Shown here: in pieces, positions 1 through 64,000 of the stretch
Layout of the letters: every line of letters begins with the position of its first letter
Numbering within the stretch: position 1 is the stretch's first letter
Assembly: GCF_005862305.2 (NCBI RefSeq)
Contig: NZ_CP054021.1
Location: 2,170,001 to 2,234,000, forward strand
Origin: Rhizobium indicum
Lineage (GTDB): Bacteria > Pseudomonadota > Alphaproteobacteria > Rhizobiales > Rhizobiaceae
DNA length: 64,000 nt
Direction of reading: 5' to 3'
Notes under the pieces: generated by a model
Seen by the model: only the letters and a program-made list of their open reading frames with translations
What the model was told of the DNA's origin: nothing
The model's database searches: none
Program-made: the position numbers and the translations under genes

Positions 1-589
1 TTTCGAGGATCAGCCGGCCATTCGGCAGGTCGTTGCCGTAGACCTTGGCGCTGGCGGCCTCTTCGGTGAGGCTATAACCGCGCCAGCGCGCCCAGAGCCG
101 CTCCTCGAGCACCTCGATCGGGGGCGCCAGCATGATCGAAAAATCGAAAACGCCTTCGAGCTCGGCCCATTTGCCGAGCGAAAACAGCAGATAATTGCCC
201 TCGACGATGATGAAGCGATGATCGGGGGAAACGGGGCGAGCCGAGGCGATGGCGAGTTCACGCGAGCGATCGAAGACCGGCACCAGAACCTCCTGATCGG
301 CCAGCCTGACGGCGCGGATGATATCGAGGAAACCCCGGACATCGAAGGTCTCGGGGATCCCCTTGCGCGCCAGCAGGCCGCGTTCGATCAGGATGGCGTT
401 GTCCATGTGGAAGCCATCCATCGGCAGGACTTCGGCACTTTCGCCCCTGGCCTTCAGCGCTTCCGCCAGATTGTCGGCCATGGTCGATTTGCCGGCACCC
501 GGCGGTCCGGCAATGGCGACCAGGAAACGCCGGGAATGGCCGGCGCGGTCAAGCACCTCGCCGGCGATTTCATCGATGCGTGCGCTCAT
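1..589 (-). CDS. frcK: Fructose-associated kinase FrcK (partial, 3' end outside window)
   Basis: This is a P-loop nucleoside/sugar kinase-like protein of the uridine kinase/pantothenate kinase fold, encoded last in the frc cluster. The N-terminus has a clear Walker A motif (GPPGAGKS, about residues 28-35) followed by a PMDGFHMDN segment typical of this kinase family. The start codon overlaps the frcA stop codon as ATGA, which fixes the start at 589 and implies translational coupling. The C-terminus runs off the left edge of the window. In Sinorhizobium the homologous frcBCAK cluster handles high-affinity fructose uptake. The kinase substrate is inferred from context only, and fructose phosphorylation by this protein is not visible in the sequence. 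Confidence 0.85.
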   Translation of the reverse strand, partial: MSARIDEIAGEVLDRAGHSRRFLVAIAGPPGAGKSTMADNLAEALKARGESAEVLPMDGFHMDNAILIERGLLARKGIPETFDVRGFLDIIRAVRLADQEVLVPVFDRSRELAIASARPVSPDHRFIIVEGNYLLFSLGKWAELEGVFDFSIMLAPPIEVLEERLWARWRGYSLTEEAASAKVYGNDLPNGRLILE

Positions 590-1368
590 GCGGCGACGGG
601 CTCCGTTGGCACCGCCTTGGCGCCGGTCATGAAGGCGACGGCGTCGGACATGGTGTATTCCTTCGGATCGATCACCGTCAGCCGCCGGCCGAGACGGTGA
701 ATGTGGATCCGGTCGGCCACTTCGAAGACATGCGGCATGTTGTGGGAGATCAGCACGATCGGCAGGCCGCGGGCCCTGACGTCGAGGATCAGTTCCAGCA
801 CGCGGCGGCTTTCCTTGACGCCGAGCGCTGCCGTCGGTTCGTCCATGATGATGACCTTCGAGCCGAAGGCTGCGGCACGGGCGACCGCGACACCCTGGCG
901 CTGACCGCCGGAGAGCGTTTCCACCGCCTGGTTGATGTTCTGGATGGTCATCAGGCCGAGTTCGGTGAGCTTGTTGCGCGCCAGCTTTTCCATGGCCGGC
1001 CGGTCGAGCATGCGGAACATCGAGCCGAGCAGGCCAGGTTTGCGGATCTCGCGGCCGAGGAACATGTTGTCGGCGATCGACAGCGCCGGCGACAAGGCGA
1101 GATTCTGATAGACGGTCTCGATGCCGGCGTCGCGCGCCTCCATCGGCGAGCGGAACTGCACCTGCCGGCCTTCGAGCGTGATCACCCCCTCGTCCGGGGT
1201 GACGGCGCCCGATATCGCCTTGATCAGCGAGGACTTGCCGGCGCCGTTATCGCCGATGACGGCGAGGATTTCACCCGGATAGAGGTCGAAATCGGCATTG
1301 TCGAGCGCGGTCACGCGTCCATAACGCTTGACGAGACCGCGGGCGGTGAGAAGGGGTTCGCGAGCCAT
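586..1368 (-). CDS. frcA: Fructose ABC transporter ATP-binding protein FrcA
   Basis: This is the cytoplasmic ATPase of a sugar ABC importer. The 260-residue protein has a single nucleotide-binding domain, unlike RbsA-type fused ATPases. Walker A reads GDNGAGKSS near residue 40, the signature is LSGGQRQ, Walker B reads VIIMDEPTAAL and the switch histidine lies in LISHN. I place the start at the ATG at 1368, two bases after the frcC stop. A longer upstream extension in this frame would overlap the frcC coding region. It is the third gene of frcBCAK, and the short gap and the ATGA overlap with frcK indicate one operon. Confidence 0.93.
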   Translation of the reverse strand: MAREPLLTARGLVKRYGRVTALDNADFDLYPGEILAVIGDNGAGKSSLIKAISGAVTPDEGVITLEGRQVQFRSPMEARDAGIETVYQNLALSPALSIADNMFLGREIRKPGLLGSMFRMLDRPAMEKLARNKLTELGLMTIQNINQAVETLSGGQRQGVAVARAAAFGSKVIIMDEPTAALGVKESRRVLELILDVRARGLPIVLISHNMPHVFEVADRIHIHRLGRRLTVIDPKEYTMSDAVAFMTGAKAVPTEPVAA

Positions 1369-1370
1369 GA

Positions 1371-2435
1371 TTACACCGAAACCTTTCTGATCCACTGATC
1401 GATGGCGACGGCGGCAATGATCAGCACGCCTGTCAAAAGGACTTTCCATTGCGGGTCGGCGCCGAGCATGTTGAGGCCCATCGAGACGACGCCGACGATC
1501 ATGGCACCGAAGAGCGTGCCGAGAATGGAGCCGCGGCCGCCGAACAGCGAGATGCCGCCGATCACAGTCGCGGTGATCGCCTGGAGGTTAAAATCGGTGA
1601 CGGCAGAGGACGGCGAGATCGAGCCGTTGCGGCCGATCGAGACCCAGGCCGCCAAGCCGGCAATGACGCCCGAGATGGCGTAAACGGTCAGCAGCACCTT
1701 CTTGGTCTGAATGCCGGAGAGCTTGGCCGCCTCCGGATCATCGCCGACCGCATAGACATGCCGGCCCCAGGCGGTGTGATTGAGGACATACCAGAGCACC
1801 AGGACGAGCAGCACCATGGCGATGACGCCGAGGGTGAGCACGGCGCTGCCGAGCTTGAAGCTCACGGCGAAAAGATGCAGCAGCGGCGCCTTTTCGTCGA
1901 CGTCGGTGTCGCGGATCGTCTCATTGGCGGAATAGATGAAATTCGTCGCCATGACGATGTTCCAGGTGCCGAGCGTGACGATGAAGGGCGGCAGCTTCAT
2001 GTAGGCGACGAGGAAGCCGTTCAGCAATCCGCAAAGGCCGCCGACAAGCATGCCGGCTGCGACCGCGATCGGCGTCGGTATGCCGTAGGTGATCGCGACA
2101 TTGCCCATGACGACGGCCGAGATCACCATGATGACGCCGATCGAAAGATCGATGCCGGCCGTCAGGATGACCAGCGTCTGGGCGGCGCCGAGAATACCGA
2201 CGATGGCGATCTGCTGCAGGATCAGCGTCAGCGTATAGGACGAGAAGAACCGTCCGCCGATCGTCATCCCGAAGATGACGATCGCCAGCACCAGCACGAT
2301 CAGCGGCACGGCGGCCGGCGTCGAGTGGAGAAAATGCTGCGCGCGCTTGATCAGCGAGACTTTCTCGTGCTCGAAGGAGGCAACGCTCTTGTCGCTGCCG
2401 TCGAGGACACGTTCGAATTCCTGTGTTCCGGTCAT
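1371..2435 (-). CDS. frcC: Fructose ABC transporter permease FrcC
   Basis: This is a hydrophobic permease of the RbsC/AraH type (BPD_transp_2 family), 354 residues from the ATG at 2435. That start has a strong Shine-Dalgarno (GGAGGAGG) just upstream, whereas an extension to 2558 would run into the hairpin after frcB. The sequence alternates hydrophobic segments, including a conserved glycine-rich stretch near GGISLFGGRGS, as in ribose-type permeases. It would form the membrane channel together with FrcA and the binding protein FrcB. The frcB-frcC gap of about 155 bases contains a GC hairpin, which probably lowers permease expression relative to the binding protein. Confidence 0.92.
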   Translation of the reverse strand: MTGTQEFERVLDGSDKSVASFEHEKVSLIKRAQHFLHSTPAAVPLIVLVLAIVIFGMTIGGRFFSSYTLTLILQQIAIVGILGAAQTLVILTAGIDLSIGVIMVISAVVMGNVAITYGIPTPIAVAAGMLVGGLCGLLNGFLVAYMKLPPFIVTLGTWNIVMATNFIYSANETIRDTDVDEKAPLLHLFAVSFKLGSAVLTLGVIAMVLLVLVLWYVLNHTAWGRHVYAVGDDPEAAKLSGIQTKKVLLTVYAISGVIAGLAAWVSIGRNGSISPSSAVTDFNLQAITATVIGGISLFGGRGSILGTLFGAMIVGVVSMGLNMLGADPQWKVLLTGVLIIAAVAIDQWIRKVSV

Positions 2436-2544
2436 GGTTCCTCCTCCGCATCCGCGCGCCGAACTCGCGCGGGGGCCGTCACCGATATCCATCCGGTCTT
2501 TGATTAGCCGGTTCGTGAGGCGACGGCACATCGTCCGTCGAAAA

Positions 2545-2568
2545 CGGCCGGGGATCAAGCCCCGGCCG
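2545..2568 (-). terminator. Intra-operon hairpin (attenuator) between frcB and frcC
   Basis: Perfect 9-bp inverted repeat (CGGCCGGGG / CCCCGGCCG) with a 6-base loop, followed on the minus strand by a short T run (TTTTC). It lies directly after the frcB stop. Such hairpins after periplasmic binding protein genes usually give partial termination or protect the upstream message from 3' decay, which would keep FrcB in excess over FrcCA. Confidence 0.7.
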
Positions 2569-2590
2569 GTCTGCTTTCAACAATCAGGCC

Positions 2591-3610
2591 TCAGCCCCAG
2601 CACTTGTCCGTGCCTTCCTTGGTGTCGATCGACTTGACGCCGGAAACCGGCTTGTCGGTGACGAGCGAGACGCCGGTGTCGTAGAAGGACTTGCCTTCGG
2701 TCGGCTTCGGCTTTTCACCATTGTCGGCGAACTTCTTGATCGCTTCGACGCCAAGGGCTGCCATCATCAGCGGATATTGCTGCGAGGTGGCGCCGATGAC
2801 GCCTTCCTTGACCGACTTCACACCCGGGCAACCGCCGTCGACCGAGACGATCAGCACGTTCTTTTCCATGCCGACGGCCTTCAGCGCCTGATAGGCGCCG
2901 ACAGCGGCCGGCTCGTTGATCGTGTGGATGACGTTGATGCTCGGATCCTTCTGCAGAAGGTTTTCCATGGCCTTGCGGCCGCCTTCTTCATTGCCGTTGG
3001 TCACGTCATGACCGACGATACGAGCATCGTCCTCGTCGCCGATCTTGTTCGGGTCCTTCGGATCGATGCCGAAGCCCATCATGAAGCCCTGGTCGCGCAG
3101 AACGTCGACCGTCGGCTGCGACGGGGTCAGGTCGAGGAAGCCGACCTTGGCATCCTTGGCCTTGTCGCCCATCGTTTCCTTGGCCCACTGGCCGATCAGC
3201 TTGCCGGCGAGCAGGTTGTCGGTGGCGAAGGTGGCGTCGGCGGCATCGGCCGGCTCGAGCGGCGTGTCGAGAGCGATGACCAGCAGGCCGGCTTCACGCG
3301 CCTTCTTGACCGAAGACACGATGCCCTTGGTGTCGGAAGCAGCAATCAGGATGCCCTTTGCGCCGTCGGCAATGCAGCTTTCGATCGCGGCCACCTGGCT
3401 TTCGCTGTCACCGTCGACCTTGCCGGCATAGGACTTCAGCGAGACGCCGAGTTCCTTGGCCTTGGCGGTCGCACCTTCCTTCATCTTGACGAAGAAGGGG
3501 TTGGTGTCGGTCTTGGTGATGAGGCAGGCAGCAACGTCAGCCGCCATCACAGGAGCGGAAAAGGTGACACCAAGCGCGAGCGCGCCGAAAGCGAGAACAG
3601 ATTTCTTCAT
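2591..3610 (-). CDS. frcB: Periplasmic fructose-binding protein FrcB
   Basis: This is a substrate-binding protein of the Peripla_BP_4 (RbsB-like) family, 339 residues. An N-terminal signal peptide ([14 protein letters not shown]... ending in VMA before ADVAAC) sends it to the periplasm. Family features include the early KTDTNPFF segment, the LDTPLE hinge region and the DGGCPG motif near the C-terminal lobe. The ATG at 3610 has a GGAGGAGTT Shine-Dalgarno. It is the first gene of the frc operon and is divergent from the ROK regulator across a 228-base AT-rich control region. Confidence 0.94.
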
Positions 3611-3749
3611 GGAACTCCTCCCAGAGTTTGCCGGCGCCGCCCCTGCGGGGCCGGAAGCTTAAGATATGACACTTCGCCGTGGATCGCTAATGCCTCCCAG
3701 CGGTCCCGTGCCCTTGACGACGGCAATTAAGAGCGAAAAGAAATTGGCT

Positions 3750-3755
3750 TGTCAA
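3750..3755 (-). promoter_or_regulatory. Candidate -35 element for frcB
   Basis: On the minus strand the sequence TTGACA sits about 140 bases upstream of frcB, in the AT-rich intergenic region shared with the ROK regulator. A convincing -10 at 17 bp is not present; the best match, TCTTAA, is weak. I infer a regulated sigma-70 promoter. Confidence 0.4.
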
Positions 3756-3778
3756 TAAATAAATCCAATTGAATTATT

Positions 3779-3806
3779 AATTCGATGTGGCATGCTCGAT
3801 CGAATT
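3779..3806. promoter_or_regulatory. Inverted repeat, candidate operator of the ROK regulator
   Basis: The 8-bp arms AATTCGAT and ATCGAATT are exact inverted repeats separated by 12 bases. They lie 32 bases upstream of the regulator start, between the two divergent transcription units. Position and symmetry fit a dimeric repressor site controlling frcBCAK and the regulator itself. This is inference; no footprint is known to me. Confidence 0.5.
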
Positions 3807-3838
3807 AGGGCATAGGCCAACAATCGGGAGGAGCGGCC

Positions 3839-5086
3839 ATGTCGTCCTTGGATGGACCGGAACACACGCCGGTCCCGCCACCAATTCTGAATCCGGCCGG
3901 AGGTGCGAACCAGGTCAGGGTGCGAGCCTATAACGAACGGCTCGTGCTGTCGCTGGTGCGTCTCTACGGCGCATTGTCGAAGGCCGATATCGCGCGCCGC
4001 AGCGGGCTGTCGGCGCAGACCGTCTCCGTCATCATGCGGGTGCTGGAGAAGGAAGGGCTGCTGTCGCGCGGGGAACCGGTGCGCGGCCGTGTCGGCCAGC
4101 CGTCGATCCCGATGCATATCAATCCCGATGCTGTCTATTCCTTCGGCCTGAAGATGGGCCGGCGCAGCGCCGATCTGGTGCTGATGGATTTCGTCGGCCG
4201 CATCCGCATGCAGTTGCACCGGACCTATGCCTATCCGCTGCCGGATGAAATCCTCGCCTTCGTCACCTCGGGCATCCGGGAACTCGAAGAGCGGCTCGAC
4301 GACAAGCAGCGCGGCCGTATTGCCGGCCTCGGCATCGCCGCGCCTTTCGAGCTCTGGAACTGGGCCGAAGAGGTGGGCGCGCCGGCTGGCGCCATGGAGG
4401 TCTGGCGCGATGTCGACCTGCAGGCCGACATCGCCGCGCGCGTCTCGCATCCGGTCTTCATGCAGAACGATGCGACCAGCGCCTGCGGCGCCGAACTGGT
4501 CTTCGGCGTCGGGCCGTCCTACCCGGATTTTGTCTATTTCTTCATCGGCTCCTTCATCGGCGGCGGCATCGTCCTGAATTCGGCGATCTTTTCCGGCCGC
4601 ACCGGCACGGCGGGCGCGATCGGGCCGCTGCCTGTGCGCGGCAAAAACGGCGAGACTATGCAGCTGCTTGAAATCGCCTCGATTTTCGTGCTCGAAAACA
4701 TGCTGCGCGAGCGGGGCATCGATCCCGAGCCGCTCTGGTATTCGGCCGACGGCTGGGTGGATTTCGGCGAGCCGATGGAAGCCTGGATCCAGGATAGCGC
4801 CAAGGCGCTGGCGCAGGCGATCGTCGCCGCCGCCTCGATCGTCGATTTTAGCGCGGCCGTCATCGACGGCGGCTTTCCCGATTGGGTGCGCAGCCGCGTG
4901 GTGCAGGCCACCATCGATGAAGCCGCCAAGCTCGACCTGCAGGGCGTCGTCATGCCCGAAATCATCGAGGGCGCTGTCGGCGCACAGGCGCGCGCCATCG
5001 GCGGCGCCAGCCTGCCGATCTTCGCGCGTTACCTCACCGACCAGAACGTACTCTTCAAGGAGGTAGACCATGCTGAAAGGACTTGA
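3839..5086 (+). CDS. ROK-family transcriptional regulator of the fructose cluster
   Basis: This 415-residue protein has an N-terminal winged helix (about residues 30-95; SKADIARRSGLSAQTVSVIMRVLEKE is split here for clarity: SKADIARRSGLS, then AQTVSVIM) followed by a ROK sugar-kinase fold. The family's zinc cluster (HxG...CxCGxxGCxE) is absent, and the region reads AGAIGPLPV instead. This argues for a regulator without sugar-kinase activity. The start at 3839 has a GGGAGGAG Shine-Dalgarno. It is divergent from frcB and overlaps the downstream mutarotase gene by 17 bases. The likely role is sugar-responsive repression of frcBCAK. Confidence 0.88.
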   Translation: MSSLDGPEHTPVPPPILNPAGGANQVRVRAYNERLVLSLVRLYGALSKADIARRSGLSAQTVSVIMRVLEKEGLLSRGEPVRGRVGQPSIPMHINPDAVYSFGLKMGRRSADLVLMDFVGRIRMQLHRTYAYPLPDEILAFVTSGIRELEERLDDKQRGRIAGLGIAAPFELWNWAEEVGAPAGAMEVWRDVDLQADIAARVSHPVFMQNDATSACGAELVFGVGPSYPDFVYFFIGSFIGGGIVLNSAIFSGRTGTAGAIGPLPVRGKNGETMQLLEIASIFVLENMLRERGIDPEPLWYSADGWVDFGEPMEAWIQDSAKALAQAIVAAASIVDFSAAVIDGGFPDWVRSRVVQATIDEAAKLDLQGVVMPEIIEGAVGAQARAIGGASLPIFARYLTDQNVLFKEVDHAERT

Positions 5087-5546
5087 TCCGCTGTTGAGCC
5101 CGGAGCTGCTTCTGACGCTTCGCGCCATGGGCCACGGCGACGAGATCGCCATCGTCGACGGCAATTATCCGGGCGTCGAACATGCCCGCCGGCTGATCCG
5201 GCTCGACGGCCACCGCCTCATCCCGGTTCTCAACGCCGTGCTCAGCGTGTTGCCGATCGACGATTTCGTGGCGGAAGCGATCTTCCGCTCGACCATCAAG
5301 GCCGAGCGCGACAAGCTCGACCCCGTGCACGAGGAGATGATCGACTGCTGCGCCCGCCACGAGCCGCACCGGCAGGTGGTGCCGCTGATCGGCCAGGATT
5401 TCTACGGACGGGTGAAGGCTGCCCATGCGGTGATCCAGACCGGCGAGCCGAGGCTCTATGCCAACATCATCCTGCGCAAGGGCGTGATCTACCCCAAGGA
5501 AGCGGACGCCCATGCGGCGGCCGAGGTGGATCCGTTCGTCTACTAG
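5070..5546 (+). CDS. RbsD/FucU-type sugar mutarotase
   Basis: This 158-residue protein matches the FucU/RbsD family, which interconverts sugar anomers in the cytoplasm. The N-terminal MGHGDEIAIVDGNYPG carries the conserved catalytic-type histidine and the aspartates expected near residue 20. The RLDGHRLIPVLNAVLSVLPI segment matches FucU better than RbsD. The start lies inside the end of the ROK gene (17-base overlap, different frame) with AAGGAGG upstream, so the two genes are translationally coupled. Given the neighbours, it probably supplies the anomer used by the fructose or a related sugar pathway; the exact sugar is unknown. Confidence 0.85.
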   Translation: MLKGLDPLLSPELLLTLRAMGHGDEIAIVDGNYPGVEHARRLIRLDGHRLIPVLNAVLSVLPIDDFVAEAIFRSTIKAERDKLDPVHEEMIDCCARHEPHRQVVPLIGQDFYGRVKAAHAVIQTGEPRLYANIILRKGVIYPKEADAHAAAEVDPFVY

Positions 5547-5574
5547 CAATTCCAGCAAAAATGCGCAGCGGTTT
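5546..5574. repeat. Partial copy of the GCAATTCC palindromic repeat
   Basis: This short stretch right after the mutarotase gene (GCAATTCCAGCAAAA followed by GCGCAGCGGTTT) matches the reverse complement of the right half of the full copies at 17084, 35667 and 43913. The opposite arm is not recognisable, so this is a half element. Confidence 0.6.
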
Positions 5575-5792
5575 GGTCGTCGGTAGGCTTTGGCTTTCGG
5601 CCGGCTGAAGGTCAGTCTTTCGCCATTCGTTGGTTGGATGTTACTGTGCGGCCGGTGGGTTGGTCCGCCGCGCCGGCAAACCGCTCGCTAAGCCAAGTGC
5701 TGCGAATGGCGCCTCCCACCAGGGACGGACGTCGAGCGGCTGCATAGACACGCGGGACCAGGCCGGTGAAGCGATGAGGACACGGATCTCAC

Positions 5793-6467
5793 ATGGCACC
5801 TCACATGAACGCGCCTCCTCGTCGCAGCACCACTGGTCTGCGCAAGTTTCTGGATCCTGAGCAGCAGCGCGATTGGATAGAAGGCGAGGCGGAGTTGATC
5901 GACGCCGAAGAACGCTTGGAGTCCCTGGAACAGCGGTTCAAGTACGTCGCCCGGTACGAGAAGCTGCTTCGTCGCCCGCAGACGCAAGACGTTCTGGAAA
6001 TTCTCAGGGTATACGGGCAGACCTGCATCCCCATCCCGCGCCAGACCGAGCGTCACTACTGGTCGGTTTCATGTCTGCCCTCGACCTCAGACAAGCCGCT
6101 CGTCCGCGTGAATGCGAGCTGGATGGAGCTTTTCACGCTCTATGCCGACAGCGAGGGCCTGCGTGCACGATTCCTGGTGCATCTTTCGCATTTCACCACG
6201 GATCATTCACCCGCGCAGGGCGATGTGGACGAGCCTTTTCTCGAGGACTGCGTCGCGACACCCGAAGACGTCGGTTATTTTTTTCCGCGCGGCGACGACA
6301 TTTTCGGCATCACTGTGCGGGGCTCGGCCTCGATCCGCAAATTCCTCGCGGAGCGCCGCATCTTGCGCGCCATTCGGACTTTCAATGTGACGCATATGAA
6401 CCGAGGTCGGAACGCCTATCAGGCGAGCCACTGCTACAGCCTGGGAGATACGATGCTGGCAGATTGA
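5793..6467 (+). CDS. Conserved hypothetical protein
   Basis: I do not recognise this 224-residue soluble protein. It has no signal peptide or membrane segment. Residues about 30-60 are rich in Glu and Arg and could form a helix or short coiled coil (EAELIDAEERLESLEQRF). A second in-frame ATG four codons later (5805) could be the true start, and neither has an ideal Shine-Dalgarno. Codon use agrees with coding, and the middle (PLVRVNASWMELFTLYAD) looks like a folded domain. It stands alone between the sugar cluster and a GGDEF-EAL gene. No function can be assigned. Confidence 0.6.
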   Translation: MAPHMNAPPRRSTTGLRKFLDPEQQRDWIEGEAELIDAEERLESLEQRFKYVARYEKLLRRPQTQDVLEILRVYGQTCIPIPRQTERHYWSVSCLPSTSDKPLVRVNASWMELFTLYADSEGLRARFLVHLSHFTTDHSPAQGDVDEPFLEDCVATPEDVGYFFPRGDDIFGITVRGSASIRKFLAERRILRAIRTFNVTHMNRGRNAYQASHCYSLGDTMLAD

Positions 6468-6935
6468 TCGGCTCGGGGATGCGCCCTACCCTGGCGAGAC
6501 TGCCGAGCGCTCCGCGGTCGCCGGCGACGCGCAGATGCTGAAAAGACGCGGGGGCGCTGTAAACCCATCACACCCATTCCTTTTCAAGGACTACTTAATC
6601 CTCCGGCGGGTTCTTCAGCCGTTCGAAGAATGGGAGATAGCGGCGACCGGCAGACACCATGGAATCGAGGCCCGATCCGATTTACGGGAAAGATATCCAA
6701 TTCACGCAGCGAAACGCCCGCACCTTCGTCACTGCAACCCGCCATTAACCTTCGAAGGTCAGACAATCTTACGGACTTGTCGGTGCTGCGCAGCTTGATC
6801 AACGACTGCAATGCCCGACCCGGCATTCGGTGATACGAGCATCAGCCATGTCGGCTGTTGATTGAAAACATGTCGGGGACGATGCGGTTCTCCAAACTGG
6901 CCATGACGGCTCGTCACACAACAGGAGCCTGTTAT
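6468..6935. other. Non-coding gap with no recognisable element
   Basis: These 468 bases hold short open frames on both strands, but none has a ribosome site and family resemblance. I see no hairpin, tRNA or repeat. The last part presumably carries the promoter of the GGDEF-EAL gene. Confidence 0.5.
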
Positions 6936-8480
6936 ATGCCTCGCATCCAACCGACCAGACCCCAGGTGGAGATCGTTGTCTGGCTCGCGGCCTTCCTGCT
7001 TCTCTTCTGCCTATCGTGGTCCTTCGACTGGCATGAGGGGCTGGATGCGTTCATCGAGAAGCATCATGACTATCCGCTCGACCACGCGCTCCTTGCCCTT
7101 AATATCTCCGGGTTTCTCGGGCTGATTTATTCCGCGCTGAGGATCCGCGATCTTTCGAGGGAGGTTCATCGCAGGCTGCAGGCCGAAAAGAACGTGGACT
7201 GGATTGCCTGTCACGACACGCTGACCGAACTGCCGAACCGCAGGTTTCTGGATTCCATCTGCGCGCAGGCGATGAGCGATCAAAGGGAAGAAACCTACGC
7301 CGTCTTCAGCATCGATCTCGACGGCTTCAAGAAGGTCAATGATCTCCTGGGACACGATCACGGTGATGCGGTGCTGAAGACTGTCGCTCAGCGGCTCTCT
7401 TCCCTCTTTCCCCGTGAGCACGTTTTTCGTCTTGGCGGAGACGAGTTTGTCGTTCTGGCGCGGCGCACTGGAAATCCCGATCTTGCCGCGTTGGGGAACC
7501 GCATCGTGAGCGTGATCGGCAAACCCTTCACATTCAATGGCGTCGCCGTCGATCTCGGCGCCAGTGTCGGCTTCGCACTTTATCCGGAGAACGGCGATGA
7601 CCTGAGCCAGGTCATCCGACATTCGGACTGTGCGATGTATGTCGCCAAAAAGCAGGGGCGCAATCTGGTGAAGCCCTTCATGCCTTCGATGCAGGATGAG
7701 TTGGCGAAACGGATTCGGGTGGAAGCCGATCTAAGAGCAGCCATCAGGAAGGCTGAGATCGTTCCCTACTATCAACCGCTCGTGGACCTGAAGACGAACA
7801 AGATTATCGGCTTTGAGGCGCTGGCACGCTGGAAGACGGCCTCCGGCGAATTCATCCCGCCAAACGAATTCATTCCGGTGGCGGAGGAAGCCGGGCTGAT
7901 CGTCGAATTGACGGACCAACTGCTTCGCCACGCCTGCACCGATGCGCTTTCCTGGCCAAGTGAGCTCGTCCTGTCATTCAACCTTTCTCCGATCCAGCTG
8001 AGCGATCGGTTGCTGGGGCTCAGAATTCTCAAGATATTGGGCGATGTCGGTCTGCCGGCGCACAGGGTCGAGCTGGAAGTGACGGAGAGCGCCATCATCC
8101 AGGACGCCGTCACTGCACGAATCGTGCTCGACGATCTGGTGAACGCTGGGGTCAGGATTGCCCTCGACGATTTTGGAACAGGCTATTCCAGCCTCTCACA
8201 ACTCTCCAACTACCGGTTCGACAAGATCAAGATCGACAGGAGTTTCGTCTCTACATTCGAAACCAATGACAAGCAGGACAAGGTGATCAAGGCCATCATC
8301 GCTCTCGGCGTCGGACTTGGCGTGACGATAACCGCCGAGGGTATCGAAGAGGAGAGCCAACTTCAGCGGCTTCAGGATCTGGGTTGCGACATCGGCCAAG
8401 GATATCTGCTTGGTAGGCCAGCGCCGGCCGCGGAGCTTGCCACAGGTCAGGTCAGCGCCAGAATTTTGCAACGCGGTTGA
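6936..8480 (+). CDS. Membrane-bound GGDEF-EAL cyclic-di-GMP enzyme
   Basis: This 514-residue bifunctional c-di-GMP protein has two N-terminal hydrophobic segments (about residues 11-29 and 50-68) that anchor it in the inner membrane with a very short periplasmic loop. They are followed by a GGDEF domain (motif GGDEF at 167-171) and an EAL domain (EAL at 294-296). The EAL domain keeps NLSP, EVTES, DDFGTGYSS, KID and the AEGIEE glutamate, so phosphodiesterase activity is plausible. GGDEF is canonical, and no RxxD inhibitory site lies at the expected position. I chose the ATG at 6936 because AGGAG lies nine bases upstream; in-frame ATGs at 6858 and 6903 lack this. It is monocistronic. Confidence 0.88.
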   Translation: MPRIQPTRPQVEIVVWLAAFLLLFCLSWSFDWHEGLDAFIEKHHDYPLDHALLALNISGFLGLIYSALRIRDLSREVHRRLQAEKNVDWIACHDTLTELPNRRFLDSICAQAMSDQREETYAVFSIDLDGFKKVNDLLGHDHGDAVLKTVAQRLSSLFPREHVFRLGGDEFVVLARRTGNPDLAALGNRIVSVIGKPFTFNGVAVDLGASVGFALYPENGDDLSQVIRHSDCAMYVAKKQGRNLVKPFMPSMQDELAKRIRVEADLRAAIRKAEIVPYYQPLVDLKTNKIIGFEALARWKTASGEFIPPNEFIPVAEEAGLIVELTDQLLRHACTDALSWPSELVLSFNLSPIQLSDRLLGLRILKILGDVGLPAHRVELEVTESAIIQDAVTARIVLDDLVNAGVRIALDDFGTGYSSLSQLSNYRFDKIKIDRSFVSTFETNDKQDKVIKAIIALGVGLGVTITAEGIEEESQLQRLQDLGCDIGQGYLLGRPAPAAELATGQVSARILQRG

Positions 8481-8533
8481 TGGGGGCCGCGGTATGTCGG
8501 CTCTGAATCAGAGCCGATACGAGCTTACCGACT

Positions 8534-8770
8534 TCAAGTTACGCTTATCAATGCCTCACTTCTCGCCCAAAGCTGCTTGGCTTTGTCGGCGTCGAGCGCA
8601 TAGGACCTGACGCCGTCGGCAAAGGGGTTGGGCGTGTCATTGATCGGCGCGACCGCGCAATCTTCGAGATAGTGTCCGCCGATTTCGTCCTTGTCAGCCA
8701 CGACTGCGGCCCAGACCGAGGTTGCCGCTACCTGCGGGATCTCTTTCAGCTCTGCCGGCGGAAGACCGGC
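8534..8770 (-). pseudogene. SDR oxidoreductase remnant (C-terminal part only)
   Basis: On the minus strand a 78-codon open frame ending at 8534 reads like the C-terminus of a short-chain dehydrogenase. It has IPQVAATSVWAAV, then GGHYLEDC, and a final YALDADKAKQLW, the usual tail of retinol-dehydrogenase-like SDRs. The cofactor site and catalytic Tyr/Lys are missing and no start codon precedes it. It abuts, head to head, the C-terminal half of a TetR gene. I read this as a remnant left by an internal deletion. Confidence 0.7.
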
Positions 8771-9095
8771 TTATCCCGACCATACGGGATGTCTCGGCAT
8801 CAATGGCGCCGTGGCGGGATCGGATGAAGCGGAACCCGTGCGGCAGGCGTTGATCGATTTTCGTGCGGCCGGCCAGGCGCAGCTTCGTGAACGCTTCGAA
8901 CGGGCCAAGGCCGAGGGCGACTTGCCGGAGACGGCAAAAGCCGATGCCCTTGCAGCCTTCGTGATGGCTCTCACGCATGGCATGGCGGTGCTGGCCAAAG
9001 CCGGATTCAGCCGCGAGATGCTGGAGGCCGTTGCCGAGCAAGCGCTGTCCACCTGGCCGACCGACCGTTCCACGCTCTCCGAAAATTCATCCTAA
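8771..9095 (+). pseudogene. TetR-family regulator remnant (C-terminal ligand domain only)
   Basis: The frame from about 8771 to the stop at 9095 matches the C-terminal domain of a TetR subfamily (TGCLGINGAVAGSDEAEP, then FERAKAEGDLPE, and HGMAVLAKAGFSREML). The helix-turn-helix N-terminal part is missing. An ATG at 8691 exists in frame, but the residues between it and 8771 lie over the neighbouring SDR remnant and look like antisense reading. It resembles the C-terminus of the intact TetR at 12618-13268, including the GC(L/M) start of the domain and the final AExALxxW. It is probably non-functional as a DNA-binding regulator. Confidence 0.7.
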
Positions 9096-9338
9096 ACCTC
9101 AAGCGACGGGTGCTGCCCTTCGCCGCGCTCACCATCGAGCAAAGCGCCTGCGACGACGGTCGTTCGGCCCGTGAAGATTCTTCGTATCGATATCTTTTTG
9201 ATAGTGACTTAGTCTTAAATTGATAGTAACCAAATGCGGGTCGATGTTCCATCGCAGAAGACGGCCTGAAAGAGGCAAGGCTCAGCTGTGGGGGGGCGTA
9301 GGACCGTCTTCAGTGTTCCGGCAACTCAGGAGTCAGAT

Positions 9339-9635
9339 ATGAAATACTACCTGTGCAAATACATTCCGCCCCGCCCAGACTTTCTGGCGACCATGTCTGC
9401 CGACGAGCAGGAATGGATGAAGCAGCACGGGGTTTTCCTCGATATGCGCCTCCAGGAAGGAAAGATCGTCGCGCATGGTCCGGTGATGGATCCTGCCGGC
9501 GGCTACGGCGTATCGCTCTACCAGATTGGCGATGATCAAGACATTCAGGCGATCACGTCGGAAGATCCGATCGTGAAGAACGGCGCCGGCCATTATGAGC
9601 ATCATCCAATGCTTCATCTGAAGGCGCGTGGCTGA
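9339..9635 (+). CDS. YciI-like (YCII-related) small protein
   Basis: This 98-residue protein is of the YCII/DGPF-like ferredoxin-fold family. The MKYYLCKYIPPRP start, the HGVFLD and KIVAHGPVMDP segments and the final HHPMLHL match the family, where a His/Asp pair near the middle is conserved. The ATG at 9339 has CAGGAG eight bases upstream. Family members are often found with oxidoreductases or ECF factors, and the biochemical role is not established. Here it sits between decay remnants and a TetR gene, transcribed toward that gene. Confidence 0.8.
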   Translation: MKYYLCKYIPPRPDFLATMSADEQEWMKQHGVFLDMRLQEGKIVAHGPVMDPAGGYGVSLYQIGDDQDIQAITSEDPIVKNGAGHYEHHPMLHLKARG

Positions 9636-9697
9636 CGTCGCATCGGCACTGTTGCCAGCCCGAGAGGGAGCACTTTCTCAGCGAGCTGTTGACCGGC

Positions 9698-10330
9698 TCA
9701 TTGCGGATCTCTCACCGGCCAATGGAAGTTCAACATCGACGGCAGCAAGGTGCCCAGCAGCTCGGCTTCCGGCTCGTCGCTTCCGAGCACGAAGGAGAAT
9801 TTGTCTTCGATTGCCATGTGGGCAATCCCATGGATCGTCGACACAGCCGCGACGATGCCGGGATGCACGGCTTGGTCCGTTTCAGGTGGAAAAGTCGATC
9901 CATAATATTCTGCGGCGGTAAGGACGAAGCCAGTCATAGCGGAATAGACGGCAGGCTCGAAGTCGGGGTGATGGCGGTTGACCAGATCCTTGCGGCAGAT
10001 CAGGCGGAAATGACCGGGATTGTCGAGGGCGTATCTGACATAAGCCGTCCCGAGCGACTGGAGCTTCTGCTCAGCAGTTTGGTTCGCAACGAGAGCATCG
10101 GACAAATACCGAGCTAGTTGCCCATAGGCCGCGATCGCCACCTCGGTGAGCAGGCCGACGATGCTGCCAAAATGGTGTTTCGGCGCGCCGGGTGACACGC
10201 CGGCCCGGCGGGCTGCCTCCCGCAACGAAAATCCCTCGACGCCGCTTTCCCGGATGATCTCATCCGAGGCCGCGATCAAAGCCGAGCGAAGTTCGCCGTG
10301 ATGGTAGTTTTCCCGGATTGTCACGCTCAC
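9698..10330 (-). CDS. TetR-family transcriptional regulator
   Basis: This 210-residue protein has an N-terminal TetR helix-turn-helix (about residues 10-55; FSLREAARRAGVSPGAPKHH) and a C-terminal WHG-type ligand domain (HFRLICRKDL, then IHGIAHMAIE). It is transcribed away from an unusually perfect long palindrome at 10357-10409. That palindrome contains two 13-bp TATACA-N-TGTATA sites and probably binds this protein. On the other side are a broken methyltransferase and an SDR gene, which may have been the regulated targets. The start at 10330 is followed by a second ATG-free stretch, so I keep it. Confidence 0.85.
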   Translation of the reverse strand: MSVTIRENYHHGELRSALIAASDEIIRESGVEGFSLREAARRAGVSPGAPKHHFGSIVGLLTEVAIAAYGQLARYLSDALVANQTAEQKLQSLGTAYVRYALDNPGHFRLICRKDLVNRHHPDFEPAVYSAMTGFVLTAAEYYGSTFPPETDQAVHPGIVAAVSTIHGIAHMAIEDKFSFVLGSDEPEAELLGTLLPSMLNFHWPVRDPQ

Positions 10331-10356
10331 GTTAATTCCTCAAAAATTGCACCGAA

Positions 10357-10409
10357 ATCTATACACTGTATAAATTCCCCTTTACACGGAATTTATACAG
10401 TGTATAGAT
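10357..10409. promoter_or_regulatory. Perfect 22-bp-arm palindrome with two TetR-like operators
   Basis: The arms at 10357-10378 and 10388-10409 are exact reverse complements around a 9-base spacer. Each arm contains its own 13-bp palindrome, TATACACTGTATA (10360-10372) and TATACAGTGTATA (10394-10406), with centres 34 bp apart, about three helical turns. A plus-strand promoter TTTACA (10381-10386), 16 bp, TATAGA (10403-10408) overlaps the right site. The layout suits cooperative binding of two TetR dimers controlling both directions. Confidence 0.75.
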
Positions 10410-10494
10410 CATGCCTGTCCAGTCCACGCATAACCGAAACTTCAGGGATTTGCATCCATGAGTATATCAATCGCCCTTATCGGCCAGGAAGAGC

Positions 10495-10685
10495 AAATGG
10501 CCTCGCAGGTCTGCGCTCGTCCGAACAGATCGACTTCTTTCGAGGGTGGGTTGGATCGCAAATCCCCTAGCGCTGCATCGGTGGTTCCGTCGAGTTTGCA
10601 TCTCGCCACGGCGATCACTCAAGAGATTTCCGCGGGGGACCGGTCGTGTGCTTGAACTCGGCCCCGGCACTGGCGTGCTGAACTA
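10495..10685 (+). pseudogene. Frameshifted remnant of a phospholipid N-methyltransferase-like gene
   Basis: Three reading frames carry consecutive pieces of the N-terminus of a PmtA-like methyltransferase. The first is EQIDFFRGWVGSQIP, then SAASVVPSSLHLATAITQEI in a second frame, then RVLELGPGTGVLN and a stop in a third. The intact homologue at 20963-21634 has the same order (FFRSWV, APSGDSLA, IIELGPGTGVF). At least two frameshifts and loss of everything after motif I show that it is dead. It lies downstream of the double operator, so it may once have been controlled by the TetR at 9698. Confidence 0.75.
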
Positions 10686-10817
10686 AGTCACACCAGCAAT
10701 CCCTTTCAACATCAGGTTCCAACCGGGCGGTCCCACGAGGCCACCCGACCCAATACGACGACCGTAATATCCCACAACCCCATCGCCGTTGGCGGCACGA
10801 TCCGAAGGAAAATTGAA

Positions 10818-11633
10818 ATGAGCAACAACAACCGCGGCGTCGCCGTCGTCACAGGTGCAGCGACCGGTATCGGCCGCGCCACGGCAAAGGCTCTGGTAAC
10901 CGCGGGCTACCGCGTCTTTGGAACCAGCCGCAAGGCGACAGCCGGGTCTGCCAATGGCATCACGATGTTGACCTGCGACGTGACGGACAGTCAATCGGTC
11001 GCGGGCATGATCGCCGAGGTCATCAAACAGGCTGGCCGCATCGACGTTCTCGTCAACAATGCCGGTGGCGCACTGATCGGCGGAGCGGAAGAGTCCTCGA
11101 TCGAACAGGCTCAGGCACTTTTCGACCTGAATGTCTTCGGGATCATTCGTGTTACGAACGAGGTGTTGCCGATCATGCGGAACCAGCGCAACGGCCGCAT
11201 CATCAACATCAGTTCGGTCGTCGGCTTCATTCCGAGCCCGTTCAGCGCGCTCTACACTGCGACGAAACATGCTGTCGAAGGTTATTCCGAATCGCTCGAT
11301 CACGAAGTCCGCACGTTGGGGATCCGCGTCCTGCTCGTCGAACCTGCATTTACCCGCACAGCTCTCGACCATAACTCGACGCAGCCCGACCGCATGACTG
11401 GTGTTTACGACGGCGGCCGCAAGACGACAGAAGCTGTCTGGAACAGCGCGATCAAGGCAGGCGATGCGCCCGAAGTGGTTGGCGAAGCGGTCGTCAAGGC
11501 AGCCACCGCGAAATCGCCGAAACTGCGCTATCCCGCCAGCAAAGCCGCCCGTCAACTGCTCTTCCTGCGCCGCTTCGTTCCCGCCAGTGCATTCGACAAG
11601 AGCCTGCGCAAGCAGATGAAGCTGCCAGTCTGA
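10818..11633 (+). CDS. Short-chain dehydrogenase/reductase
   Basis: This 271-residue classical SDR has the NAD(P) site TGAATGIG at about residues 13-20, NNAGG, the catalytic Ser in ISSVVG and YTATK as the Tyr-x3-Lys. The GTSRK after beta-2 suggests NADPH preference. AAGGAAAAT lies just before the ATG at 10818. It follows the methyltransferase remnant and is convergent with the next SDR across a strong hairpin. The substrate is unknown; the long C-terminal tail (LRKQMKLPV) resembles retinol-dehydrogenase-like SDRs. Confidence 0.88.
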   Translation: MSNNNRGVAVVTGAATGIGRATAKALVTAGYRVFGTSRKATAGSANGITMLTCDVTDSQSVAGMIAEVIKQAGRIDVLVNNAGGALIGGAEESSIEQAQALFDLNVFGIIRVTNEVLPIMRNQRNGRIINISSVVGFIPSPFSALYTATKHAVEGYSESLDHEVRTLGIRVLLVEPAFTRTALDHNSTQPDRMTGVYDGGRKTTEAVWNSAIKAGDAPEVVGEAVVKAATAKSPKLRYPASKAARQLLFLRRFVPASAFDKSLRKQMKLPV

Positions 11634-11653
11634 CACAGCCTGCGGCTCAACAA

Positions 11654-11686
11654 TGCGTCTCATGCCGGTATCCGGCATGAGACGCA
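11654..11686. terminator. Perfect hairpin between convergent SDR genes
   Basis: Arms of 15 bp (TGCGTCTCATGCCGG and its complement) with a 3-base loop. On the minus strand it is followed by TTGTTG; on the plus strand there is no T run. It lies between the stops of the two convergent SDR genes and probably serves as a bidirectional terminator. Confidence 0.7.
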
Positions 11687-11777
11687 GGCAAGACACTCAT
11701 AGGCGATCGGCTCGCATTCGAGGGGACCAACCTCCGTCGATCCCCGTGTCGTTTGCGCGGCGGCAACAGATCCCAAT

Positions 11778-12518
11778 TCAGGTATTCAAGCCGCCATCCA
11801 CCGTGAGGATGGTTCCCGTGATGTGCCTTGCAGCAGGGCTTGCAAGGAAAGCCACAGCCGCCGCCACATCTTCCGGCTCGCCGTAACGACCAAGTGGGAT
11901 CAGGGCACGCTGGAAGTCGGCGAAGTCACCATTGGCGGGATTCATTTCGGTGTCGGTCGAACCCGGCTGGACCAGGTTTACGGTGATATCGCGAGATCCG
12001 AGTTCCCGCGCGAGGCCGCGGGTAAACGAGTGGAGCGCGGATTTTGTCATAAAATAGACCGTGCCGGTGTCGCCGACGATGCGTTCGGCGCCGACCGAGC
12101 CGATCGTGATGACGCGGCTTCCCGCCTGCAGATAGGGAATGGCCGCCTGCGAAGCGAGCAGAGGCGACCGCACATTGACATCAAGCAGCGCATCGATCTG
12201 CTCGACGCTGACGTCGGCGATCGCACCGTAAAGCGCGATTGCGGCATTGTTGACGAGGATGTCGAGACCGCCAAGTGCCTGGGCGGCCTCGTCGACCGAG
12301 CGCTTCACGGCCGCCGGATCGGCGCTGTCGGCCTGGATGGCAAGCGCTTTGCGGCCCTTGCCCTCGATCGCCCGGACGACTTCGGCGGCGCGATCGGCCG
12401 AACGCTCATAGGTGATGGCGACATCTGCGCCCTTGTCGGCAAGCGCCAATGCGATGGCGGCGCCAATGCCACGCGAGCCACCTGTGACGAGGGCACGCTT
12501 TCCAGCCAGTTCTGTCAT
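11778..12518 (-). CDS. SDR-family oxidoreductase (FabG-like)
   Basis: This 246-residue classical SDR carries TGGSRGIG near residue 12, NNAA, the catalytic Ser in IGSVGA, the active-site YFMTK and the C-terminal GTILTVDGG common to FabG-like enzymes. It is divergent from a TetR gene with an 99-base gap containing paired TGATCGAT motifs, so it is the likely target of that regulator. The same gene arrangement (SDR minus, TetR plus) is seen as a deletion scar at 8.5-9.1 kb. The substrate is unknown. Confidence 0.88.
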   Translation of the reverse strand: MTELAGKRALVTGGSRGIGAAIALALADKGADVAITYERSADRAAEVVRAIEGKGRKALAIQADSADPAAVKRSVDEAAQALGGLDILVNNAAIALYGAIADVSVEQIDALLDVNVRSPLLASQAAIPYLQAGSRVITIGSVGAERIVGDTGTVYFMTKSALHSFTRGLARELGSRDITVNLVQPGSTDTEMNPANGDFADFQRALIPLGRYGEPEDVAAAVAFLASPAARHITGTILTVDGGLNT

Positions 12519-12536
12519 GATCTTCTCTTTCTGTAG

Positions 12537-12601
12537 TGATCGATATATAAATAGCTAGGCACGTTGCGATGGGGTGTCAATGGGTTTATATAATGATCGA
12601 T
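12537..12601. promoter_or_regulatory. Paired TGATCGAT sites between divergent SDR and TetR
   Basis: TGATCGAT occurs at 12537-12544 and again at 12594-12601, flanked on the inner side by ATATAAA and TTTATAT, which are inverted with respect to each other. The second copy overlaps the in-frame ATG at 12600. This arrangement fits operator sites for the adjacent TetR protein acting on both promoters. Confidence 0.45.
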
Positions 12602-12617
12602 GCAAAAATCGGATGAG

Positions 12618-13268
12618 ATGTCGAACGTCAATGAAATCCCTGCCCGCAGTCGCGGGCGGCCGCGGGCGTTCGACCGGGAAGCAGCCCTGGCGCAGGCGAC
12701 CCGGCTGTTCTGGATCAAGGGCTTCGAGGCGACCTCGATCGCCGACCTCACCGAGGCGATGGGGATCGGATCGCCGAGCCTTTACGCGGCATTCGGTTCG
12801 AAGGAGGCGCTCTATGCCGAGGCGCTGCGCCACTATCGCGACAACAACGAGGCGCTGGTCTGGGCAGGCTTCTTTTCCGCGGGCACGGCCCGTGAGGCGG
12901 TGATGTTGTTTCTGATGGATTCGGCTGCTGCCCTGACCGGCTGTGTCGTGGATATTCCCCGCGGCTGCATGGTGGCGCTCTCTTCGGTCGGCAGCGAGGG
13001 CCATGTGGAACTCGGCGAACTCGTGCGAGCCGCCCGCGCCGTCACGCTCGAGCGCCTGAAGGCGCACCTGAACCAGGCGATATCAGCAGGCGAAATTCCG
13101 GTCTCGACCGACGTCCACGCGCTTGCCCGCTTCGTGCAGACCGTTCAGAACGGCATGTCGATCCTGGCCCGCGACGGAGCGACCCGCGGCGAACTGGAGG
13201 CAGTCGCCGAGCTGGCCATGCTGGGTTGGGACACTCGAACCGGGGATGCTGAGCGCAGGCGGGGCTGA
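12618..13268 (+). CDS. TetR-family transcriptional regulator
   Basis: This 216-residue regulator has an N-terminal RGRPRAFDREAALAQA lead and a helix-turn-helix (about residues 30-55; TSIADLTEAMGIGSPSLYAA). It belongs to the subfamily whose C-terminal domain starts with a glycine-cysteine step (RGCMVALSSVGS). It is divergent from the FabG-like SDR and probably represses it. I prefer the ATG at 12618, preceded by GGATGAG, over the in-frame ATG at 12600, because the latter overlaps a candidate operator and has no Shine-Dalgarno. Confidence 0.85.
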   Translation: MSNVNEIPARSRGRPRAFDREAALAQATRLFWIKGFEATSIADLTEAMGIGSPSLYAAFGSKEALYAEALRHYRDNNEALVWAGFFSAGTAREAVMLFLMDSAAALTGCVVDIPRGCMVALSSVGSEGHVELGELVRAARAVTLERLKAHLNQAISAGEIPVSTDVHALARFVQTVQNGMSILARDGATRGELEAVAELAMLGWDTRTGDAERRRG

Positions 13269-13374
13269 CCGCGTTTCGAATATCGTTACGCGAATGCTCC
13301 TGCGTCACCCTTTGATCAGTCGGTCGCGGAAGCTTGGTAAGACCCAACTAGAATGCGACGCGGTCGGATTTCGC

Positions 13375-13773
13375 TCATCGCAGGGCGCCAATCAGCGTTT
13401 TATGTTGTGGACCGCCTTCTGCGTCTTGGCTGATGAGAGACACCGTCTCGAAGATCACTTCGATCATGACGTCATTGAAAGATATAAGCCAAAGTCGTGG
13501 ATTGAGGGCCTTCCATTTGGCTGTCTCCTCACCGCCAATAATCTCATTGAAAGCCCACGGATTGACCGGGTACCTGCACTCTCTCAGGCCGTGAACGTTC
13601 ATGGGGGTTATTCGGAAATCGATAACCTCACCGAATTTGAGCACGACATTGTAGCCTCCCCCGCGCGCGGAGGCTTCATAGCACACGAAAGCGTCGTTCC
13701 CGTCGTACAGCACTGCAGGATTGGCAACGGTTCCTATCTGGGGGTAGGCCTCTTGGGGACTTGATACCTGCAT
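13375..13773 (-). CDS. Hypothetical protein
   Basis: I do not recognise this 132-residue protein. It begins MQVSSPQEAYPQIG, has mixed beta-rich composition (DAFVCYEA, NVVLKFGEVIDF, RLWLISFNDVMIEVIF) and no signal peptide or membrane segment. The protein-like hydrophobic pattern and lower GC than the neighbours favour a real gene. The plus-strand frame overlapping it lacks family features. It could be an immunity-like or horizontally acquired protein; nothing in the context settles this. Confidence 0.5.
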   Translation of the reverse strand: MQVSSPQEAYPQIGTVANPAVLYDGNDAFVCYEASARGGGYNVVLKFGEVIDFRITPMNVHGLRECRYPVNPWAFNEIIGGEETAKWKALNPRLWLISFNDVMIEVIFETVSLISQDAEGGPQHKTLIGALR

Positions 13774-13935
13774 GGTTCTATCGCGTACCTATCGGTGAAA
13801 CGTCGAGGACACGGTTCGGCGTAATTAGCCATCTTGTCAACGCGGCCCACGTCGTCACTACGGACCAGTTGATCTTGCGGCCTGCGCCGGGTGTTTTTGC
13901 GCGCTATAGAAGATCGCTCACAATGTCATGAACGC

Positions 13936-14973
13936 TCAAATCTCTCCCGCCGAGGGCCCCCAGACGTCCGTCAGCGCAAAACCGTTCGGATGCGGGTCAA
14001 AGGGGTCGAGTGCTACCTGGGTCAGGCCGAAGGTGAAGCCGCGGCCGGTGATGGTTGGGATGACGGCGGGGCGGCCAGCCACTTCGGTCACTGCCTGCAG
14101 TCCGACCTCAAATTCCGAGCCGATGATCGATTTCGAGGTGAAGGTGTCGCCGACCTTCGCCTTGCCGCGGGCATAGAGCGTGGCGAGATTGGCGGAGTTG
14201 CCGGTGCCGCAGGGGGAGCGGTCGGCCCGGCCCGGCCACATGGTGGTGCAGGTGCGCACCGTGCCGTCGGCTTCGGTATCGCGGAACATGACATAGGCGA
14301 CGCCCGAGATCGCCGGGATCTCGGGATGGACGACCTTGATGTCGCGGTTGATCAGCTCCTTGAGGATCATGCCGGCCTGGACGAGGCCGGCGGCATTGGC
14401 CTTCTCGATCGTCAGACCGATCTGGCCGACATCAACAAGCGCATAGAAAATGCCGCCATAGCAGATATCGGCCTTGATCCTTCCCCAATGCGGCGTGTCG
14501 ATCCCGACATCGAGCTCATGCACGAAGGAGGGCACCATGGTGAGCTTCACCTTCTCGCAGCGCCCGTCGCGGCAGGTCGCCGTCGCCTTGACGAGGCCGG
14601 CGGCAGTTTCGAGCGTCACGATCGTCTCCGGCTCTTTCATCTCGACGATGCCGGATTCGAGCAAGGCCGTGGTGACGCAGATCGAGTTCGAGCCGGAACT
14701 CGCATGCGCCTGATCGGGCTGCAGGATGATGAAGGCAGCGTCGGCCTCCGGGTGGCGCGCCGGCAGCAGCAGGTTGACCGAGCCGATCGGGGCGCCGCGC
14801 GGTTCCAGGCAAAGGAAGCGGCGAAGCTCGCCACCCTTCGGATCGGTGTTCAGCCAATGCAGCTGGGCGGCAATGGTATCGCCCGGGATCTTCGGCACGC
14901 CGCCGATCGCGACGCGGCCGATCTCGCCTTCGGCATGGACATCCAGCAGCTGGATGGTGCGCTTCCATCTCAT
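13936..14973 (-). CDS. Proline racemase-family protein (probable 4-hydroxyproline epimerase)
   Basis: This 345-residue member of the proline racemase superfamily inverts the alpha-carbon of proline-type amino acids using two thiol/hydroxyl acid-base residues. The second catalytic position is a cysteine in SPCGTGNSA. The first, normally the Cys of MCGH, is serine here (ASSGSNSICVTTAL). Such Ser/Cys members occur in the family and I believe they are linked mainly to 4-hydroxyproline epimerisation. It is the last gene of a three-gene operon with an SDR and a D-amino-acid dehydrogenase-like oxidoreductase, the expected next enzyme. The start is at 14973. Confidence 0.85.
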   Translation of the reverse strand: MRWKRTIQLLDVHAEGEIGRVAIGGVPKIPGDTIAAQLHWLNTDPKGGELRRFLCLEPRGAPIGSVNLLLPARHPEADAAFIILQPDQAHASSGSNSICVTTALLESGIVEMKEPETIVTLETAAGLVKATATCRDGRCEKVKLTMVPSFVHELDVGIDTPHWGRIKADICYGGIFYALVDVGQIGLTIEKANAAGLVQAGMILKELINRDIKVVHPEIPAISGVAYVMFRDTEADGTVRTCTTMWPGRADRSPCGTGNSANLATLYARGKAKVGDTFTSKSIIGSEFEVGLQAVTEVAGRPAVIPTITGRGFTFGLTQVALDPFDPHPNGFALTDVWGPSAGEI

Positions 14974-14988
14974 ATCGAAAACTCCAGA

Positions 14989-15699
14989 TCAGACGTGACG
15001 GGTGACGCCGCCATCAACGCGGATATTCTGGCCGGTGATATAACCCGCGCCATCGGACAGCAGGAAGGCCGCGGTCTTGGCGATCTCCTCCACATGGCCG
15101 ATGCGCTTCATCGGCACCGTCTCGGCGGTCCCGGGCTTGTGGTTCAGGCTGTCGATATAACCCGGCAGGATGCAGTTCATGCGGATATTGTCGGCCGCAT
15201 AGCGATCGGAATAGAGCTTGGTGAAGGCGCCGGCAGCGGCGCGATAGGTGCAGGAAACCGGGAAGACCAGCGTCGGCTCGTAGGCGGCGAAAGTGGTGAT
15301 GTTGACGAAGGCGCCCTTGCCCTGTTTCAGCATGACCGGCGTCACCAGGCGGGCCATGCGCACCAGCGACAGGATCATCATGTCGGAACCGAGCGTCCAG
15401 TTCTCGTCCGATATATCGAGCAGGTCGCCCTTCGGCGGATGGCCGCTCAGGTTGACGACGGCGTCGATGCGGCCATAGGTCTTCATCGTCAGGTCGAAGA
15501 TCGCCTTCAGATCCTCGGCCTTTTCGGCCACGCCGCGCGCGGCGACGCCGCCGAGTTCGGCCGCCAGCTTCTCGCAGCTTTCCGAAGGCGACATCAGCGC
15601 CAGCTGATAGCCCTGCGCGGAGAGCTCGCGGGCGATTGCCTCGCCCATGCCGCGGCCGCCGCCGGTGATCAGCGCTACGGGTTTGGTGGTTTCGGACAT
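14989..15699 (-). CDS. Atypical SDR-family protein
   Basis: This 236-residue protein has the SDR cofactor loop TGGGRGMGEA and a normal C-terminal GYITGQNIRVDGG. The catalytic core is altered: NNAG reads NLSG, the Ser position lies in NITTF, and the usual Tyr-x3-Lys reads YRAAA, so the lysine is missing. Classical SDR catalysis may be lost or different. The ATG at 15699 has TAGGAGG upstream. It sits between the FAD oxidoreductase (8-base gap) and the epimerase (15-base gap), so it is co-transcribed with both. The role in hydroxyproline or D-amino-acid use is unknown. Confidence 0.8.
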   Translation of the reverse strand: MSETTKPVALITGGGRGMGEAIARELSAQGYQLALMSPSESCEKLAAELGGVAARGVAEKAEDLKAIFDLTMKTYGRIDAVVNLSGHPPKGDLLDISDENWTLGSDMMILSLVRMARLVTPVMLKQGKGAFVNITTFAAYEPTLVFPVSCTYRAAAGAFTKLYSDRYAADNIRMNCILPGYIDSLNHKPGTAETVPMKRIGHVEEIAKTAAFLLSDGAGYITGQNIRVDGGVTRHV

Positions 15700-15707
15700 G
15701 GGGCCTC

Positions 15708-16958
15708 CTAATATCGGTCTATGCGGAACGGGGTCATATCGAGGGATGGCTTGAGCCCGGTCACCATATCGGCGATCACCAGCGCTGTCGTTGCCGAAAA
15801 GGTCAGGCCGAGATGGCCGTGGCCGGTCGCATAGAATACACCCGGCATCTTCGACGACGGCGAAATGATCGGGATCGTATCGGGCAGCGCCGGACGATGC
15901 CCCATCCATTCCGTCGTCTCCTCGACCTTCAGGCCGGGCAGCGCGCGCTGGGCATGGCGCACCAGCACCCGCGGACGGCGGAAATCGGGAGCAGCATCGA
16001 GGCCGGCGAGCTCGACATTGCCGCCGACCCGGATGCCGCCCGCCGTCGGCGTCACCATGAAAGCGCGATGCGGCCAGATCACCGAATAGCGCATGGAAAT
16101 GCCGGGCTTCATGATCTGCGTGTGATAGCCGCGCTCGGTTTCGAGCGGGATCGGCTCGCCGAGCTTTTCGGCAAGGAAACGGGTGTGGACGCCGGCGGCA
16201 AGCACGACCGAACCGGCCTCGATCCGCCTGCCATCCTCGAGGAGAACGACGGCGGCGCCATCGCCCCTGCGCTCGATATTCCGCACAGTGCCGGAGACGA
16301 AGGTCGCGCCCGCGGCCTTTGCGGCGTCGGTGAGTTTCACCACGAGCTTGTAGGGGTCGCGGATCGACTTGTTGTCGGGGAGCAACACGGCTTTGGCGAT
16401 CGCCGGCGAAAGGGTGGGTTCGTAATATTGGATGGCGCCGTTGCTCAAAACCTCGAATTCGAGGCCGTAACGCTGCATCATGGCGAGATGGCCGCGATCG
16501 GCGGCAAATTCCGCCTCCGTTTCATAGATCGCGAGACAGCCCTCCTCGGTCATCAAGTCGGGTGCGCCGATTGCTTGGAGCATCTGCCTGAAATCGCCGA
16601 GCGCGCGGTTTGACAGGCTCATGCCGGCATCCTCGATCTCTCGGAGGCGCGAGGGCCGGCCGGCAGCGAGGAAACGCAGGAACCAGGGCAGCATCCGGGC
16701 GGCATAGGAGGGACGCAGCCAGACCGGGCCTTCGGGATCGAGCAGCCAGCCGGGGATCTTCTTCCAGGTCGAAGGGCCGGAGCCGGCGGCAAAATCGAGC
16801 GCAATGCTCGCCATATTGCCGAAAGAGGTGCCGCGACCCGGCTCGCCCTTGTCGATCAGCGTCACATCAAGGCCGCGCCGTTGCAGCTCGAAAGCGATCG
16901 AGGCGCCGATCACGCCCGCGCCGACCACCGCCACCCTCTTCTTCATCTCATCCGCCAT
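15708..16958 (-). CDS. FAD-dependent D-amino-acid dehydrogenase (probable D-hydroxyproline dehydrogenase)
   Basis: This 416-residue DadA/DAO-family flavoenzyme has an N-terminal Rossmann FAD motif (VVGAGVIGASIAFEL, about residues 9-23) and the following acidic residue of IDKGE. The C-terminal GHGHLGLTFSA belongs to the family's second FAD contact. It heads an operon with an SDR and a proline-racemase-type epimerase. Epimerase plus D-amino-acid dehydrogenase is the known first two steps of hydroxyproline breakdown to pyrroline-4-hydroxy-2-carboxylate in rhizobia. The ATG at 16958 is preferred over one six codons earlier. Confidence 0.83.
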   Translation of the reverse strand: MADEMKKRVAVVGAGVIGASIAFELQRRGLDVTLIDKGEPGRGTSFGNMASIALDFAAGSGPSTWKKIPGWLLDPEGPVWLRPSYAARMLPWFLRFLAAGRPSRLREIEDAGMSLSNRALGDFRQMLQAIGAPDLMTEEGCLAIYETEAEFAADRGHLAMMQRYGLEFEVLSNGAIQYYEPTLSPAIAKAVLLPDNKSIRDPYKLVVKLTDAAKAAGATFVSGTVRNIERRGDGAAVVLLEDGRRIEAGSVVLAAGVHTRFLAEKLGEPIPLETERGYHTQIMKPGISMRYSVIWPHRAFMVTPTAGGIRVGGNVELAGLDAAPDFRRPRVLVRHAQRALPGLKVEETTEWMGHRPALPDTIPIISPSSKMPGVFYATGHGHLGLTFSATTALVIADMVTGLKPSLDMTPFRIDRY

Positions 16959-17083
16959 GCCATCAACCCATCGCACGGCAGACAGAATTGCCGTCGTGAA
17001 TCTGATATATCACATCAAGATGCGATGCCTAGAGAATTTCCGTTTTCTCCGAAGCACGGAGATTCCCTATCTCTTTGTTTTTC

Positions 17084-17129
17084 GCAATTCCGAAACGCAA
17101 AACCGCTCAGCACTTTTGCTGGAATTGCT
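17084..17129. repeat. GCAATTCC...GGAATTGC palindromic repeat, copy A
   Basis: The 8-bp arms GCAATTCC and GGAATTGC enclose about 30 bases with AAAACCGCT and CACTTTTGCT. Near-identical copies lie at 35667-35711 and 43913-43956, with a half copy at 5546. The copy sits in the gap between the end of the hydrolase gene and the FAD oxidoreductase start. Confidence 0.8.
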
Positions 17130-17140
17130 CTGCGGAATTT

Positions 17141-18418
17141 TTAGTGGCTTTCCGGCAGGCCGGCACCGACGCTGTCGCCGACCGAACCGACAGTATTGTT
17201 CATCGACTGGCCGAGACGCTTCAGCTGGGCATCGTAATTGCGCCGGGTGCGCGGATCGAAGATCGCAATCGGCGTGCTGACAGCAACACTGACAGCACTT
17301 CCGGCAGTCTGGGCAGCGCCCATCGCCACCGCACCGACGGCCTCGCCGAGCCCGACATTGGAATCAGTGATCGTCTGGCCGGCAATCAGCCGGTCGCCGA
17401 TCAGCTTCACCACCTCGGGGCTTTCGGCGAACTTGCCGTGGTTCAGCCGGTCGCCGCCCTTGAGCTTGGTGAGATCGAGCACGGTGATGCCGGCCGCCTC
17501 GAGCTTGCTGCGGTAAGGCTCGACGGAAGGATCGATCTGGCCGAGCCGGTCGACATTGCCGGAGATGCGCCGCGACAGCGCCAGAGCCCGATCGTCCTGC
17601 GAGACGAAGATGGTGAAGTGCGGCTTTTCCTTGCCGAGGCTGGCGAACTGGCGCCCGAAGACATCGACATCGAGATCCGGCGAAGCGAGGATGACATTGT
17701 TGATCTTCGGTGCGACGTGGCCGTTGCGGATCGCCATCTGCCTGAGCGCTTCGACCGTCAGCCACGTGCCCATCGAATGCGCCATGATGGTGATGTCGCT
17801 GACAGCCGGATTGGCGGCGGTGCGGGTGAGCAACTCCTCCAGCGCGTCGCGGGAATAGTTGGTGCTTTCCTTGTCGTAATTATAATCGAAGATGCTGCCG
17901 CGCGACGGCCAAGTGAAGACGACGGGCGCGACGTCGGCATGCGAATCGTGGACGATCTGCGCAAAGCGGTAGACGGCGTCCTCATAACGATTGTTGAATC
18001 CGTGCACGAAGACGAGCACCCGGCGGCTCTTCGGCATATGGGTCTGCAGCCAGGTCTCGCCGGCTCGCTCGCCTTCCAGCGGATCGACCGAAACGGTGAC
18101 GAAATTGCGCAACGGATCGGCCGGCAGACGGCTTGGCCATTGCACCTGGCCGACCTTGCGATTGGCTTCCGGCGGGATCGAGACGTCGACGGCATTGACG
18201 GCGAGCCCGGTGCCGCGTTCGCCGGAGAAAAGCACGGCGGGATTGTCGTCGGCAGCGCGCGTCGTCGCGACGAGCAGGTCGACCTTGGAGGTGCCAGGGG
18301 CCGCGGTGCCAGCCGCCTGCATGACACCGACCGGCCTACCGCCGCAGCCGGAAAGCACCATCGTTGCAACCAGAAGACCTGTCAGAGCCGCGGGCAAGCC
18401 GCGTCTTTTGCCGATCAT
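17141..18418 (-). CDS. Alpha/beta-hydrolase lipoprotein (DUF900 type)
   Basis: This 425-residue protein starts with a lipoprotein signal (MIGKRRGLPAALTGLL, then LSGC as the lipobox at about residue 23), so it is probably anchored to a membrane on the periplasmic side. The hydrolase core has VLVFVHGFNN (oxyanion region), the nucleophile in MAHSMG, and the later ASPDLD acid and GDRLNHG segments, matching the DUF900 group of esterase-like proteins. I chose the ATG at 18418; an open extension to 18679 would run through the sRNA terminator. The substrate is unknown. Confidence 0.8.
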   Translation of the reverse strand: MIGKRRGLPAALTGLLVATMVLSGCGGRPVGVMQAAGTAAPGTSKVDLLVATTRAADDNPAVLFSGERGTGLAVNAVDVSIPPEANRKVGQVQWPSRLPADPLRNFVTVSVDPLEGERAGETWLQTHMPKSRRVLVFVHGFNNRYEDAVYRFAQIVHDSHADVAPVVFTWPSRGSIFDYNYDKESTNYSRDALEELLTRTAANPAVSDITIMAHSMGTWLTVEALRQMAIRNGHVAPKINNVILASPDLDVDVFGRQFASLGKEKPHFTIFVSQDDRALALSRRISGNVDRLGQIDPSVEPYRSKLEAAGITVLDLTKLKGGDRLNHGKFAESPEVVKLIGDRLIAGQTITDSNVGLGEAVGAVAMGAAQTAGSAVSVAVSTPIAIFDPRTRRNYDAQLKRLGQSMNNTVGSVGDSVGAGLPESH

Positions 18419-18623
18419 GACCAAACTCCAATCGGTTCCCGCACCGGACAGGCGGCGCCCGTTCAAATAGTCCGACGAGGCTTGCCGAGTCAAACCGCGG
18501 GAGGTGGAAGCCTTTGTTTTGCGCAATCCCTCGTGAAAACCGCAGGACCGGCGTTGCCCGGATCGGCAATTGATCGATTTCGACTTGAGGGGAAGAGACT
18601 TGGTGGGGAAAGACTTGGGGGGA

Positions 18624-18745
18624 AAGAAAAAAGCCCGACGCGGGAGGAGGTGCGCCGGGCTCTTGATCCTGACTGACAACTGGGAGGAGGAGTGTTGTCA
18701 GTCCGATGTAAGAGCGCTGGGAGGAGGAGTGCGCTGCTTACGAAG
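18624..18745 (-). ncRNA. Three-hairpin anti-Shine-Dalgarno sRNA (alpha-r14-like)
   Basis: On the minus strand three hairpins follow one another, each presenting CCTCCTCCC in its loop. Stems are at 18708-18741, 18672-18702 (9-bp perfect arms) and 18633-18660. The last is followed by TTTTTTC and serves as a Rho-independent terminator. Loops complementary to GGAGG ribosome sites are the hallmark of the rhizobial alpha-r14 sRNA family, which acts in trans on mRNAs. A candidate promoter (TACTAT at -10) lies just upstream near 18752. Family membership is by motif recognition; the ends are approximate. Confidence 0.78.
18633..18660 (-). terminator. Rho-independent terminator of the anti-SD sRNA
   Basis: A GCCCGRCGC-type stem with the CCTCCTCCC loop, followed on the minus strand by a run of six T. 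The loop motif is thus part of the terminator itself. Confidence 0.8.
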
Positions 18746-18912
18746 ATAGTAATAGCCAATTCTTTTGATTCGGAATAGCGAAAATACCGCAATGCAGCAA
18801 TGCGCTGGACGCAAGGCTTGCCCTCAAAATAACAGGTCACCGCCTCATTTTGCAGCATGTTTGACCAGATGGTCAAATTTATGCCGAAATTTGCGGCCTC
18901 GGCCTGGGGAAC

Positions 18913-19080
18913 TGCCCCTCATCCGGCTGCCGCCACCTTCTCCCCGTAAACGGGGAGAAGGGACATGTCGCGGCCTCTCGATTCCCTCTTATCCCCGTGG
19001 CCTACCCGTTCCTCGCCAACCTGTCGCAGGGCACGTCCCCTCGCCCCGTTTTTACGGGGAGAGGGTTAGGGTGAGGGGCA
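18913..19080. repeat. RIME-type intergenic mosaic element
   Basis: The element opens with TGCCCCTCATCCGGCTGCC and closes with GGTGAGGGGCA, an outer inverted repeat. Inside are two hairpins: an 11-bp perfect one (CCTTCTCCCCG at 18936-18946 and its complement at 18951-18961) and one around CGCCCCGT/ACGGGG near 19042-19063. The sequence is the familiar rhizobial RIME1 type. It lies between the sRNA promoter region and the aldo/keto reductase. Confidence 0.82.
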
Positions 19081-19116
19081 GCCATCGGCACGGACATCTC
19101 TCGCCGGTTTGCCCCG

Positions 19117-19998
19117 TCAAACAGCCTTGAAGACCTTGCTGCCCTCGGCGTCGAGGGCGGAGAATTCCTCGTTTGAGAGGGTGATGTCGACGGCCGCGAC
19201 GTTTTCCTCAAGATGCTTGACCTTGGAGGTGCCGGGGATCGGCAGCATGACCGGGCTGCGCTTCAGCACCCAGGCGAGCGCGATCTGGCTGGGTGCTGCA
19301 TTGTGCTTTTTGGCGATCGTATCGAGCAGTGAGCCGGGCTTGGCGAGGTCGCCGGCGGCGAGCGGATACCACGGGATGAAGCCGATATTGTGCTTGGCGC
19401 AATAGTCGAGCACATCCTCGCTGGTGCGGTCGACGAGATTGTAGCGGTTCTGGACGGTCGCGACCTTGAAGTGCTTCGAGGCGGCCTCGATGTCGGCAAC
19501 GGATACTTCGCTCAGACCCGCATGGCGGATGAGGCCGGTATCGAGCAGCGATTTGATCGCATCGAACTGTTCCTTGGCCGGCACCTTCTGATCGATCCGA
19601 TGCAATTGCCAGAGATCGATCTGCTCGACGCCGAGATTGCGCAGGCTCTTATGCGCCTGCTGGATCAGGTATTCCGGACGGCCGACGGGCAGCCAGATAT
19701 CGGGACCGTGGCGGGTCAGCCCGCCCTTGGTGGCGATGACCGACTTGCCGCCATACGGATGCAGGGCTTCCTTGATCAGCCACTCGGAGACATCAGGGCC
19801 GTAGGAATCGGCCGTATCGATGAAGTTGACGCCGAGTTCCGGCAGGCGCTTCAGCGTACGGATGGATTCGGCATGATCGGAAGGCTCGCCCCAGATGCCC
19901 TTGCCGGTGACGCGCATGGCGCCGAAACCGAGACGATTGATCTCGATATCGCCGCCGATCTTGAAGGTGCCTGACTTTGCTGCGTTGTAACTGGACAT
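19117..19998 (-). CDS. Aldo/keto reductase
   Basis: This 293-residue TIM-barrel NADPH-dependent oxidoreductase has the catalytic tetrad: Asp and Tyr in FIDTADSYG, Lys in VIATKGG and His in LWQLHRID. The C-terminal [14 protein letters not shown] is the NADPH-binding segment. The ATG at 19998 has GAGAGGAAAG upstream and is preferred over an ATG eight codons earlier. No partner gene is obvious; the upstream TetR gene is transcribed in the same direction but 309 bases away. Confidence 0.9.
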
Positions 19999-20307
19999 GG
20001 TCTTTCCTCTCTTATCAATCAATCATTGAAATCGGTGGAACGGTCGGAGGCGGTTCAACAGCCGCGGCACGAATGCCGAGGCTTTCGGAGATACCTTCGA
20101 GCGCGAATGTCTGCCCTGATCGAAAGCGATGCCCGGCATGGTGATGATCCGCCTATCGAGGGGATCATCAGAATGTGGCCGCTGCGACGCTTGCAGATAT
20201 AGGAAGGCCCGGTTCCGATAACAGGGCCTGATGACAGGGATGAGCGGAAACATTGACATCGAGCCGATGTCGTTGAAAGTGCGCACGGCGGCGCAGGCGG
20301 TCCCGCG

Positions 20308-20943
20308 TCAACGCCTGGTCTTTGCCTCGTCGCCGAATTCCGCCAGCATCTTCCAGAGGTCGGTGAAAATCTCCCGGGCGAAATCCTGCGGCGAAGCACT
20401 TGGCGGGCGCTGCTGCCAGAGCTCAGCCCCGACGCGCAGCGCACCGATGACGATGGCCGCAAGGACGCGCATGCGGGGCCGTTCAAGCGGATCACCTCCC
20501 TTGCGCAGCAGCAGCGCCTCGGCGAGCTTATGTTCGAGCTTGGCATATTTCAGCTGGTCGCGGGCCTTCAGCGCCGGCGTGCGATGGATGAGGTCCCCAC
20601 GCGCCAGACCAGGCTCGTCGACGGAAGCGATGACGGTTGCGGTGATCGCCGCCTCGACCGCCGCGACGGAGGATTCGTCCGCCGGCCTTGCAGCGATTGC
20701 TGCCATCAGGCGATCGGCGAAGGCATCCTGCCAGGCGAAGACAACCTCTTCCTTGGAGGGGAAATAATCGAAGAAACTGCGTTTGGAGACATCGGCCGCC
20801 TCGGTGATGTCCTCGATCGTCGTGGCCTCGAAGCCGCGCTGCAGGAAGAGGGTCATCGCCGCCTGCTCGATGCGCTCGCGCGTCTGCCGCCGCTTGCGTT
20901 CCCGCCTGCCTTCGGTCGTTTCCGTCCGCTTGTTCTCAGCCAT
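20308..20943 (-). CDS. TetR-family transcriptional regulator
   Basis: This 211-residue protein has a basic N-terminus (RRERKRRQTRERI) and a TetR helix-turn-helix at about residues 25-70 (FEATTIEDITEAADVSKRSFF). The C-terminal domain (EIFTDLWKMLAEFG) is of the TetR_C_17-like type. It follows the methyltransferase-like gene after 19 bases and is likely co-transcribed, so it may autoregulate and control that gene. The inducer is unknown. Confidence 0.87.
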   Translation of the reverse strand: MAENKRTETTEGRRERKRRQTRERIEQAAMTLFLQRGFEATTIEDITEAADVSKRSFFDYFPSKEEVVFAWQDAFADRLMAAIAARPADESSVAAVEAAITATVIASVDEPGLARGDLIHRTPALKARDQLKYAKLEHKLAEALLLRKGGDPLERPRMRVLAAIVIGALRVGAELWQQRPPSASPQDFAREIFTDLWKMLAEFGDEAKTRR

Positions 20944-20962
20944 GCAGGCCCGGCATCATCAT

Positions 20963-21634
20963 TCAGCCGCCGGTTTCGTTGGAAAAGGCGGCGACATTGT
21001 CGATGTCAGCCGCGCTTTCCCGATAGCTGAAGCGCTCGCGCGACAGTTCCAGCGGCTTGCGGCGCGAAATCCGGTAGACGGAGGCCGGCGGCAAGTTGCG
21101 CACCGTGCCGCCGATACGCACCGCCTTCAGGCCGAGACGGTCGAGGATCGGCCGCGGCACCGGGCAGCGCGGGCCATAGGTAAACTGATAAACGGCCCCG
21201 CCCGGCCGCATATAGGCGAAGGCACCGGCCAGGATCGAGGCGATCTTGCGCGGCGACATGGAGAGCAGCGGCAGGCCGCTGACAACGGCGCCGACCGGTT
21301 CGCCTTCGAAAATATCGGCATGGGCGAGATGGGCGGCATCCATCTGCAACACACGGGCCGTTGGAAAGCGCGCCTGCAGCGATGAGATGAATTCCGGACC
21401 GTACTCGATCAGGGTCAGATCCGCTTCGCTGACCCCGCGCGCCAGCAGCGCTCGGGTGAAGACGCCGGTTCCCGGGCCGAGCTCGATGATCGGCCCGTCG
21501 AGTGCGGCAATTTCACTGGTCATGATCCTGGCAAGCGAATCCCCCGACGGCGCGATAGCCGCGACCCGAAGCGGGTTGCTGACCCAGGAGCGGAAAAAAT
21601 GCAGGAAATCCGAGCATGCGGCCTTTGCAGTCAT
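20963..21634 (-). CDS. Phospholipid N-methyltransferase-like SAM-dependent methyltransferase
   Basis: This 223-residue class I methyltransferase resembles rhizobial PmtA-like proteins, which methylate phosphatidylethanolamine toward phosphatidylcholine at the inner membrane. An amphipathic N-terminus (DFLHFFRSWVSNP) precedes motif I (IIELGPGTGVFT, about residues 50-61); the acidic residue in LIEYGPEF, DAAHL and SGLPLLSM follow. The start at 21634 is chosen over an upstream frame extension. It forms an operon with the TetR gene. A frameshifted relative lies at 10495-10685. Activity on a phospholipid is inferred from family only. Confidence 0.78.
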   Translation of the reverse strand: MTAKAACSDFLHFFRSWVSNPLRVAAIAPSGDSLARIMTSEIAALDGPIIELGPGTGVFTRALLARGVSEADLTLIEYGPEFISSLQARFPTARVLQMDAAHLAHADIFEGEPVGAVVSGLPLLSMSPRKIASILAGAFAYMRPGGAVYQFTYGPRCPVPRPILDRLGLKAVRIGGTVRNLPPASVYRISRRKPLELSRERFSYRESAADIDNVAAFSNETGG

Positions 21635-21965
21635 GACTATCCCACCCGTCTGAAATTCGATTGATTGTGAAAAGCGACCATCGCGGCGAGCATGGCAATT
21701 CCAAGGCAGAGGCGTCAATCGCTCGTCGCTGCGGCTTTTCGCAACACCCACCGTCAACAGCTTGCTGATTTTGTACTTATTGCATTTTTGCATTCGATGC
21801 AACATCGTACGAACGACAATTGGGGAAGCACATGCCGTATCCGGCTGGCAAGGCCGAGGATGGCGCCGAGGGAAAAGCGAGGTCTGCTAACAAACTGAGG
21901 GCGGCTCGGAGGCCGCCCTTCAGCTCAGACGGGCCGCTCGCGATGGCGAACGGCCGAGCGTTTCG
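21635..21965. other. Non-coding gap with a terminator at its right end
   Basis: No convincing gene here. A GC hairpin at about 21898-21920 (AGGGCGGC / GCCGCCCT) followed on the minus strand by CAGTTTG is the likely terminator of the small secreted protein gene that ends at 21966. The central part is AT-richer and presumably carries the promoter of the methyltransferase operon. Confidence 0.5.
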
Positions 21966-22268
21966 TCAGTAGTTGCAGCTGGAGCTGCTCGTCGGGTTGA
22001 AGCCGAGCTTGCAATCCATGTTGAGCGGCTTCTTCGGGTTCATCATATAATGTGTCGAGCCCCTGGTTTCCGAGGCGCGCTCGCCGATCGAACCGGTCGT
22101 GCGCCTGTCGTGCTCAACCGTGGTTTCTTGGCTCGCAACCGGACGCTCGGCTGCGCCCTGCTCTGTTGCACTCGACTGGAGGGGAGCTGCCGTGGCCGAG
22201 AAGGCCGAAAGGCCGAGGATTGCGCCGAAGGCAGCGGCCATCAGGCCATTCTTGAAAGTCGTGGTCAT
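21966..22268 (-). CDS. Small secreted hypothetical protein
   Basis: This 100-residue protein has a signal peptide (MTTTFKNGLMAAAFGAIL, cleavage probably after ATAA). The mature part is polar with a Thr/Ser/Glu-rich stretch and a C-terminal MDCKLGFNPTSSSSCNY that offers two cysteines. The ATG at 22268 has AAGGAGAC upstream. It resembles small rhizobial exported proteins of unknown function; the neighbour at 22423 is similar in build (TTGSI segment in both). Confidence 0.7.
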   Translation of the reverse strand: MTTTFKNGLMAAAFGAILGLSAFSATAAPLQSSATEQGAAERPVASQETTVEHDRRTTGSIGERASETRGSTHYMMNPKKPLNMDCKLGFNPTSSSSCNY

Positions 22269-22383
22269 AATCGTCTCCTTGGGAGGATTCGGGGAATTTA
22301 CGCCCCGGAGTTAGGAAGGCGATCTGTCACATACTACGGCGCCAAAGCAGAGGTCACGGACATGTGAGCGGCGGCCCGATTAA

Positions 22384-22412
22384 GAAAAAGGCGGCTCATC
22401 GCCGCCTTTTTC
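22384..22412. terminator. Bidirectional terminator hairpin
   Basis: Perfect 12-bp arms (GAAAAAGGCGGC and its complement) with a 5-base loop; T runs follow on both strands. It ends the minus-strand secreted protein gene at 22423. Confidence 0.85.
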
Positions 22413-22422
22413 ATTTGCCGGC

Positions 22423-22794
22423 TCAATAGCCGTTATCGCAAGGCATGCTGCCGGGGCCGATCGATCCGGAAAACGTAGGGTTGCACATTTCCGGGGCTGC
22501 CGGCCTGTTCACCGGCGCGCGGACGATGGAGCCCGTAGTGCCGGCCTCGACGCCGAAGGCGGCAAGCGGATACCAGTAGCCATCGGAATGGCGGCGGGTG
22601 CCGGGGTGCTCCGTGCGAAAGCCCTGATAGCCATGCCATGACCCGGCATGTGGTTTATATTGCACCATTTTTACATCCGAGACAGCGGGCGGCCGAGCCG
22701 TCTGAACGGGTGCTGCCTGCGCGGGGATGATCGACGTGAGGGCGAGAAGGGCGCCGAGCGCGGCGGTGGATGGGCCAAGTCTGAACATCTTCAT
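22423..22794 (-). CDS. Small secreted hypothetical protein
   Basis: This 123-residue protein has a signal peptide (MKMFRLGPSTAALGALLAL, cleavage likely after AQA). The mature part contains aromatic residues around SWHGYQGFR and DGYWYPLAAFG, and a TTGSIVRAP segment like the TTGSI of its neighbour. Two cysteines near the C-terminus (MCNP, MPCDNGY) could pair. AGGAGGG precedes the start. The function is unknown; the pair 21966/22423 looks like a small family of exported proteins. Confidence 0.7.
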   Translation of the reverse strand: MKMFRLGPSTAALGALLALTSIIPAQAAPVQTARPPAVSDVKMVQYKPHAGSWHGYQGFRTEHPGTRRHSDGYWYPLAAFGVEAGTTGSIVRAPVNRPAAPEMCNPTFSGSIGPGSMPCDNGY

Positions 22795-22983
22795 GATAAA
22801 CCCTCCTTATGGATTTATCTCGGAAGAATGCCTTTCAGACGAGCGGAGTTCCATGGCTCACACGCAATTCCAAAACTCGTGATTGCAGGCGATCCGGCGT
22901 GACTAAATCGCCAAAAAACGTGAAAAGTCGCGATTAGGAAAGGGCTCAAACAGCGCTGGTGACGAAACGTGAATTCTCTGTTC

Positions 22984-23304
22984 TCAATTCGCGTATAATG
23001 TCCGGTAGCCCTGGCCGGAGAGGCAGGCGACATATTGCCGATGGGCGGCGGCGCGCGCTATCGTTTCGGCCTCAAGCTCATCGGCCTGAGCATATCCGGT
23101 CAGTTGGGCGCGCAGCTGATACTGCTTCCTCGCCTCATCATACATGGCGTTGCCGTCGGTCATGCAAAGGCCGTGCGCAACGACCGGCGGATTGACCGGC
23201 ACGCCGACCGCCAGGAGCACGGGATCATTGGCATGGTCGATGCAGCCGCCAAGGGCCGTCATCATCGCCAGGGCAGCCAGAGCCCGAAAAATTCCCACCG
23301 CCAT
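22984..23304 (-). CDS. Small predicted lipoprotein
   Basis: This 106-residue protein starts at the ATG at 23304, which has GGAGGAAT just upstream; the longer open frame to 23415 lacks this. The hydrophobic leader ends in TALGGC, a lipobox. The mature part has PVVAHGLCMTDGNAMYDEARKQY and ends in CLSGQGYRTLYAN. A cysteine pair may form a disulfide. Similar lipoproteins of unknown role are common in rhizobia. Confidence 0.7.
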   Translation of the reverse strand: MAVGIFRALAALAMMTALGGCIDHANDPVLLAVGVPVNPPVVAHGLCMTDGNAMYDEARKQYQLRAQLTGYAQADELEAETIARAAAHRQYVACLSGQGYRTLYAN

Positions 23305-23503
23305 GCATTCCTCCGGCTGAAGCGCCTTAAAGATCATCAGACCTGCGGATACATCAGGAAGGTTGCGCGAAACTAGGCTGACGGCTTGCCCGCCAATCCC
23401 GACCGGACGCACCACCTGACCAGAGATGCTTAAAATATTGCTAAAATATTATATTAATGCTTACTTGTAGTCGTAAACGCTAATCTTTCGGGAGGGAAAG
23501 ATT

Positions 23504-24205
23504 ATGGCTTCGCCGTGGGTAAACGACGCGCTCTCGCACGCACAATCAGCATTTTCCAGCAAGACTGATACAAATATCCTTGAGGTCGGGGGCGGCTCCC
23601 GCACGCATATCCCCTTGAAAGGTGCGCGATATACCGTTGTCGACATCTCCAAGGAGCAACTCGAAAAGAACCAGGACGCCGCTGAGAGGATCCTGGGCGA
23701 TGCTCAAACCATCGACTATGGAGATCGTCACTTCGACGCCTGCGTCTTCTGGGACGTCCTCGAACATTTGGAAAGCCCGCGCTCTGCCTTGTTGAGAGCC
23801 CATGATACCCTGTCTCCCGGTGGTCTGGTGTTCGTCAAGGGTCCGATCCTGAATTCAGCCAAGGGGATATTCACCGACCTCACGCCATGGTGGACACACG
23901 TCTTGTTCTATCGCTACGTTCTCAGGCAGAAAAACGCCGGAAAGCCGGGCTATGCCCCGTTCCGCGTCGAGCATGCCGCAGAGGCATCCCATTCGGAGAT
24001 TGCCGGGACATTGAAAGACCTCGGGATGGATGTCGTCTTTGTCGGCGAATATGTGTCGACGCAGGTGCATGCGCTCAAGGATAGAATTCCCCCGCTTTAC
24101 TGGCTCTATGAAGCTTTCGGTCTTGTGCTTCGCACGGTTTCGGCCGGGAAGATCGGGGGTCGGGAGACGGAGTTCCTGATCGTGGCAAAGTGCCTTCGAC
24201 AGTAA
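23504..24205 (+). CDS. Class I SAM-dependent methyltransferase
   Basis: This 233-residue Methyltransf_11-type protein has motif I NILEVGGGSRTH at about residues 24-35, the acidic residue in YTVVDIS, post-motif DAQTIDYGDRHFDAC and the post-II VLEHLESPRSALLRAHDTL. The substrate is not evident; the C-terminal helix-rich part (YWLYEAFGLVL) suggests membrane-proximal or lipid/small-molecule methylation. GGGAGGGAAAG precedes the ATG. It stands alone behind an AT-rich promoter region containing two TAAAATATT repeats. Confidence 0.82.
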   Translation: MASPWVNDALSHAQSAFSSKTDTNILEVGGGSRTHIPLKGARYTVVDISKEQLEKNQDAAERILGDAQTIDYGDRHFDACVFWDVLEHLESPRSALLRAHDTLSPGGLVFVKGPILNSAKGIFTDLTPWWTHVLFYRYVLRQKNAGKPGYAPFRVEHAAEASHSEIAGTLKDLGMDVVFVGEYVSTQVHALKDRIPPLYWLYEAFGLVLRTVSAGKIGGRETEFLIVAKCLRQ

Positions 24206-24228
24206 CTCCACCAGAATCTATATAGCAC

Positions 24229-24345
24229 TTCGGAATCCCGAAATTGGTTGGGGCATTGAAATCATTCAGCGTTTCTCCCTGTCGACAACTCACGAAGCGC
24301 GGCGGATTTCGGAATCCCGAAGCGGGGGGATTTCGGGATTCCGAA
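24229..24345. repeat. Three copies of a TTCGGAATCCCGAA motif
   Basis: TTCGGAATCCCGAA is at 24229-24242 and 24308-24321; its exact reverse complement TTCGGGATTCCGAA is at 24332-24345. The last two lie in the 3' end of the winged-helix-like gene and the first lies beyond its stop. They encode the repeated RNPEI / RDSEI tail. Confidence 0.75.
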
Positions 24346-24877
24346 GTGGGGTTTTTTTCTTTCTGCCGACGCGCCCGCGTTTGTCGGCGGCGATCTTTCG
24401 GTCGGTCTCGGACCATTTCCGGCACCTTTCCGCTGTGCATCGCTTCCACTCGTCGGTGGGTGGCGCACCTTCATGGTCACCGACAAAGGTCAGCGTGAAC
24501 CGGTTGGGATGCGCGACGCCGCTGCCTGCCCGGCCGCGGCGAACTTTTATCAGCCCCTTATATTCAAGCTCATCGATCGCATCGGCTACATATTCCCCGG
24601 TCACGCCGTAAGATACGAACTGAGGATGGGTCACGATCAGCTTGCCGTTTTCCAAGGCGGCGTGGGCCGTGTGCTCGATGACGATGCGGAAGAAGGCGCG
24701 GCAGGCGTTCGCACTCAGGGTCGTGAAGGCCGGGGATTCCAGCAACTGAATGGTGAACCATTGCCAGCGAAGGCTGCCGTCGTCCGTGCCGCTCGGCGGA
24801 GCGGTATGCTTGCGCACCATCGCCCGCGACTTTCCCTGACTGGTTCGGCTTTTGTCGCGAGGGTTGAATTCCGCCAT
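24290..24877 (-). CDS. Winged-helix-like protein with repeat tail
   Basis: This 195-residue protein looks like a winged helix of the kind found in plasmid/phage replication initiators and small rhizobial genes. ALSANACRAFFRIVIEH-type helices (TLSANACRAFFRIVIEH) are followed by GVTGEYVADAIDELEYKGLI and a basic wing KVRRGRAG. The C-terminus becomes very basic (RGRVGRKKK) and ends in repeated NPEI/DSEI units that come from palindromic DNA repeats. It has no partner genes here. The start at 24877 has weak support, and DNA binding is inferred. Confidence 0.6.
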   Translation of the reverse strand: MAEFNPRDKSRTSQGKSRAMVRKHTAPPSGTDDGSLRWQWFTIQLLESPAFTTLSANACRAFFRIVIEHTAHAALENGKLIVTHPQFVSYGVTGEYVADAIDELEYKGLIKVRRGRAGSGVAHPNRFTLTFVGDHEGAPPTDEWKRCTAERCRKWSETDRKIAADKRGRVGRKKKTPLRNPEIPPLRDSEIRRAS

Positions 24878-25154
24878 CAGCCTCTCGCCCGTGTTGTCGG
24901 TCGGTATCCGCCCGCCCTCCCGAGCCTGTTGCGGGAACTCCGTTCATGCAGCGCGTGACGGCCAAAGCTCGTCCGCGCCATCACCTCATCTCTGAGAAAA
25001 AATTTGCTCAGCATCTAACAGTCCGTGGTTGCAATGGCGGCAAGCCTAGCGCAAGAACGATCCATGAACTAGGAAAATATTCTTAGTTATGATCTTCTGT
25101 TATCCGGTCCCTTCTGCTAGGATCGCTGCAGTGAATCTCGGGGGTAGAAGCGCG

Positions 25155-25580
25155 ATGCGAATAAGCGGTATGGGGGAGAAGAGCGTGGTCGTTTGCGTCC
25201 AGCGATTGTTGGCATTGATTTCGATCTTGCTGGGAAGCGCCGTGCAAGCCTTCCCCTGCGATCAGCCGATCATGATATCTAACTGGTCGTTCTGTGCGAT
25301 CGCCAACGTGACCGACGAGGGCGGTGACGCTGATTGGAAAGTCGTTCCTGCATGGACTCGCGAGAAAGCCATAAGCGCGTATTTCGGAAACGATCCGCGG
25401 CTCTTAGCAAACCACGGACTTTGCAACGCCAAATTCCATCGCGTTGTACTCTGCCAGCCGGGATGGCAAACGGGCAACCCGGATGAGTGCTCATATCTGG
25501 TTTGCAGCGGCTATTACTCATCCTTGTTCGGGAAGGAAGAAAGGGAAGCCTATGAGAGAGACCACCCGACCGCTCAATAG
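25155..25580 (+). CDS. Secreted hypothetical protein
   Basis: This 141-residue protein has a leader (LLALISILLGSAVQA) followed by a cysteine-rich mature part (FPCDQP, SFCAI, LCNAKF, LCQPGW, ECSYLVC). At least six cysteines suggest a disulfide-bonded periplasmic protein. Start choice among 25089, 25155 and 25170 is uncertain; I prefer 25155 for the length of the signal peptide. No domain is recognised. Confidence 0.6.
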   Translation: MRISGMGEKSVVVCVQRLLALISILLGSAVQAFPCDQPIMISNWSFCAIANVTDEGGDADWKVVPAWTREKAISAYFGNDPRLLANHGLCNAKFHRVVLCQPGWQTGNPDECSYLVCSGYYSSLFGKEEREAYERDHPTAQ

Positions 25581-25792
25581 TTTTTCGCTTCGCTGTCTTG
25601 GGGCACAGACTGGAGCGGCCGATGAGAAGTGCTTAACCTTGATCTCCCGATCTCGATCTTGAAAACCTGAAGCATTTTCGCGCATAACGATTATCGCAGC
25701 GTCGGCACTACCAATCCTCTTCATCGGCAAATATGCTCGCTGCCGGCAGCCGGAAGGCGCCGCAACCTTCAATGTTCAGGGGCCTTGCCAGC

Positions 25793-27271
25793 ATGACATC
25801 ATTGTACTGGAAGAGTTTTGTCTGGTTTTGCCTGTGCGTCACACTCTCCACTCCGGCATGGTCCGCCGGCGGCGTCATGATCCCCGGCTACGCGCCAGCG
25901 ACCGGCGTCGAGCGCAGCTACCGCGTTCAAAAAGCGACCGAGACCGATATGTCGTTCTGGTTCGACAAATCAGGCACCCCGCCGGTGACGGCGCGCGGCG
26001 CGTTTCGCCAGGCTATGACCGTCCTGTCGCGGGATGAAGACGGCATGCGGGTCCGCTGGTCCCTCAGCGCCGATTTGCCGGAAGGCATTGCGGGCCTTGC
26101 CGACAGCTATCAGATGAACCTGCTCTATCGCAATTCCCTCACGGCCTATGGCACCGCGACGCTCGAACTCGAAACGGACCTGAACGGCAACCCGCGCGAT
26201 CTCTCCGGTGTCGATCAGATCGTGGCACACATGCGGAAGGTGGCGGCCAATGGACCGGGTGGAGTTCCCGCGGCACCACAAAGCGGGGTCTATGACATCA
26301 TCGCCAAGCTGGAGGCAAACCCTCTTCAAATTGTTGCCGCCTTGGTGCCGGAGGCGCAACTGCTCGCCACGGGACAATCCTACAAGGATGAGACCATGGA
26401 CATCGGACCGGCCTCGGCGACCTCGCGGGACGAAGATTATGGCGGCGTCAGTGTTCCGGTGACATCGACCTGGACCCTGAAATCCACCGACGCGACCGCA
26501 CACACGGCAACCCTTTCCCTGTCGGAGGAAGCCGACGCTTCGGCATTCAGCCAATCGCAGCAGCCGGCGATCGCAAATTTGATCAGCGGCTTTGCCGAGC
26601 GGGCAAAGAACCTCACCGCCGATCAGCTGGCTTCCGTCAAACGCGCCAGCAAGAGCCGAAGCGTCGAGCTCGTGGTGTCCCTGAACGATGGTTCGACGCT
26701 TGAAGCGTCGGAGATCGTCACCGTTGAGGCAGGCGGGACGAGGTTGCGCACATACACCCACATCCAACGCGAGGATATGCCGGCCAGCCTGCTGCTCCCC
26801 GCCGTGCTGACAGCAAAAGACCTGCAGGCGCCCGATTTGCATATCGAGCCGCTGCCATCGGCCAAGGCCGGGCCGGGCATCCTGGATGAGCTTTCGACAC
26901 CGCCTGCTCCGCCGACGGCACCGCAAGAGGCGGCCATTGCTGCAGACAATGACGCGGCCAAGGCGATCGCGCCTGTCTCGCTTGAGGTGAAGAGTGCGGA
27001 GGTAACCCTGTCTCCCGTGTCCTACGACCATGGCCTGAATATCGTGCTCACCCCGGAAAGCGCCGCTACATTCCGCGATTTCACGCAGGCGGTATTGGGA
27101 CGACAAACGCAGATGCTGATCAACGACGAGGTCGTCATGGAACCCTGGATGAGGGAGCCGATCATGGATGGTCGCATCGTTCTGGCGGGAACGGATAGGA
27201 AAGATCTGGAATCGATGGCGGAACAGTTGAGGGTTCCCGGGGCCAAGATTCTCGTCCGGTTACGCCCATGA
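25793..27271 (+). CDS. Secreted protein with a SecD-P1-like C-terminal domain
   Basis: This 492-residue protein has a signal peptide (FVWFCLCVTLSTPAWS) and a long extracytoplasmic part rich in Ala, Thr and Ser. Near residues 390-410 there is a Pro/Ala-rich linker (STPPAPPTAPQ). The last 85 residues resemble the head subdomain of SecD P1: LNIVLTPESAATFRDFTQ, then LINDEVVMEPWMREPI and GRIVLAG. SecD proteins place this domain in a membrane protein; here it stands alone without transmembrane helices. The function is unknown; the start at 25793 replaces an upstream open frame. Confidence 0.68.
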   Translation: MTSLYWKSFVWFCLCVTLSTPAWSAGGVMIPGYAPATGVERSYRVQKATETDMSFWFDKSGTPPVTARGAFRQAMTVLSRDEDGMRVRWSLSADLPEGIAGLADSYQMNLLYRNSLTAYGTATLELETDLNGNPRDLSGVDQIVAHMRKVAANGPGGVPAAPQSGVYDIIAKLEANPLQIVAALVPEAQLLATGQSYKDETMDIGPASATSRDEDYGGVSVPVTSTWTLKSTDATAHTATLSLSEEADASAFSQSQQPAIANLISGFAERAKNLTADQLASVKRASKSRSVELVVSLNDGSTLEASEIVTVEAGGTRLRTYTHIQREDMPASLLLPAVLTAKDLQAPDLHIEPLPSAKAGPGILDELSTPPAPPTAPQEAAIAADNDAAKAIAPVSLEVKSAEVTLSPVSYDHGLNIVLTPESAATFRDFTQAVLGRQTQMLINDEVVMEPWMREPIMDGRIVLAGTDRKDLESMAEQLRVPGAKILVRLRP

Positions 27272-27297
27272 GGGCGCCAGCTGTGTAAAGGCGGACT

Positions 27298-27594
27298 TCA
27301 ATCTTTCGCTTCAGAGATCAGACGTATCAGAGTTCCGTCACTCGCCGCGGCACTGATTGCCGTTGCGATCTGCCGGAACGGCCCACGCGCGACGAGCGTC
27401 TCTGGCGGAGGGTGTTTTCCGGGACCCGGATCGATAAAGGCTGAGCACTCATGACCCGAGTCGAGCATTGCCATGTACGATGTCGTAACAATCGTTTCGC
27501 CGCAGGCGGCGCATCGAAGAATGTAGGAACCGCGGTGGACGATCGATTCTGTTTTGTCCAATCCGCAGGACGGGCAGGCCAACATATTGGTCAT
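27298..27594 (-). CDS. Zinc-ribbon-like small protein
   Basis: This 98-residue protein has two CxxC pairs (CPSC near residue 6 and CAAC near residue 28), spaced as in zinc ribbons, followed by a linker and the RGPFRQIATAISAA helix. A third Cys (HECSAF) follows. It lies 28 bases after a small membrane-protein gene on the same strand, so the two are probably co-transcribed. The function is unknown. Confidence 0.6.
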   Translation of the reverse strand: MTNMLACPSCGLDKTESIVHRGSYILRCAACGETIVTTSYMAMLDSGHECSAFIDPGPGKHPPPETLVARGPFRQIATAISAAASDGTLIRLISEAKD

Positions 27595-27622
27595 TGCTTC
27601 ACTCCAGCATGAGCACGCGGCT

Positions 27623-27805
27623 CTAGGAAGCGGCGGCCAGAACGATGGCGATCGCGAGCAGCAACGGACCCATCCACTTGAAATGGCGAACCAACGGCGG
27701 CCGGCTGGCCGGCTTGCCTGGATATGGCAGATAACCAAGGCCGACGGACGTCATCCACAGGCCGGCGCAAAACATGATGATTTCGTCGATATAGGCTGCG
27801 ATCAT
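27623..27805 (-). CDS. Small membrane protein
   Basis: This 60-residue protein has two hydrophobic segments (IIMFCAGLWMTSVGLGYL and MGPLLLAIAIVLAAA) joined by a basic/proline loop (PGKPASRPPLVRHFKW), giving a hairpin in the inner membrane. The ATG at 27805 has CAGGAAAG upstream. It is the first gene of a two-gene unit with the zinc-ribbon protein. The function is unknown. Confidence 0.55.
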   Translation of the reverse strand: MIAAYIDEIIMFCAGLWMTSVGLGYLPYPGKPASRPPLVRHFKWMGPLLLAIAIVLAAAS

Positions 27806-28003
27806 GACTTTCCTGCCTTCGGATCGGTGCGATATCTCCGTCTCCGCGTCCGATACCACTCATCCTACCCATCAGCACGGCCAGACGGAAGAGAAGAGTG
27901 GATCTGAGAGATTAAACTTTGGGTAGCATAATTACCTCGAATCCCCTAGTCATTCGAACTCGTACACACGAATCCGCTAGAGCCACTTTCTCGGGAATGT
28001 TTC

Positions 28004-28525
28004 ATGCACAACGCCAAATTCATTCGTTACGCCGCCTTCTCTGCTTGCGTCGCTTTTGCGGCATTTCAGGCCGGGCAGGTTCTGGCCGATTCGGCCAATG
28101 ACAAGTTCTTTGACGCAGCCCTTTGCAAGCCGCCCTATACGATGACATCGGCAATGAAGATCTATGATGTCGTGGAAGCTCTGGCCAAGCCGGACACATC
28201 ATCCTTGGGCGCGGCGATCTACAAACTCCCGAACCAGATAGGCCGCGACGGCTTTAAGTCGACCGAGATTTTCTTTGCTAACAACGCTGTTGGCGTCTTG
28301 ATCGAGGGCGAACGCGCCGACGATCTGGCCGCGAAATACGGTTTGAAGCCGGAGACCTCGGACCTGCTCGGCACATCCACCAAGGGCTATTCGCGCGAGC
28401 TGCCGGCAGATCTGCAGCCGGAACCCGGAATGGCCGGCCCCGGAAAGGTCTCCATCGTTGCCCGCCAAGGCAACGCCCTGCCAGGCAAAACCTTGCTGGC
28501 GTGTGAATTCGTTCAGGATTTCTAA
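28004..28525 (+). CDS. Secreted hypothetical protein
   Basis: This 173-residue protein has a signal peptide (MHNAKFIRYAAFSACVAF, cleavage probably after VLA). The mature part has alternating helices and strands (VVEALAKPDTSSLGA, STEIFFANNAVGVLIEGERAD) and two cysteines (ALCKPP, LLACEF), so a disulfide is possible. GGGA upstream of the ATG is weak. It is followed by the DUF982 gene in the same direction, 175 bases on. No domain is recognised. Confidence 0.65.
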   Translation: MHNAKFIRYAAFSACVAFAAFQAGQVLADSANDKFFDAALCKPPYTMTSAMKIYDVVEALAKPDTSSLGAAIYKLPNQIGRDGFKSTEIFFANNAVGVLIEGERADDLAAKYGLKPETSDLLGTSTKGYSRELPADLQPEPGMAGPGKVSIVARQGNALPGKTLLACEFVQDF

Positions 28526-28700
28526 GAGGCGTCGCATAAGCGCGCAAAACGGCGGGATGAAACCCTTTTCGAAAACCACATCCCAGCAGTTCGCTGCTCG
28601 AGAAAAGCATCTCGTTCATACCGTACTCGCCACGCCGGATGAATCGCCCTATGTGTGCAGGCTGCAGCGGCAGAGAACACGCAGTGGAGATCCTGAGATC

Positions 28701-28946
28701 ATGCAAACCATTTGGAAGAAGCCGGTAACGCTCGCCCTTGAAGGGCCGGATCAGTGGGTGGTGATCCAGACGACCCAGGCCGCGACATGGGCGCTGGTCG
28801 AAGATTGGCCGACCGAAGAGGGGCCGGCCTTGGATAGAGCCTGTGCGGTTTGCGCCGATGTCATGGCGGGAAAACGAAACCGGGAAGAGGCGCGGCAGGC
28901 GTTCATCGACGCTGCTATCGAAGCCGGAATCCCGATTAAGGAATAG
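28701..28946 (+). CDS. DUF982 protein
   Basis: This 81-residue protein matches the rhizobial DUF982 family, usually 70-90 residues and present in many paralogues. It has WKKPVTLALEGPDQWVVIQTTQAA (shortened: PVTLALEG, QWVVIQT), then WALVEDWP and AFIDAAIEAGIPI. The family function is not established. Its last 11 bases overlap the convergent adenylate cyclase gene. Confidence 0.85.
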   Translation: MQTIWKKPVTLALEGPDQWVVIQTTQAATWALVEDWPTEEGPALDRACAVCADVMAGKRNREEARQAFIDAAIEAGIPIKE

Positions 28947-30831
28947 GGCCAGGAGGCTCTGCTAGCTGAACTTCCATCCGGTCGGCGAGAGCCAGGTAGC
29001 GCGGATGGTTCCGGAGAGGATCTAGGTCGCTGTCCTTTTTCATCCAGGCCACGACCGATGCGACATAGGTAGGCGACCCGGACGCCTGCCGCTCAAGGCA
29101 GGCGATGGCCTCTGCAGGTTTGCCGAGCTTCGCATAGCAACAAGCGAGATTATAGAGGACTCTGAGATCGTCCCCAGCGATTGCGGCGGCACGGGACGCC
29201 CACGACGCTCCACGCTCCATCTCGCCCAAATCCGCCAGCAAACAGCCGCCGTAGCACATAAGGATCGGCTCGTCGGGATGTGCGGCGATCTCTCCTTCTA
29301 TCAGTCGGAGGCATTCTCGCGCCGACTGTACCGCCTCTTGATGGTGTCCAAGGGATACATGGACCGCTCGCAACTGGTCCCAGGCCCGATAATCATCTGG
29401 CTTCAAGGTGATGGTGCGCTCATAGAAGCCGCGCGCCCTTTCGAACTGGCCCTGCGCGTGAAAATTGCGCCCATGGAAGAAGTTCGCCTCGAAAGAGGTC
29501 GGATCTCGTTCGAGGGCGAGCTCAAACTCGGCCTCCGCCTCAGCGCGTAGGCCCTTGCTAAACATTGCGATGCCTCGCGATGCATGGGCGTCGGCGAGAC
29601 CTGGATCGAGCTCCAGAGCCCGGTCGGCGTTGCCTATGATGTTGTCATATGTGGCGGTCGGATCGTTGGCGAGCAGAAGGTAGGAGTCGCAGTCGGCCAG
29701 TCCGGCATATGCCCGCGCATAGAGCGGATCGACGTCGATGGCCTTCGCGAATAGACCCCGGGCTGCCTTTATGCTCCTCGATTCGTGTCCACGGTTAAAG
29801 AACGATCGCCCCATCAGATAAATTTGATAGGCCTCCAGATTGTCGGTTCCCCGCTTGGTGATGGTCTCAAGCTCCTTTGCGAGGAGCCGCACCTTTAGCG
29901 CGTCGACAATGTGCTTGGAGATTTCGTCCTGCAGCGCGAAGATATCTTCAAGGTCGCGGTCGTACCGCTCCGCCCACACGTGCCGGCCATCCATTCCATT
30001 GATGAGCTGAGCCGCAATGCGCACTTTGGTTCCGGCCTTGCGCACGCTGCCTTCCAGCACATAGCGCGCGCCGAGTTCGCGTCCCACCTGCTTGATGTCC
30101 ACGGAGCGACCTTTGTAGACAAAGCTTGAATTGCGGGCGATGACGCTGAGCGCCGACACTTTCGCAAGATCGGTAATGATGTCCTCAGTGACGCCGTCAC
30201 TGAAGTATTCCTGTTCCGGATCGCCGCTCATGTTGGTGAACGGCAGCACCGCGATAGACGCGCCGTCGCGCTCGGCGGCGGCCGCCGCAGCGGGCCGCTT
30301 CGGCGGCGACCATGGGTGTGCGAAGCGCGCCATATGGACTTGTATGGGCCTCTCATGATTCTTCACGGAATGTTGGCCGAAATCCTCGAAATCGATCCCC
30401 AACCCGTTGCCGATGTGATCGCGCACAATGCCGGCGATCGCGACCCCGCCGGGATCGGCAAGGGATTGCAGGCGCGCCGCGACGTTGACCCCGTCACCAT
30501 GGATGTCGTCGCCATCGACGATGATGTAGCCGAGATTGACCCCGATGCGATATACGAGGCGGTCCTGGGCGGCCTCCTGAGGTTCGGCTCTAGCCATCCC
30601 GCGTTGAACCTCGGTCGCGCACCTTACGGCATCGGCGACACTGGCGAACTCCACCAGCATCCCATCACCCATCAGCTTGACGATCCGTCCGTTGTGAGCG
30701 GCAATACAGGGGTCGACCAAGTCATGCCGCAACGACTTGAGGCGGCTCAGCGTACTGATGTCATCGATTTCCATCAAACGGGTGTAGCCGACGATGTCAG
30801 CTGAGAGGATCGCCGACAGCCTGCGTTGCAT
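28936..30831 (-). CDS. Class III adenylate cyclase with TolB-like and TPR regions (soluble)
   Basis: This 631-residue protein has an N-terminal class III cyclase domain (about 1-175) with the metal Asp in SADIVGYT, second Asp in KLMGDG, adenine-type Lys, and NVAARL as the transition-state Asn-Arg. A TolB-N-like segment follows (AVLPFTNMSGD, then DGVTEDIITDLAK), then several TPR helices to the end. No membrane span is visible, unlike its neighbour at 31435. The ATG at 30831 is used; a GTG five codons earlier is possible. It probably makes cAMP; the signal is unknown. Confidence 0.85.
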   Translation of the reverse strand: MQRRLSAILSADIVGYTRLMEIDDISTLSRLKSLRHDLVDPCIAAHNGRIVKLMGDGMLVEFASVADAVRCATEVQRGMARAEPQEAAQDRLVYRIGVNLGYIIVDGDDIHGDGVNVAARLQSLADPGGVAIAGIVRDHIGNGLGIDFEDFGQHSVKNHERPIQVHMARFAHPWSPPKRPAAAAAAERDGASIAVLPFTNMSGDPEQEYFSDGVTEDIITDLAKVSALSVIARNSSFVYKGRSVDIKQVGRELGARYVLEGSVRKAGTKVRIAAQLINGMDGRHVWAERYDRDLEDIFALQDEISKHIVDALKVRLLAKELETITKRGTDNLEAYQIYLMGRSFFNRGHESRSIKAARGLFAKAIDVDPLYARAYAGLADCDSYLLLANDPTATYDNIIGNADRALELDPGLADAHASRGIAMFSKGLRAEAEAEFELALERDPTSFEANFFHGRNFHAQGQFERARGFYERTITLKPDDYRAWDQLRAVHVSLGHHQEAVQSARECLRLIEGEIAAHPDEPILMCYGGCLLADLGEMERGASWASRAAAIAGDDLRVLYNLACCYAKLGKPAEAIACLERQASGSPTYVASVVAWMKKDSDLDPLRNHPRYLALADRMEVQLAEPPGPIP

Positions 30832-31434
30832 CGGAAGACCCCACACCCTGTTGACCGCAATGCTTGATCGTAGCGCTTAGAATCCGGCGCAATCATGTCG
30901 GGAAAATAGCAGACGCTAAAGGTGAGCCGCTGGGTGGCCGCTTTGGGTGCAATTGGCTCCTCCGGAAACACTGACGCCCTAAGCCGCTGCCGGGCGACCA
31001 TCCAATTATGGTACCCTGGCTGTAGCGGTCGTTGATGACGGCGATAAAGACGGGAGCATCTGCTTTGGTGGCGTATTCCAGAGCCTCTTCTTGCGCAAGG
31101 GATCGTTACCTGCAGAGGCCGAGACGAGATCGCGCGGGGCTTCGCGTAGAGCCCGGCCTGCTAGGGTGCGCCATCACGGGGTGAATCGGAGAGCCTCAAG
31201 AAGCAGCTGGAAAGCCGGTGAAGACCGGCGACGGGAGGAATACGGCGAATCGGCAGTGCGGTTCTCGGCAGTTCGCCGGCCTGGAAAACCCGCCGAAGCA
31301 GTTCATGGCGGGCGGTGACGCCATATCAGCGGTGGTCCCTGTTCTGGAGCAGCGCCTCATTGAGCTGGATGCCTATGAAGAGCTGTCCAAGTCCACGAAC
31401 GGATCGTTCTAAAACCGCGACGCTGACAGGAACG
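30832..31434. other. Gap between adenylate cyclases, possible decayed coding sequence
   Basis: About 600 bases with no confident gene. On the minus strand an open stretch between 30893 and 31105 reads SLAQEEALEYATKADAPV and continues VFIAVINDRYSQGT, which is protein-like but has no start. On the plus strand a GTG-started 64-codon frame at 31218-31412 ends in VPVLEQRLIELDAYEEL. Either may be a remnant; I recognise neither. The promoter of the soluble cyclase must lie near 30850-30900. Confidence 0.4.
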
Positions 31435-33306
31435 TCAAGCCGTCTCCGGGGCTTTGGCTCTCGCTAGGTCCTGCAGGAACTCTTCCATCAAGGGCTCGTC
31501 GCCGAACCGGCGATAAGCCCTTTCCGCTTCCAGCGAGAATGCCGGATGGGCTTCAACAAGGCTCGCCATGGTAGCCTGCGCCTTTTCAAGCTCTCCGCTT
31601 CCACCCTGCAACGCGGCTTGGATGAGAAGGCAATTCACATCGCGGGGCGCTCTGACAAGACACTCGCTGATGACCGTGGCCGCCTCTTCGCGGCGGCCAT
31701 CGGCATAAAGCGCCTGACCATGCACGTAGGCATAGTATTCCGGCGCCATGGGGTGCAGTCGGCGCGCCCGCTCCGCGTTGGCGACAGCGTCCGGATAGTC
31801 TCCGAACCGGACCTGCGCTTTGGCCAGCGCAATCATACTGTCGGGATCGTTGGGGTTCAGTTCGACCGCACGCTGCGCCGCCTGAAGTCCGCCGGAATAG
31901 TCCGCCTGCAGCGCAAGTCCGAAACTGATTACCTGATATCCAAAACCGAGATTGGGATCGAGCCGCACGGCCTGCCGCGCCTCACTGAGCCCCAAATCCA
32001 GCTCGGGCGCTGCGGCTTGACCGCCGGGCCTTTGCGCCACTTCGCCGATATAGGTCAACGCAAGGCCTGCGCGGGCTGCGGCATAAGCCGGGTCCATTTC
32101 CAGGGCGCGCTGGTACAGGCCACGGGCGGCGAGAATAGCGTTATGGTCAGTGGCGCCGTGCCGGTAACGGTCGCGGGCCTGCAAGACTAGATCATAGGCC
32201 TGCAGACTATCCGTCGGCCGCAGCGCCGCCGCTGCCGCTTCGCTTCGGCCGATATAGGGCGCGAGTTGCGCGACGATTTCCGTGGTGAGCTCGCTCTGGA
32301 CGGTGAAAACGTCAGCAACCTTCTTGTCGAAGCTGCGCGACCATAAGTGCGCGCCCGTGCCTACATCAATGAGCTGCGCCGAAACGCGGAGCTGGTCGCC
32401 TTCCCGGCGCGCGCTGCCTTCAACCACGTAATCAACGCCAAGCTTTGCCGCGAGCTTACGCACATCCGTCTCCTGACTGCGCACGGCATAGGTGGAATCG
32501 CGGGCGATGACCTGAAGCTCGGGATTACGAGCGAGCGCCGTGGTCACGTCCTCGGTCAGTCCGTCCGCAAAGTAAGGCTGGTTGCCGCTGCCGCTCATGG
32601 TTGCGAACGGCATGACGGCAATCGAGGGCCTGGGGTCTGCACGGGCCTGGTCCAGAGAGAGTGCAGCCGGGATGCCGCTCACCATCGCTGCCAGCGGAAG
32701 AGGTGAAATCTGGGTGCCGATAAGAATGAGAGCGATGGCAGCAACGCCATAAGACCAGCGCGCCGCGCTGCAGCGCAGGACATGTGGCACCTGCCGCCAG
32801 ATCGACCAGGAAGAGCCCGCCCGCCTTACGCGGTACACTTCAAGCAGCTCGGGAATATTCTTGGCGCGCCTGCGGCCGACTCGCGCGAACAGATCGCCGC
32901 GGTTGCGCTCGGCGGCCATCACCACAGCGCCGCTGACGAATATCTGGCCGGGCTCGGTCATGGCTTCAAGCCGGGCCGCGACGTTCACCCCATCCCCATA
33001 GACATCACCATTATCCTCGATGACATCACCGAGGTTGATGCCGATACGCAGCTTGAAAGGCCCGTCGTCAAAACCTTGCTGGATGGCAAGTGCCGCATCA
33101 ACGGCCGCGTTGACGCTCGGGAACATCGCAAGGAAGCCGTCACCCGTCGTTTTGAAGGTGGTTCCGCCATGGCGGGCGACAGTCGGGTCGATCAGATGGT
33201 CAAAAACGGTGCGCAGCTCTGCATAGGTGGAAGACTCGTCCTCGGCCATCAGCCGGCTATAGCCGACGATATCAGCGGCCATGATTGCCGCGAGCTTGCG
33301 TTGCAT
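31435..33306 (-). CDS. Class III adenylate cyclase with membrane span, TolB-like and TPR regions
   Basis: This 623-residue paralogue of the protein at 28936 has the N-terminal cyclase domain (AADIVGYSRLM, FKTTGDGFLAMF, GVNVAARLEAM) and keeps the metal Asp, Lys and Asn-Arg residues. A hydrophobic span (WSYGVAAIALILIG, about residues 185-200) follows, then the TolB-N-like AVMPFATMSGSG, DGLTEDVTTALA and TPR helices, so the TolB/TPR part would lie outside the cytoplasm. GGGAGAC precedes the start. Transcribed in the same direction as its paralogue, about 600 bases before it. Confidence 0.87.
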   Translation of the reverse strand: MQRKLAAIMAADIVGYSRLMAEDESSTYAELRTVFDHLIDPTVARHGGTTFKTTGDGFLAMFPSVNAAVDAALAIQQGFDDGPFKLRIGINLGDVIEDNGDVYGDGVNVAARLEAMTEPGQIFVSGAVVMAAERNRGDLFARVGRRRAKNIPELLEVYRVRRAGSSWSIWRQVPHVLRCSAARWSYGVAAIALILIGTQISPLPLAAMVSGIPAALSLDQARADPRPSIAVMPFATMSGSGNQPYFADGLTEDVTTALARNPELQVIARDSTYAVRSQETDVRKLAAKLGVDYVVEGSARREGDQLRVSAQLIDVGTGAHLWSRSFDKKVADVFTVQSELTTEIVAQLAPYIGRSEAAAAALRPTDSLQAYDLVLQARDRYRHGATDHNAILAARGLYQRALEMDPAYAAARAGLALTYIGEVAQRPGGQAAAPELDLGLSEARQAVRLDPNLGFGYQVISFGLALQADYSGGLQAAQRAVELNPNDPDSMIALAKAQVRFGDYPDAVANAERARRLHPMAPEYYAYVHGQALYADGRREEAATVISECLVRAPRDVNCLLIQAALQGGSGELEKAQATMASLVEAHPAFSLEAERAYRRFGDEPLMEEFLQDLARAKAPETA

Positions 33307-33489
33307 TTCAGTCTCCCAACGGAGTGGCTTGGCACACGGCCGTCACTGCTAACAATTGGTGTGCAGCGATCATTCAGACTAGTCCTGCAATTCGGGAAGC
33401 GGTAATCAATACAGCTCATAAATGCGTGAATATTTAGACGGTCCGTCAATTTGGCGGTCCGCCGGCCTCTACTTCGTCTGGAGCCGTCC

Positions 33490-33777
33490 CGTCGCCTCAC
33501 CGATGAGGGCGAGCGCGATCACGCGAAGGCCGCGCTGGAGCGAGCGTTCGCGGCGTTGCGTCCTGACACGCGCGGGACTGAGGAGAAGATCGACGCGTCG
33601 CCCGCCTCATGCGGAAGAAGGCAACGCAAGGGCCGATACCTTTCCGCCGCGCCTACCTTCGCTCCGTTATCGATCAGGTCGAAGTCGATGGAAACCGCAT
33701 CTTCGGAAGGCGGGACGTTCTGGAACGTCTGGTGATGAGCGGAGAGGCTGCGGCTGGAGCGCCCAGTTTTGTATGGA
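33490..33777 (+). pseudogene. Serine-recombinase C-terminal remnant with frameshift
   Basis: Two frames together read like the C-terminus of a large serine recombinase. First comes ERDHAKAALERAFAALRPD and EEKIDA; then, one base out of frame, LMRKKATQGPIPFRRAYLR, VIDQVEVDGNRIFGRRDVL and SFVWKNG. The break is near 33600, where GCGTCGCCC would read GCGTTCGCCC if one T were restored. The catalytic N-terminal domain is gone. It lies directly against the 3' end of tRNA-Arg. Confidence 0.65.
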
Positions 33778-33781
33778 AAAA

Positions 33782-33858
33782 TGGCGCACCCGAAGAGATT
33801 CGAACTCCTGACCCCCAGATTCGTAGTCTGGTGCTCTATCCAGCTGAGCTACGGGTGC
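33782..33858 (-). tRNA. tRNA-Arg (anticodon ACG)
   Basis: 77-nt cloverleaf on the minus strand: acceptor GCACCCG/CGGGTGC, D-arm GCTCAGCTGGATAGAGC, anticodon stem CCAGA/TCTGG with loop CTACGAA (anticodon ACG), T-arm containing GTTCGAATC, discriminator G and an encoded CCA. ACG reads CGN arginine codons after A34 deamination. Confidence 0.95.
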
Positions 33859-33980
33859 GTGCAAAATGCGGCGGTGCCGCTTGCGTGGCGATCCTCTAAA
33901 ACGTCCGTCGGGACAATGCAAGAGCATTTCTGAAAAAATCGCGTCTTTGTCTGCCCGAAGCTACGCCTTACGAAACCCCG

Positions 33981-35501
33981 TCACTTTTCAATATGCGTCC
34001 GGCTGCGGTAATCCTCCAGCGAAACCGGGCGATCGGGGATCTCGATGCGGAACTGGGTGCCGACCGTCGGTTTTTCCACCAGCGCGATCGTGCCGCCATG
34101 GGCGAGCACCAGCTCGCGGGCGATGGTGAGGCCAAGGCCGGTGCCGCCGGAGCGGGCGGAGCCGCGGAAGGCAGCAAAAAGGTTCTGGCGCGCCTTCAGC
34201 GGCATGCCGGGCCCGGTATCATCCACGGTGATGTTGACGACGCTGCCGACGCGCTGGGCGGAAACGGTGATGCGCCTGACGGAGCCTGGGCCGCCCTCGC
34301 CCGGCGACGTCAGCGCCTGCAGCGCGTTGCGGCAGAGATTGTGGATGACGCGGAAAAGCTGCTCGCTATCGGCATCGACCTCAAGCTCGGCGCCGATCTG
34401 CTCTGCGAATTCGATGCCGCTTTGCGGATCGATCGCCAGCATGTCCTTGACGTCCTGGGTCAGTTCCAACAGGCGGATATGGCGGCGGCGCGGCGCGGAT
34501 TCACTCGCCTTGCCGTAGGACAGCACCTCGGTGGTATAACCGACGGCGCGGTCGATGGTGCGCAGCAGTTTCGGGGCAAAGCTTTTCACCATCGGATCAT
34601 CGACATCGACCAGCCGGTCCGACATCAGCTGCGCAGACGCCAGGATATTGCGCATGTCGTGATTGATCTTGGAGACGGCGAGGCCGAGAGCGGCCAGGTT
34701 CTTCTGCTGCTTCAGCGTCTTCTGCAGCTCCATCTGCATCGAGGTGAGATTGCGGCCGGCGACCGCCAGTTCGTCGCGGCCGCCATCGCCGATATAGATA
34801 TGGGCCGGGTTGTCAGGATCGGAGGAGAATTGCTGCATGCTGCCGGTCAGCCGGCGGATCGGGCCGATGAGGATGCGGTTGATCGCAAAGAAGATCAGCG
34901 TCGCCGTGAACAGCGAGATCAGCACCGACAGCAAGAGGACGTTGCGGGAATAGACGAACATCGCCCTGCGCAGCGGCCTGTCCTTCATCACCACCTCGAC
35001 GCCGGTGTTGGTTTCGCCGACGGGGCCATAGACGCGGATTATCCTGCTGCCGCCGAAGACCAGCGTATCGAGTGCGTCGCGTATCGCCGTTACCGGCGGC
35101 ACGTCAGTGAGATCATAGGCTTCATCGACGGAGGCCGGCATGTCGGTCGTCGCCAGCAGCCGCGAGGTGCCGTCCTTGCGCAGCACGATCGCCTTGGTGC
35201 CGGTCGCCTCCAGCGTCTCCTTCTGCAGCGCGCGCGGCAGCTCGACCGGCTGCAGCCCATCGATGACGATGGCGGCGGCAGCGGCGGTGTTCAGCCTGTC
35301 CTGCAGCCAGCGCACGCGCATGCTGGCGACCGAGGGAAAGAAGATCAGGATTTCGGCCAGCATGATAAAGAAGACGGTGAGCCAGAGCAGCTTGCCGGAG
35401 AGGCCGCCGAACATACGGGCAGGCGGGCACGGCGCCCTTACGGCCTCGCCGGCCGCCGGGTTTTCCGCCGAAGGATTGTCGGCCTGGTCTCTCATCGGCA
35501 T
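33981..35501 (-). CDS. Membrane sensor histidine kinase
   Basis: This 506-residue kinase has one N-terminal membrane span (about residues 36-56; LLWLTVFFIMLAEILIFF), a periplasmic sensor of about 130 residues and a second span (VLLLSVLISLFTATLIFFAI). A HAMP-like linker (RILIGPIRRLTGSM) and a kinase core follow. The H box is SKINHDMRNILA, the N box HNLCRNALQAL, G1 DDTGPGM and G2 GGTGLGLT. No response regulator gene is adjacent, so it is an orphan kinase here. The first ATG at 35501 and the MRD start two codons later are both possible. Confidence 0.88.
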   Translation of the reverse strand: MPMRDQADNPSAENPAAGEAVRAPCPPARMFGGLSGKLLWLTVFFIMLAEILIFFPSVASMRVRWLQDRLNTAAAAAIVIDGLQPVELPRALQKETLEATGTKAIVLRKDGTSRLLATTDMPASVDEAYDLTDVPPVTAIRDALDTLVFGGSRIIRVYGPVGETNTGVEVVMKDRPLRRAMFVYSRNVLLLSVLISLFTATLIFFAINRILIGPIRRLTGSMQQFSSDPDNPAHIYIGDGGRDELAVAGRNLTSMQMELQKTLKQQKNLAALGLAVSKINHDMRNILASAQLMSDRLVDVDDPMVKSFAPKLLRTIDRAVGYTTEVLSYGKASESAPRRRHIRLLELTQDVKDMLAIDPQSGIEFAEQIGAELEVDADSEQLFRVIHNLCRNALQALTSPGEGGPGSVRRITVSAQRVGSVVNITVDDTGPGMPLKARQNLFAAFRGSARSGGTGLGLTIARELVLAHGGTIALVEKPTVGTQFRIEIPDRPVSLEDYRSRTHIEK

Positions 35502-35613
35502 TCTCGTCTCGCCCGATCGGCAGCACCCAGGCCGCCCTTACCGTTGAGCTCTATATTAGACCAAGATGCTCCGCTTTCAAATCTTTGCGAGCAGCGTCAT
35601 GTCGTCACAAAGA

Positions 35614-35635
35614 AACGCCGCCCGGAGGCGGCGTT
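35614..35635 (-). terminator. Terminator downstream of the chemoreceptor gene
   Basis: AACGCCGCC / GGCGGCGTT hairpin with a 4-base loop; on the minus strand it is followed by TCTTTG. It lies 85 bases past the MCP stop, with the GCAATTCC repeat in between. Confidence 0.65.
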
Positions 35636-35666
35636 AGAGTGGCGTGACTCGAGTCTTTTATTTTAC

Positions 35667-35711
35667 GCAATTCCGGACAGAAAATCGCTTTCACACTTTT
35701 CCTGGAATTGC
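35667..35711. repeat. GCAATTCC...GGAATTGC palindromic repeat, copy B
   Basis: Same element as at 17084 and 43913: arms GCAATTCC and GGAATTGC around GGACAGAAAATCGCT and CACTTTTCCT. It sits just after the MCP stop codon, before the terminator. Confidence 0.82.
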
Positions 35712-35719
35712 TCTGAGGA

Positions 35720-37717
35720 TCAAAACTCTTCCCAGCTCTGCTCGGCTGCGGCCGCATTGCCGCCGAAGGCGCGGGCGACCTTGGCAATCGCCCGGCGGGC
35801 GGGCGAGGCAACCGGTCTTTGCGGCTCGTGGCGGACGAGCGCCACGGGTGCCGGCGCATCATCCGGCAGTTTGAAGCGGGCAATGAGGCGCACCAGTCCA
35901 CCAGCTTCGGCCGACAGCCTGTGCGTGGCGGCGGAGGTCTCTTCCACCATTGCCGCATTCTGCTGTGTCACCTGATCCATCTGGTTGACGGCGGTATTGA
36001 CTTCCTTGAGGCCGGTCGACTGTTCGGTCGCAGCCGTCGCGATCGAATGGATATGATCGTTGATGGCAATGACGCGGGTGCCGATTTCGGCCAGCGCCTC
36101 GCCGGTCGCCTGGACCAGCTTGACGCCAACCTGCACCTCGTTGCCCGATTTGGTGATCAGCGCCTTGATGTCCTTGGCAGCCGTTGCCGAACGCTGGGCG
36201 AGTTCGCGCACTTCCTGCGCGACCACCGCGAAGCCCTTTCCGGCATCGCCGGCGCGTGCCGCCTCGACGCCGGCATTCAGCGCCAAGAGGTTGGTCTGGA
36301 AGGCGATCTCATCGATGACGTTGATGATCTGGCTGATTTCGCGCGAGGCCTGCTCGATCCGGCCCATGGCCTCGACGGCATTGCCCACGACGACACCGGA
36401 GCGGCCGGCATTCTCCTTGGCTTCGGACACCATGATGGTGGCTTCATGCGCCCGCTCGGTGGAATTCTGGACGACGGCGGTGATCTCGTCGAGTGCTGCC
36501 GAGGTCTCTTCGAGGGCGGCTGCCTGCTGCTCGGTGCGCTTCGACAGGTCGTCGCTGGCATTGCGCAGCTCGGCGGTGTTGCCGTTCATCGCTTCCGTCG
36601 TCTCGCGCACTTCGCGCATCGTCGCCTGCAGGGTGACAAAGGTATTGTTGACGTTCTGCTGCAGCTCGGCGAAGGCGCCCTGGAAGTTGCCGCTCATCGT
36701 CTGGGTGAGGTCGCCTTCGGCAAGGCTTGCGATGACGCGGCGGGTCTCACCGATGCCGGCATCGACGCTCGACAGCAGCATGTTGATGTTGCCGGCGAAC
36801 TGATTGAGGTTATCGTCCTCGTAGTCCTTGCTGATGCGGTGGCCGAAATCGCCGGCTGCTGCCGCTGCCACGACGACAGACATGCTCGACTGCAGGTCGT
36901 CGCTCTTGGCGCGCATCGCCGCCTCCTGGGCGTTCAGGCGCTTGACGGCAAGGCCGTTCGCCTTGAAGACCGCTACCGCTGCGGCCATCTCGCCGATTTC
37001 ATCCGGACGGCCGGCAAAGGGGACCTCGGCGTCGAAATTGCCGTCGGCAACTTCCTTGATCGCATGGGTGACGCGCTTGATCGGGCGGCTGAGATGGCTG
37101 GTGCCGATATAGAAGCCCATGCCGACGCCGACCGCGATGCCGATGCCGGTGATGCTGAGCACAAGCATCAGCACCCAGGAGCGGAAGCTCTCGATCTCGG
37201 CGTTGACGGTCTCCAGCGCTGCCTTGTCGATGGCGACGACGGCATCGATTTCCGCCTGGAACGCCTTGCGGTTGGCGCGGTTGGCGTCATTGTTGCCTTG
37301 TTGGCCGGCGGCTTCGGGGCCGACTTCCGTGCCGAGGCGGGCCGTTTCCGTGCGGAAGGTGCGGAATTCCGCGGCGCGCGCGACAAGCTTGGCAAAATCG
37401 TCCTTTTCATCCTCGGGAACGAGCGGCGCCCAGCCCGAGATGACCTTGTCGATCTCGTCGAGGCCGGCCAGCAAGCCCTTGGCGAAGTTCGGCGTATCCT
37501 TGATCGTTTTGGCGGCATAGATACCGCGCGATTCCATGACCACGGCGGTGACGAAACGATTGAGGCGTTCGCCGGCATAGGCGCGGCTGGCGGCCTGCTC
37601 GTAAGCCGTCAGGTTGCGACTGTATTCGTGCATGGCGGACAATGCCGTCGCACCGATCAGAAGTGCGACCGCGCCCATCACGCAAACCAGCAGATTAATT
37701 TTGCCCCGGATCTTCAA
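35720..37717 (-). CDS. Methyl-accepting chemotaxis protein
   Basis: This 665-residue chemoreceptor has an N-terminal membrane span ([18 protein letters not shown]), a periplasmic four-helix-like region to about residue 190, and a second span ([21 protein letters not shown]). HAMP units follow ([21 protein letters not shown]), then the signalling domain with the hairpin tip [23 protein letters not shown] (shortened here: [18 protein letters not shown]). The C-terminus ends SWEEF, like the pentapeptide that tethers CheR/CheB. The start codon is TTG at 37717 with AGGAG eight bases upstream. The ligand is unknown. Confidence 0.93.
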
Positions 37718-38137
37718 TGCAATGCTCCTAGCTACGCCACTGCCTGGAAAGCAAATTCCCAGTCGATACGTTGAATATCGGCGAAATTTATTAAAGTTAG
37801 ATTTCTAATATTTACGATTATGGCTTCGGAATTGATCCATGCCGAATACGGTCGGGCGGCGTAAACGCCTGAAAACCGGGGCGATCGATCTGCCGCGGCG
37901 CAAAATTACAACCACTCGGGGCAGGCCTCATTTCTTAACACCAGAGTGCGAAATTACTTTCGTGACCGGCAGCGCAGAGCGAAATTATCCGGCATAATTG
38001 ACTTTTACAGGCTTCATCCTTATAAGCCCGCGCACGTTCGGTCACTCAAGCCTTTCATGGCCCCGCCCGTTCGAAAAACAACGCTCCTTGCATTATGCAA
38101 ATTCAAGAAGGGCCGCACTCCGCGGTGTTTAAAATAA
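37718..38137. other. Gap before rpmH, holds its promoter
   Basis: AT-richer than the flanks, about 420 bases, no gene. It contains the sigma-70 promoter at 37998-38026 and a roughly 105-base leader before rpmH. I see no attenuator hairpin with a T run. Confidence 0.55.
37998..38026 (+). promoter_or_regulatory. Sigma-70 promoter of rpmH
   Basis: TTGACT at 37998-38003, a 17-base spacer and TATAAG at 38021-38026, close to the alphaproteobacterial housekeeping consensus and placed about 112 bases before the rpmH ATG. Confidence 0.65.
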
Positions 38138-38272
38138 ATGAAGCGTACCTACCAACCATCCAAGCTTGTTCGCAAGCGTCGCCACGGTTTCCGTGCCCGC
38201 ATGTCCACGAAGGGTGGCCGCAAGGTCATCGCAGCCCGCCGCGCGCAGGGCCGCAATCGTCTGTCGGCGTAA
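38138..38272 (+). CDS. rpmH: 50S ribosomal protein L34
   Basis: This 44-residue, very basic protein [16 protein letters not shown]... ending AQGRNRLSA matches L34 along its whole length. It opens the rpmH-rnpA-yidC-engB cluster. The gene is too short for a typical length cut-off and is easily missed. L34 packs into domain III of 23S rRNA in the large subunit. Confidence 0.98.
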
Positions 38273-38292
38273 GCCGGGTTGCCCGGTAAGAG

Positions 38293-38694
38293 ATGGCGGG
38301 CGAATTGACGATCAGTGATAAGAAACACACTGTCGGGCGGCTGAAGAGCCGCCCGCAGTTTCTTGCCGCGCGCGAGGGCGAAAAACGCCGGGGCGGCTTC
38401 TTCCTTCTCGAAGTCCTCGACCGGAAGGAACCCGACAGCCAGGCACGCGTCGGTTTTACAGTCACCAAAAAACATGGCAACGCGGTCGAACGGAACCGTA
38501 TGCGCCGCCGCCTGAAAGAGGCGGTGCGGCTTCATGCGGGGTTTGCAATGCAGCCCGGACACGACTATGTGGTTGTCGCGCGCAGGGACGTGCTTGACGC
38601 GTCCTTCCAGGAATTGGCCGCGGAACTGAAATCCCGCGTGGAAACCAGGCCGAAACATCGGCGCTCCGGAGACGGACGCCCCAGGAACGTATGA
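38293..38694 (+). CDS. rnpA: Ribonuclease P protein component
   Basis: This 133-residue basic protein binds RNase P RNA and helps it process tRNA 5' ends. It has the conserved [26 protein letters not shown] (shortened: [18 protein letters not shown]), the RNR motif of the family. It lies 20 bases after rpmH and its stop overlaps the yidC start. The N-terminus is somewhat longer than in E. coli. Confidence 0.95.
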
Positions 38695-40487
38695 TGGAAA
38701 ACAACCGCAATTATTTCATTGCGATCGCTCTCTCGGTGCTGATCGTCCTCGGCTGGCAGTTTCTCTATATGAACCCGCGCATCGAGGCCCAGCGCAAGGC
38801 GCAGGAAGCTCAGAAGGCGCAGCAGCAGACCGAGCAGGTGCAGCAGCCCGCAGCAGGCGGTCAGGCACCGGCCCAGACGAGCGGCGCTGCCCCTTCCGGC
38901 CAGGCGGCCGCGACGGCGACGCTCGAGCAGGCGTTGGCAAAGACCCCGCGCGTCGTCATCGATACGCCGGCACTTTCCGGCTCGATCAACCTTGCCGGCG
39001 CCCGTCTCGACGATCTGAAGCTCAAGGGCTATCACGAGACCGTCGACGACTCGAGCCCGATCATCACGCTGTTCAGCCCGGCGGAAACCAAGGACGGCTA
39101 TTTCACCGAACTCGGCTATATCGGCAGCGACGCGACGGGCAGCGTTCCGGGTCCCTCGACGCTCTGGACCGCACCTGAGGGCGCCAAGCTCACCGAAAAG
39201 ACGCCGGTGACGCTTTCCTATACCAATGACAAGGGCCTGACCTTCACCCGCACCATTTCCGTCGACGAACGCTACATGTTCACCGTCGCCGACAAGATCG
39301 AAAACACAGGCCAGGCGCCCGCTGCGCTGTCTTCCTACGGCCGCGTGACGCGTTACAACAAGCCGACGACGCCGTCCGTCTACGTCCTGCATGAAGGCTT
39401 CATCGGCGTGATCGGCGATGACGGCCTGATCGAAACCAAATATAGCGCCGTCGAGAAGGAAGCCGTGGCACCGGCGAAATCCACCGGCGGCTGGCTTGGC
39501 ATCACCGACAAATATTGGGCGGCGACAATCGTTCCGCCGCAGAGTGCCGCCTATGAGGCGCATTTCTCCTATTTCGCCGATGGCCAGCCGCGCTATCAGG
39601 CCGACTACAAGGACGATGCCTTCACCGTTGCGCCGGGCCAATCGATCGAGCTGAAGAACCTCGTCTTCGCCGGCGCCAAGGAAGTGCCTGTTATCGACGG
39701 TTATGAGGCCAGCTATTCGATCCCGAAGTTCGACCGGCTGATCGACTGGGGCTGGTTCTATTTCATCACCAAGCCGATGTTCAAGCTGATGGACTTCTTC
39801 TTCCGCTACTTCGGCAATTTCGGCGTGGCGATCCTGTGCACCACCATCGTCGTCAAGGCTCTGTTCTTCCCGCTCGCCAGCAAGCAGTACGCTTCGATGG
39901 CGAACATGAAGCGCATGCAGCCGAAGATGGAGGAACTGAAGGCGAAATTCGCCGACGACCGCATGGGGCTGCAGCAGGCAACGATGCAGCTCTACAAGGA
40001 AGAAAAGATCAACCCGATCGCCGGCTGCTGGCCGGTGGCGCTTCAGATCCCGATCTTCTTCTCGCTCTACAAGGTGATCTACATCACCATCGAAATGCGG
40101 CACGCACCCTTCTTCGGCTGGATCAAGGACCTTTCGGCGCCCGATCCGACGACGATCGTCAATCTGTTCGGCCTGCTGCCTTTCGAGGGGCCGACGCTGC
40201 TGCACCTCGGCGTCTGGCCGCTGATCATGGGCGTCACCATGTTCGTGCAGATGCGCATGAACCCGACGCCGCCCGATCCGACACAGGCGATGATCTTCAA
40301 CTGGATGCCGCTGGTGTTCATGTTCATGCTGGCAAGCTTCCCGGCCGGCCTGGTCATCTACTGGGCCTGGAACAACACGCTCTCGGTGGCGCAGCAGGGG
40401 CTGATCATGAAGCGCCACGGCGTCAAGGTCGAACTCTTCGACAATCTGAAGGGTCTGTTCCGACGAAAAGAAGCGCCGTCGAAATGA
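38691..40487 (+). CDS. yidC: Membrane protein insertase YidC
   Basis: This 598-residue inner-membrane insertase/chaperone has an N-terminal span ([19 protein letters not shown]) and a large Gln/Ala/Pro linker plus periplasmic domain (residues about 30-350). The conserved core of five spans follows ([21 protein letters not shown], shortened; [47 protein letters not shown]). It inserts small membrane proteins with or without Sec. The start overlaps rnpA by 4 bases. Confidence 0.97.
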
Positions 40488-40496
40488 CGCTTGCCA

Positions 40497-40520
40497 AGCC
40501 CCGCTCCGGCGGGGCTTTTC
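40497..40520 (+). terminator. Terminator after yidC
   Basis: AGCCCCGC-TCCG-GCGGGGCT followed by TTTC, directly past the yidC stop at 40487. Confidence 0.75.
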
Positions 40521-40640
40521 ATTTCCGGGTGGCGGACGAAGGACACAAGGCATGCCGCGCAGGCGCCTGAAAAGCTTGACATCCGCCCGCAAAACCATGA
40601 AGCCCGGTAAAAGACCCAACCCAGAGATTGCAGAGCCCGC

Positions 40641-41294
40641 ATGCCCGAAACCGAAAAGCCGCTCTTCGGCCACCCATGGATCTTCATCCGCGGCGTGCCG
40701 TCCCTGAACTTCCTGCCGCCGGAAGGGCCGCTGGAAGTGGCCTTTGCCGGTCGCTCTAATGTCGGTAAATCCTCGCTGATCAATGCGCTGGTCGGCCAGA
40801 AGGGCCTGGCGCGCACCTCGAACACGCCCGGACGCACGCAGGAACTCAATTATTTCGTGCCGGACGGTTATTCCGGCGAAGGCCAAGACCTGCCGCCGAC
40901 GGCGATCGTCGACATGCCGGGTTATGGTTATGCGCAGGCACCGAAGGAGCAGGTCGACAAGTGGACCAAGCTCGTCTTCGATTATCTGCGCGGCCGCGCG
41001 ACGCTGAAGCGCGTCTATGTGCTGATCGACAGCCGCCACGGCATCAAGAAGAACGACGACGATGTGCTTGATCTGCTCGACAAGGCCGCCGTCTCCTACC
41101 AGATCGTGCTGACCAAGACCGACAAGATCAAGGCGGCTGGCGTGCCGAAGCTCATTGCCGAAACGGCGGAAAAGATCCGCAAGCGCCCGGCCGCCTATCC
41201 CGGCGTGCTGTCCACCTCGTCCGAAAAGGGCGACGGGCTGGACGAACTGCGCCAGGCGATCGCCGAAACCGTCGGCATCGCCCGCTGGAAGTAG
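40641..41294 (+). CDS. engB: Ribosome biogenesis GTPase EngB/YsxC
   Basis: This 217-residue TRAFAC GTPase acts in late large-subunit assembly. G1 is GRSNVGKSS, the switch area is [15 protein letters not shown]3 is DMPGYGYA and G4 is LTKTDK. The start at 40641 follows the yidC terminator, so it has its own promoter or reads through. In other rhizobia argB follows closely; here about 4.8 kb of accessory genes separate the two. Confidence 0.95.
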
Positions 41295-41387
41295 AGGGCG
41301 TAAGCGGCCCGGACGCGGCGACCTGTCTGGTGTAAAGGCCTCCGCGACACCTCAAAGTTGAATATGTTTCCAATTGAAAACTAAAGG

Positions 41388-41416
41388 TTGACGATGCAAG
41401 CTCGATGAGCTAGACA
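41388..41416 (+). promoter_or_regulatory. Promoter of the cold-shock gene
   Basis: TTGACG at 41388-41393, 17-base spacer, TAGACA at 41411-41416. It predicts a leader of about 140 bases before the cold-shock ATG, as is common for csp mRNAs. Confidence 0.5.
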
Positions 41417-41561
41417 TCGATCATCGAATTTTGCTTGCTGGCTTGGTTATCGCGCGATTGGCACCGCGCTCTGAACGAACTTCCTTTCAAAAATCGCTAT
41501 CACCATCCGCATCGCCTTGGCGTTGCGGTTCTTCAATATTGCTATGAAAGGGTTCATCATC

Positions 41562-41771
41562 ATGGCCACTGGCACCGTTAAATGGTTCAATTCCACCAAA
41601 GGCTTCGGCTTCATTCAGCCTGATAATGGCGGCGACGACGCCTTCGTTCACATCTCCGCCGTCGAGCGCGCCGGAATGCGCGAACTCGTCGAAGGCCAGA
41701 AGATTGGCTTCGACCTCGAGCGTGACAACAAGTCGGGCAAGATGTCCGCTTGCAATCTCCAGAACGCTTAA
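41562..41771 (+). CDS. cspA: Cold-shock protein (CspA family)
   Basis: This 69-residue single cold-shock domain has both RNA-binding motifs: KGFGFIQ (RNP1) and DAFVHIS (RNP2). [10 protein letters not shown] is the usual start; an in-frame ATG 15 codons earlier is rejected for length. A Rho-independent terminator follows. It binds single-stranded nucleic acid and works as an RNA chaperone at low temperature. Many csp paralogues exist in rhizobia. Confidence 0.95.
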
Positions 41772-41833
41772 ATCGGTATCGCTTCCCTTTGACCACGGAT
41801 GTACTGGCACTGCCGGAAGCACGTTATCAATCC

Positions 41834-41862
41834 AAGGCCAGGCAATTTGCCTGGCCTTTTTT
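41834..41862 (+). terminator. Rho-independent terminator of the cold-shock gene
   Basis: AAGGCCAGGCA-ATT-TGCCTGGCCTT stem followed by TTTTTT; 63 bases past the csp stop. Confidence 0.9.
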
Positions 41863-41903
41863 GTTTTCGCTCGCGCGTCGAGCCCATCCGTATCGGAGCC
41901 AAC

Positions 41904-42128
41904 ATGACAGAGACATACAGCAAATCTCGACAGCGGGCGGAGATTGCCTTCGGCAACGTCCAGACCCAGTTCTTCGCGAAGAACCAGGCGGCCGAAGAGC
42001 TCGAATCCGACGCCCAATCGCAACAGGCAAAGACGTTGCGGCTTCGGGAGGCCCGGCTTGCCAGGGAACAGAGTGACCGGGTGTCGGCAACCTCTGCCCT
42101 CGTTGCGAAACGCGCCAGGGCCCGCTGA
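41904..42128 (+). CDS. Small hypothetical protein
   Basis: This 74-residue, highly charged protein (MTETYSKSRQRAEIAFG, later AKTLRLREARLAREQSDR) is Arg/Glu/Gln-rich, probably helical, with no signal peptide. CGGAGCC precedes the ATG at 41904. It lies right after the csp terminator and is possibly part of a rhizobial family found beside csp genes. The function is unknown. Confidence 0.6.
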   Translation: MTETYSKSRQRAEIAFGNVQTQFFAKNQAAEELESDAQSQQAKTLRLREARLAREQSDRVSATSALVAKRARAR

Positions 42129-42249
42129 GATCACAACCCGATCGCCAAGCCTCGAGATTTAAAACGCGTCTGAATCGACGGGCTTGCAGATCGCTCGCTG
42201 CAGCATGGGCGAAGGCGTGCTGACATTCACTCGCATCAAGGAAGCATCA

Positions 42250-42525
42250 ATGGCAGAGACTCCGCAGGAACTTCAGTCGATCAATACTGCCTGGCAGATC
42301 GCCATTCAGGAAATTCTGCGCATGGTGATCAGAGACATGTATCACGGCGGCGGCGAGGCTTCGTTCAAGACGCATATCAAGCGTATCGAAGAAGCGGCCG
42401 TCGACAGTATTTACACGGATTTGCGGCTGCGCGGGACTGATGAATGGACGGAAGTGCTGGTCAAGGAAAGGGCGAGCAATTTCGTTACGACCCTGCTGAC
42501 GTCATTTACCTATGACCGGGCTTAA
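42250..42525 (+). CDS. Small hypothetical protein
   Basis: This 91-residue soluble protein (MAETPQELQSINTAWQIAIQ..., RDMYHGGGEASFKTHIKRIEEAA) looks helical. AAGGAAG lies just before the ATG at 42250, so I reject an earlier in-frame ATG at 42184. It is followed by a histidine kinase gene 122 bases on. No family recognised. Confidence 0.6.
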   Translation: MAETPQELQSINTAWQIAIQEILRMVIRDMYHGGGEASFKTHIKRIEEAAVDSIYTDLRLRGTDEWTEVLVKERASNFVTTLLTSFTYDRA

Positions 42526-42646
42526 ATCACCCTGTGGCAGGAAATCGATGGACGTGCCGCCGATCAACGCTTGCGTCCCAGCAGTTTTTAAAGCAACCCT
42601 AGTTCTCCTGCTGTGCGGGAAAAGCCGCGTCCAAGAGTAATATTTG

Positions 42647-43723
42647 ATGACCGATAGCAAAGACCAGCCGATTTCGCCGGAAGGCGTCGGCAACTTGCCC
42701 CATCTTGCCGAAGCCCTTGATGACGACCGGTTTCGACACTTTCTCGATCATGTGCCATTCGCGGTGGCTGTCTCAGAACTCGGTGGCGACGAGCCGCTGG
42801 TTTATGTCAATCTCGAATTCGAACGGCTGACGGCGCTTGAGGCAACCGAGGTCCAGGGAAAACCCTGGCCGGAAATTAAATTGAACTCCACCGCCGTCTC
42901 CGGAGAGGTGCCGCTCACAGCCGCGGTGACCTCTGCGGAAGAGTATGTTGGTGCCTTCTCGCTCGCCGCCGAACCCGAGAGCACCGTCATTATCGATGTT
43001 TGGTCGAATACGATCGTCGACGATGATGACACCCCACTCTTCCGATTGGTGGCCTTTGCTGCCCGCAATGAGGCGACGGCCGCTGAGAGCTTCAGCGAAC
43101 TGCTGACGGAGAAAGATGTCCTTCTGCGGGAACTACAGCATCGCGTGAAGAACAATCTTCAGATGATCACGGCGCTCATCCGAATGGAGGCGCGCAATGC
43201 TCAACAGAATGAGGAAAGCGAAAGGTTTGCACGGCTTGCCGGGCGGATTGAAGCCTTGGCCCTGCTCTATCGCTCGCTGTCAGACGAAGAGAAAGGCGCC
43301 ACAGTCGATCTTGGTACCTATGTCAGCCAGATTGCCGCCTCGGTGATGGCGGCCCATGCCGTGGAAGGGATCCGGCTGGACATGAAGGTCGATACCTGGC
43401 CGGTTTCGGTCGATGTCGCCATGCCGGCCGGCCTCGTCATCAACGAACTCCTCACCAATACGCTGAAGCATGCCTTCTTGGGGCGCGATGGCGGCGAAAT
43501 CACGCTCCGCTGTGTCGTCAGCGATACCGGGTGCAGGATCACCGTTGCTGATAACGGGGTCGGTCTTCCCCAGGATGTGACCTGGCCGCAGCCGGGAAAG
43601 CTGAGCGCGATGATCGTACAGTCGCTGAAACAGAATGCCCGCGCCGAGGTTGAAGTAAGCTCATCCCCTGACACCGGCATGAGTGTTTCCCTCGTCTTCC
43701 CGAGAGCTGAAGTGGCCCAATAG
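42647..43723 (+). CDS. PAS sensor histidine kinase of the HisKA_2 type
   Basis: This 358-residue soluble kinase has an N-terminal PAS domain (about 28-140; FLDHVPFAVAVSEL, VYVNLEFERLTAL). It lacks the cysteine motif of LOV photoreceptors. The kinase belongs to the HisKA_2 group common in alphaproteobacteria: ELQHRVKNNLQMITALIR carries the phospho-His; NELLTNTLKHAF is the N box and DNGVGLP the G1 box. Such kinases often feed the PhyR general stress pathway, but no PhyR or NepR gene is near. The start is the ATG at 42647. Confidence 0.87.
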   Translation: MTDSKDQPISPEGVGNLPHLAEALDDDRFRHFLDHVPFAVAVSELGGDEPLVYVNLEFERLTALEATEVQGKPWPEIKLNSTAVSGEVPLTAAVTSAEEYVGAFSLAAEPESTVIIDVWSNTIVDDDDTPLFRLVAFAARNEATAAESFSELLTEKDVLLRELQHRVKNNLQMITALIRMEARNAQQNEESERFARLAGRIEALALLYRSLSDEEKGATVDLGTYVSQIAASVMAAHAVEGIRLDMKVDTWPVSVDVAMPAGLVINELLTNTLKHAFLGRDGGEITLRCVVSDTGCRITVADNGVGLPQDVTWPQPGKLSAMIVQSLKQNARAEVEVSSSPDTGMSVSLVFPRAEVAQ

Positions 43724-43729
43724 AGCGCC

Positions 43730-43823
43730 GCGCGTCTTTTCAGACGCGCTAGGGACGCTCTATCACTTTGAATCTGCGCGTAATCCTTTCCGAAAATCGA
43801 TTCCGATTTTCGGGGTTATGCGC
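43730..43823. repeat. Rhizobial intergenic repeat with two hairpins
   Basis: Directly after the kinase stop: hairpin GCGCGTC-TTTTCA-GACGCGC (43730-43749), then ACGCTCTATCACTTTGAAT and hairpin CGAAAATCG-ATTC-CGATTTTCG inside GCGCGTAATCC...GGTTATGCGC. This composite is a recurrent rhizobial intergenic sequence and may act as terminator for the kinase gene. Confidence 0.65.
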
Positions 43824-43912
43824 TAGCCACCTCATCAATTGTGTTTGGGGCGCCCTTAGAGCGGTTCAGCTTTTTATGGAAGCGCAGAACCGCTCTAACC
43901 TTTTGTTTTTGC

Positions 43913-43956
43913 GCAATTCCGGACGGAAAACCGCTCTGCACTTTTCCTGGAATTGC
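43913..43956. repeat. GCAATTCC...GGAATTGC palindromic repeat, copy C
   Basis: Third full copy, arms GCAATTCC and GGAATTGC, with GGACGGAAAACCGCT and CACTTTTCCT inside. Upstream flank GAGCGGTTC...GAACCGCTC forms a further inverted repeat, so two palindromic units are joined here. Confidence 0.82.
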
Positions 43957-43995
43957 TCTAGGAGCGCCCCAATGCATCTGCCGATACGAGCGGGC

Positions 43996-44550
43996 CTACA
44001 TCTTCGGCAGCAGCACCTTGTCGACGACGTGGATGACGCCGTTCGACTGTTTGACGTCGGCGATCGTCACATGGGAAACGCGGCCGTTTTCATCGGTCAA
44101 GGTGATCTTGCCCATGTTTTCCTTGGCTTTCAGCACGCAGCCGCCGACGGTCTTGATGTCGTGCTCGCCTCCGTCATCCTTGATCATCTTGGCGACGGTC
44201 TTGGCCATCGCATCGGCGGCAACGACGTGGCAGGTCAGAACCTTGGTCAGCGTTGCCTTGTTTTCCGGCTTCAGCAGTGTATCGACGGTGCCCTTCGGCA
44301 GGGCGGCGAAAGCTTCGTTGGTCGGCGCAAAGACGGTGAAGGGGCCTTTGCCCTCGAGCGTGCTGACCAGGCCGGCTGCCTTGACGGCTGCGACCAGCGT
44401 CGTGTGATCCTTGGAGTTCACGGCGTTCTCGATGATGTTCTTGCTATCGAACATCGCCGCACCGCCGACCGTCGGGTTTTTCGCGGCGGCAAAGGCGACA
44501 GCGGACATGGCGGCGGCGAGCGCGAAGCCGCGCAATACGGACTTGATCAT
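43996..44550 (-). CDS. Secreted fasciclin (FAS1) domain protein
   Basis: This 184-residue protein has a signal peptide (MIKSVLRGFALAAAMSAVAF) and one FAS1 domain (about residues 40-182). The FAS1 H1/H2 boxes are FTVFAPTNEAFAALP and SNGVIHVVDKVLLP, with a YH-like LTCHVV in the middle. FAS1 proteins act in adhesion and cell-surface contacts. Upstream on its strand an ECF-type promoter (GAAACT-16-CGTAGTT) was noted, and the sigma/anti-sigma pair lies next door, so it is the likely regulated target. Confidence 0.92.
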   Translation of the reverse strand: MIKSVLRGFALAAAMSAVAFAAAKNPTVGGAAMFDSKNIIENAVNSKDHTTLVAAVKAAGLVSTLEGKGPFTVFAPTNEAFAALPKGTVDTLLKPENKATLTKVLTCHVVAADAMAKTVAKMIKDDGGEHDIKTVGGCVLKAKENMGKITLTDENGRVSHVTIADVKQSNGVIHVVDKVLLPKM

Positions 44551-44612
44551 GATTTTCTCCTCACCGGATACAGTCCGCCGGCTTTATGCCTGAGCGTCGT
44601 CCGGACATTTCG

Positions 44613-44641
44613 AACTACGGAGGGCCGCGCCGAAGAGTTTC
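44613..44641 (-). promoter_or_regulatory. Candidate ECF sigma promoter of the FAS1 gene
   Basis: On the minus strand GAAACT (44636-44641), 16 bases, CGTAGTT (44613-44619); this is the GAAAC/CGT pattern of ECF promoters, 63 bases before the FAS1 start. The adjacent ECF sigma factor is the obvious candidate to read it. Confidence 0.5.
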
Positions 44642-44687
44642 AGACAGGAGAAATGATTTATGACCGACACGATCATGACCGGTGCGA

Positions 44688-45407
44688 TTAGGGTCGGCGC
44701 AGGGGGCCGCTTGCGATCACCGGACCGGTTGCCTGGCCGGTCGGCGAACCGCCGAAGGGTTCGAGACTGACGGCAAGCGTTGCGCCATCGGCTATCATGC
44801 TGCGCAGTTCGGCGGGAATGACAAGTTCACCGCTTTCGCCCGGCTGGAAGACGCCGAGCGATCTCGTCATGCCGCTGCCCGGGACCAGCCAAAGTTCCAG
44901 CGACTTCTCCTCCGGCTTGCCGGCGGCGACCGGCACGATCTTCAGCCGGCCGCTCTGAAGCTCGTAGGAGGCAAGAAGATTGATGGTGCTGTTCTGGCCC
45001 GAAAGCGAGGCCACCAGGGGTGCAGGCCCCTGCGGCTCCGGCACCACGCCGGAGGCGAAGATGACGGCGCTGACGGCGACGACGATGCAGGCAAAGCTCA
45101 GCGAGCGCCAGAAAACGGCTGAATTCCAGAGCCCCTGCGAAAAGGATGGGGGCTTTTGGCCATCGCCGAACAGCCGCGCCTCGATCTGCTTGAAGGTTTC
45201 CCGGTTCGGAGCAACGCCTTCATACTCGTCGTTGAAGGAAGAGAGGTTGGTTTCCCAGCGGCTGACGATCGCAGCGAAGGGGCGGTCGTGGCGCATGCGC
45301 TCTTCCACCACCCGGCGATCCTGCAACGACAGGACGCCAAGCACATATTCGCCGGCGAGAACCTCGTCGCGGGAGCGGTCTCCCTTGCTTTTGTCGGGCG
45401 ATGTCAT
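44688..45407 (-). CDS. Anti-sigma factor (RskA-like)
   Basis: This 239-residue protein has a cytoplasmic N-terminus (EVLAGEYVLGVLSLQDRRVVEERM) with the anti-sigma fold, one membrane span (LSFACIVVAVSAVIFASGVV, about residues 98-118) and an extracytoplasmic RskA-type domain (SLELWLVPGSG, LGVFQPGESGELVIP). Its ATG overlaps the sigma factor stop (ATGA), so I use 45407 rather than an upstream ATG. It would hold the sigma factor inactive until a surface signal triggers its proteolysis. Confidence 0.9.
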   Translation of the reverse strand: MTSPDKSKGDRSRDEVLAGEYVLGVLSLQDRRVVEERMRHDRPFAAIVSRWETNLSSFNDEYEGVAPNRETFKQIEARLFGDGQKPPSFSQGLWNSAVFWRSLSFACIVVAVSAVIFASGVVPEPQGPAPLVASLSGQNSTINLLASYELQSGRLKIVPVAAGKPEEKSLELWLVPGSGMTRSLGVFQPGESGELVIPAELRSMIADGATLAVSLEPFGGSPTGQATGPVIASGPLRRP

Positions 45408-45943
45408 CGTTCCATGCACTCTCTCAGTTTCAAGAGGCTGCGTCTGAGCCAGGTCCGCATCGTGTTCAGCGGGACACCAAACTGATCGGCCAGTTCCTGA
45501 TAGCTCAGCCCTTCGACATAAGCCCGTTTCACCGCGACCGCACGATCAGCTTCCAACTCTTCCATGCAGGTGTCAATCCGCCTTCCTTCATCCTTGGTCA
45601 CCGTCTGCATTTCCGGGTCGGGTCCGGCATCGGCAAGATCGTAGACCGTGTCCAATTCGTCGGCGACGGGCTTGCGCGCCCGCAGCGCATCGATCGACCG
45701 ATTGCGGGCGATCGCCGCCAGCCATGCCGAGGACGAACCCGAGGCGACGGAGAAGCTGCGAGCGCGTTGCCAGATGCTGATATAGACTTCCTGCAGAGCT
45801 TCTTCGGCTTCCGTGCGATCCTTCAAGATACGCAGGCAGATCGAAAAAAGTTTCGGTGCGGTCTGATTGTAGAGGGCCACGAAAGCCCTGCGATCGCCGA
45901 GTGCGACGCGGCCGATCAAGTCTGCGATCTCATCGCCTTGCAT
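45404..45943 (-). CDS. ECF sigma factor (SigK-like)
   Basis: This 179-residue group 4 sigma factor has region 2 ([39 protein letters not shown], shortened: [26 protein letters not shown]) and region 4 with [15 protein letters not shown] and [18 protein letters not shown] upstream of the ATG at 45943 fixes the start over longer frames. It overlaps the anti-sigma gene by 4 bases. It would direct transcription of the FAS1 gene and itself. Confidence 0.92.
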
Positions 45944-46086
45944 GCCGTTCCTCATCTCAAGCTTGCGTGCGCCAGACGGTAACGGCGTCCGGCTCCGCGA
46001 CAGATACGAAAAACTATTGCCCTCTGGATTATTCCCTCTGTCAGAAACTTGCGATAAAAGGCCGCGAACAATTCTGCGGGGTTCCC

Positions 46087-46974
46087 ATGAACGAAACCGA
46101 AAGCGAAATGCAGGCACGGCTTCTGGCCAAGGCACTGCCCTTCATGCAGCGTTACGAGAACAAGACGATTGTCGTGAAATATGGCGGCCACGCCATGGGC
46201 AATCCCGAGCTCGGCAAGGCCTTTGCCAGCGACATCGCGCTGTTGAAGCAATCGGGCGTCAACCCGATCGTCGTTCATGGCGGCGGCCCGCAAATCGGCG
46301 CCATGCTGAGCAAGATGGGCATCGAATCGAAATTCGAGGGCGGCCTTCGCGTCACCGACCAGAAAACGGTCGAGATCGTCGAGATGGTGCTCGCCGGCTC
46401 GATCAACAAGGAAATCGTCGCGCTCATCAACCAGACCGGCGAATGGGCGATCGGCCTTTGCGGCAAGGACGGCAACATGGTCTTCGCCGAAAAGGCGCGC
46501 AAGACCGTGAAGGATCCGGATTCGAACATCGAGCGCGTGCTCGATCTCGGTTTCGTCGGCGAAGTGGTCGAGGTCGACCGGACGCTGCTCGATCTGCTTG
46601 CCCGCTCCGAGATGATCCCGGTCATCGCGCCCGTGGCGCCTGGCCGCGACGGCGCCACCTACAATATCAATGCAGATACCTTCGCCGGCGCCATTGCCGG
46701 TGCGCTGAACGCAACCCGGCTGCTGTTCCTGACCGATGTGCCGGGCGTGCTGGACAAGAACGGCCAGCTCATCAAGGAGCTTTCGGTCGCCGAAGCACAT
46801 GCGCTGATCGCCGATGGCACGATCTCGGGCGGCATGATCCCCAAGGTCGAGACCTGCATCGATGCGATCAAGGCCGGCGTGCAGGGCGTCGTTATCCTAA
46901 ACGGCAAGACCGCCCATTCCGTGCTGCTCGAGATCTTCACCGAGCACGGCGTCGGAACGCTGATCGTTCCCTGA
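46087..46974 (+). CDS. argB: Acetylglutamate kinase
   Basis: This 295-residue amino acid kinase phosphorylates N-acetylglutamate in arginine biosynthesis. It has VVKYGGHAM and [10 protein letters not shown] near the N-terminus, then the acetylglutamate-binding [23 protein letters not shown] and [10 protein letters not shown]. The start at 46087 is divergent from the sigma factor. The weak Shine-Dalgarno region overlaps the sigma upstream sequence. In related rhizobia argB follows engB directly, so the 4.8 kb between them here is an insertion or rearrangement. Confidence 0.97.
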
Positions 46975-47043
46975 ACCAGGCTGCGCCCTTCACTTGCGAA
47001 GAGCGGATCTTCCTGACGCGGAAACAGGGTATCGAGGAAACAA

Positions 47044-48192
47044 ATGCGCCTGACAGACTGCTATAATTTTCACGATTTCCGGCGCATGGCTAAACGGCGT
47101 CTTCCCGGACCGATATTCGACTATATCGACGGCGGTGCCGATGACGAGGTGACGTACCGGCGCAATACCGCGGCCTTCGAGGCCTGCGATCTGGTGCCCG
47201 ACGTTTTGCGCGGTGTGGCCGATGTCGACATGTCGGTGACTGTCATGGGCCAGAAGCTCGCAATGCCGGTCTATTGCTCACCGACAGCGTTGCAGCGGCT
47301 TTTTCACCACCAGGGGGAGCGGGCGGTCGCGGCGGCGGCGGCAAAACACGGGACGATGTTCGGCGTCTCCTCGCTCGGCACGATCAGCCTGGAGGAAGCG
47401 AGACGGATCAGCAACGGGCCGCAGGTCTATCAGTTCTATTTCCACAAGGACCGCGGCCTCAACCGCGAGATGATGGCGCGAGCAAAAAATGCCGGCGTGC
47501 AGGCGATGATGCTGACGGTCGACAGCATCACCGGCGGCAACCGCGAGCGCGACAAGCGCACGGGCTTTGCCATTCCCTTCAAGCTCAATCTTGCCGGCAT
47601 GACCCAGTTCGCGATCAAGCCTTCCTGGGCGATCGACTGGCTGACTCATGAGCGCTTCCGGCTGCCGCAGCTCGAAAACCACGTCAAGATGGATGGCGGC
47701 ACGCTGTCGATCAGCCGATACTTCACCGAGATGCTGGACCCCTCGATGTCGTGGGACGACGTGGCGGAGATGGTGCGCGAATGGGGCGGGCCATTCTGCC
47801 TGAAGGGCATCATGTCGGTGGAAGACGCCAAGCGCACCGCCGAGATCGGCTGCAGCGGCATCGTGCTTTCCAATCATGGCGGGCGCCAGCTCGACGGCTC
47901 GCGCAGCGCATTCGACCAGCTGGCCGAGATCGTCGACGCCGTGGGCGACCGGATCGACGTGATGATGGATGGCGGCGTGCAGCGGGGAACGCATGTTCTT
48001 AAAGCGCTGTCGCTGGGGGCGAAGGCCGTCGGGCTCGGGCGCTACTATCTCTTCCCGCTTGCCGCTGCCGGACAGCCCGGCGTCGAACGGGCGCTGGAGA
48101 CGATGCGCACCGAGATCGAGCGCGGCATGAAGCTGATGGGCTGCACCTCGGTCAGCCAGCTCAGCCGGCGGAATCTTCGCTTCCGTTCCTGA
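47044..48192 (+). CDS. lldD: FMN-dependent L-lactate dehydrogenase/alpha-hydroxy acid oxidase
   Basis: This 382-residue FMN enzyme of the alpha-hydroxy-acid dehydrogenase family oxidises L-lactate or similar acids. The family motif SNHGGRQLDG contains the catalytic His and Arg; other FMN contacts are YIDGGADDE, VYCSPTALQ and the DGGVQRGTHVLKAL phosphate loop. GAGGAAACA precedes the start. It follows argB by 69 bases, possibly on the same transcript. It could also be glycolate or mandelate-type; lactate is the family's usual substrate. Confidence 0.85.
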   Translation: MRLTDCYNFHDFRRMAKRRLPGPIFDYIDGGADDEVTYRRNTAAFEACDLVPDVLRGVADVDMSVTVMGQKLAMPVYCSPTALQRLFHHQGERAVAAAAAKHGTMFGVSSLGTISLEEARRISNGPQVYQFYFHKDRGLNREMMARAKNAGVQAMMLTVDSITGGNRERDKRTGFAIPFKLNLAGMTQFAIKPSWAIDWLTHERFRLPQLENHVKMDGGTLSISRYFTEMLDPSMSWDDVAEMVREWGGPFCLKGIMSVEDAKRTAEIGCSGIVLSNHGGRQLDGSRSAFDQLAEIVDAVGDRIDVMMDGGVQRGTHVLKALSLGAKAVGLGRYYLFPLAAAGQPGVERALETMRTEIERGMKLMGCTSVSQLSRRNLRFRS

Positions 48193-48213
48193 GCGGAATG
48201 GGATGTCATTCCA

Positions 48214-48243
48214 GGCCGCAGCTTTCGCACCAGATCTGCGGCC
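48214..48243. terminator. Hairpin after lldD
   Basis: GGCCGCAG and CTGCGGCC arms with a 14-base loop, just past the lldD stop and before the convergent PEP-mutase-like gene. There is no T run, so a bidirectional terminator is only likely. Confidence 0.45.
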
Positions 48244-48258
48244 CTCAGGCATTCGACG

Positions 48259-49029
48259 TCAAAGCGGGCTATAAATCGCCGCCGCCTCCTGTTTCAACTT
48301 TTCCATCATCGACCGGTAAGGCCCCGGACCATAACTGACACGGCCGACGCCGAGCTTTGCCAGCGTCTTCACATCAGGGGCGCCTGTCCGCATCATGATG
48401 TTGACCGGCAGCGGCGATGCGGCGCAGATCTTTTCGATCAAGGCGGGATCGATCAAGCCAGGCACGAAGAAGCCGCTGCCGCCTGCGGCCGCATAGGCCT
48501 TGCCGCGCTCGATCGCCTCGTCCACCAGACCAGCATGTTTGGAAAGATCGCTCTCGGCCAGGAAGAGATCGGTGCGGGCGTTGATGAAGAAGGGAATGCC
48601 CTTGCCTTCCGCCATGGCGCGAATGGCGCGGATGCGGGCCGCCTGCCTCTCGGCCGGATAAAGCCCGCCACCGCCGACCACCTGATCCTCGAAATTGATG
48701 CCGATAGCGCCGACCTCCACCAGCTTGGCGACATTGGCGGCCGCACCCTCAGCCTCGGCCGAATAGGCGCCTTCGAAATCGACCGAAAGCGGCAGGTCGA
48801 TGACAGCGGTGATGGATTTCGCGGTCTCGACCAGCACCGACATCGGCAGCTTCTCGCCGTCGGCATAACCATGGGCAGCCGCGACCGACCAGCTTCCTGT
48901 GGCAAGCGCCTTGGCGCCGCCATCGGCGACGGCCTTGGCCGTGCCGGCATCCCAGATATTGTAAAGAACAACCGGGGCGCCCTTGCGATGCAATGCGCCG
49001 AATGCCTTGGCCTTTTCGTTCTGGTTCAT
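48259..49029 (-). CDS. PEP mutase/isocitrate lyase superfamily protein
   Basis: This 256-residue TIM-barrel enzyme of the PEPM/ICL superfamily has PLSVDFEGAYS, GINFEDQV, the FFINARTDLFL segment and the DLFLAESD region. The lyase Cys motif KKCGH of isocitrate lyase is absent, so it is not ICL. Family relatives are oxaloacetate decarboxylase, phosphonopyruvate hydrolase and PEP mutase; I cannot choose. Its ATG overlaps the ada stop by 4 bases, which indicates an operon with ada. Confidence 0.82.
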   Translation of the reverse strand: MNQNEKAKAFGALHRKGAPVVLYNIWDAGTAKAVADGGAKALATGSWSVAAAHGYADGEKLPMSVLVETAKSITAVIDLPLSVDFEGAYSAEAEGAAANVAKLVEVGAIGINFEDQVVGGGGLYPAERQAARIRAIRAMAEGKGIPFFINARTDLFLAESDLSKHAGLVDEAIERGKAYAAAGGSGFFVPGLIDPALIEKICAASPLPVNIMMRTGAPDVKTLAKLGVGRVSYGPGPYRSMMEKLKQEAAAIYSPL

Positions 49030-50099
49030 GCTGTCTCCTCCATCTTTGCTTGCGTGCTGATCTTCTCTTCATGCCGCAGCAGCCATTGCTTGCGCCAGAG
49101 CCCGCCGCCATAGCCGGTCAACGAACCATCCGCGCCGAGGATGCGATGGCAGGGCACGATGATGGCAAGCTGGTTGGCGCCATTGGCGCGGCCGACAGCA
49201 CGCACCACTTCCGGCCTTTCCATTTCCCTTGCGAGATCGCCATAGGCGCGCGTCTGGCCAGCAGGAATCTCCATGAGCTTTGCCCAGACATGTTTTTCGA
49301 AGGGTGTGCCGCCGGGCGCCAATGGCGTCTTGAAGACGGTGAGCCGTCCTTCGAAATAATCCCGGATCTCCGCCGCGATCTGATCAATCGCCGGCGTGCG
49401 GCCGATCGCGACCGACGAGCGGATGCGCTTCTGCAGCGCCTCGAGCTCGGTCGGCAGCGCCTTACGGTCGTGGAATTCGAGAAGATGCAGATGCGTCTGG
49501 TCGGCGACGGCTATCATCGGCCCGAGCGGGGTGTCGAACCAGTCGGCAAAGAGCAGTTCGCGGTTCTGCGACAGCGCCGGCGCCTTGCCGACCAGCCGCT
49601 GGAAAGCCGCCCGGAAACCGCTTGGGGAGTCATATCCCGCATCGAGCTGCGCATCGATGACGCGCGCGCCATCGGCCAGTTGCCGGGCCGCTTCACCCAG
49701 CCGGCGATAGCGGACGATATCGTGGAAGGTCATGCCGAGCGCCCGCTTGAAGGCGCGACGCACGGTCGAGGGATCGTGGCCTCGGCGCACAAGCTCATCT
49801 TCGGTCCAGCGCAGCTGCGGCTCACGGTCGAGCGCGGCAAGCAGCTCATCGACGATCGGCTCCCTGCCCGGCTGCTCCAGCGGCCTGCAGCGCTGGCACG
49901 GGCGGAAGCCGGAATGCATGCAGGCGGCGATCGTATCGAAAAAGAGCGTATTTTCCCGCTTCGGCTTACGCGCCGGGCAGGTCAGGCGGCAGAAGATGCC
50001 GGTCGTCTTCACGCAGACATAGGCTTGCCCCTCATAATCGGCACTGCGTGCGATCAGGGCATCATAGAGCGTATCATCATCGGGGCGTACGAAAAGCAT
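49026..50099 (-). CDS. ada: Bifunctional Ada (regulator and O6-methylguanine-DNA methyltransferase)
   Basis: This 357-residue protein has an N-terminal Ada metal domain with Cys in FCRLTCPARKP and CQRCRP (zinc site and methyl acceptor for phosphotriesters), an AraC-type helix-turn-helix in the middle (FHDIVRYRRLGEA), and a C-terminal methyltransferase with the acceptor Cys in VPCHRILG. It repairs alkylated DNA and, once methylated, activates the adaptive response. It is the upstream gene of the pair with the PEP-mutase-like enzyme, a partner I would not have expected. Confidence 0.93.
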   Translation of the reverse strand: MLFVRPDDDTLYDALIARSADYEGQAYVCVKTTGIFCRLTCPARKPKRENTLFFDTIAACMHSGFRPCQRCRPLEQPGREPIVDELLAALDREPQLRWTEDELVRRGHDPSTVRRAFKRALGMTFHDIVRYRRLGEAARQLADGARVIDAQLDAGYDSPSGFRAAFQRLVGKAPALSQNRELLFADWFDTPLGPMIAVADQTHLHLLEFHDRKALPTELEALQKRIRSSVAIGRTPAIDQIAAEIRDYFEGRLTVFKTPLAPGGTPFEKHVWAKLMEIPAGQTRAYGDLAREMERPEVVRAVGRANGANQLAIIVPCHRILGADGSLTGYGGGLWRKQWLLRHEEKISTQAKMEETA

Positions 50100-50201
50100 G
50101 ACCGCTTTCTAGCATTCAGTGCCGGCGCCGTCCGCCGAAAATCGGGCGTCTATTCTCTCTTGTCGATTTCCTTGGCGGATAAGCCGTGCCATAAGACCGC
50201 C

Positions 50202-50909
50202 ATGACCAAGATCGACCGCACGCCTGATAAGACCGATTTCGAGCACGTCACAGACTGGGTCTTCGACCTCGACAACACGCTCTATCCGCATCATGTCAAT
50301 CTCTTCGCGCAGATCGACAAGAACATGACCGCCTATGTTGCGGCACTCCTGAAGATGGAGCGGGAAGAGGCGCGCAAGCTGCAGAAGCAATATTACCTCG
50401 ATCATGGCACGACGCTGCAGGGCCTGATGATCCATCACGGCATCGACCCGAACGACTTCCTCGAAAAGGCGCATGCGATCGACTACACGGCGCTGACGCC
50501 GCAGCCGGAACTCGGCGAGGCGATCAAGGCGCTGCCGGGGCGCAAGTTCATCTTCACCAATGGCAGCGTCAAGCATGCCGAAATGACGGCGGAGGCGCTC
50601 GGCATTCTCGAACATTTCGACGACATCTTCGATATCGTCGCCGCCGACTACGTGCCGAAGCCGGCGCAGGCGACCTACGACAAGTTCGCGGCGCTGAAGC
50701 GGGTCGAAACCACCAAGGCCGCCATGTTCGAGGATCTACCGCGCAACCTGACGGTGCCCAAAGCGCTCGGCATGCAGACCGTGCTGCTGGTGCCGCGCAA
50801 TCTGGAAGAGACGGTCGTCGAATGGTGGGAAAAGACCAGCGGCGATGAGGATCACATCGATTTCGTCACCGACGACCTTGCCGCTTTTCTCGGCAAGATT
50901 ACCGGCTGA
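50202..50909 (+). CDS. HAD-family pyrimidine 5'-nucleotidase
   Basis: This 235-residue HAD hydrolase has the catalytic DxD in VFDLDNTLYP, motif II Ser/Thr in FIFTNGS, and motif III/IV around KPAQATYD and MFEDLPRNL. The SDT1/YjjG-like sub-type acts as pyrimidine nucleotidase. I use the ATG at 50202; the open frame extends upstream through the opposite-strand ada gene but lacks features. It is divergent from ada with about 100 bases between. Confidence 0.85.
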   Translation: MTKIDRTPDKTDFEHVTDWVFDLDNTLYPHHVNLFAQIDKNMTAYVAALLKMEREEARKLQKQYYLDHGTTLQGLMIHHGIDPNDFLEKAHAIDYTALTPQPELGEAIKALPGRKFIFTNGSVKHAEMTAEALGILEHFDDIFDIVAADYVPKPAQATYDKFAALKRVETTKAAMFEDLPRNLTVPKALGMQTVLLVPRNLEETVVEWWEKTSGDEDHIDFVTDDLAAFLGKITG

Positions 50910-51013
50910 AGCATTACCAAGTTTTCACTTAGCTTACCGATGTTTAACTGGGTCTTGCGGACCTGCTGCCATAGCTTCTTTCGTGAGGGGACACCTTACG
51001 AAAGGCAAACACG

Positions 51014-51652
51014 ATGTACCGCAACAAGCTGATACTGGCAGCGCTTTCCTCCACCCTCATCTTCGGCGCAGCCGCCGGAGCCGGCTATGCAGCGCCCGGT
51101 GACGGGCCGCGTCAGCACCCCGGCAGGCACGGTCCCATGCACGGTCCGGGGCCTGCCGCCTTCCGCGAAATCACGTATGTCAGAATGCTCAAGCAGTTCG
51201 ACACCAACAAGGACGGACAGATCTCCAAGGACGAGGCGACCGCCGGCATCGACAAGATCTTCGCTGCGATCGACACCAACAAGGACGGCTCGCTGACCCC
51301 AGGCGAAATCGGCGCATACCAGAAAGCGCAGATGCAGGCGATGAGAGATCAGCGCAAGCAGGATGCCAGCAATAACAAGGATGTGAAGACCGCAGACGCG
51401 ACGCCTGATAATAACGACCAGGGCCGGCCGCCTCAGGGTGGTCACGAGGGTCGTGACGGACATCGCTGGATGCGCCATGGCGGCAACATCATGCGTGCCT
51501 CGATCATGATGCACCGGGTCGACACCGACCAGAACGGCCAGATTTCCAAACAGGAAGCTGAAGCCGGCATGGACAAGCTGTTCACTCGAATGGACCGCAA
51601 CAAGGACGGCGTCATCTCGATCGACGACATGCCGGACCGGCCACTTCTCTAA
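51014..51652 (+). CDS. Secreted EF-hand calcium-binding protein
   Basis: This 212-residue protein has a signal peptide (LILAALSSTLIFGAAAGAGYAA). Four EF-hand loops follow: DTNKDGQISKDE, DTNKDGSLTPGE, DTDQNGQISKQE and DRNKDGVISIDD. Two pairs are separated by a polar Asp/Asn/Gln linker (residues about 115-140). It would bind Ca2+ in the periplasm or outside; rhizobial calsymin-like proteins have been linked to symbiosis. The function here is unknown. GAAAGGCAAACACG precedes the ATG. Confidence 0.9.
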   Translation: MYRNKLILAALSSTLIFGAAAGAGYAAPGDGPRQHPGRHGPMHGPGPAAFREITYVRMLKQFDTNKDGQISKDEATAGIDKIFAAIDTNKDGSLTPGEIGAYQKAQMQAMRDQRKQDASNNKDVKTADATPDNNDQGRPPQGGHEGRDGHRWMRHGGNIMRASIMMHRVDTDQNGQISKQEAEAGMDKLFTRMDRNKDGVISIDDMPDRPLL

Positions 51653-51727
51653 AGCCAAGCGACGACTTGCCCTCGCCTTTCCCCGGCTCGACGGGGAGAG
51701 GCTCCGCAGTTTGTGCCTCTGAAGCGC

Positions 51728-52594
51728 CTATTCGCGGTGTTCGTAGAAATCCTGGACGATCTTCCAAGCGGCTTCTGCCGTATCCACGAAGCTGATCAGC
51801 TTGACGTCGTCGGGCGCGATCGTGCCGAATTCGGCCAATGCCTCGAAATTGATAATGCTCCTCCAGAAGGTCTCGCCGAAGAGGATCAGCGGCAGGCGCT
51901 CCATGCGGCCGGTCTGGATCAGCGTCAGGCATTCGAAGAATTCGTCGAGCGTGCCGAAGCCGCCCGGGAAGACCGCGATCGCCTTGGCGCGCACCATGAA
52001 ATGCATCTTGCGGATGGCGAAATAGTGGAAGTTGAAGCTGAGCTCCGGCGTCACATAGGCGTTCGGCGCCTGCTCGTGCGGCAGCACGATGTTGAGGCCG
52101 ATCGAAGGGGCGCCCTCGTCGGCTGCGCCGCGATTGCCGGCCTCCATCACTCCGGGGCCGCCGCCGGTGACGATGACATATTCGTGGAAATTGAAGGTGG
52201 CAGAATATTTCGAGCAGAGCCGGGCGAATTTGCGCGCCTCGTCATAATAGACGGAAGCTGCCTCCAGGTTGACGCGCTGGATGTCGTTGCGGGCTGCCCA
52301 GGCGCTCTGGCCGGGGGCGGGAATGCGGGCGCCGCCGAACATGACGACTGTTGATTTGATGCCGCGTTCGGTCAGCATCATCTCCGGCTTCATCAGTTCC
52401 AGCTGCAGGCGGATCGGCCGCAGCTCCTCACGGCAGAGGAAATCCTCGTCGACATAGGCAAGGCGATAGGCAGGCGACATCGTCTGCGGAGTTTTCGGCA
52501 CGGCTTCGGCGCGCTGCCTGTCGGTCGAGCTGCTCTTCAGCGGGTCCCATACGCCATCCTTGCGCCGCGAACCGCCGTTTCGTCCCTTCGCCAT
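51728..52594 (-). CDS. LOG-family protein (Rossmann fold)
   Basis: This 288-residue protein belongs to the lysine decarboxylase-like LOG family, with GGGPGVMEAGNRGA and PGGFGTLDE as the phosphoribosyl-binding motifs. LOG proteins release cytokinins from nucleotides in plants and some bacteria; others are nucleotide N-glycosidases. The long N-terminal part and the ATG at 52594 are preferred over a 30-codon extension. It is divergent from dapD; no partner gene is visible. Confidence 0.87.
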   Translation of the reverse strand: MAKGRNGGSRRKDGVWDPLKSSSTDRQRAEAVPKTPQTMSPAYRLAYVDEDFLCREELRPIRLQLELMKPEMMLTERGIKSTVVMFGGARIPAPGQSAWAARNDIQRVNLEAASVYYDEARKFARLCSKYSATFNFHEYVIVTGGGPGVMEAGNRGAADEGAPSIGLNIVLPHEQAPNAYVTPELSFNFHYFAIRKMHFMVRAKAIAVFPGGFGTLDEFFECLTLIQTGRMERLPLILFGETFWRSIINFEALAEFGTIAPDDVKLISFVDTAEAAWKIVQDFYEHRE

Positions 52595-52787
52595 GTCGAA
52601 ATGCCTTTCAGTATTGCCGGCCACCAAGCCGGATATGTCGCTATAACGCCTTGAATCCAGATATGATCTTGTCGGAAAAATCATTCCGTTCTACGGCTTC
52701 ATGCTGTAGAGCAGGATACATCCCTGCCAACCGCATTCCGGAGACCCCGCCGTCTCCACGATAAAGATCGAAGTTTAAGGAATTCTC

Positions 52788-53648
52788 ATGAGCGCCACCG
52801 ACCTCGCATCCCTCGAAAAGATCATCGAAGCCGCCTTCGACAATCGCGACAATGTGAACACGTCGACGAAGGGCGAGGTTCGCGATGCGGTCGAAGCAGC
52901 GCTCGATCTGCTCGATGCCGGCAAGGCCCGTGTCGCCGAACGCTCCGCCGACGGCGCCTGGTCGGTCAATCAATGGCTGAAGAAGGCCGTGCTGCTGTCC
53001 TTCCGCCTCAACGATATGGACGTGGTCAAGGGCGGTTCGGGGAACTCGACCTGGTGGGACAAGGTTCCCTCGAAATTCGAGAACTGGGGCGAGAACCACT
53101 TCCGCGCCGCCGGTTTCCGCGCCGTGCCGAACTGCGTCGTGCGCCGCTCGGCTTACATCGCCCCGAACGCCATCCTGATGCCCTCCTTCGTCAATCTCGG
53201 CGCCTATGTCGGCGAAGGCACGATGGTCGATACCTGGGCGACGGTCGGCTCCTGCGCGCAGATCGGCAAACATGTGCATCTCTCCGGCGGCGTCGGCATT
53301 GGCGGCGTGTTGGAGCCGATGCAGGCGGGCCCGACGATCATCGAGGACAATTGCTTCATCGGCGCCCGTTCCGAGGTGGTCGAAGGCTGCATCATCCGCG
53401 AGGGCTCGGTGCTCGGCATGGGCGTCTTTATCGGCAAGTCGACCAAGATCGTCGACCGCGCCACCGGCGATGTGACCTACGGCGAAGTGCCGCCCTATTC
53501 CGTCGTCGTCGCCGGCTCGATGCCGTCGGGCAATGCGACGATGGGCAACGGCCAGCCGGCGCCGCATCTCTACTGCGCCGTCATCGTCAAGCGCGTCGAT
53601 GAAAAGACCCGATCGAAGACCGGCATCAACGAGCTGCTCAGAGATTGA
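52788..53648 (+). CDS. dapD: Tetrahydrodipicolinate N-succinyltransferase
   Basis: This 286-residue trimeric left-handed beta-helix enzyme takes part in lysine and diaminopimelate synthesis. Its C-terminal two thirds show the hexapeptide repeats ([20 protein letters not shown], shortened: [28 protein letters not shown]). It transfers succinyl from succinyl-CoA to the amino acid intermediate. It precedes dapE by about 100 bases, so both are likely in one unit. Confidence 0.95.
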
Positions 53649-53748
53649 TGACACCGGGACGTTGATCCGGTAAACAGACGGCGTCTTTTACGCGAGGCGG
53701 CCCCGCCTTGCCATGTCTTTGCCATTCCCGCCGGATAGTTCGACCGCC

Positions 53749-54942
53749 ATGACCGCTACCGACCCCGTCGCCAATCTCCAGACGCTGATTCGCTGCCCGT
53801 CCGTGACGCCCGCCGAAGGCGGCGCACTGTCGGCGCTGGAGGCGATGCTTGCGCCGCTCGGCTTTTCTGTCGACAGGGTGAAGGCGAGCGAAGCCGGAAC
53901 ACCCGACATCGAAAACCTCTATGCCCGCCTCGGCAAGGATGGCCCGCATCTGATGTTTGCCGGCCATACCGATGTCGTGCCGGTCGGCGACGAAGCCGCC
54001 TGGACGCATCCGCCGTTTGAGGCCCAGATTTCGAAGGGCGAGCTTTTCGGCCGCGGCGCCGTCGACATGAAGGGCGGCATCGCCTGTTTCGTCGCCGCCG
54101 TCGCCCGCCATATCGAGAAAAACGGGCCACCGGCCGGCTCGATCTCCTTCCTCATCACCGGCGACGAAGAAGGTCCGGCGATCAACGGTACGATCAAGCT
54201 GCTGCAATGGGCGGCCGAGCGCGGCGAGCGCTGGGATGCCTGCCTTGTCGGAGAGCCGACCAATCCGGACAGGCTCGGCGACATGATCAAGATCGGCCGG
54301 CGCGGCTCGCTGTCGGGTAAAATCACCGTTCACGGCGTGCAGGGCCATGCCGCCTATCCGCATCTTGCCGACAATCCGGTGCGCGGCATGCTGCAGCTGA
54401 CCCAGGCGCTGATGGACCCGCCGTTTGACGGCGGCACCGACGATTTCCAGCCGTCGAACCTCGAAGTGACCACGGTCGATGTCGGCAATCCGGCGACCAA
54501 CGTCATTCCGGCCAAGGCATCGGCAAGCTTCAACATCCGCTTCAACGACAGCTGGACCGTCGAAAAGCTGCGTGCCGAAATCCTGCGCCGTCTCGATGCC
54601 GCCGCCCGGGATGGCGCCTTGCGGCCGGGCCGCCAACCGGTGGCCTATGATATCGTCTGGGCCGATCGGCCGAGCCATGTCTTCCTGACGCGCAACAATG
54701 CGCTGATCGCCTCGCTGTCTTCAGCCGTCGAAAGCATTTCCGGCCAGTCGCCGCGGCTTTCGACCACCGGCGGCACATCGGATGCGCGCTTCATCAAGGA
54801 TTATTGCCCGGTCGTCGAGTTCGGCCTCGTCGGCCAAACGATGCACATGGTCGACGAGCGCGTCGCTGTCGCCGATCTGGAGACGCTGACGGCAATCTAC
54901 GAAACCTTCATCGCCCGCTGGATCGCCAATGCCGGGCTTTAG
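53749..54942 (+). CDS. dapE: Succinyl-diaminopimelate desuccinylase
   Basis: This 397-residue dinuclear zinc hydrolase of the M20 family removes succinate from N-succinyl-LL-diaminopimelate. Metal ligands appear in [21 protein letters not shown] and the [12 protein letters not shown] acid/base region; [12 protein letters not shown] is the dimerisation domain signature. I start at the ATG at 53749 because upstream residues look like leader; the first ATG at 53713 is also possible. The stop overlaps the next small membrane-protein gene by 14 bases. Confidence 0.93.
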
Positions 54943-55525
54943 GGAAGTTCAATATTACCTGGCCGGCCTCTGGCTGCTGATCCGGCTGGATCCGCGCGGC
55001 TTCCGCTACCTTGATATGTCCGAGCGCGGCGTCAACCGTTCGTTCTGGGCGATGCTCTGGTGCCTGCCGCCGATGGGTATTTCCTGGCTCTGGTGGCGAC
55101 AGGCCTTCCTGCGGGCGATGCCGCCGGAAGCCGATGTCGATTTTCCCTTCTATATCAGGCTCGGCCTCGTCGAGGTCGCCAACTGGTTCGTGCCGCTGGT
55201 CTTTGCCGGGTTTCTGCTGCTTGCCGTCCGCATGGGCGAGCGTTTCGCCCCGGTCGTCGTCAGCGTCAACTGGCTCGGCGTGCCGCTTTCCTATATCAAC
55301 GGGCTGCTGCTGGCGCTGGTGTTCTTCCTGCCCGGCTCCGTCGGCCTCGTCTCGCTGCTGCTGCTCGCCTTCATGCTGGCGCAGGTCTTCGTGCTGGCGC
55401 GCATTCTCCGGATGATCTGCCACGGTCATGCGCTGATGGTCGGGGCGCTGACACTGGTGCTGCTCGTGCCATCGATGATCCTTTCGGAATATCTGCAGCA
55501 CTTCCTCGGCATCTATCCCGTCTGA
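54929..55525 (+). CDS. Hypothetical integral membrane protein
   Basis: This 198-residue protein has five or six hydrophobic segments ([41 protein letters not shown], shortened: [25 protein letters not shown]). Its start lies inside the 3' end of dapE, so it is probably translated with it. The pattern resembles rhizobial membrane proteins beside dapE; no family function is known to me. Confidence 0.7.
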
Positions 55526-55531
55526 GTAAAC

Positions 55532-56350
55532 TTACGAGGGATCGTCAGCATCCCCGTCATTGGCATCGGTATCGGTAACCGGCCTTCGGCGGTCGGGGAT
55601 CACGTCGGGATAATCCACCTGCATGAAATAGAGTCCGTCCGGCGGCGCCACCGGGCCGCAGGCCTTGCGGTCGCGCGCCTTAAGCGCCGCCTCGACATCA
55701 TCAGGCGTCCATTTGCCTTCGCCGGCGAGCTTCAGCGTGCCGGCGAAGGAACGGATCTGGTTGTGGAGAAAACTCTGCGCCGTGGCGCGGATCTCGATCA
55801 GCTCGCCATTGCGCGTCACATCCAGCCGGTCGAGGGTACGCACCGGACTGTTTGCCTGGCAATGGGCGGCGCGGAAGGTGGAGAAATCGTGCTTGCCGAC
55901 CAGCCTCTGGGCGGCAGCATGCATGACCTCGTGGTCGAGCACTTTCGGCACCCACCAGGCCTTGCCGGCTTCGAGCGCCAGCGGCGCCCGGCGGCTGACG
56001 ATGCGATAGAGGTAATGGCGCCGCAGCGCCGAAAAACGCGCATCGAAGAACTCGGGAGCCACCCCGACGTCGAGAATGGAGACGCGCTCGCCGGCAAGCC
56101 TCAGATGCGCGTTCAACGCATTCTGCAGCTGGTAGGGCGACCACTCCTTCGAAAGATCGGCATGGATCACCTGCCCCATGGCGTGGACGCCGGAATCGGT
56201 ACGGCCGGCGCCGCGCACCAAGACCGTCTCACCGGTCAGCGAAAGCACCGCCGCCTCGATCGCGCCCTGCACCGAGTGGCCATTTTCCTGCCGCTGCCAG
56301 CCGACATAGGGGCCGCCGTCATATTCGACGGTCATGCGGAAACGCGGCAT
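55532..56350 (-). CDS. truA: tRNA pseudouridine(38-40) synthase
   Basis: This 272-residue TruA has [12 protein letters not shown] with the catalytic Asp and the late [12 protein letters not shown]. It modifies the anticodon arm of several tRNAs. Its start overlaps the fmt stop by one base (TGATG), so the two genes are coupled. It follows fmt in a def-fmt-truA operon read on the minus strand. Confidence 0.96.
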
Positions 56351-57285
56351 CAGGAAAGCCTCGTGCCCGCCGCAAGCGGCGTGCCCCTGAGGAAATCGGC
56401 GGCCGCCAGCGGCTTGCCGCCGGCCTTCTGCAGCCTGGTCAGCCGCACCGCGCCCGAGCCGCAGGCGACCACGAGATCATCGGTCAGCAATCGCCCGGCA
56501 GCACCCTGCCCCTCAGCCAGTTCGGACGCCAGCACCTTCACCCGCTCCGGCTTGCCGCCGATCTCAAGCTCGAACCAGGCACCCGGAAACGGCGCCAGGC
56601 CGCGGATGTGATTGTGCACGTCGCTGGCATCCCTGGAAAAATCGATGCGCGTCTCGGCCTTGTCGATCTTGGCGGCATAGAGCACGCCGTCTTCCGGCTG
56701 CGGCGTCAGCGGCAGGTCGTTCATTTCGAGTTTCACCATGGCTTCCGCCATCGCCTTGGCGCCGACCAGCATCAGCCGGTCGTGCAGTTCGCCAGCCGTC
56801 ATGTTCAGGCCGATCTCGATCTCGCGGGTGAGTGCGACGGCGCCGGTATCCAGGCCCTTGTCCATCTTCATCACCATCATGCCGGTCTTTGCGTCGCCGG
56901 CCATGATCGCCCGCTGGATCGGTGCCGCACCCCGCCAGCGCGGCAGCAGCGAGGCATGACCGTTGTAACAGCCATCCCTGGTGCCGTTCAAAATCGCTTC
57001 CGGCAGCAACAGTCCGTAGGCAACGACGACGCCGACATCGGCATTCAGGCCACGAAACCTCTCGCGCTCCTCGGGGTCTTTGAAATTGACCGGGGTGAAA
57101 ACCGGCAGGCCGAGCAGTTCGGCCGCCTGATGCACCGGCGATTTCTGCAGATCGAGGCCGCGCCGGCCGCCCGGCCGTGGCGGCTGCGTATAGACCGCAA
57201 CGATCCTGTGGCCGGCATCGACGAGCAGGCGCAGGGTCGGAACCGAGAACTCCGGGGTTCCCATGAAGATGATACGAAGAGACAT
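56350..57285 (-). CDS. fmt: Methionyl-tRNA formyltransferase
   Basis: This 311-residue protein formylates initiator Met-t[17 protein letters not shown] is the N-terminal nucleotide-fold start; [10 protein letters not shown] and [19 protein letters not shown] hold the formyl-THF and catalytic residues. The start at 57285 is just after the VapC stop, so the toxin pair lies between def and fmt. Confidence 0.96.
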
Positions 57286-57305
57286 TTTATATCGCCAATT
57301 GAGGA

Positions 57306-57728
57306 TCAACCGTCTTCAAACGGGTTTACGAGCTTGAGATCAAGCCCTTCGAATTCTCTGGTGTTGCGGGTCGCAAGCGTCGCGCCGTTTTCAAGGCAGA
57401 TGGCGGCAATCATGGCATCCTGGACCGAAATCGGCCGCCCCATGTTTTCACGTTTCGCCCGCAAGCGACCGGTTGCCATGGCCGTTTCCGAATCCCAGCC
57501 GGCGATACGATCGCGAAACTGGCCTTTCACCAAATTCTCGATCGCGCGAAAGAAGCGGTCCGATCCTGTCTTCAAGAAAACCCTTTCGGCTCCGTAAATC
57601 TGCTCCATCAAGCCAACCGTGCAAAGCCAGATTCTCGCGCCATCCTGCCGCAACATCCAGGCCTTCACCTTTTCATTCGGCACTGGCCTGGCGAACTCGG
57701 AAATCACATTCGTATCGAGAACGATCAT
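57306..57728 (-). CDS. vapC: PIN-domain toxin VapC
   Basis: This 140-residue PIN nuclease has the acidic catalytic residues in [13 protein letters not shown], the second Asp near [12 protein letters not shown] and [10 protein letters not shown] at the end. The order fits VapC toxins that cleave tRNA or rRNA. Its ATG overlaps the antitoxin stop by 4 bases. It is in the unexpected position between def and fmt. Confidence 0.9.
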
Positions 57729-58009
57729 TCGAAATCCTCGAACGGCCGGCCGAAATCCTTTTTCCGCGCGGCCTCGATTTCGTCCATGATTGCAGCAAAT
57801 TCATCGTCGACTGCGTTTTCGCTGACGAAAGCGGCGCGTATTGCTTCATACGCCGACAGAGTCTCGGGCTTTGCCTCGGTTTTTCTTTTCAGCGCTTCCC
57901 GCAAAAGCTCCTTGGCCTCGTCGGAAAGGCTGTTTCCGCTCCGCTGCGCCGATTCCGCAATGTCTCGCTTCATTGCGTCGGAAATATTTCTGATCAGAAA
58001 ATCACCCAT
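57725..58009 (-). CDS. vapB: Ribbon-helix-helix antitoxin VapB/FitA-like
   Basis: This 94-residue protein has an N-terminal RHH DNA-binding motif (MGDFLIRNISDAMKRDIAESA) and an acidic C-terminus (FAAIMDEIEAARKKDF), as in FitA/VapB antitoxins. It would bind and block the PIN toxin and repress its own operon through the 19-bp palindrome upstream. GGAGG precedes the ATG. Confidence 0.88.
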   Translation of the reverse strand: MGDFLIRNISDAMKRDIAESAQRSGNSLSDEAKELLREALKRKTEAKPETLSAYEAIRAAFVSENAVDDEFAAIMDEIEAARKKDFGRPFEDFE

Positions 58010-58023
58010 ACGGCGCCTCCATC

Positions 58024-58042
58024 ATGATATCAGTGATATCAT
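58024..58042. promoter_or_regulatory. 19-bp palindrome, VapBC operator
   Basis: ATGATATCA-G-TGATATCAT, a perfect palindrome 14 bases upstream of vapB. Each half holds GATATC. The typical self-repression site of a type II toxin-antitoxin operon. Confidence 0.75.
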
Positions 58043-58073
58043 AGTGCGTCGCCGGTGAATTTTCAACGTAGCG

Positions 58074-58589
58074 TCAGAGCGCCTTGGACTTCGCCGCCTT
58101 GGTGAATTTCTTGATCACCATCTCCCGCTTCAGCCGCGAGATGTAATCGATGAACAGCACGCCGTTCAGGTGGTCGATCTCGTGCTGCAGGCAGGTGGCG
58201 AGCAGGCCGTCGGCTTCCACGGTCTGTTCCTTGCCGTTGCGGTCGAGATATTTGACCGAGACGACAGCCGGGCGCTCGACCTCAGCATAATAATCCGGAA
58301 TCGAAAGACAGCCTTCCTCATAGACGGAACGCTCGTCGGACGATTTGACGATCTCAGGATTGATGAAGACCTGCGGCTGCTTTTCCTCGCCCTCGCGGGC
58401 GATGTCGATGACGAGCACACGGCGCGGCACGCCGATCTGGATGGCGGCAAGGCCGATGCCTGGCGCGTCGTACATGGTTTCCAGCATATCGTCGGCAAGA
58501 CGCTGCAGGTCGGAATCCAACCGCTCGATCGGCGTGGACAGCTGGCGGAGAACGGGATCGGGAAGAATGATGAGTGGCTTGATGGTCAT
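58074..58589 (-). CDS. def: Peptide deformylase
   Basis: This 171-residue metalloenzyme removes the N-formyl group of new proteins. The three family motifs are present: [17 protein letters not shown] and QHEIDHLNG (Cys and two His bind the metal). The start is at 58589, and six residues of an upstream ATG are rejected. It is followed by the vapBC pair and then fmt; def and fmt are normally neighbours. Confidence 0.97.
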
Positions 58590-58686
58590 GGCGTTCCCAT
58601 AACCCATCTTTTCCGACTATGGAATTATCCGGCAGGCGGGGAATACGCTTTTTTGCATCCCCGCCTGGAATTTCGCCATATTCGCC

Positions 58687-60183
58687 TCACGCCGCCCGGC
58701 GGGCACTGGTGGCGGAACGGCCTTCCGGCCGGGCGCGGAAACGCCGCAGCAGCTCGATCAGGGTCTCCACCTCGTCCTTCAGGCGGCGGGTTTCTGCTGA
58801 AGAGTGCTCGACCATGTCCGAATTCTGCTGGGTGATCGCACCCATGTTGCGGACGGCGAGGCTGACCTCGTTGACGCCGGTCGCCTGATCGCGGGCAGCG
58901 GCGGCGATATCGGCGACGAAACGGTTGATGATGTCGATGCGGCTGATCATGTCGTTCAGCGCTTCGCCGGTGCTGGAGACGATGCCGACGCCCTGATTGA
59001 CCTGCGTCGAGCTCTGCGAAATCAGGTTCTTGATCTCCTTGGCCGCTTCCGCGGTGCGTTGCGCAAGCTGGCGGACTTCCTGGGCGACGACGGCAAAACC
59101 CTTACCGGCATCACCGGCACGCGCCGCCTCGACGCCCGCGTTCAGCGCCAAGAGGTTGGTCTGGAAGGCGATCTCATCGATGACGCCGATGATCTTGGAG
59201 ATCCCGGTCGAGGATTTCTCGATGCCGGCCATCGCCGAGACGGCGCTGGTGACGAGTTCGCCGGAGTTCTTCGCCTTCTCTTGCGTCTCGCGCACGGCAT
59301 CCGACGCCTTCTCGGCGTTGGCGGCCGTCTGGCCGACGCTGACGGACAGCTGCTGCAGGGCGGCCGAACTCTCCTCGACGCCTGCCGCCTGCTGGGCAGT
59401 GCGCAGCGCTAGATCGTTGGTCGCATTGGAAATGACGTCGGCACCGCTCATGATATGGCCAGAAGTCTCGCGCACGGAGGCGAAGGAGTGGCTTAGCGCC
59501 CTGACGGCGCGGTTGTAATCCTCGGCCATCTGCCGGAAATTGCCCGGCAGGTCGGACGGCAGGGTGGCTTCGAGATCGCCGTTCGACAGCGCTTCCAGAC
59601 CGCGGCGCAGTTGCTCCAGCGCGATCGCCTGATCGGATTCGGCCTTAGCGCGCTGCTCTTCCAAAGCGCGGCGCTTTGCTTCGAGCGTCTCGAGATAGAC
59701 CGAGATGGAATAATCCATGTCGAGCATGCCTGATTTGATGACGGCCGACAATTTCTCGGCCAATGCTTTGCCCTCTCGGCGCGCGAAGATCGACGGCCAC
59801 TGCTTCTCCATGATGCCCTTGACCAGCTCGGACATGACGATGGCGTAGCCGCCAATATACCAGCGCGGCTCCAGCCCGATGCGGGCGTGCGTCCGGCCGA
59901 CCGCGGTCACGCCGTTGACATAGCTCTCGTCGAACGCGCCGCCGGCGAGATTGGCCCAATGGTCCTGCTGGCGCTTCTTGGCATGGCCGACATGGTTCTT
60001 ATCGGCGAAGAAGCCTGCGACAGCCGGGGTCTTGGCGATCTTGGCGTAGAATTTATCGAGGGCGCCGCCGATCAGCTCTGATATGACAGGGCGCAGATCC
60101 CGCATCGACTTGCGCGCTGCCTCATCCAGTTCGATGAAATCGAGGCGCTGCCTGAGGGCACTGTCTGTCTGCTGGGCGGTCAT
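58687..60183 (-). CDS. Soluble chemoreceptor with protoglobin sensor (HemAT-like)
   Basis: This 498-residue protein has no membrane span. The N-terminal 170 residues form a protoglobin/globin-coupled sensor ([18 protein letters not shown] includes the proximal His), which binds haem and senses oxygen. A HAMP-like segment ([13 protein letters not shown]) follows, then the MCP signalling domain with [18 protein letters not shown]. It could signal via CheA clusters in the cytoplasm. No Che gene is nearby. Confidence 0.92.
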
Positions 60184-60389
60184 GGAGATCTCTGTACTTG
60201 GCGCGACGCACGCGGGAAGGAATTTCTGCGCCGCAGGTTTTGGCCAATATGGTTGAGCAATCGTTAAATCGGACGGCGATTTCTTCTCCCCGAGCGAGGA
60301 AGAGCGATAGCTTGGAAGGATATTGAGGGCGGCTCATTCCGTTCACGTTTTGATCTATATCTCGCCGTTTCTTCTGTTATGCTTGCGGC

Positions 60390-61616
60390 ATGACCATCCA
60401 TACCGAATCGCTCGCCCTTGCCCTTGCTTCGATCAGCCCGACCATGCTGGCGCTTGTCGGCGGCGTTCTCGCCGCCCTCGCCCTGCTGGTGATCGTGCTT
60501 CTCCTGCGCGGCGCCAGCCTTCGCCGCGAGCAGGCGGAGGAAGCGAGCTTTCGCGCTGAGGAAAACGAAGCGCGCATGGCCGAGCTTTTGAAGATCCAGG
60601 CGGAGATGCAGGGCCGCATCGCGGCGATGACCGAGGTCTTCGGCGCGCGGCAGAGCGAACTCAACCAGACGATCAGCCAACGCCTCGACGGCATGTCGCA
60701 GCGCGTCAGCTCGACGATCACCGAGCAGACCAAATCGACGCATGAGAACCTGCAACGGCTGCAGGAGCGGCTGGCGGTCATCGATGCCGCGCAGAACAAT
60801 ATCCAGACGCTCGCCAAGGATGTCGTCGGGCTGCAGGCCATTCTGTCCAACAAGCAGACGCGCGGCGCCTTCGGCCAGTCCAGGATGGAAACGATCGTCG
60901 CCGACGGTCTGCCGATGGGCGCCTACGCCTTCCAGCAGACGCTGTCCAACGGTTCGCGGCCGGACTGCACGATCCGCATGCCGAACGGCGCGCCGCCGCT
61001 GGTGATCGACGCGAAATTTCCGCTCGAAGCCTGGAACGCGATCCGCGACGCCGGCAGCCCCGAAGCCGGCAAGATCGCCGGCCAGCAGTTCCGCCGCGAC
61101 ATGGAGGTCCATATAAGGGACATTTCCGAGAAATATCTGATCCAGGGGGAAACCCAGGATACTGCCTTTCTCTTCGTGCCGTCCGAATCGATCTTCGCCG
61201 AGATCCACGAGCACTTCGAGCCGGTGGTGCAGAAGGCGCACCGCGCGCGCATCGTCATCGTCTCGCCATCGCTGCTGATGCTGTCGATCCAGGTCATCCA
61301 GGCCGTGCTCAAGGACCAGCGCATGCGGGCGCAGGCGCATCTGATCCAGGGGGAAGTGGCGATCCTGATGGACGACCTCAGCCGCCTCGATGAGCGGGTG
61401 CGCAAGCTGCAGGGCCATTTCGCCATGGCACAGAAGGATATCGACATGGTGGTCACGTCAGCCGACAAGCTCACCAAGCGCGGCGCCAGGATCGAAGCGC
61501 TGGAATTCGAGGCCGGCGGCGGCGATGCCAAGCCTGCCCGCGACAGCGAAGCTGCGGCCAAATCGGTGGAAAGCCGCACCGGTCTTCTGAAGCTCCGGGT
61601 GGTTGACGAGGAGTGA
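60390..61616 (+). CDS. rmuC: DNA recombination protein RmuC
   Basis: This 408-residue protein has an N-terminal membrane span (MLALVGGVLAALALLVIVLLL), a coiled coil (EEASFRAEENEARMAELLKIQ, shortened: FRAEENEARMAEL) and a C-terminal RmuC domain with FPLEAWNAIRDAG and IRDISEKYLI. RmuC limits rearrangements at inverted repeats in E. coli by an unknown nuclease-like role. It is alone, divergent from the chemoreceptor. Confidence 0.92.
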   Translation: MTIHTESLALALASISPTMLALVGGVLAALALLVIVLLLRGASLRREQAEEASFRAEENEARMAELLKIQAEMQGRIAAMTEVFGARQSELNQTISQRLDGMSQRVSSTITEQTKSTHENLQRLQERLAVIDAAQNNIQTLAKDVVGLQAILSNKQTRGAFGQSRMETIVADGLPMGAYAFQQTLSNGSRPDCTIRMPNGAPPLVIDAKFPLEAWNAIRDAGSPEAGKIAGQQFRRDMEVHIRDISEKYLIQGETQDTAFLFVPSESIFAEIHEHFEPVVQKAHRARIVIVSPSLLMLSIQVIQAVLKDQRMRAQAHLIQGEVAILMDDLSRLDERVRKLQGHFAMAQKDIDMVVTSADKLTKRGARIEALEFEAGGGDAKPARDSEAAAKSVESRTGLLKLRVVDEE

Positions 61617-61696
61617 CCGCTTCGGGCAGTGTCTCGCCCGCATGAAATAGTAGGAGCATGATGTCGCTCGCATGCTCCATAAGATGGGACACATTC

Positions 61697-62596
61697 ATGA
61701 TCACAGTTTTCGGGTCCATCAACATGGATCTCATCGCCACGACCGAGCGCCTGCCGAAGCCCGGCGAGACGGTGGCCGGCAACGGCTTTGCCACGGCCGC
61801 CGGCGGCAAAGGCGCCAACCAGGCGCTGGCAGCGCGCCGCGCCGGCCGCTACGTGCATATGGCCGGCGCCGTCGGCAAGGATGCTTTCGCCGCGGAGGCG
61901 CTGGCTCTGCTTGATGATGCGGGCACCGACCTTTCTCTGATCAAACATGTCGACGGTCCCACAGGCACGGCGCTGATCCTTGTCGGCGGCGATGGCGAAA
62001 ACATGATCGCCGTCGTTCCCGGCGCCAATGGCCAGGTCACGCCTGCCGATGCCGAGACGGCGATCGGCCGCATGGACGAAGGCGATATCCTGATGCTGCA
62101 GCTCGAAGTGCCGGCTGCGGCCGTCGAAGGCGCGCTGTCGGCGGCCCGCGCCAAGGGGATCACCAGTATCCTCAACCTCGCGCCGCTGATCCCAGATGCG
62201 GCCCGCCTCGGCCGGCTCGCTGATATCGTCATCGCCAACGAGACCGAGTTCGAGCGGCTCGCCGGGCAGGAGGGCATGGACGCGCAGGCGCGCGAGGCAG
62301 CCCTTGTGCATCTGCATGCGGAGACGGGCCAGACGCTGATCGTGACGCTCGGCGCCGACGGGGTCATCGCCATTCGCGACGGGTCGATTTCGAGGGCGCA
62401 GGGTCTCAAGATCGAACCTGTCGATACGGTCGGCGCCGGAGACACTTTCTGCGGCTATTTCGCTGCCAGCCTCGACGACGGCCTCGATTTTGTCTCGGCG
62501 CTGCGCCGTGCGGCGGTTGCCGGTTCGCTCGCCTGCCTCAAGGCCGGGGCGCAACCGTCGATCCCTTTGAGCGAGGAAGTCGCAGACAGGATATAG
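61697..62596 (+). CDS. rbsK: Ribokinase (PfkB family)
   Basis: This 299-residue sugar kinase has the N-terminal GSINMDLIATTERLPKPGE motif and the AAGGKGANQA loop. The C-terminal VDTVGAGDTFCGYF includes the catalytic Asp of the PfkB family. The start is at 61697; an open extension is ignored. It phosphorylates ribose or a related sugar; no ribose transporter is adjacent. Confidence 0.9.
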   Translation: MITVFGSINMDLIATTERLPKPGETVAGNGFATAAGGKGANQALAARRAGRYVHMAGAVGKDAFAAEALALLDDAGTDLSLIKHVDGPTGTALILVGGDGENMIAVVPGANGQVTPADAETAIGRMDEGDILMLQLEVPAAAVEGALSAARAKGITSILNLAPLIPDAARLGRLADIVIANETEFERLAGQEGMDAQAREAALVHLHAETGQTLIVTLGADGVIAIRDGSISRAQGLKIEPVDTVGAGDTFCGYFAASLDDGLDFVSALRRAAVAGSLACLKAGAQPSIPLSEEVADRI

Positions 62597-62620
62597 TTCG
62601 CGTCTCTTTGCGAAACGGCC

Positions 62621-62653
62621 GCCGGAACGCCCTGTAATTCAGGGCGTTCCGGC
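62621..62653 (+). terminator. Hairpin after the ribokinase gene
   Basis: Perfect 14-bp arms (GCCGGAACGCCCTG and complement) with a TAATT loop, followed by GATTTTCC. It ends the ribokinase message 25 bases past the stop. Confidence 0.8.
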
Positions 62654-62841
62654 GATTTTCCTGGCCCCGATCGATAGAGTTTTCATTCAAATTTAAGAGA
62701 TTTCCGGCGATGTTCCTCATGGCCGCCGGCGCCTCCCACTTTCTGGAATCCGGCCGTCCAAGCGGCTGCTCCATGATGGGGCGAAGCCTTTGCTCCTGCG
62801 CCGGAGAATGCCCGTTCGGCGCATCCTTGCCCGAGGACCCC

Positions 62842-64000
62842 ATGTTCATTTTTCGCATGAAATCGCTTGCCGCGAAACTCATCGTCATCACCGGCATCGC
62901 CATCGCGCTTGTTCTCATCGTTTCGAACTTTTTCCTCATCGGCCAGACCCGGGATCGCGTCCAGACGCTGACGATGGATCAGGCCAACCTCGAGGCAAAG
63001 TCGATCGCCAATGAAATTGCGGCCAATGTCGGCGAGCTCGCCAGCGCCGCCCGCACCATGTCGGGCGTCATCGGCCGCGGCCATGAAGGCAAGTCGCTCG
63101 ATCGCAAGGGCATGATCAACGTGCTGAAGGCCAATCTCGAGCAGAATGCCTTCGCCTTCGGCAGCTGGTTCTGCGAGCAGCTCGGCGCGCTTGACGGCAA
63201 GAGCACCGAGATCGCCAACAACAATGACGAAGGCACCAACAAGAACGGCGCCTTCACGCCCTACTGGTCGAAGACCAAGGACGGCGGCATCCAATATTCG
63301 ACCTTCGACAATGATTATACCGCCGCATGGTGGAAGCTCGCAGCCGACAGCGGTAAGGGCGCGATCACCACGCCCTATATGGCCGAAGGAACCGACGTGC
63401 CGACGCTGCTGACCTCGATTGCCTATCCGGTCATGTCTGATGGTAAGATGATCGGCGTCGGCGGCGTCGATATTTCGCTGAAGTCGCTGACCGACAAGCT
63501 GCAGGCGCTGCATCCTTTCGGTTCGGGCCGCGTCACGCTGCTGTCGCAGGCCGGCAACTGGATCGTCGCGCCGATCCCCGAGCTGATGACCAAGGAATAT
63601 GACGGCGAGGGCGCCGATATCGTCAAGTCGGCGCTGTCGAGCAAACAGCCCGGCCTCGTCAGGAACCTCACCTATGATGGCCTCGATCCCTTCGATCGCG
63701 TCGTCTATCCGTTCGCGGTCCCCGGCGTCAACGCCACCTGGGTCGTGCTCGTCGACGTGCCGCACACGGCAATCAACGCGCCGGTGCGAGACCAGACCTA
63801 TATGATGATCATCAACGGGCTGATCGTGCTTGGCGCCGTCATGCTGGCGCTCTATTTCGCCATCCGCTCTTTCGTGCAGCGGCCGCTCGGCGGGCTGGTC
63901 GCCAGCGTCAAGGCGCTGAGCGACGGCCAGTATGGCGAACCGGTCGCCGCCCAGGACCGCAGCGACGAAGTCGGTTCTGTCGCCAAGGCGCTCGAAGGCT
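62842..64000 (+). CDS. Methyl-accepting chemotaxis protein with dCACHE sensor (partial, 3' end outside window)
   Basis: Only the N-terminal 386 residues are present. A membrane span (LIVITGIAIALVLIVSNFFLIG) is followed by a dCACHE-type periplasmic domain (GSWFCEQLGALDGK, YWSKTKDGGI and VGGVDISLKSLTDKL are typical), then a second span (MMIINGLIVLGAVMLALYFAI) and the start of a HAMP domain (RPLGGLVASVKALSDGQY). dCACHE domains often bind amino acids or other small ligands. The signalling domain would follow beyond the window edge. Confidence 0.9.
   Translation, partial: MFIFRMKSLAAKLIVITGIAIALVLIVSNFFLIGQTRDRVQTLTMDQANLEAKSIANEIAANVGELASAARTMSGVIGRGHEGKSLDRKGMINVLKANLEQNAFAFGSWFCEQLGALDGKSTEIANNNDEGTNKNGAFTPYWSKTKDGGIQYSTFDNDYTAAWWKLAADSGKGAITTPYMAEGTDVPTLLTSIAYPVMSDGKMIGVGGVDISLKSLTDKLQALHPFGSGRVTLLSQAGNWIVAPIPELMTKEYDGEGADIVKSALSSKQPGLVRNLTYDGLDPFDRVVYPFAVPGVNATWVVLVDVPHTAINAPVRDQTYMMIINGLIVLGAVMLALYFAIRSFVQRPLGGLVASVKALSDGQYGEPVAAQDRSDEVGSVAKALEG

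Follow-up and report, generated by a model that had tools for sequence, protein, structure and literature searches.

The locus and its predicted three-hairpin RNA

In the window, that is the whole stretch of 64,000 nucleotides that was analysed, the element lies between an aldo/keto reductase gene, upstream, and a DUF900 hydrolase gene (18418-17141), which is on the same strand and starts about 210 bp downstream. The hydrolase protein has 98% identity with those of Rhizobium leguminosarum, R. laguerreae and R. johnstonii 3841, and the genome can therefore presumably be placed in the R. leguminosarum complex. The ar14 covariance model of Rfam (RF02344) matches the minus strand at 18747-18626 over its full length, with 117.1 bits against a curated cut-off of 58.8 and an E value of 4.9e-21. 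The original prediction had assigned the element to this family (alpha-r14), and the computation confirms a family member first read by eye from the raw sequence; the minus strand was also right, while the ends given there, 18745-18624, are two bases away from those of the model. The 5' end used here is inferred from the Rfam model and is uncertain by a few nucleotides. Against the model, the first stem lacks a base on one side and has one non-standard pair there. Apart from ar14, Rfam gave a single match over cut-off in the window, a tRNA at 33858-33785. The element is a standard copy of a rhizobial regulatory RNA family already described; structure, anti-Shine-Dalgarno (anti-SD) motif and silencing are known for NfeR1-type RNA from articles published between 2007 and 2023, as far as these describe them. 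The additions made here are modest, namely the chromosomal place of the window copy, its putative promoter and a likely link to the frc locus.

Table 1. Features of the ar14 copy and of its upstream region (window coordinates)
Feature	Position	Strand	Details
ar14-family sRNA	18626-18747	-	about 122 nt; RF02344 model positions 1-123
Hairpin 1	18708-18741	-	anti-SD CCUCCUCCC in loop 18719-18727; 99.0% of pair cells kept in orthologues
Hairpin 2	18671-18703	-	anti-SD CCUCCUCCC in loop 18682-18690; 100% of pair cells kept
Hairpin 3 with U-tract, terminator-like	18627-18664	-	anti-SD CCUCCUCCC at 18642-18650; 99.8% of pair cells kept
Likely core promoter	18749-18778	-	CTATTC 18778-18773, AT-rich TATTAC 18754-18749; placed from the conservation profile only
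LysR-type box TGCG-N6-GCAT	18800-18813	-	about -66 to -53 from the model 5' end
Imperfect NtrC-like site TGC-N11-GCG	18841-18857	-	about -110 to -94
18-bp perfect palindrome TTTGACCA-NN-TGGTCAAA	18860-18877		0.01 expected, with up to 2 mismatches allowed

The predicted fold has a minimum free energy of -50.6 kcal/mol, compared with -25.7 (sd 3.2) for shuffled sequences (z = -7.9). It consists of three hairpins with the motif unpaired in every loop, the loops reading CUCCUCCUCCC or CCUCCUCCC; the consecutive hairpins with one shared motif that had been described by eye are thus recovered in the fold, in the motif positions and in the ar14 model. All three copies of the 9-mer CCTCCTCCC in the window are on the minus strand and within the element, at the three motif intervals of Table 1. 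Since 0.78 occurrences are expected per whole window and as many as three appear in 6 of 100 shuffles, the motif count alone is weak, whereas the predicted fold provides strong evidence for the element. The third hairpin, which had been proposed as the terminator, looks like an intrinsic terminator, with TTTTTT after it; a simple terminator scan passed over it, since that scan allows loops of up to 8 and this loop has 10.

Orthologous loci were taken from the best 80 of 531 encoded relatives of the hydrolase. Upstream of the gene, three closely spaced motifs are present in 60 of these loci and absent in 20, the latter including all 13 named Agrobacterium and also four named Rhizobium. The ar14 model scored over cut-off in each of the five motif-array loci scanned and gave no match over cut-off within the stretches examined of the 20 motif-less loci. 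In an alignment of the window with 41 distinct orthologues the loops are invariant, the rows having been picked by the exact motif; no degenerate copy over cut-off is hidden by this choice, because the 20 loci left out are without ar14 over cut-off. In keeping with ar14 membership, the stems vary with their base pairing kept: across the 41 distinct rows pairing is kept in 99.6% of pair cells, and both sides have changed in 9 of 33 pairs (4 of 10 in hairpin 2), the structure line having been taken from the window's own fold, which favours the count somewhat. Of 500 shuffles, not one attains the percentage paired or the covariation score, and a single one attains nine both-side pairs; in slid controls the pair cells kept drop to 29-43%. 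The 19 further pair types do not set the alignment apart from the shuffles, 478 of 500 of which reach that number.

Between the sRNA and the hydrolase match the spacing among orthologous loci is wide in six of the 60 (611-620 bp). In R. johnstonii 3841 an opposite-strand open frame of 128 aa lies in this interval (L011 5418-5804) and has no Pfam match; in the window, at 18533-18620, only letters like the last codons of that frame appear, by eye, to be left.

Upstream region and further ar14 copies

The upstream conservation profile contains a block of near-complete conservation. The sigma-70 scan had a single hit, at 18876-18847, about 100 nt upstream of the model 5' end, and listed no core promoter where one was expected; transcription from the hit would yield a longer RNA. 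From the place of the AT-rich hexamer we infer that transcription may start a few bases further down, in which case the distance to the LysR-type box would be like that published for NfeR1 (from -72). The box itself is one letter off the LsrB-type motif TGCA-N6-GCAT described for NfeR1 promoters (PMC10746234). A relaxed form, TGCR-N6-GCAW, is found at -66 or -67 in 60 of 60 orthologues, which are related and not independent sequences, compared with 0.17% of mononucleotide shuffles; the strict motif is present in 15 of the 60 and not in the window itself.

Further upstream, the relaxed NtrC-like form TGC-N11-GCR is found in 44 of 60 orthologues compared with 1.4% of mononucleotide shuffles. The published NtrC form, TGC-N11-GCA, which is reported to be drawn from an alignment of Sinorhizobium and Rhizobium NfeR1 homologues (PMC10746234), is found in 2 of the 60, and the window copy departs from it. 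The signature reported for NfeR1 homologues, CTTAGAC-N17-CTATAT together with the loop motif, gave no literal match in 394 family genomes and is too strict to be informative. The palindrome recurs in a looser form in 38 of 60 orthologues and in none of the other seven ar14 copies of the host genome; it is possibly an operator.

The host genome contains eight ar14 matches on four contigs, seven of them over cut-off. All 60 genus genomes sampled, the host genome counted, have ar14, with three to nine matches each; so do all 12 family genomes chosen for their size, over cut-off in 11 and with tandem copies in several. In three family relatives (G131 C59, G160 C16 and G166 C31) three tandem ar14 copies were observed within a few hundred bases.

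Among the eight host copies, a box near -66 is present only in the window copy and in a second copy, here L002 (G000:C1:2754359-2754480). The latter has an exact TGCA-N6-GCAT at -66 and an exact TGC-N11-GCA at -111, and is the sole copy with both exact sites at these places. Another copy, L004 (G000:C1:589540-589658), is without the box and is found in the trigger-factor gene neighbourhood, near a GidA-type gene that is probably trmFO; the genes around it are also found next to ar14 copies of other genera. At L003, L005 and L006, on contigs C4, C2 and C3, a further CACCTCCTCCCGC stretch was observed upstream of ar14, which suggests four-hairpin forms as described for SmelA099.

A LysR gene adjoins a tandem AbcR-type sRNA pair in the host genome, with a pyridine-nucleotide oxidoreductase gene beyond, which we take to be the arrangement expected of lsrB-trxB. 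No ar14 copy was found near this tandem pair (C1:4121402-4121704), and the AbcR-to-ar14 distance was therefore set aside as an unhelpful synteny clue. On contig C3 a suhB/AbcR-type match (151272-151348) is about 7.5 kb from an ar14 copy (158814-158936).

Gene starts complementary to the loops

Two gene starts, those of frcB and frcC, had been named as exact complements of the loops. The frcC start does carry GGAGGAGG, at 2447-2440, while the frcB start has GGGAGGAG instead; each is complementary to eight bases of the motif. Both gene names are those of the original prediction, Pfam indicating a periplasmic binding protein and a branched-chain-type permease. GGGAGGAG also precedes the ATG of the ROK-family gene next to frcB (3826-3841, plus strand), which brings the genes of the frc locus that fit the loops to three. 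Among 69 crude ORF starts frcB has the best loop-only pairing, at -20.1 kcal/mol, and frcC reaches -19.6, far beyond the median of -4.9 over the 69 starts and the 1% point of -14.4 kcal/mol for random 26-mers; the ntrB start of the host genome, GGGAGGCGG, has one mismatch to the motif and pairs more weakly (-16.6 kcal/mol). Duplex energies computed without regard to the folding of the sRNA itself were set aside as misleading, and the loop-only values were used.

Over the whole genome, GGAGGAGG and GGGAGGAG are found before ATG 69 and 52 times, compared with 10 and 8 times for the reversed patterns. The target set comprised 110 distinct starts, after removal of a duplicate match to one start and of an alternative start 3 bases from another; an open frame of 60 aa or more was present in 71 of them, which were kept, 39 were dropped, and proteins were cut at 300 aa. 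As control, the first 100 of 238 AAGGAGG places listed (reversed pattern 40), all on contig C1, were considered, AAGGAGG being a sequence that suits the ribosome and fits the sRNA loops less. The controls picked were 60 of the first 64, after exclusion of two that overlap GGAGGAGG and of one member from each of two overlapping pairs; 29 of the 60 were open compared with 71 of the 110 targets, and the two sets also differ in replicon.

ABC-transporter parts account for at least 15 of the 71 complementary starts when confirmed singly, the 20 scanned in this way having been picked as transporter-like or in the frc locus. By family tallies, which cover the first 25 of 95, 38 and 52 families, so that the counts are lower bounds, they account for at least about 20 of the 71, and for at least one of the 29 control starts. 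One TOBE domain, one MacB-type domain and two further binding-protein receptors (TctC, DctP) were not counted. On C1 only, at least 10 of 43 targets were singly confirmed as ABC-transporter parts, two of the ten being permeases with the same N-terminal sequence, compared with at least 1 of 29 controls (Fisher p 0.02). The loop-complementary starts thus appear rich in ABC-transporter genes, in a small comparison with an imperfect control from one replicon that is supportive only. Such an enrichment could also arise without any sRNA, if abundant transporter genes simply have strong Shine-Dalgarno sites.

Proposed function and related RNAs

The window copy resembles NfeR1/SmrC14/SmelC397, the alpha-r14 RNA of Sinorhizobium meliloti, in length (123 nt for SmrC14), in its three hairpins and in the CCUCCUCCC of each loop, as published. 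A LysR-type box upstream, one letter off in the window copy, is common to both (PMC10746234, PMC7143759, PMC2780559). NfeR1 (SmrC14) is described between SMc02051 and tig, where a second predicted sRNA adjoins it (PMC2573895, PMC2780559); unlike NfeR1, going by that published place, the window copy is not in the tig neighbourhood, where L004 sits instead, and its NtrC site is imperfect. By place it is not NfeR1; it is a paralogue with what appears to be a promoter partly of NfeR1 type. In S. meliloti, NfeR1 is reported to silence two ABC-transporter messages and ntrB through pairing in the start region, its three loops acting redundantly (PMC10746234, PMC7143759).

The element is very probably the gene of a trans-acting alpha-r14 (ar14, NfeR1-like) sRNA that is activated by a LysR-type regulator and whose loops lower the translation of several messages. 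What the window offers directly is its sequence, fold, conservation, family membership and complementarity to gene starts; for expression, activator and targets in this strain we infer the following. The window gene would be one of several paralogues in an R. leguminosarum-complex genome, and a LysR-type activator, most likely LsrB, would switch on its free-standing promoter. An RNA of about 122 nt would then fold into three stem-loops, the last of which would end transcription; each loop would show CCUCCUCCC, in the same sense as the 16S anti-Shine-Dalgarno sequence, and would pair with purine-rich Shine-Dalgarno sites (GGGAGGAGG), so that the ribosome would be shut out and the translation of several transporter and metabolic messages would drop jointly, the three loops providing redundancy. 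The idea, already present in the original prediction, that the ribosome sites of many messages are titrated at once agrees by analogy with the published mode of NfeR1 in S. meliloti (PMC10746234, PMC7143759), where loop-dependent silencing was shown by others.

Copy-specific promoters may indicate how a multi-copy sRNA family is divided among regulators in Rhizobium, NfeR1, the member studied in the articles cited, being from Sinorhizobium. One tentative reading, which we consider possible and rather doubtful, is that in the Rhizobium lineage the NfeR1 role has moved off the tig locus and been split between the window locus and L002, the nitrogen feedback loop being divided with it. L002 would have kept LsrB-type and NtrC-type sites; the window copy would have kept the LsrB-type box, its NtrC site having decayed and the operator-like 18-bp palindrome having been gained. 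If true, the Sinorhizobium-type loop would be divided between a copy under LsrB and NtrC and a copy under LsrB and a third regulator, and sugar uptake (frcB, frcC and the adjoining ROK regulator gene) would be among the main targets. Against such a rewired promoter, the alignment behind the published NtrC motif includes Rhizobium, which the L002 type would fit and the window type would not (PMC10746234).

It is rather unlikely that the copy in the window serves as a spare paralogue that is silent or seldom expressed, the working NfeR1-type RNA of this strain being another copy such as L002. The genome has eight matches, L002 alone has both exact sites, and in S. meliloti one of six copies is reported as reliably seen on Northern blots under the conditions tested (PMC7143759). 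An unused copy would, however, have no need of a relaxed upstream box kept in 60 of 60 orthologues, of a near-completely conserved upstream block or of compensated stems. It is very improbable that the hairpins serve the DUF900 hydrolase gene in cis as a 5' leader: they are on its strand and about 210 bp upstream, but the third hairpin ends in a U-tract, the spacing varies from less than 150 to 3561 bp, with the opposite-strand 128-aa frame intervening in R. johnstonii 3841, and the same RNA class is found in other contexts of the host genome, so that this role was rejected. A chance GC-rich repeat without function, for which the three 9-mer copies in 6 of 100 shuffles might speak, has a negligible probability and is already refuted by the fold z-score, the covariance model, the compensated changes and the conservation of the locus.

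Other RNAs share part of this design. SmelA075, with three hairpins, and SmelA099, with four, carry CCUCCUCCC and occur in several copies per genome, like ar14 here, and R. leguminosarum members are mentioned in the same source (PMC3927594). The AbcR1/2 RNAs (alpha-r15, suhB) also have anti-SD motifs and ABC-transporter targets according to PMC7143759, and an LsrB site is reported in the AbcR1 promoter (PMC10746234). They differ in having two CU-rich motifs and in belonging to another family, RF00519, which has five matches in the host genome, four over cut-off and all away from the window element. The loops of CcsR1-4 of Rhodobacter sphaeroides are of the same anti-SD type. These RNAs are described as processed by RNase E from a transcript shared with a DUF1127 protein gene, and not as free-standing (PMC10253847); RS0680a of the same species is described with an anti-SD motif in each stem-loop and a link to stress, but has two stem-loops (PMC10253847, PMC3927594).

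Repeats were observed on both sides of the sRNA. Just past the terminator, at 18586-18627, there are short imperfect GGGGAAAGACTTGG-type repeats, shorter in R. johnstonii 3841. At 18935-19066 an inverted repeat with arms ACCTTCTCCCCGTAAA and TTTACGGGGAGAGGGT, 100 bp apart, is present, which we presume to be a rhizobial intergenic mosaic element from its appearance.
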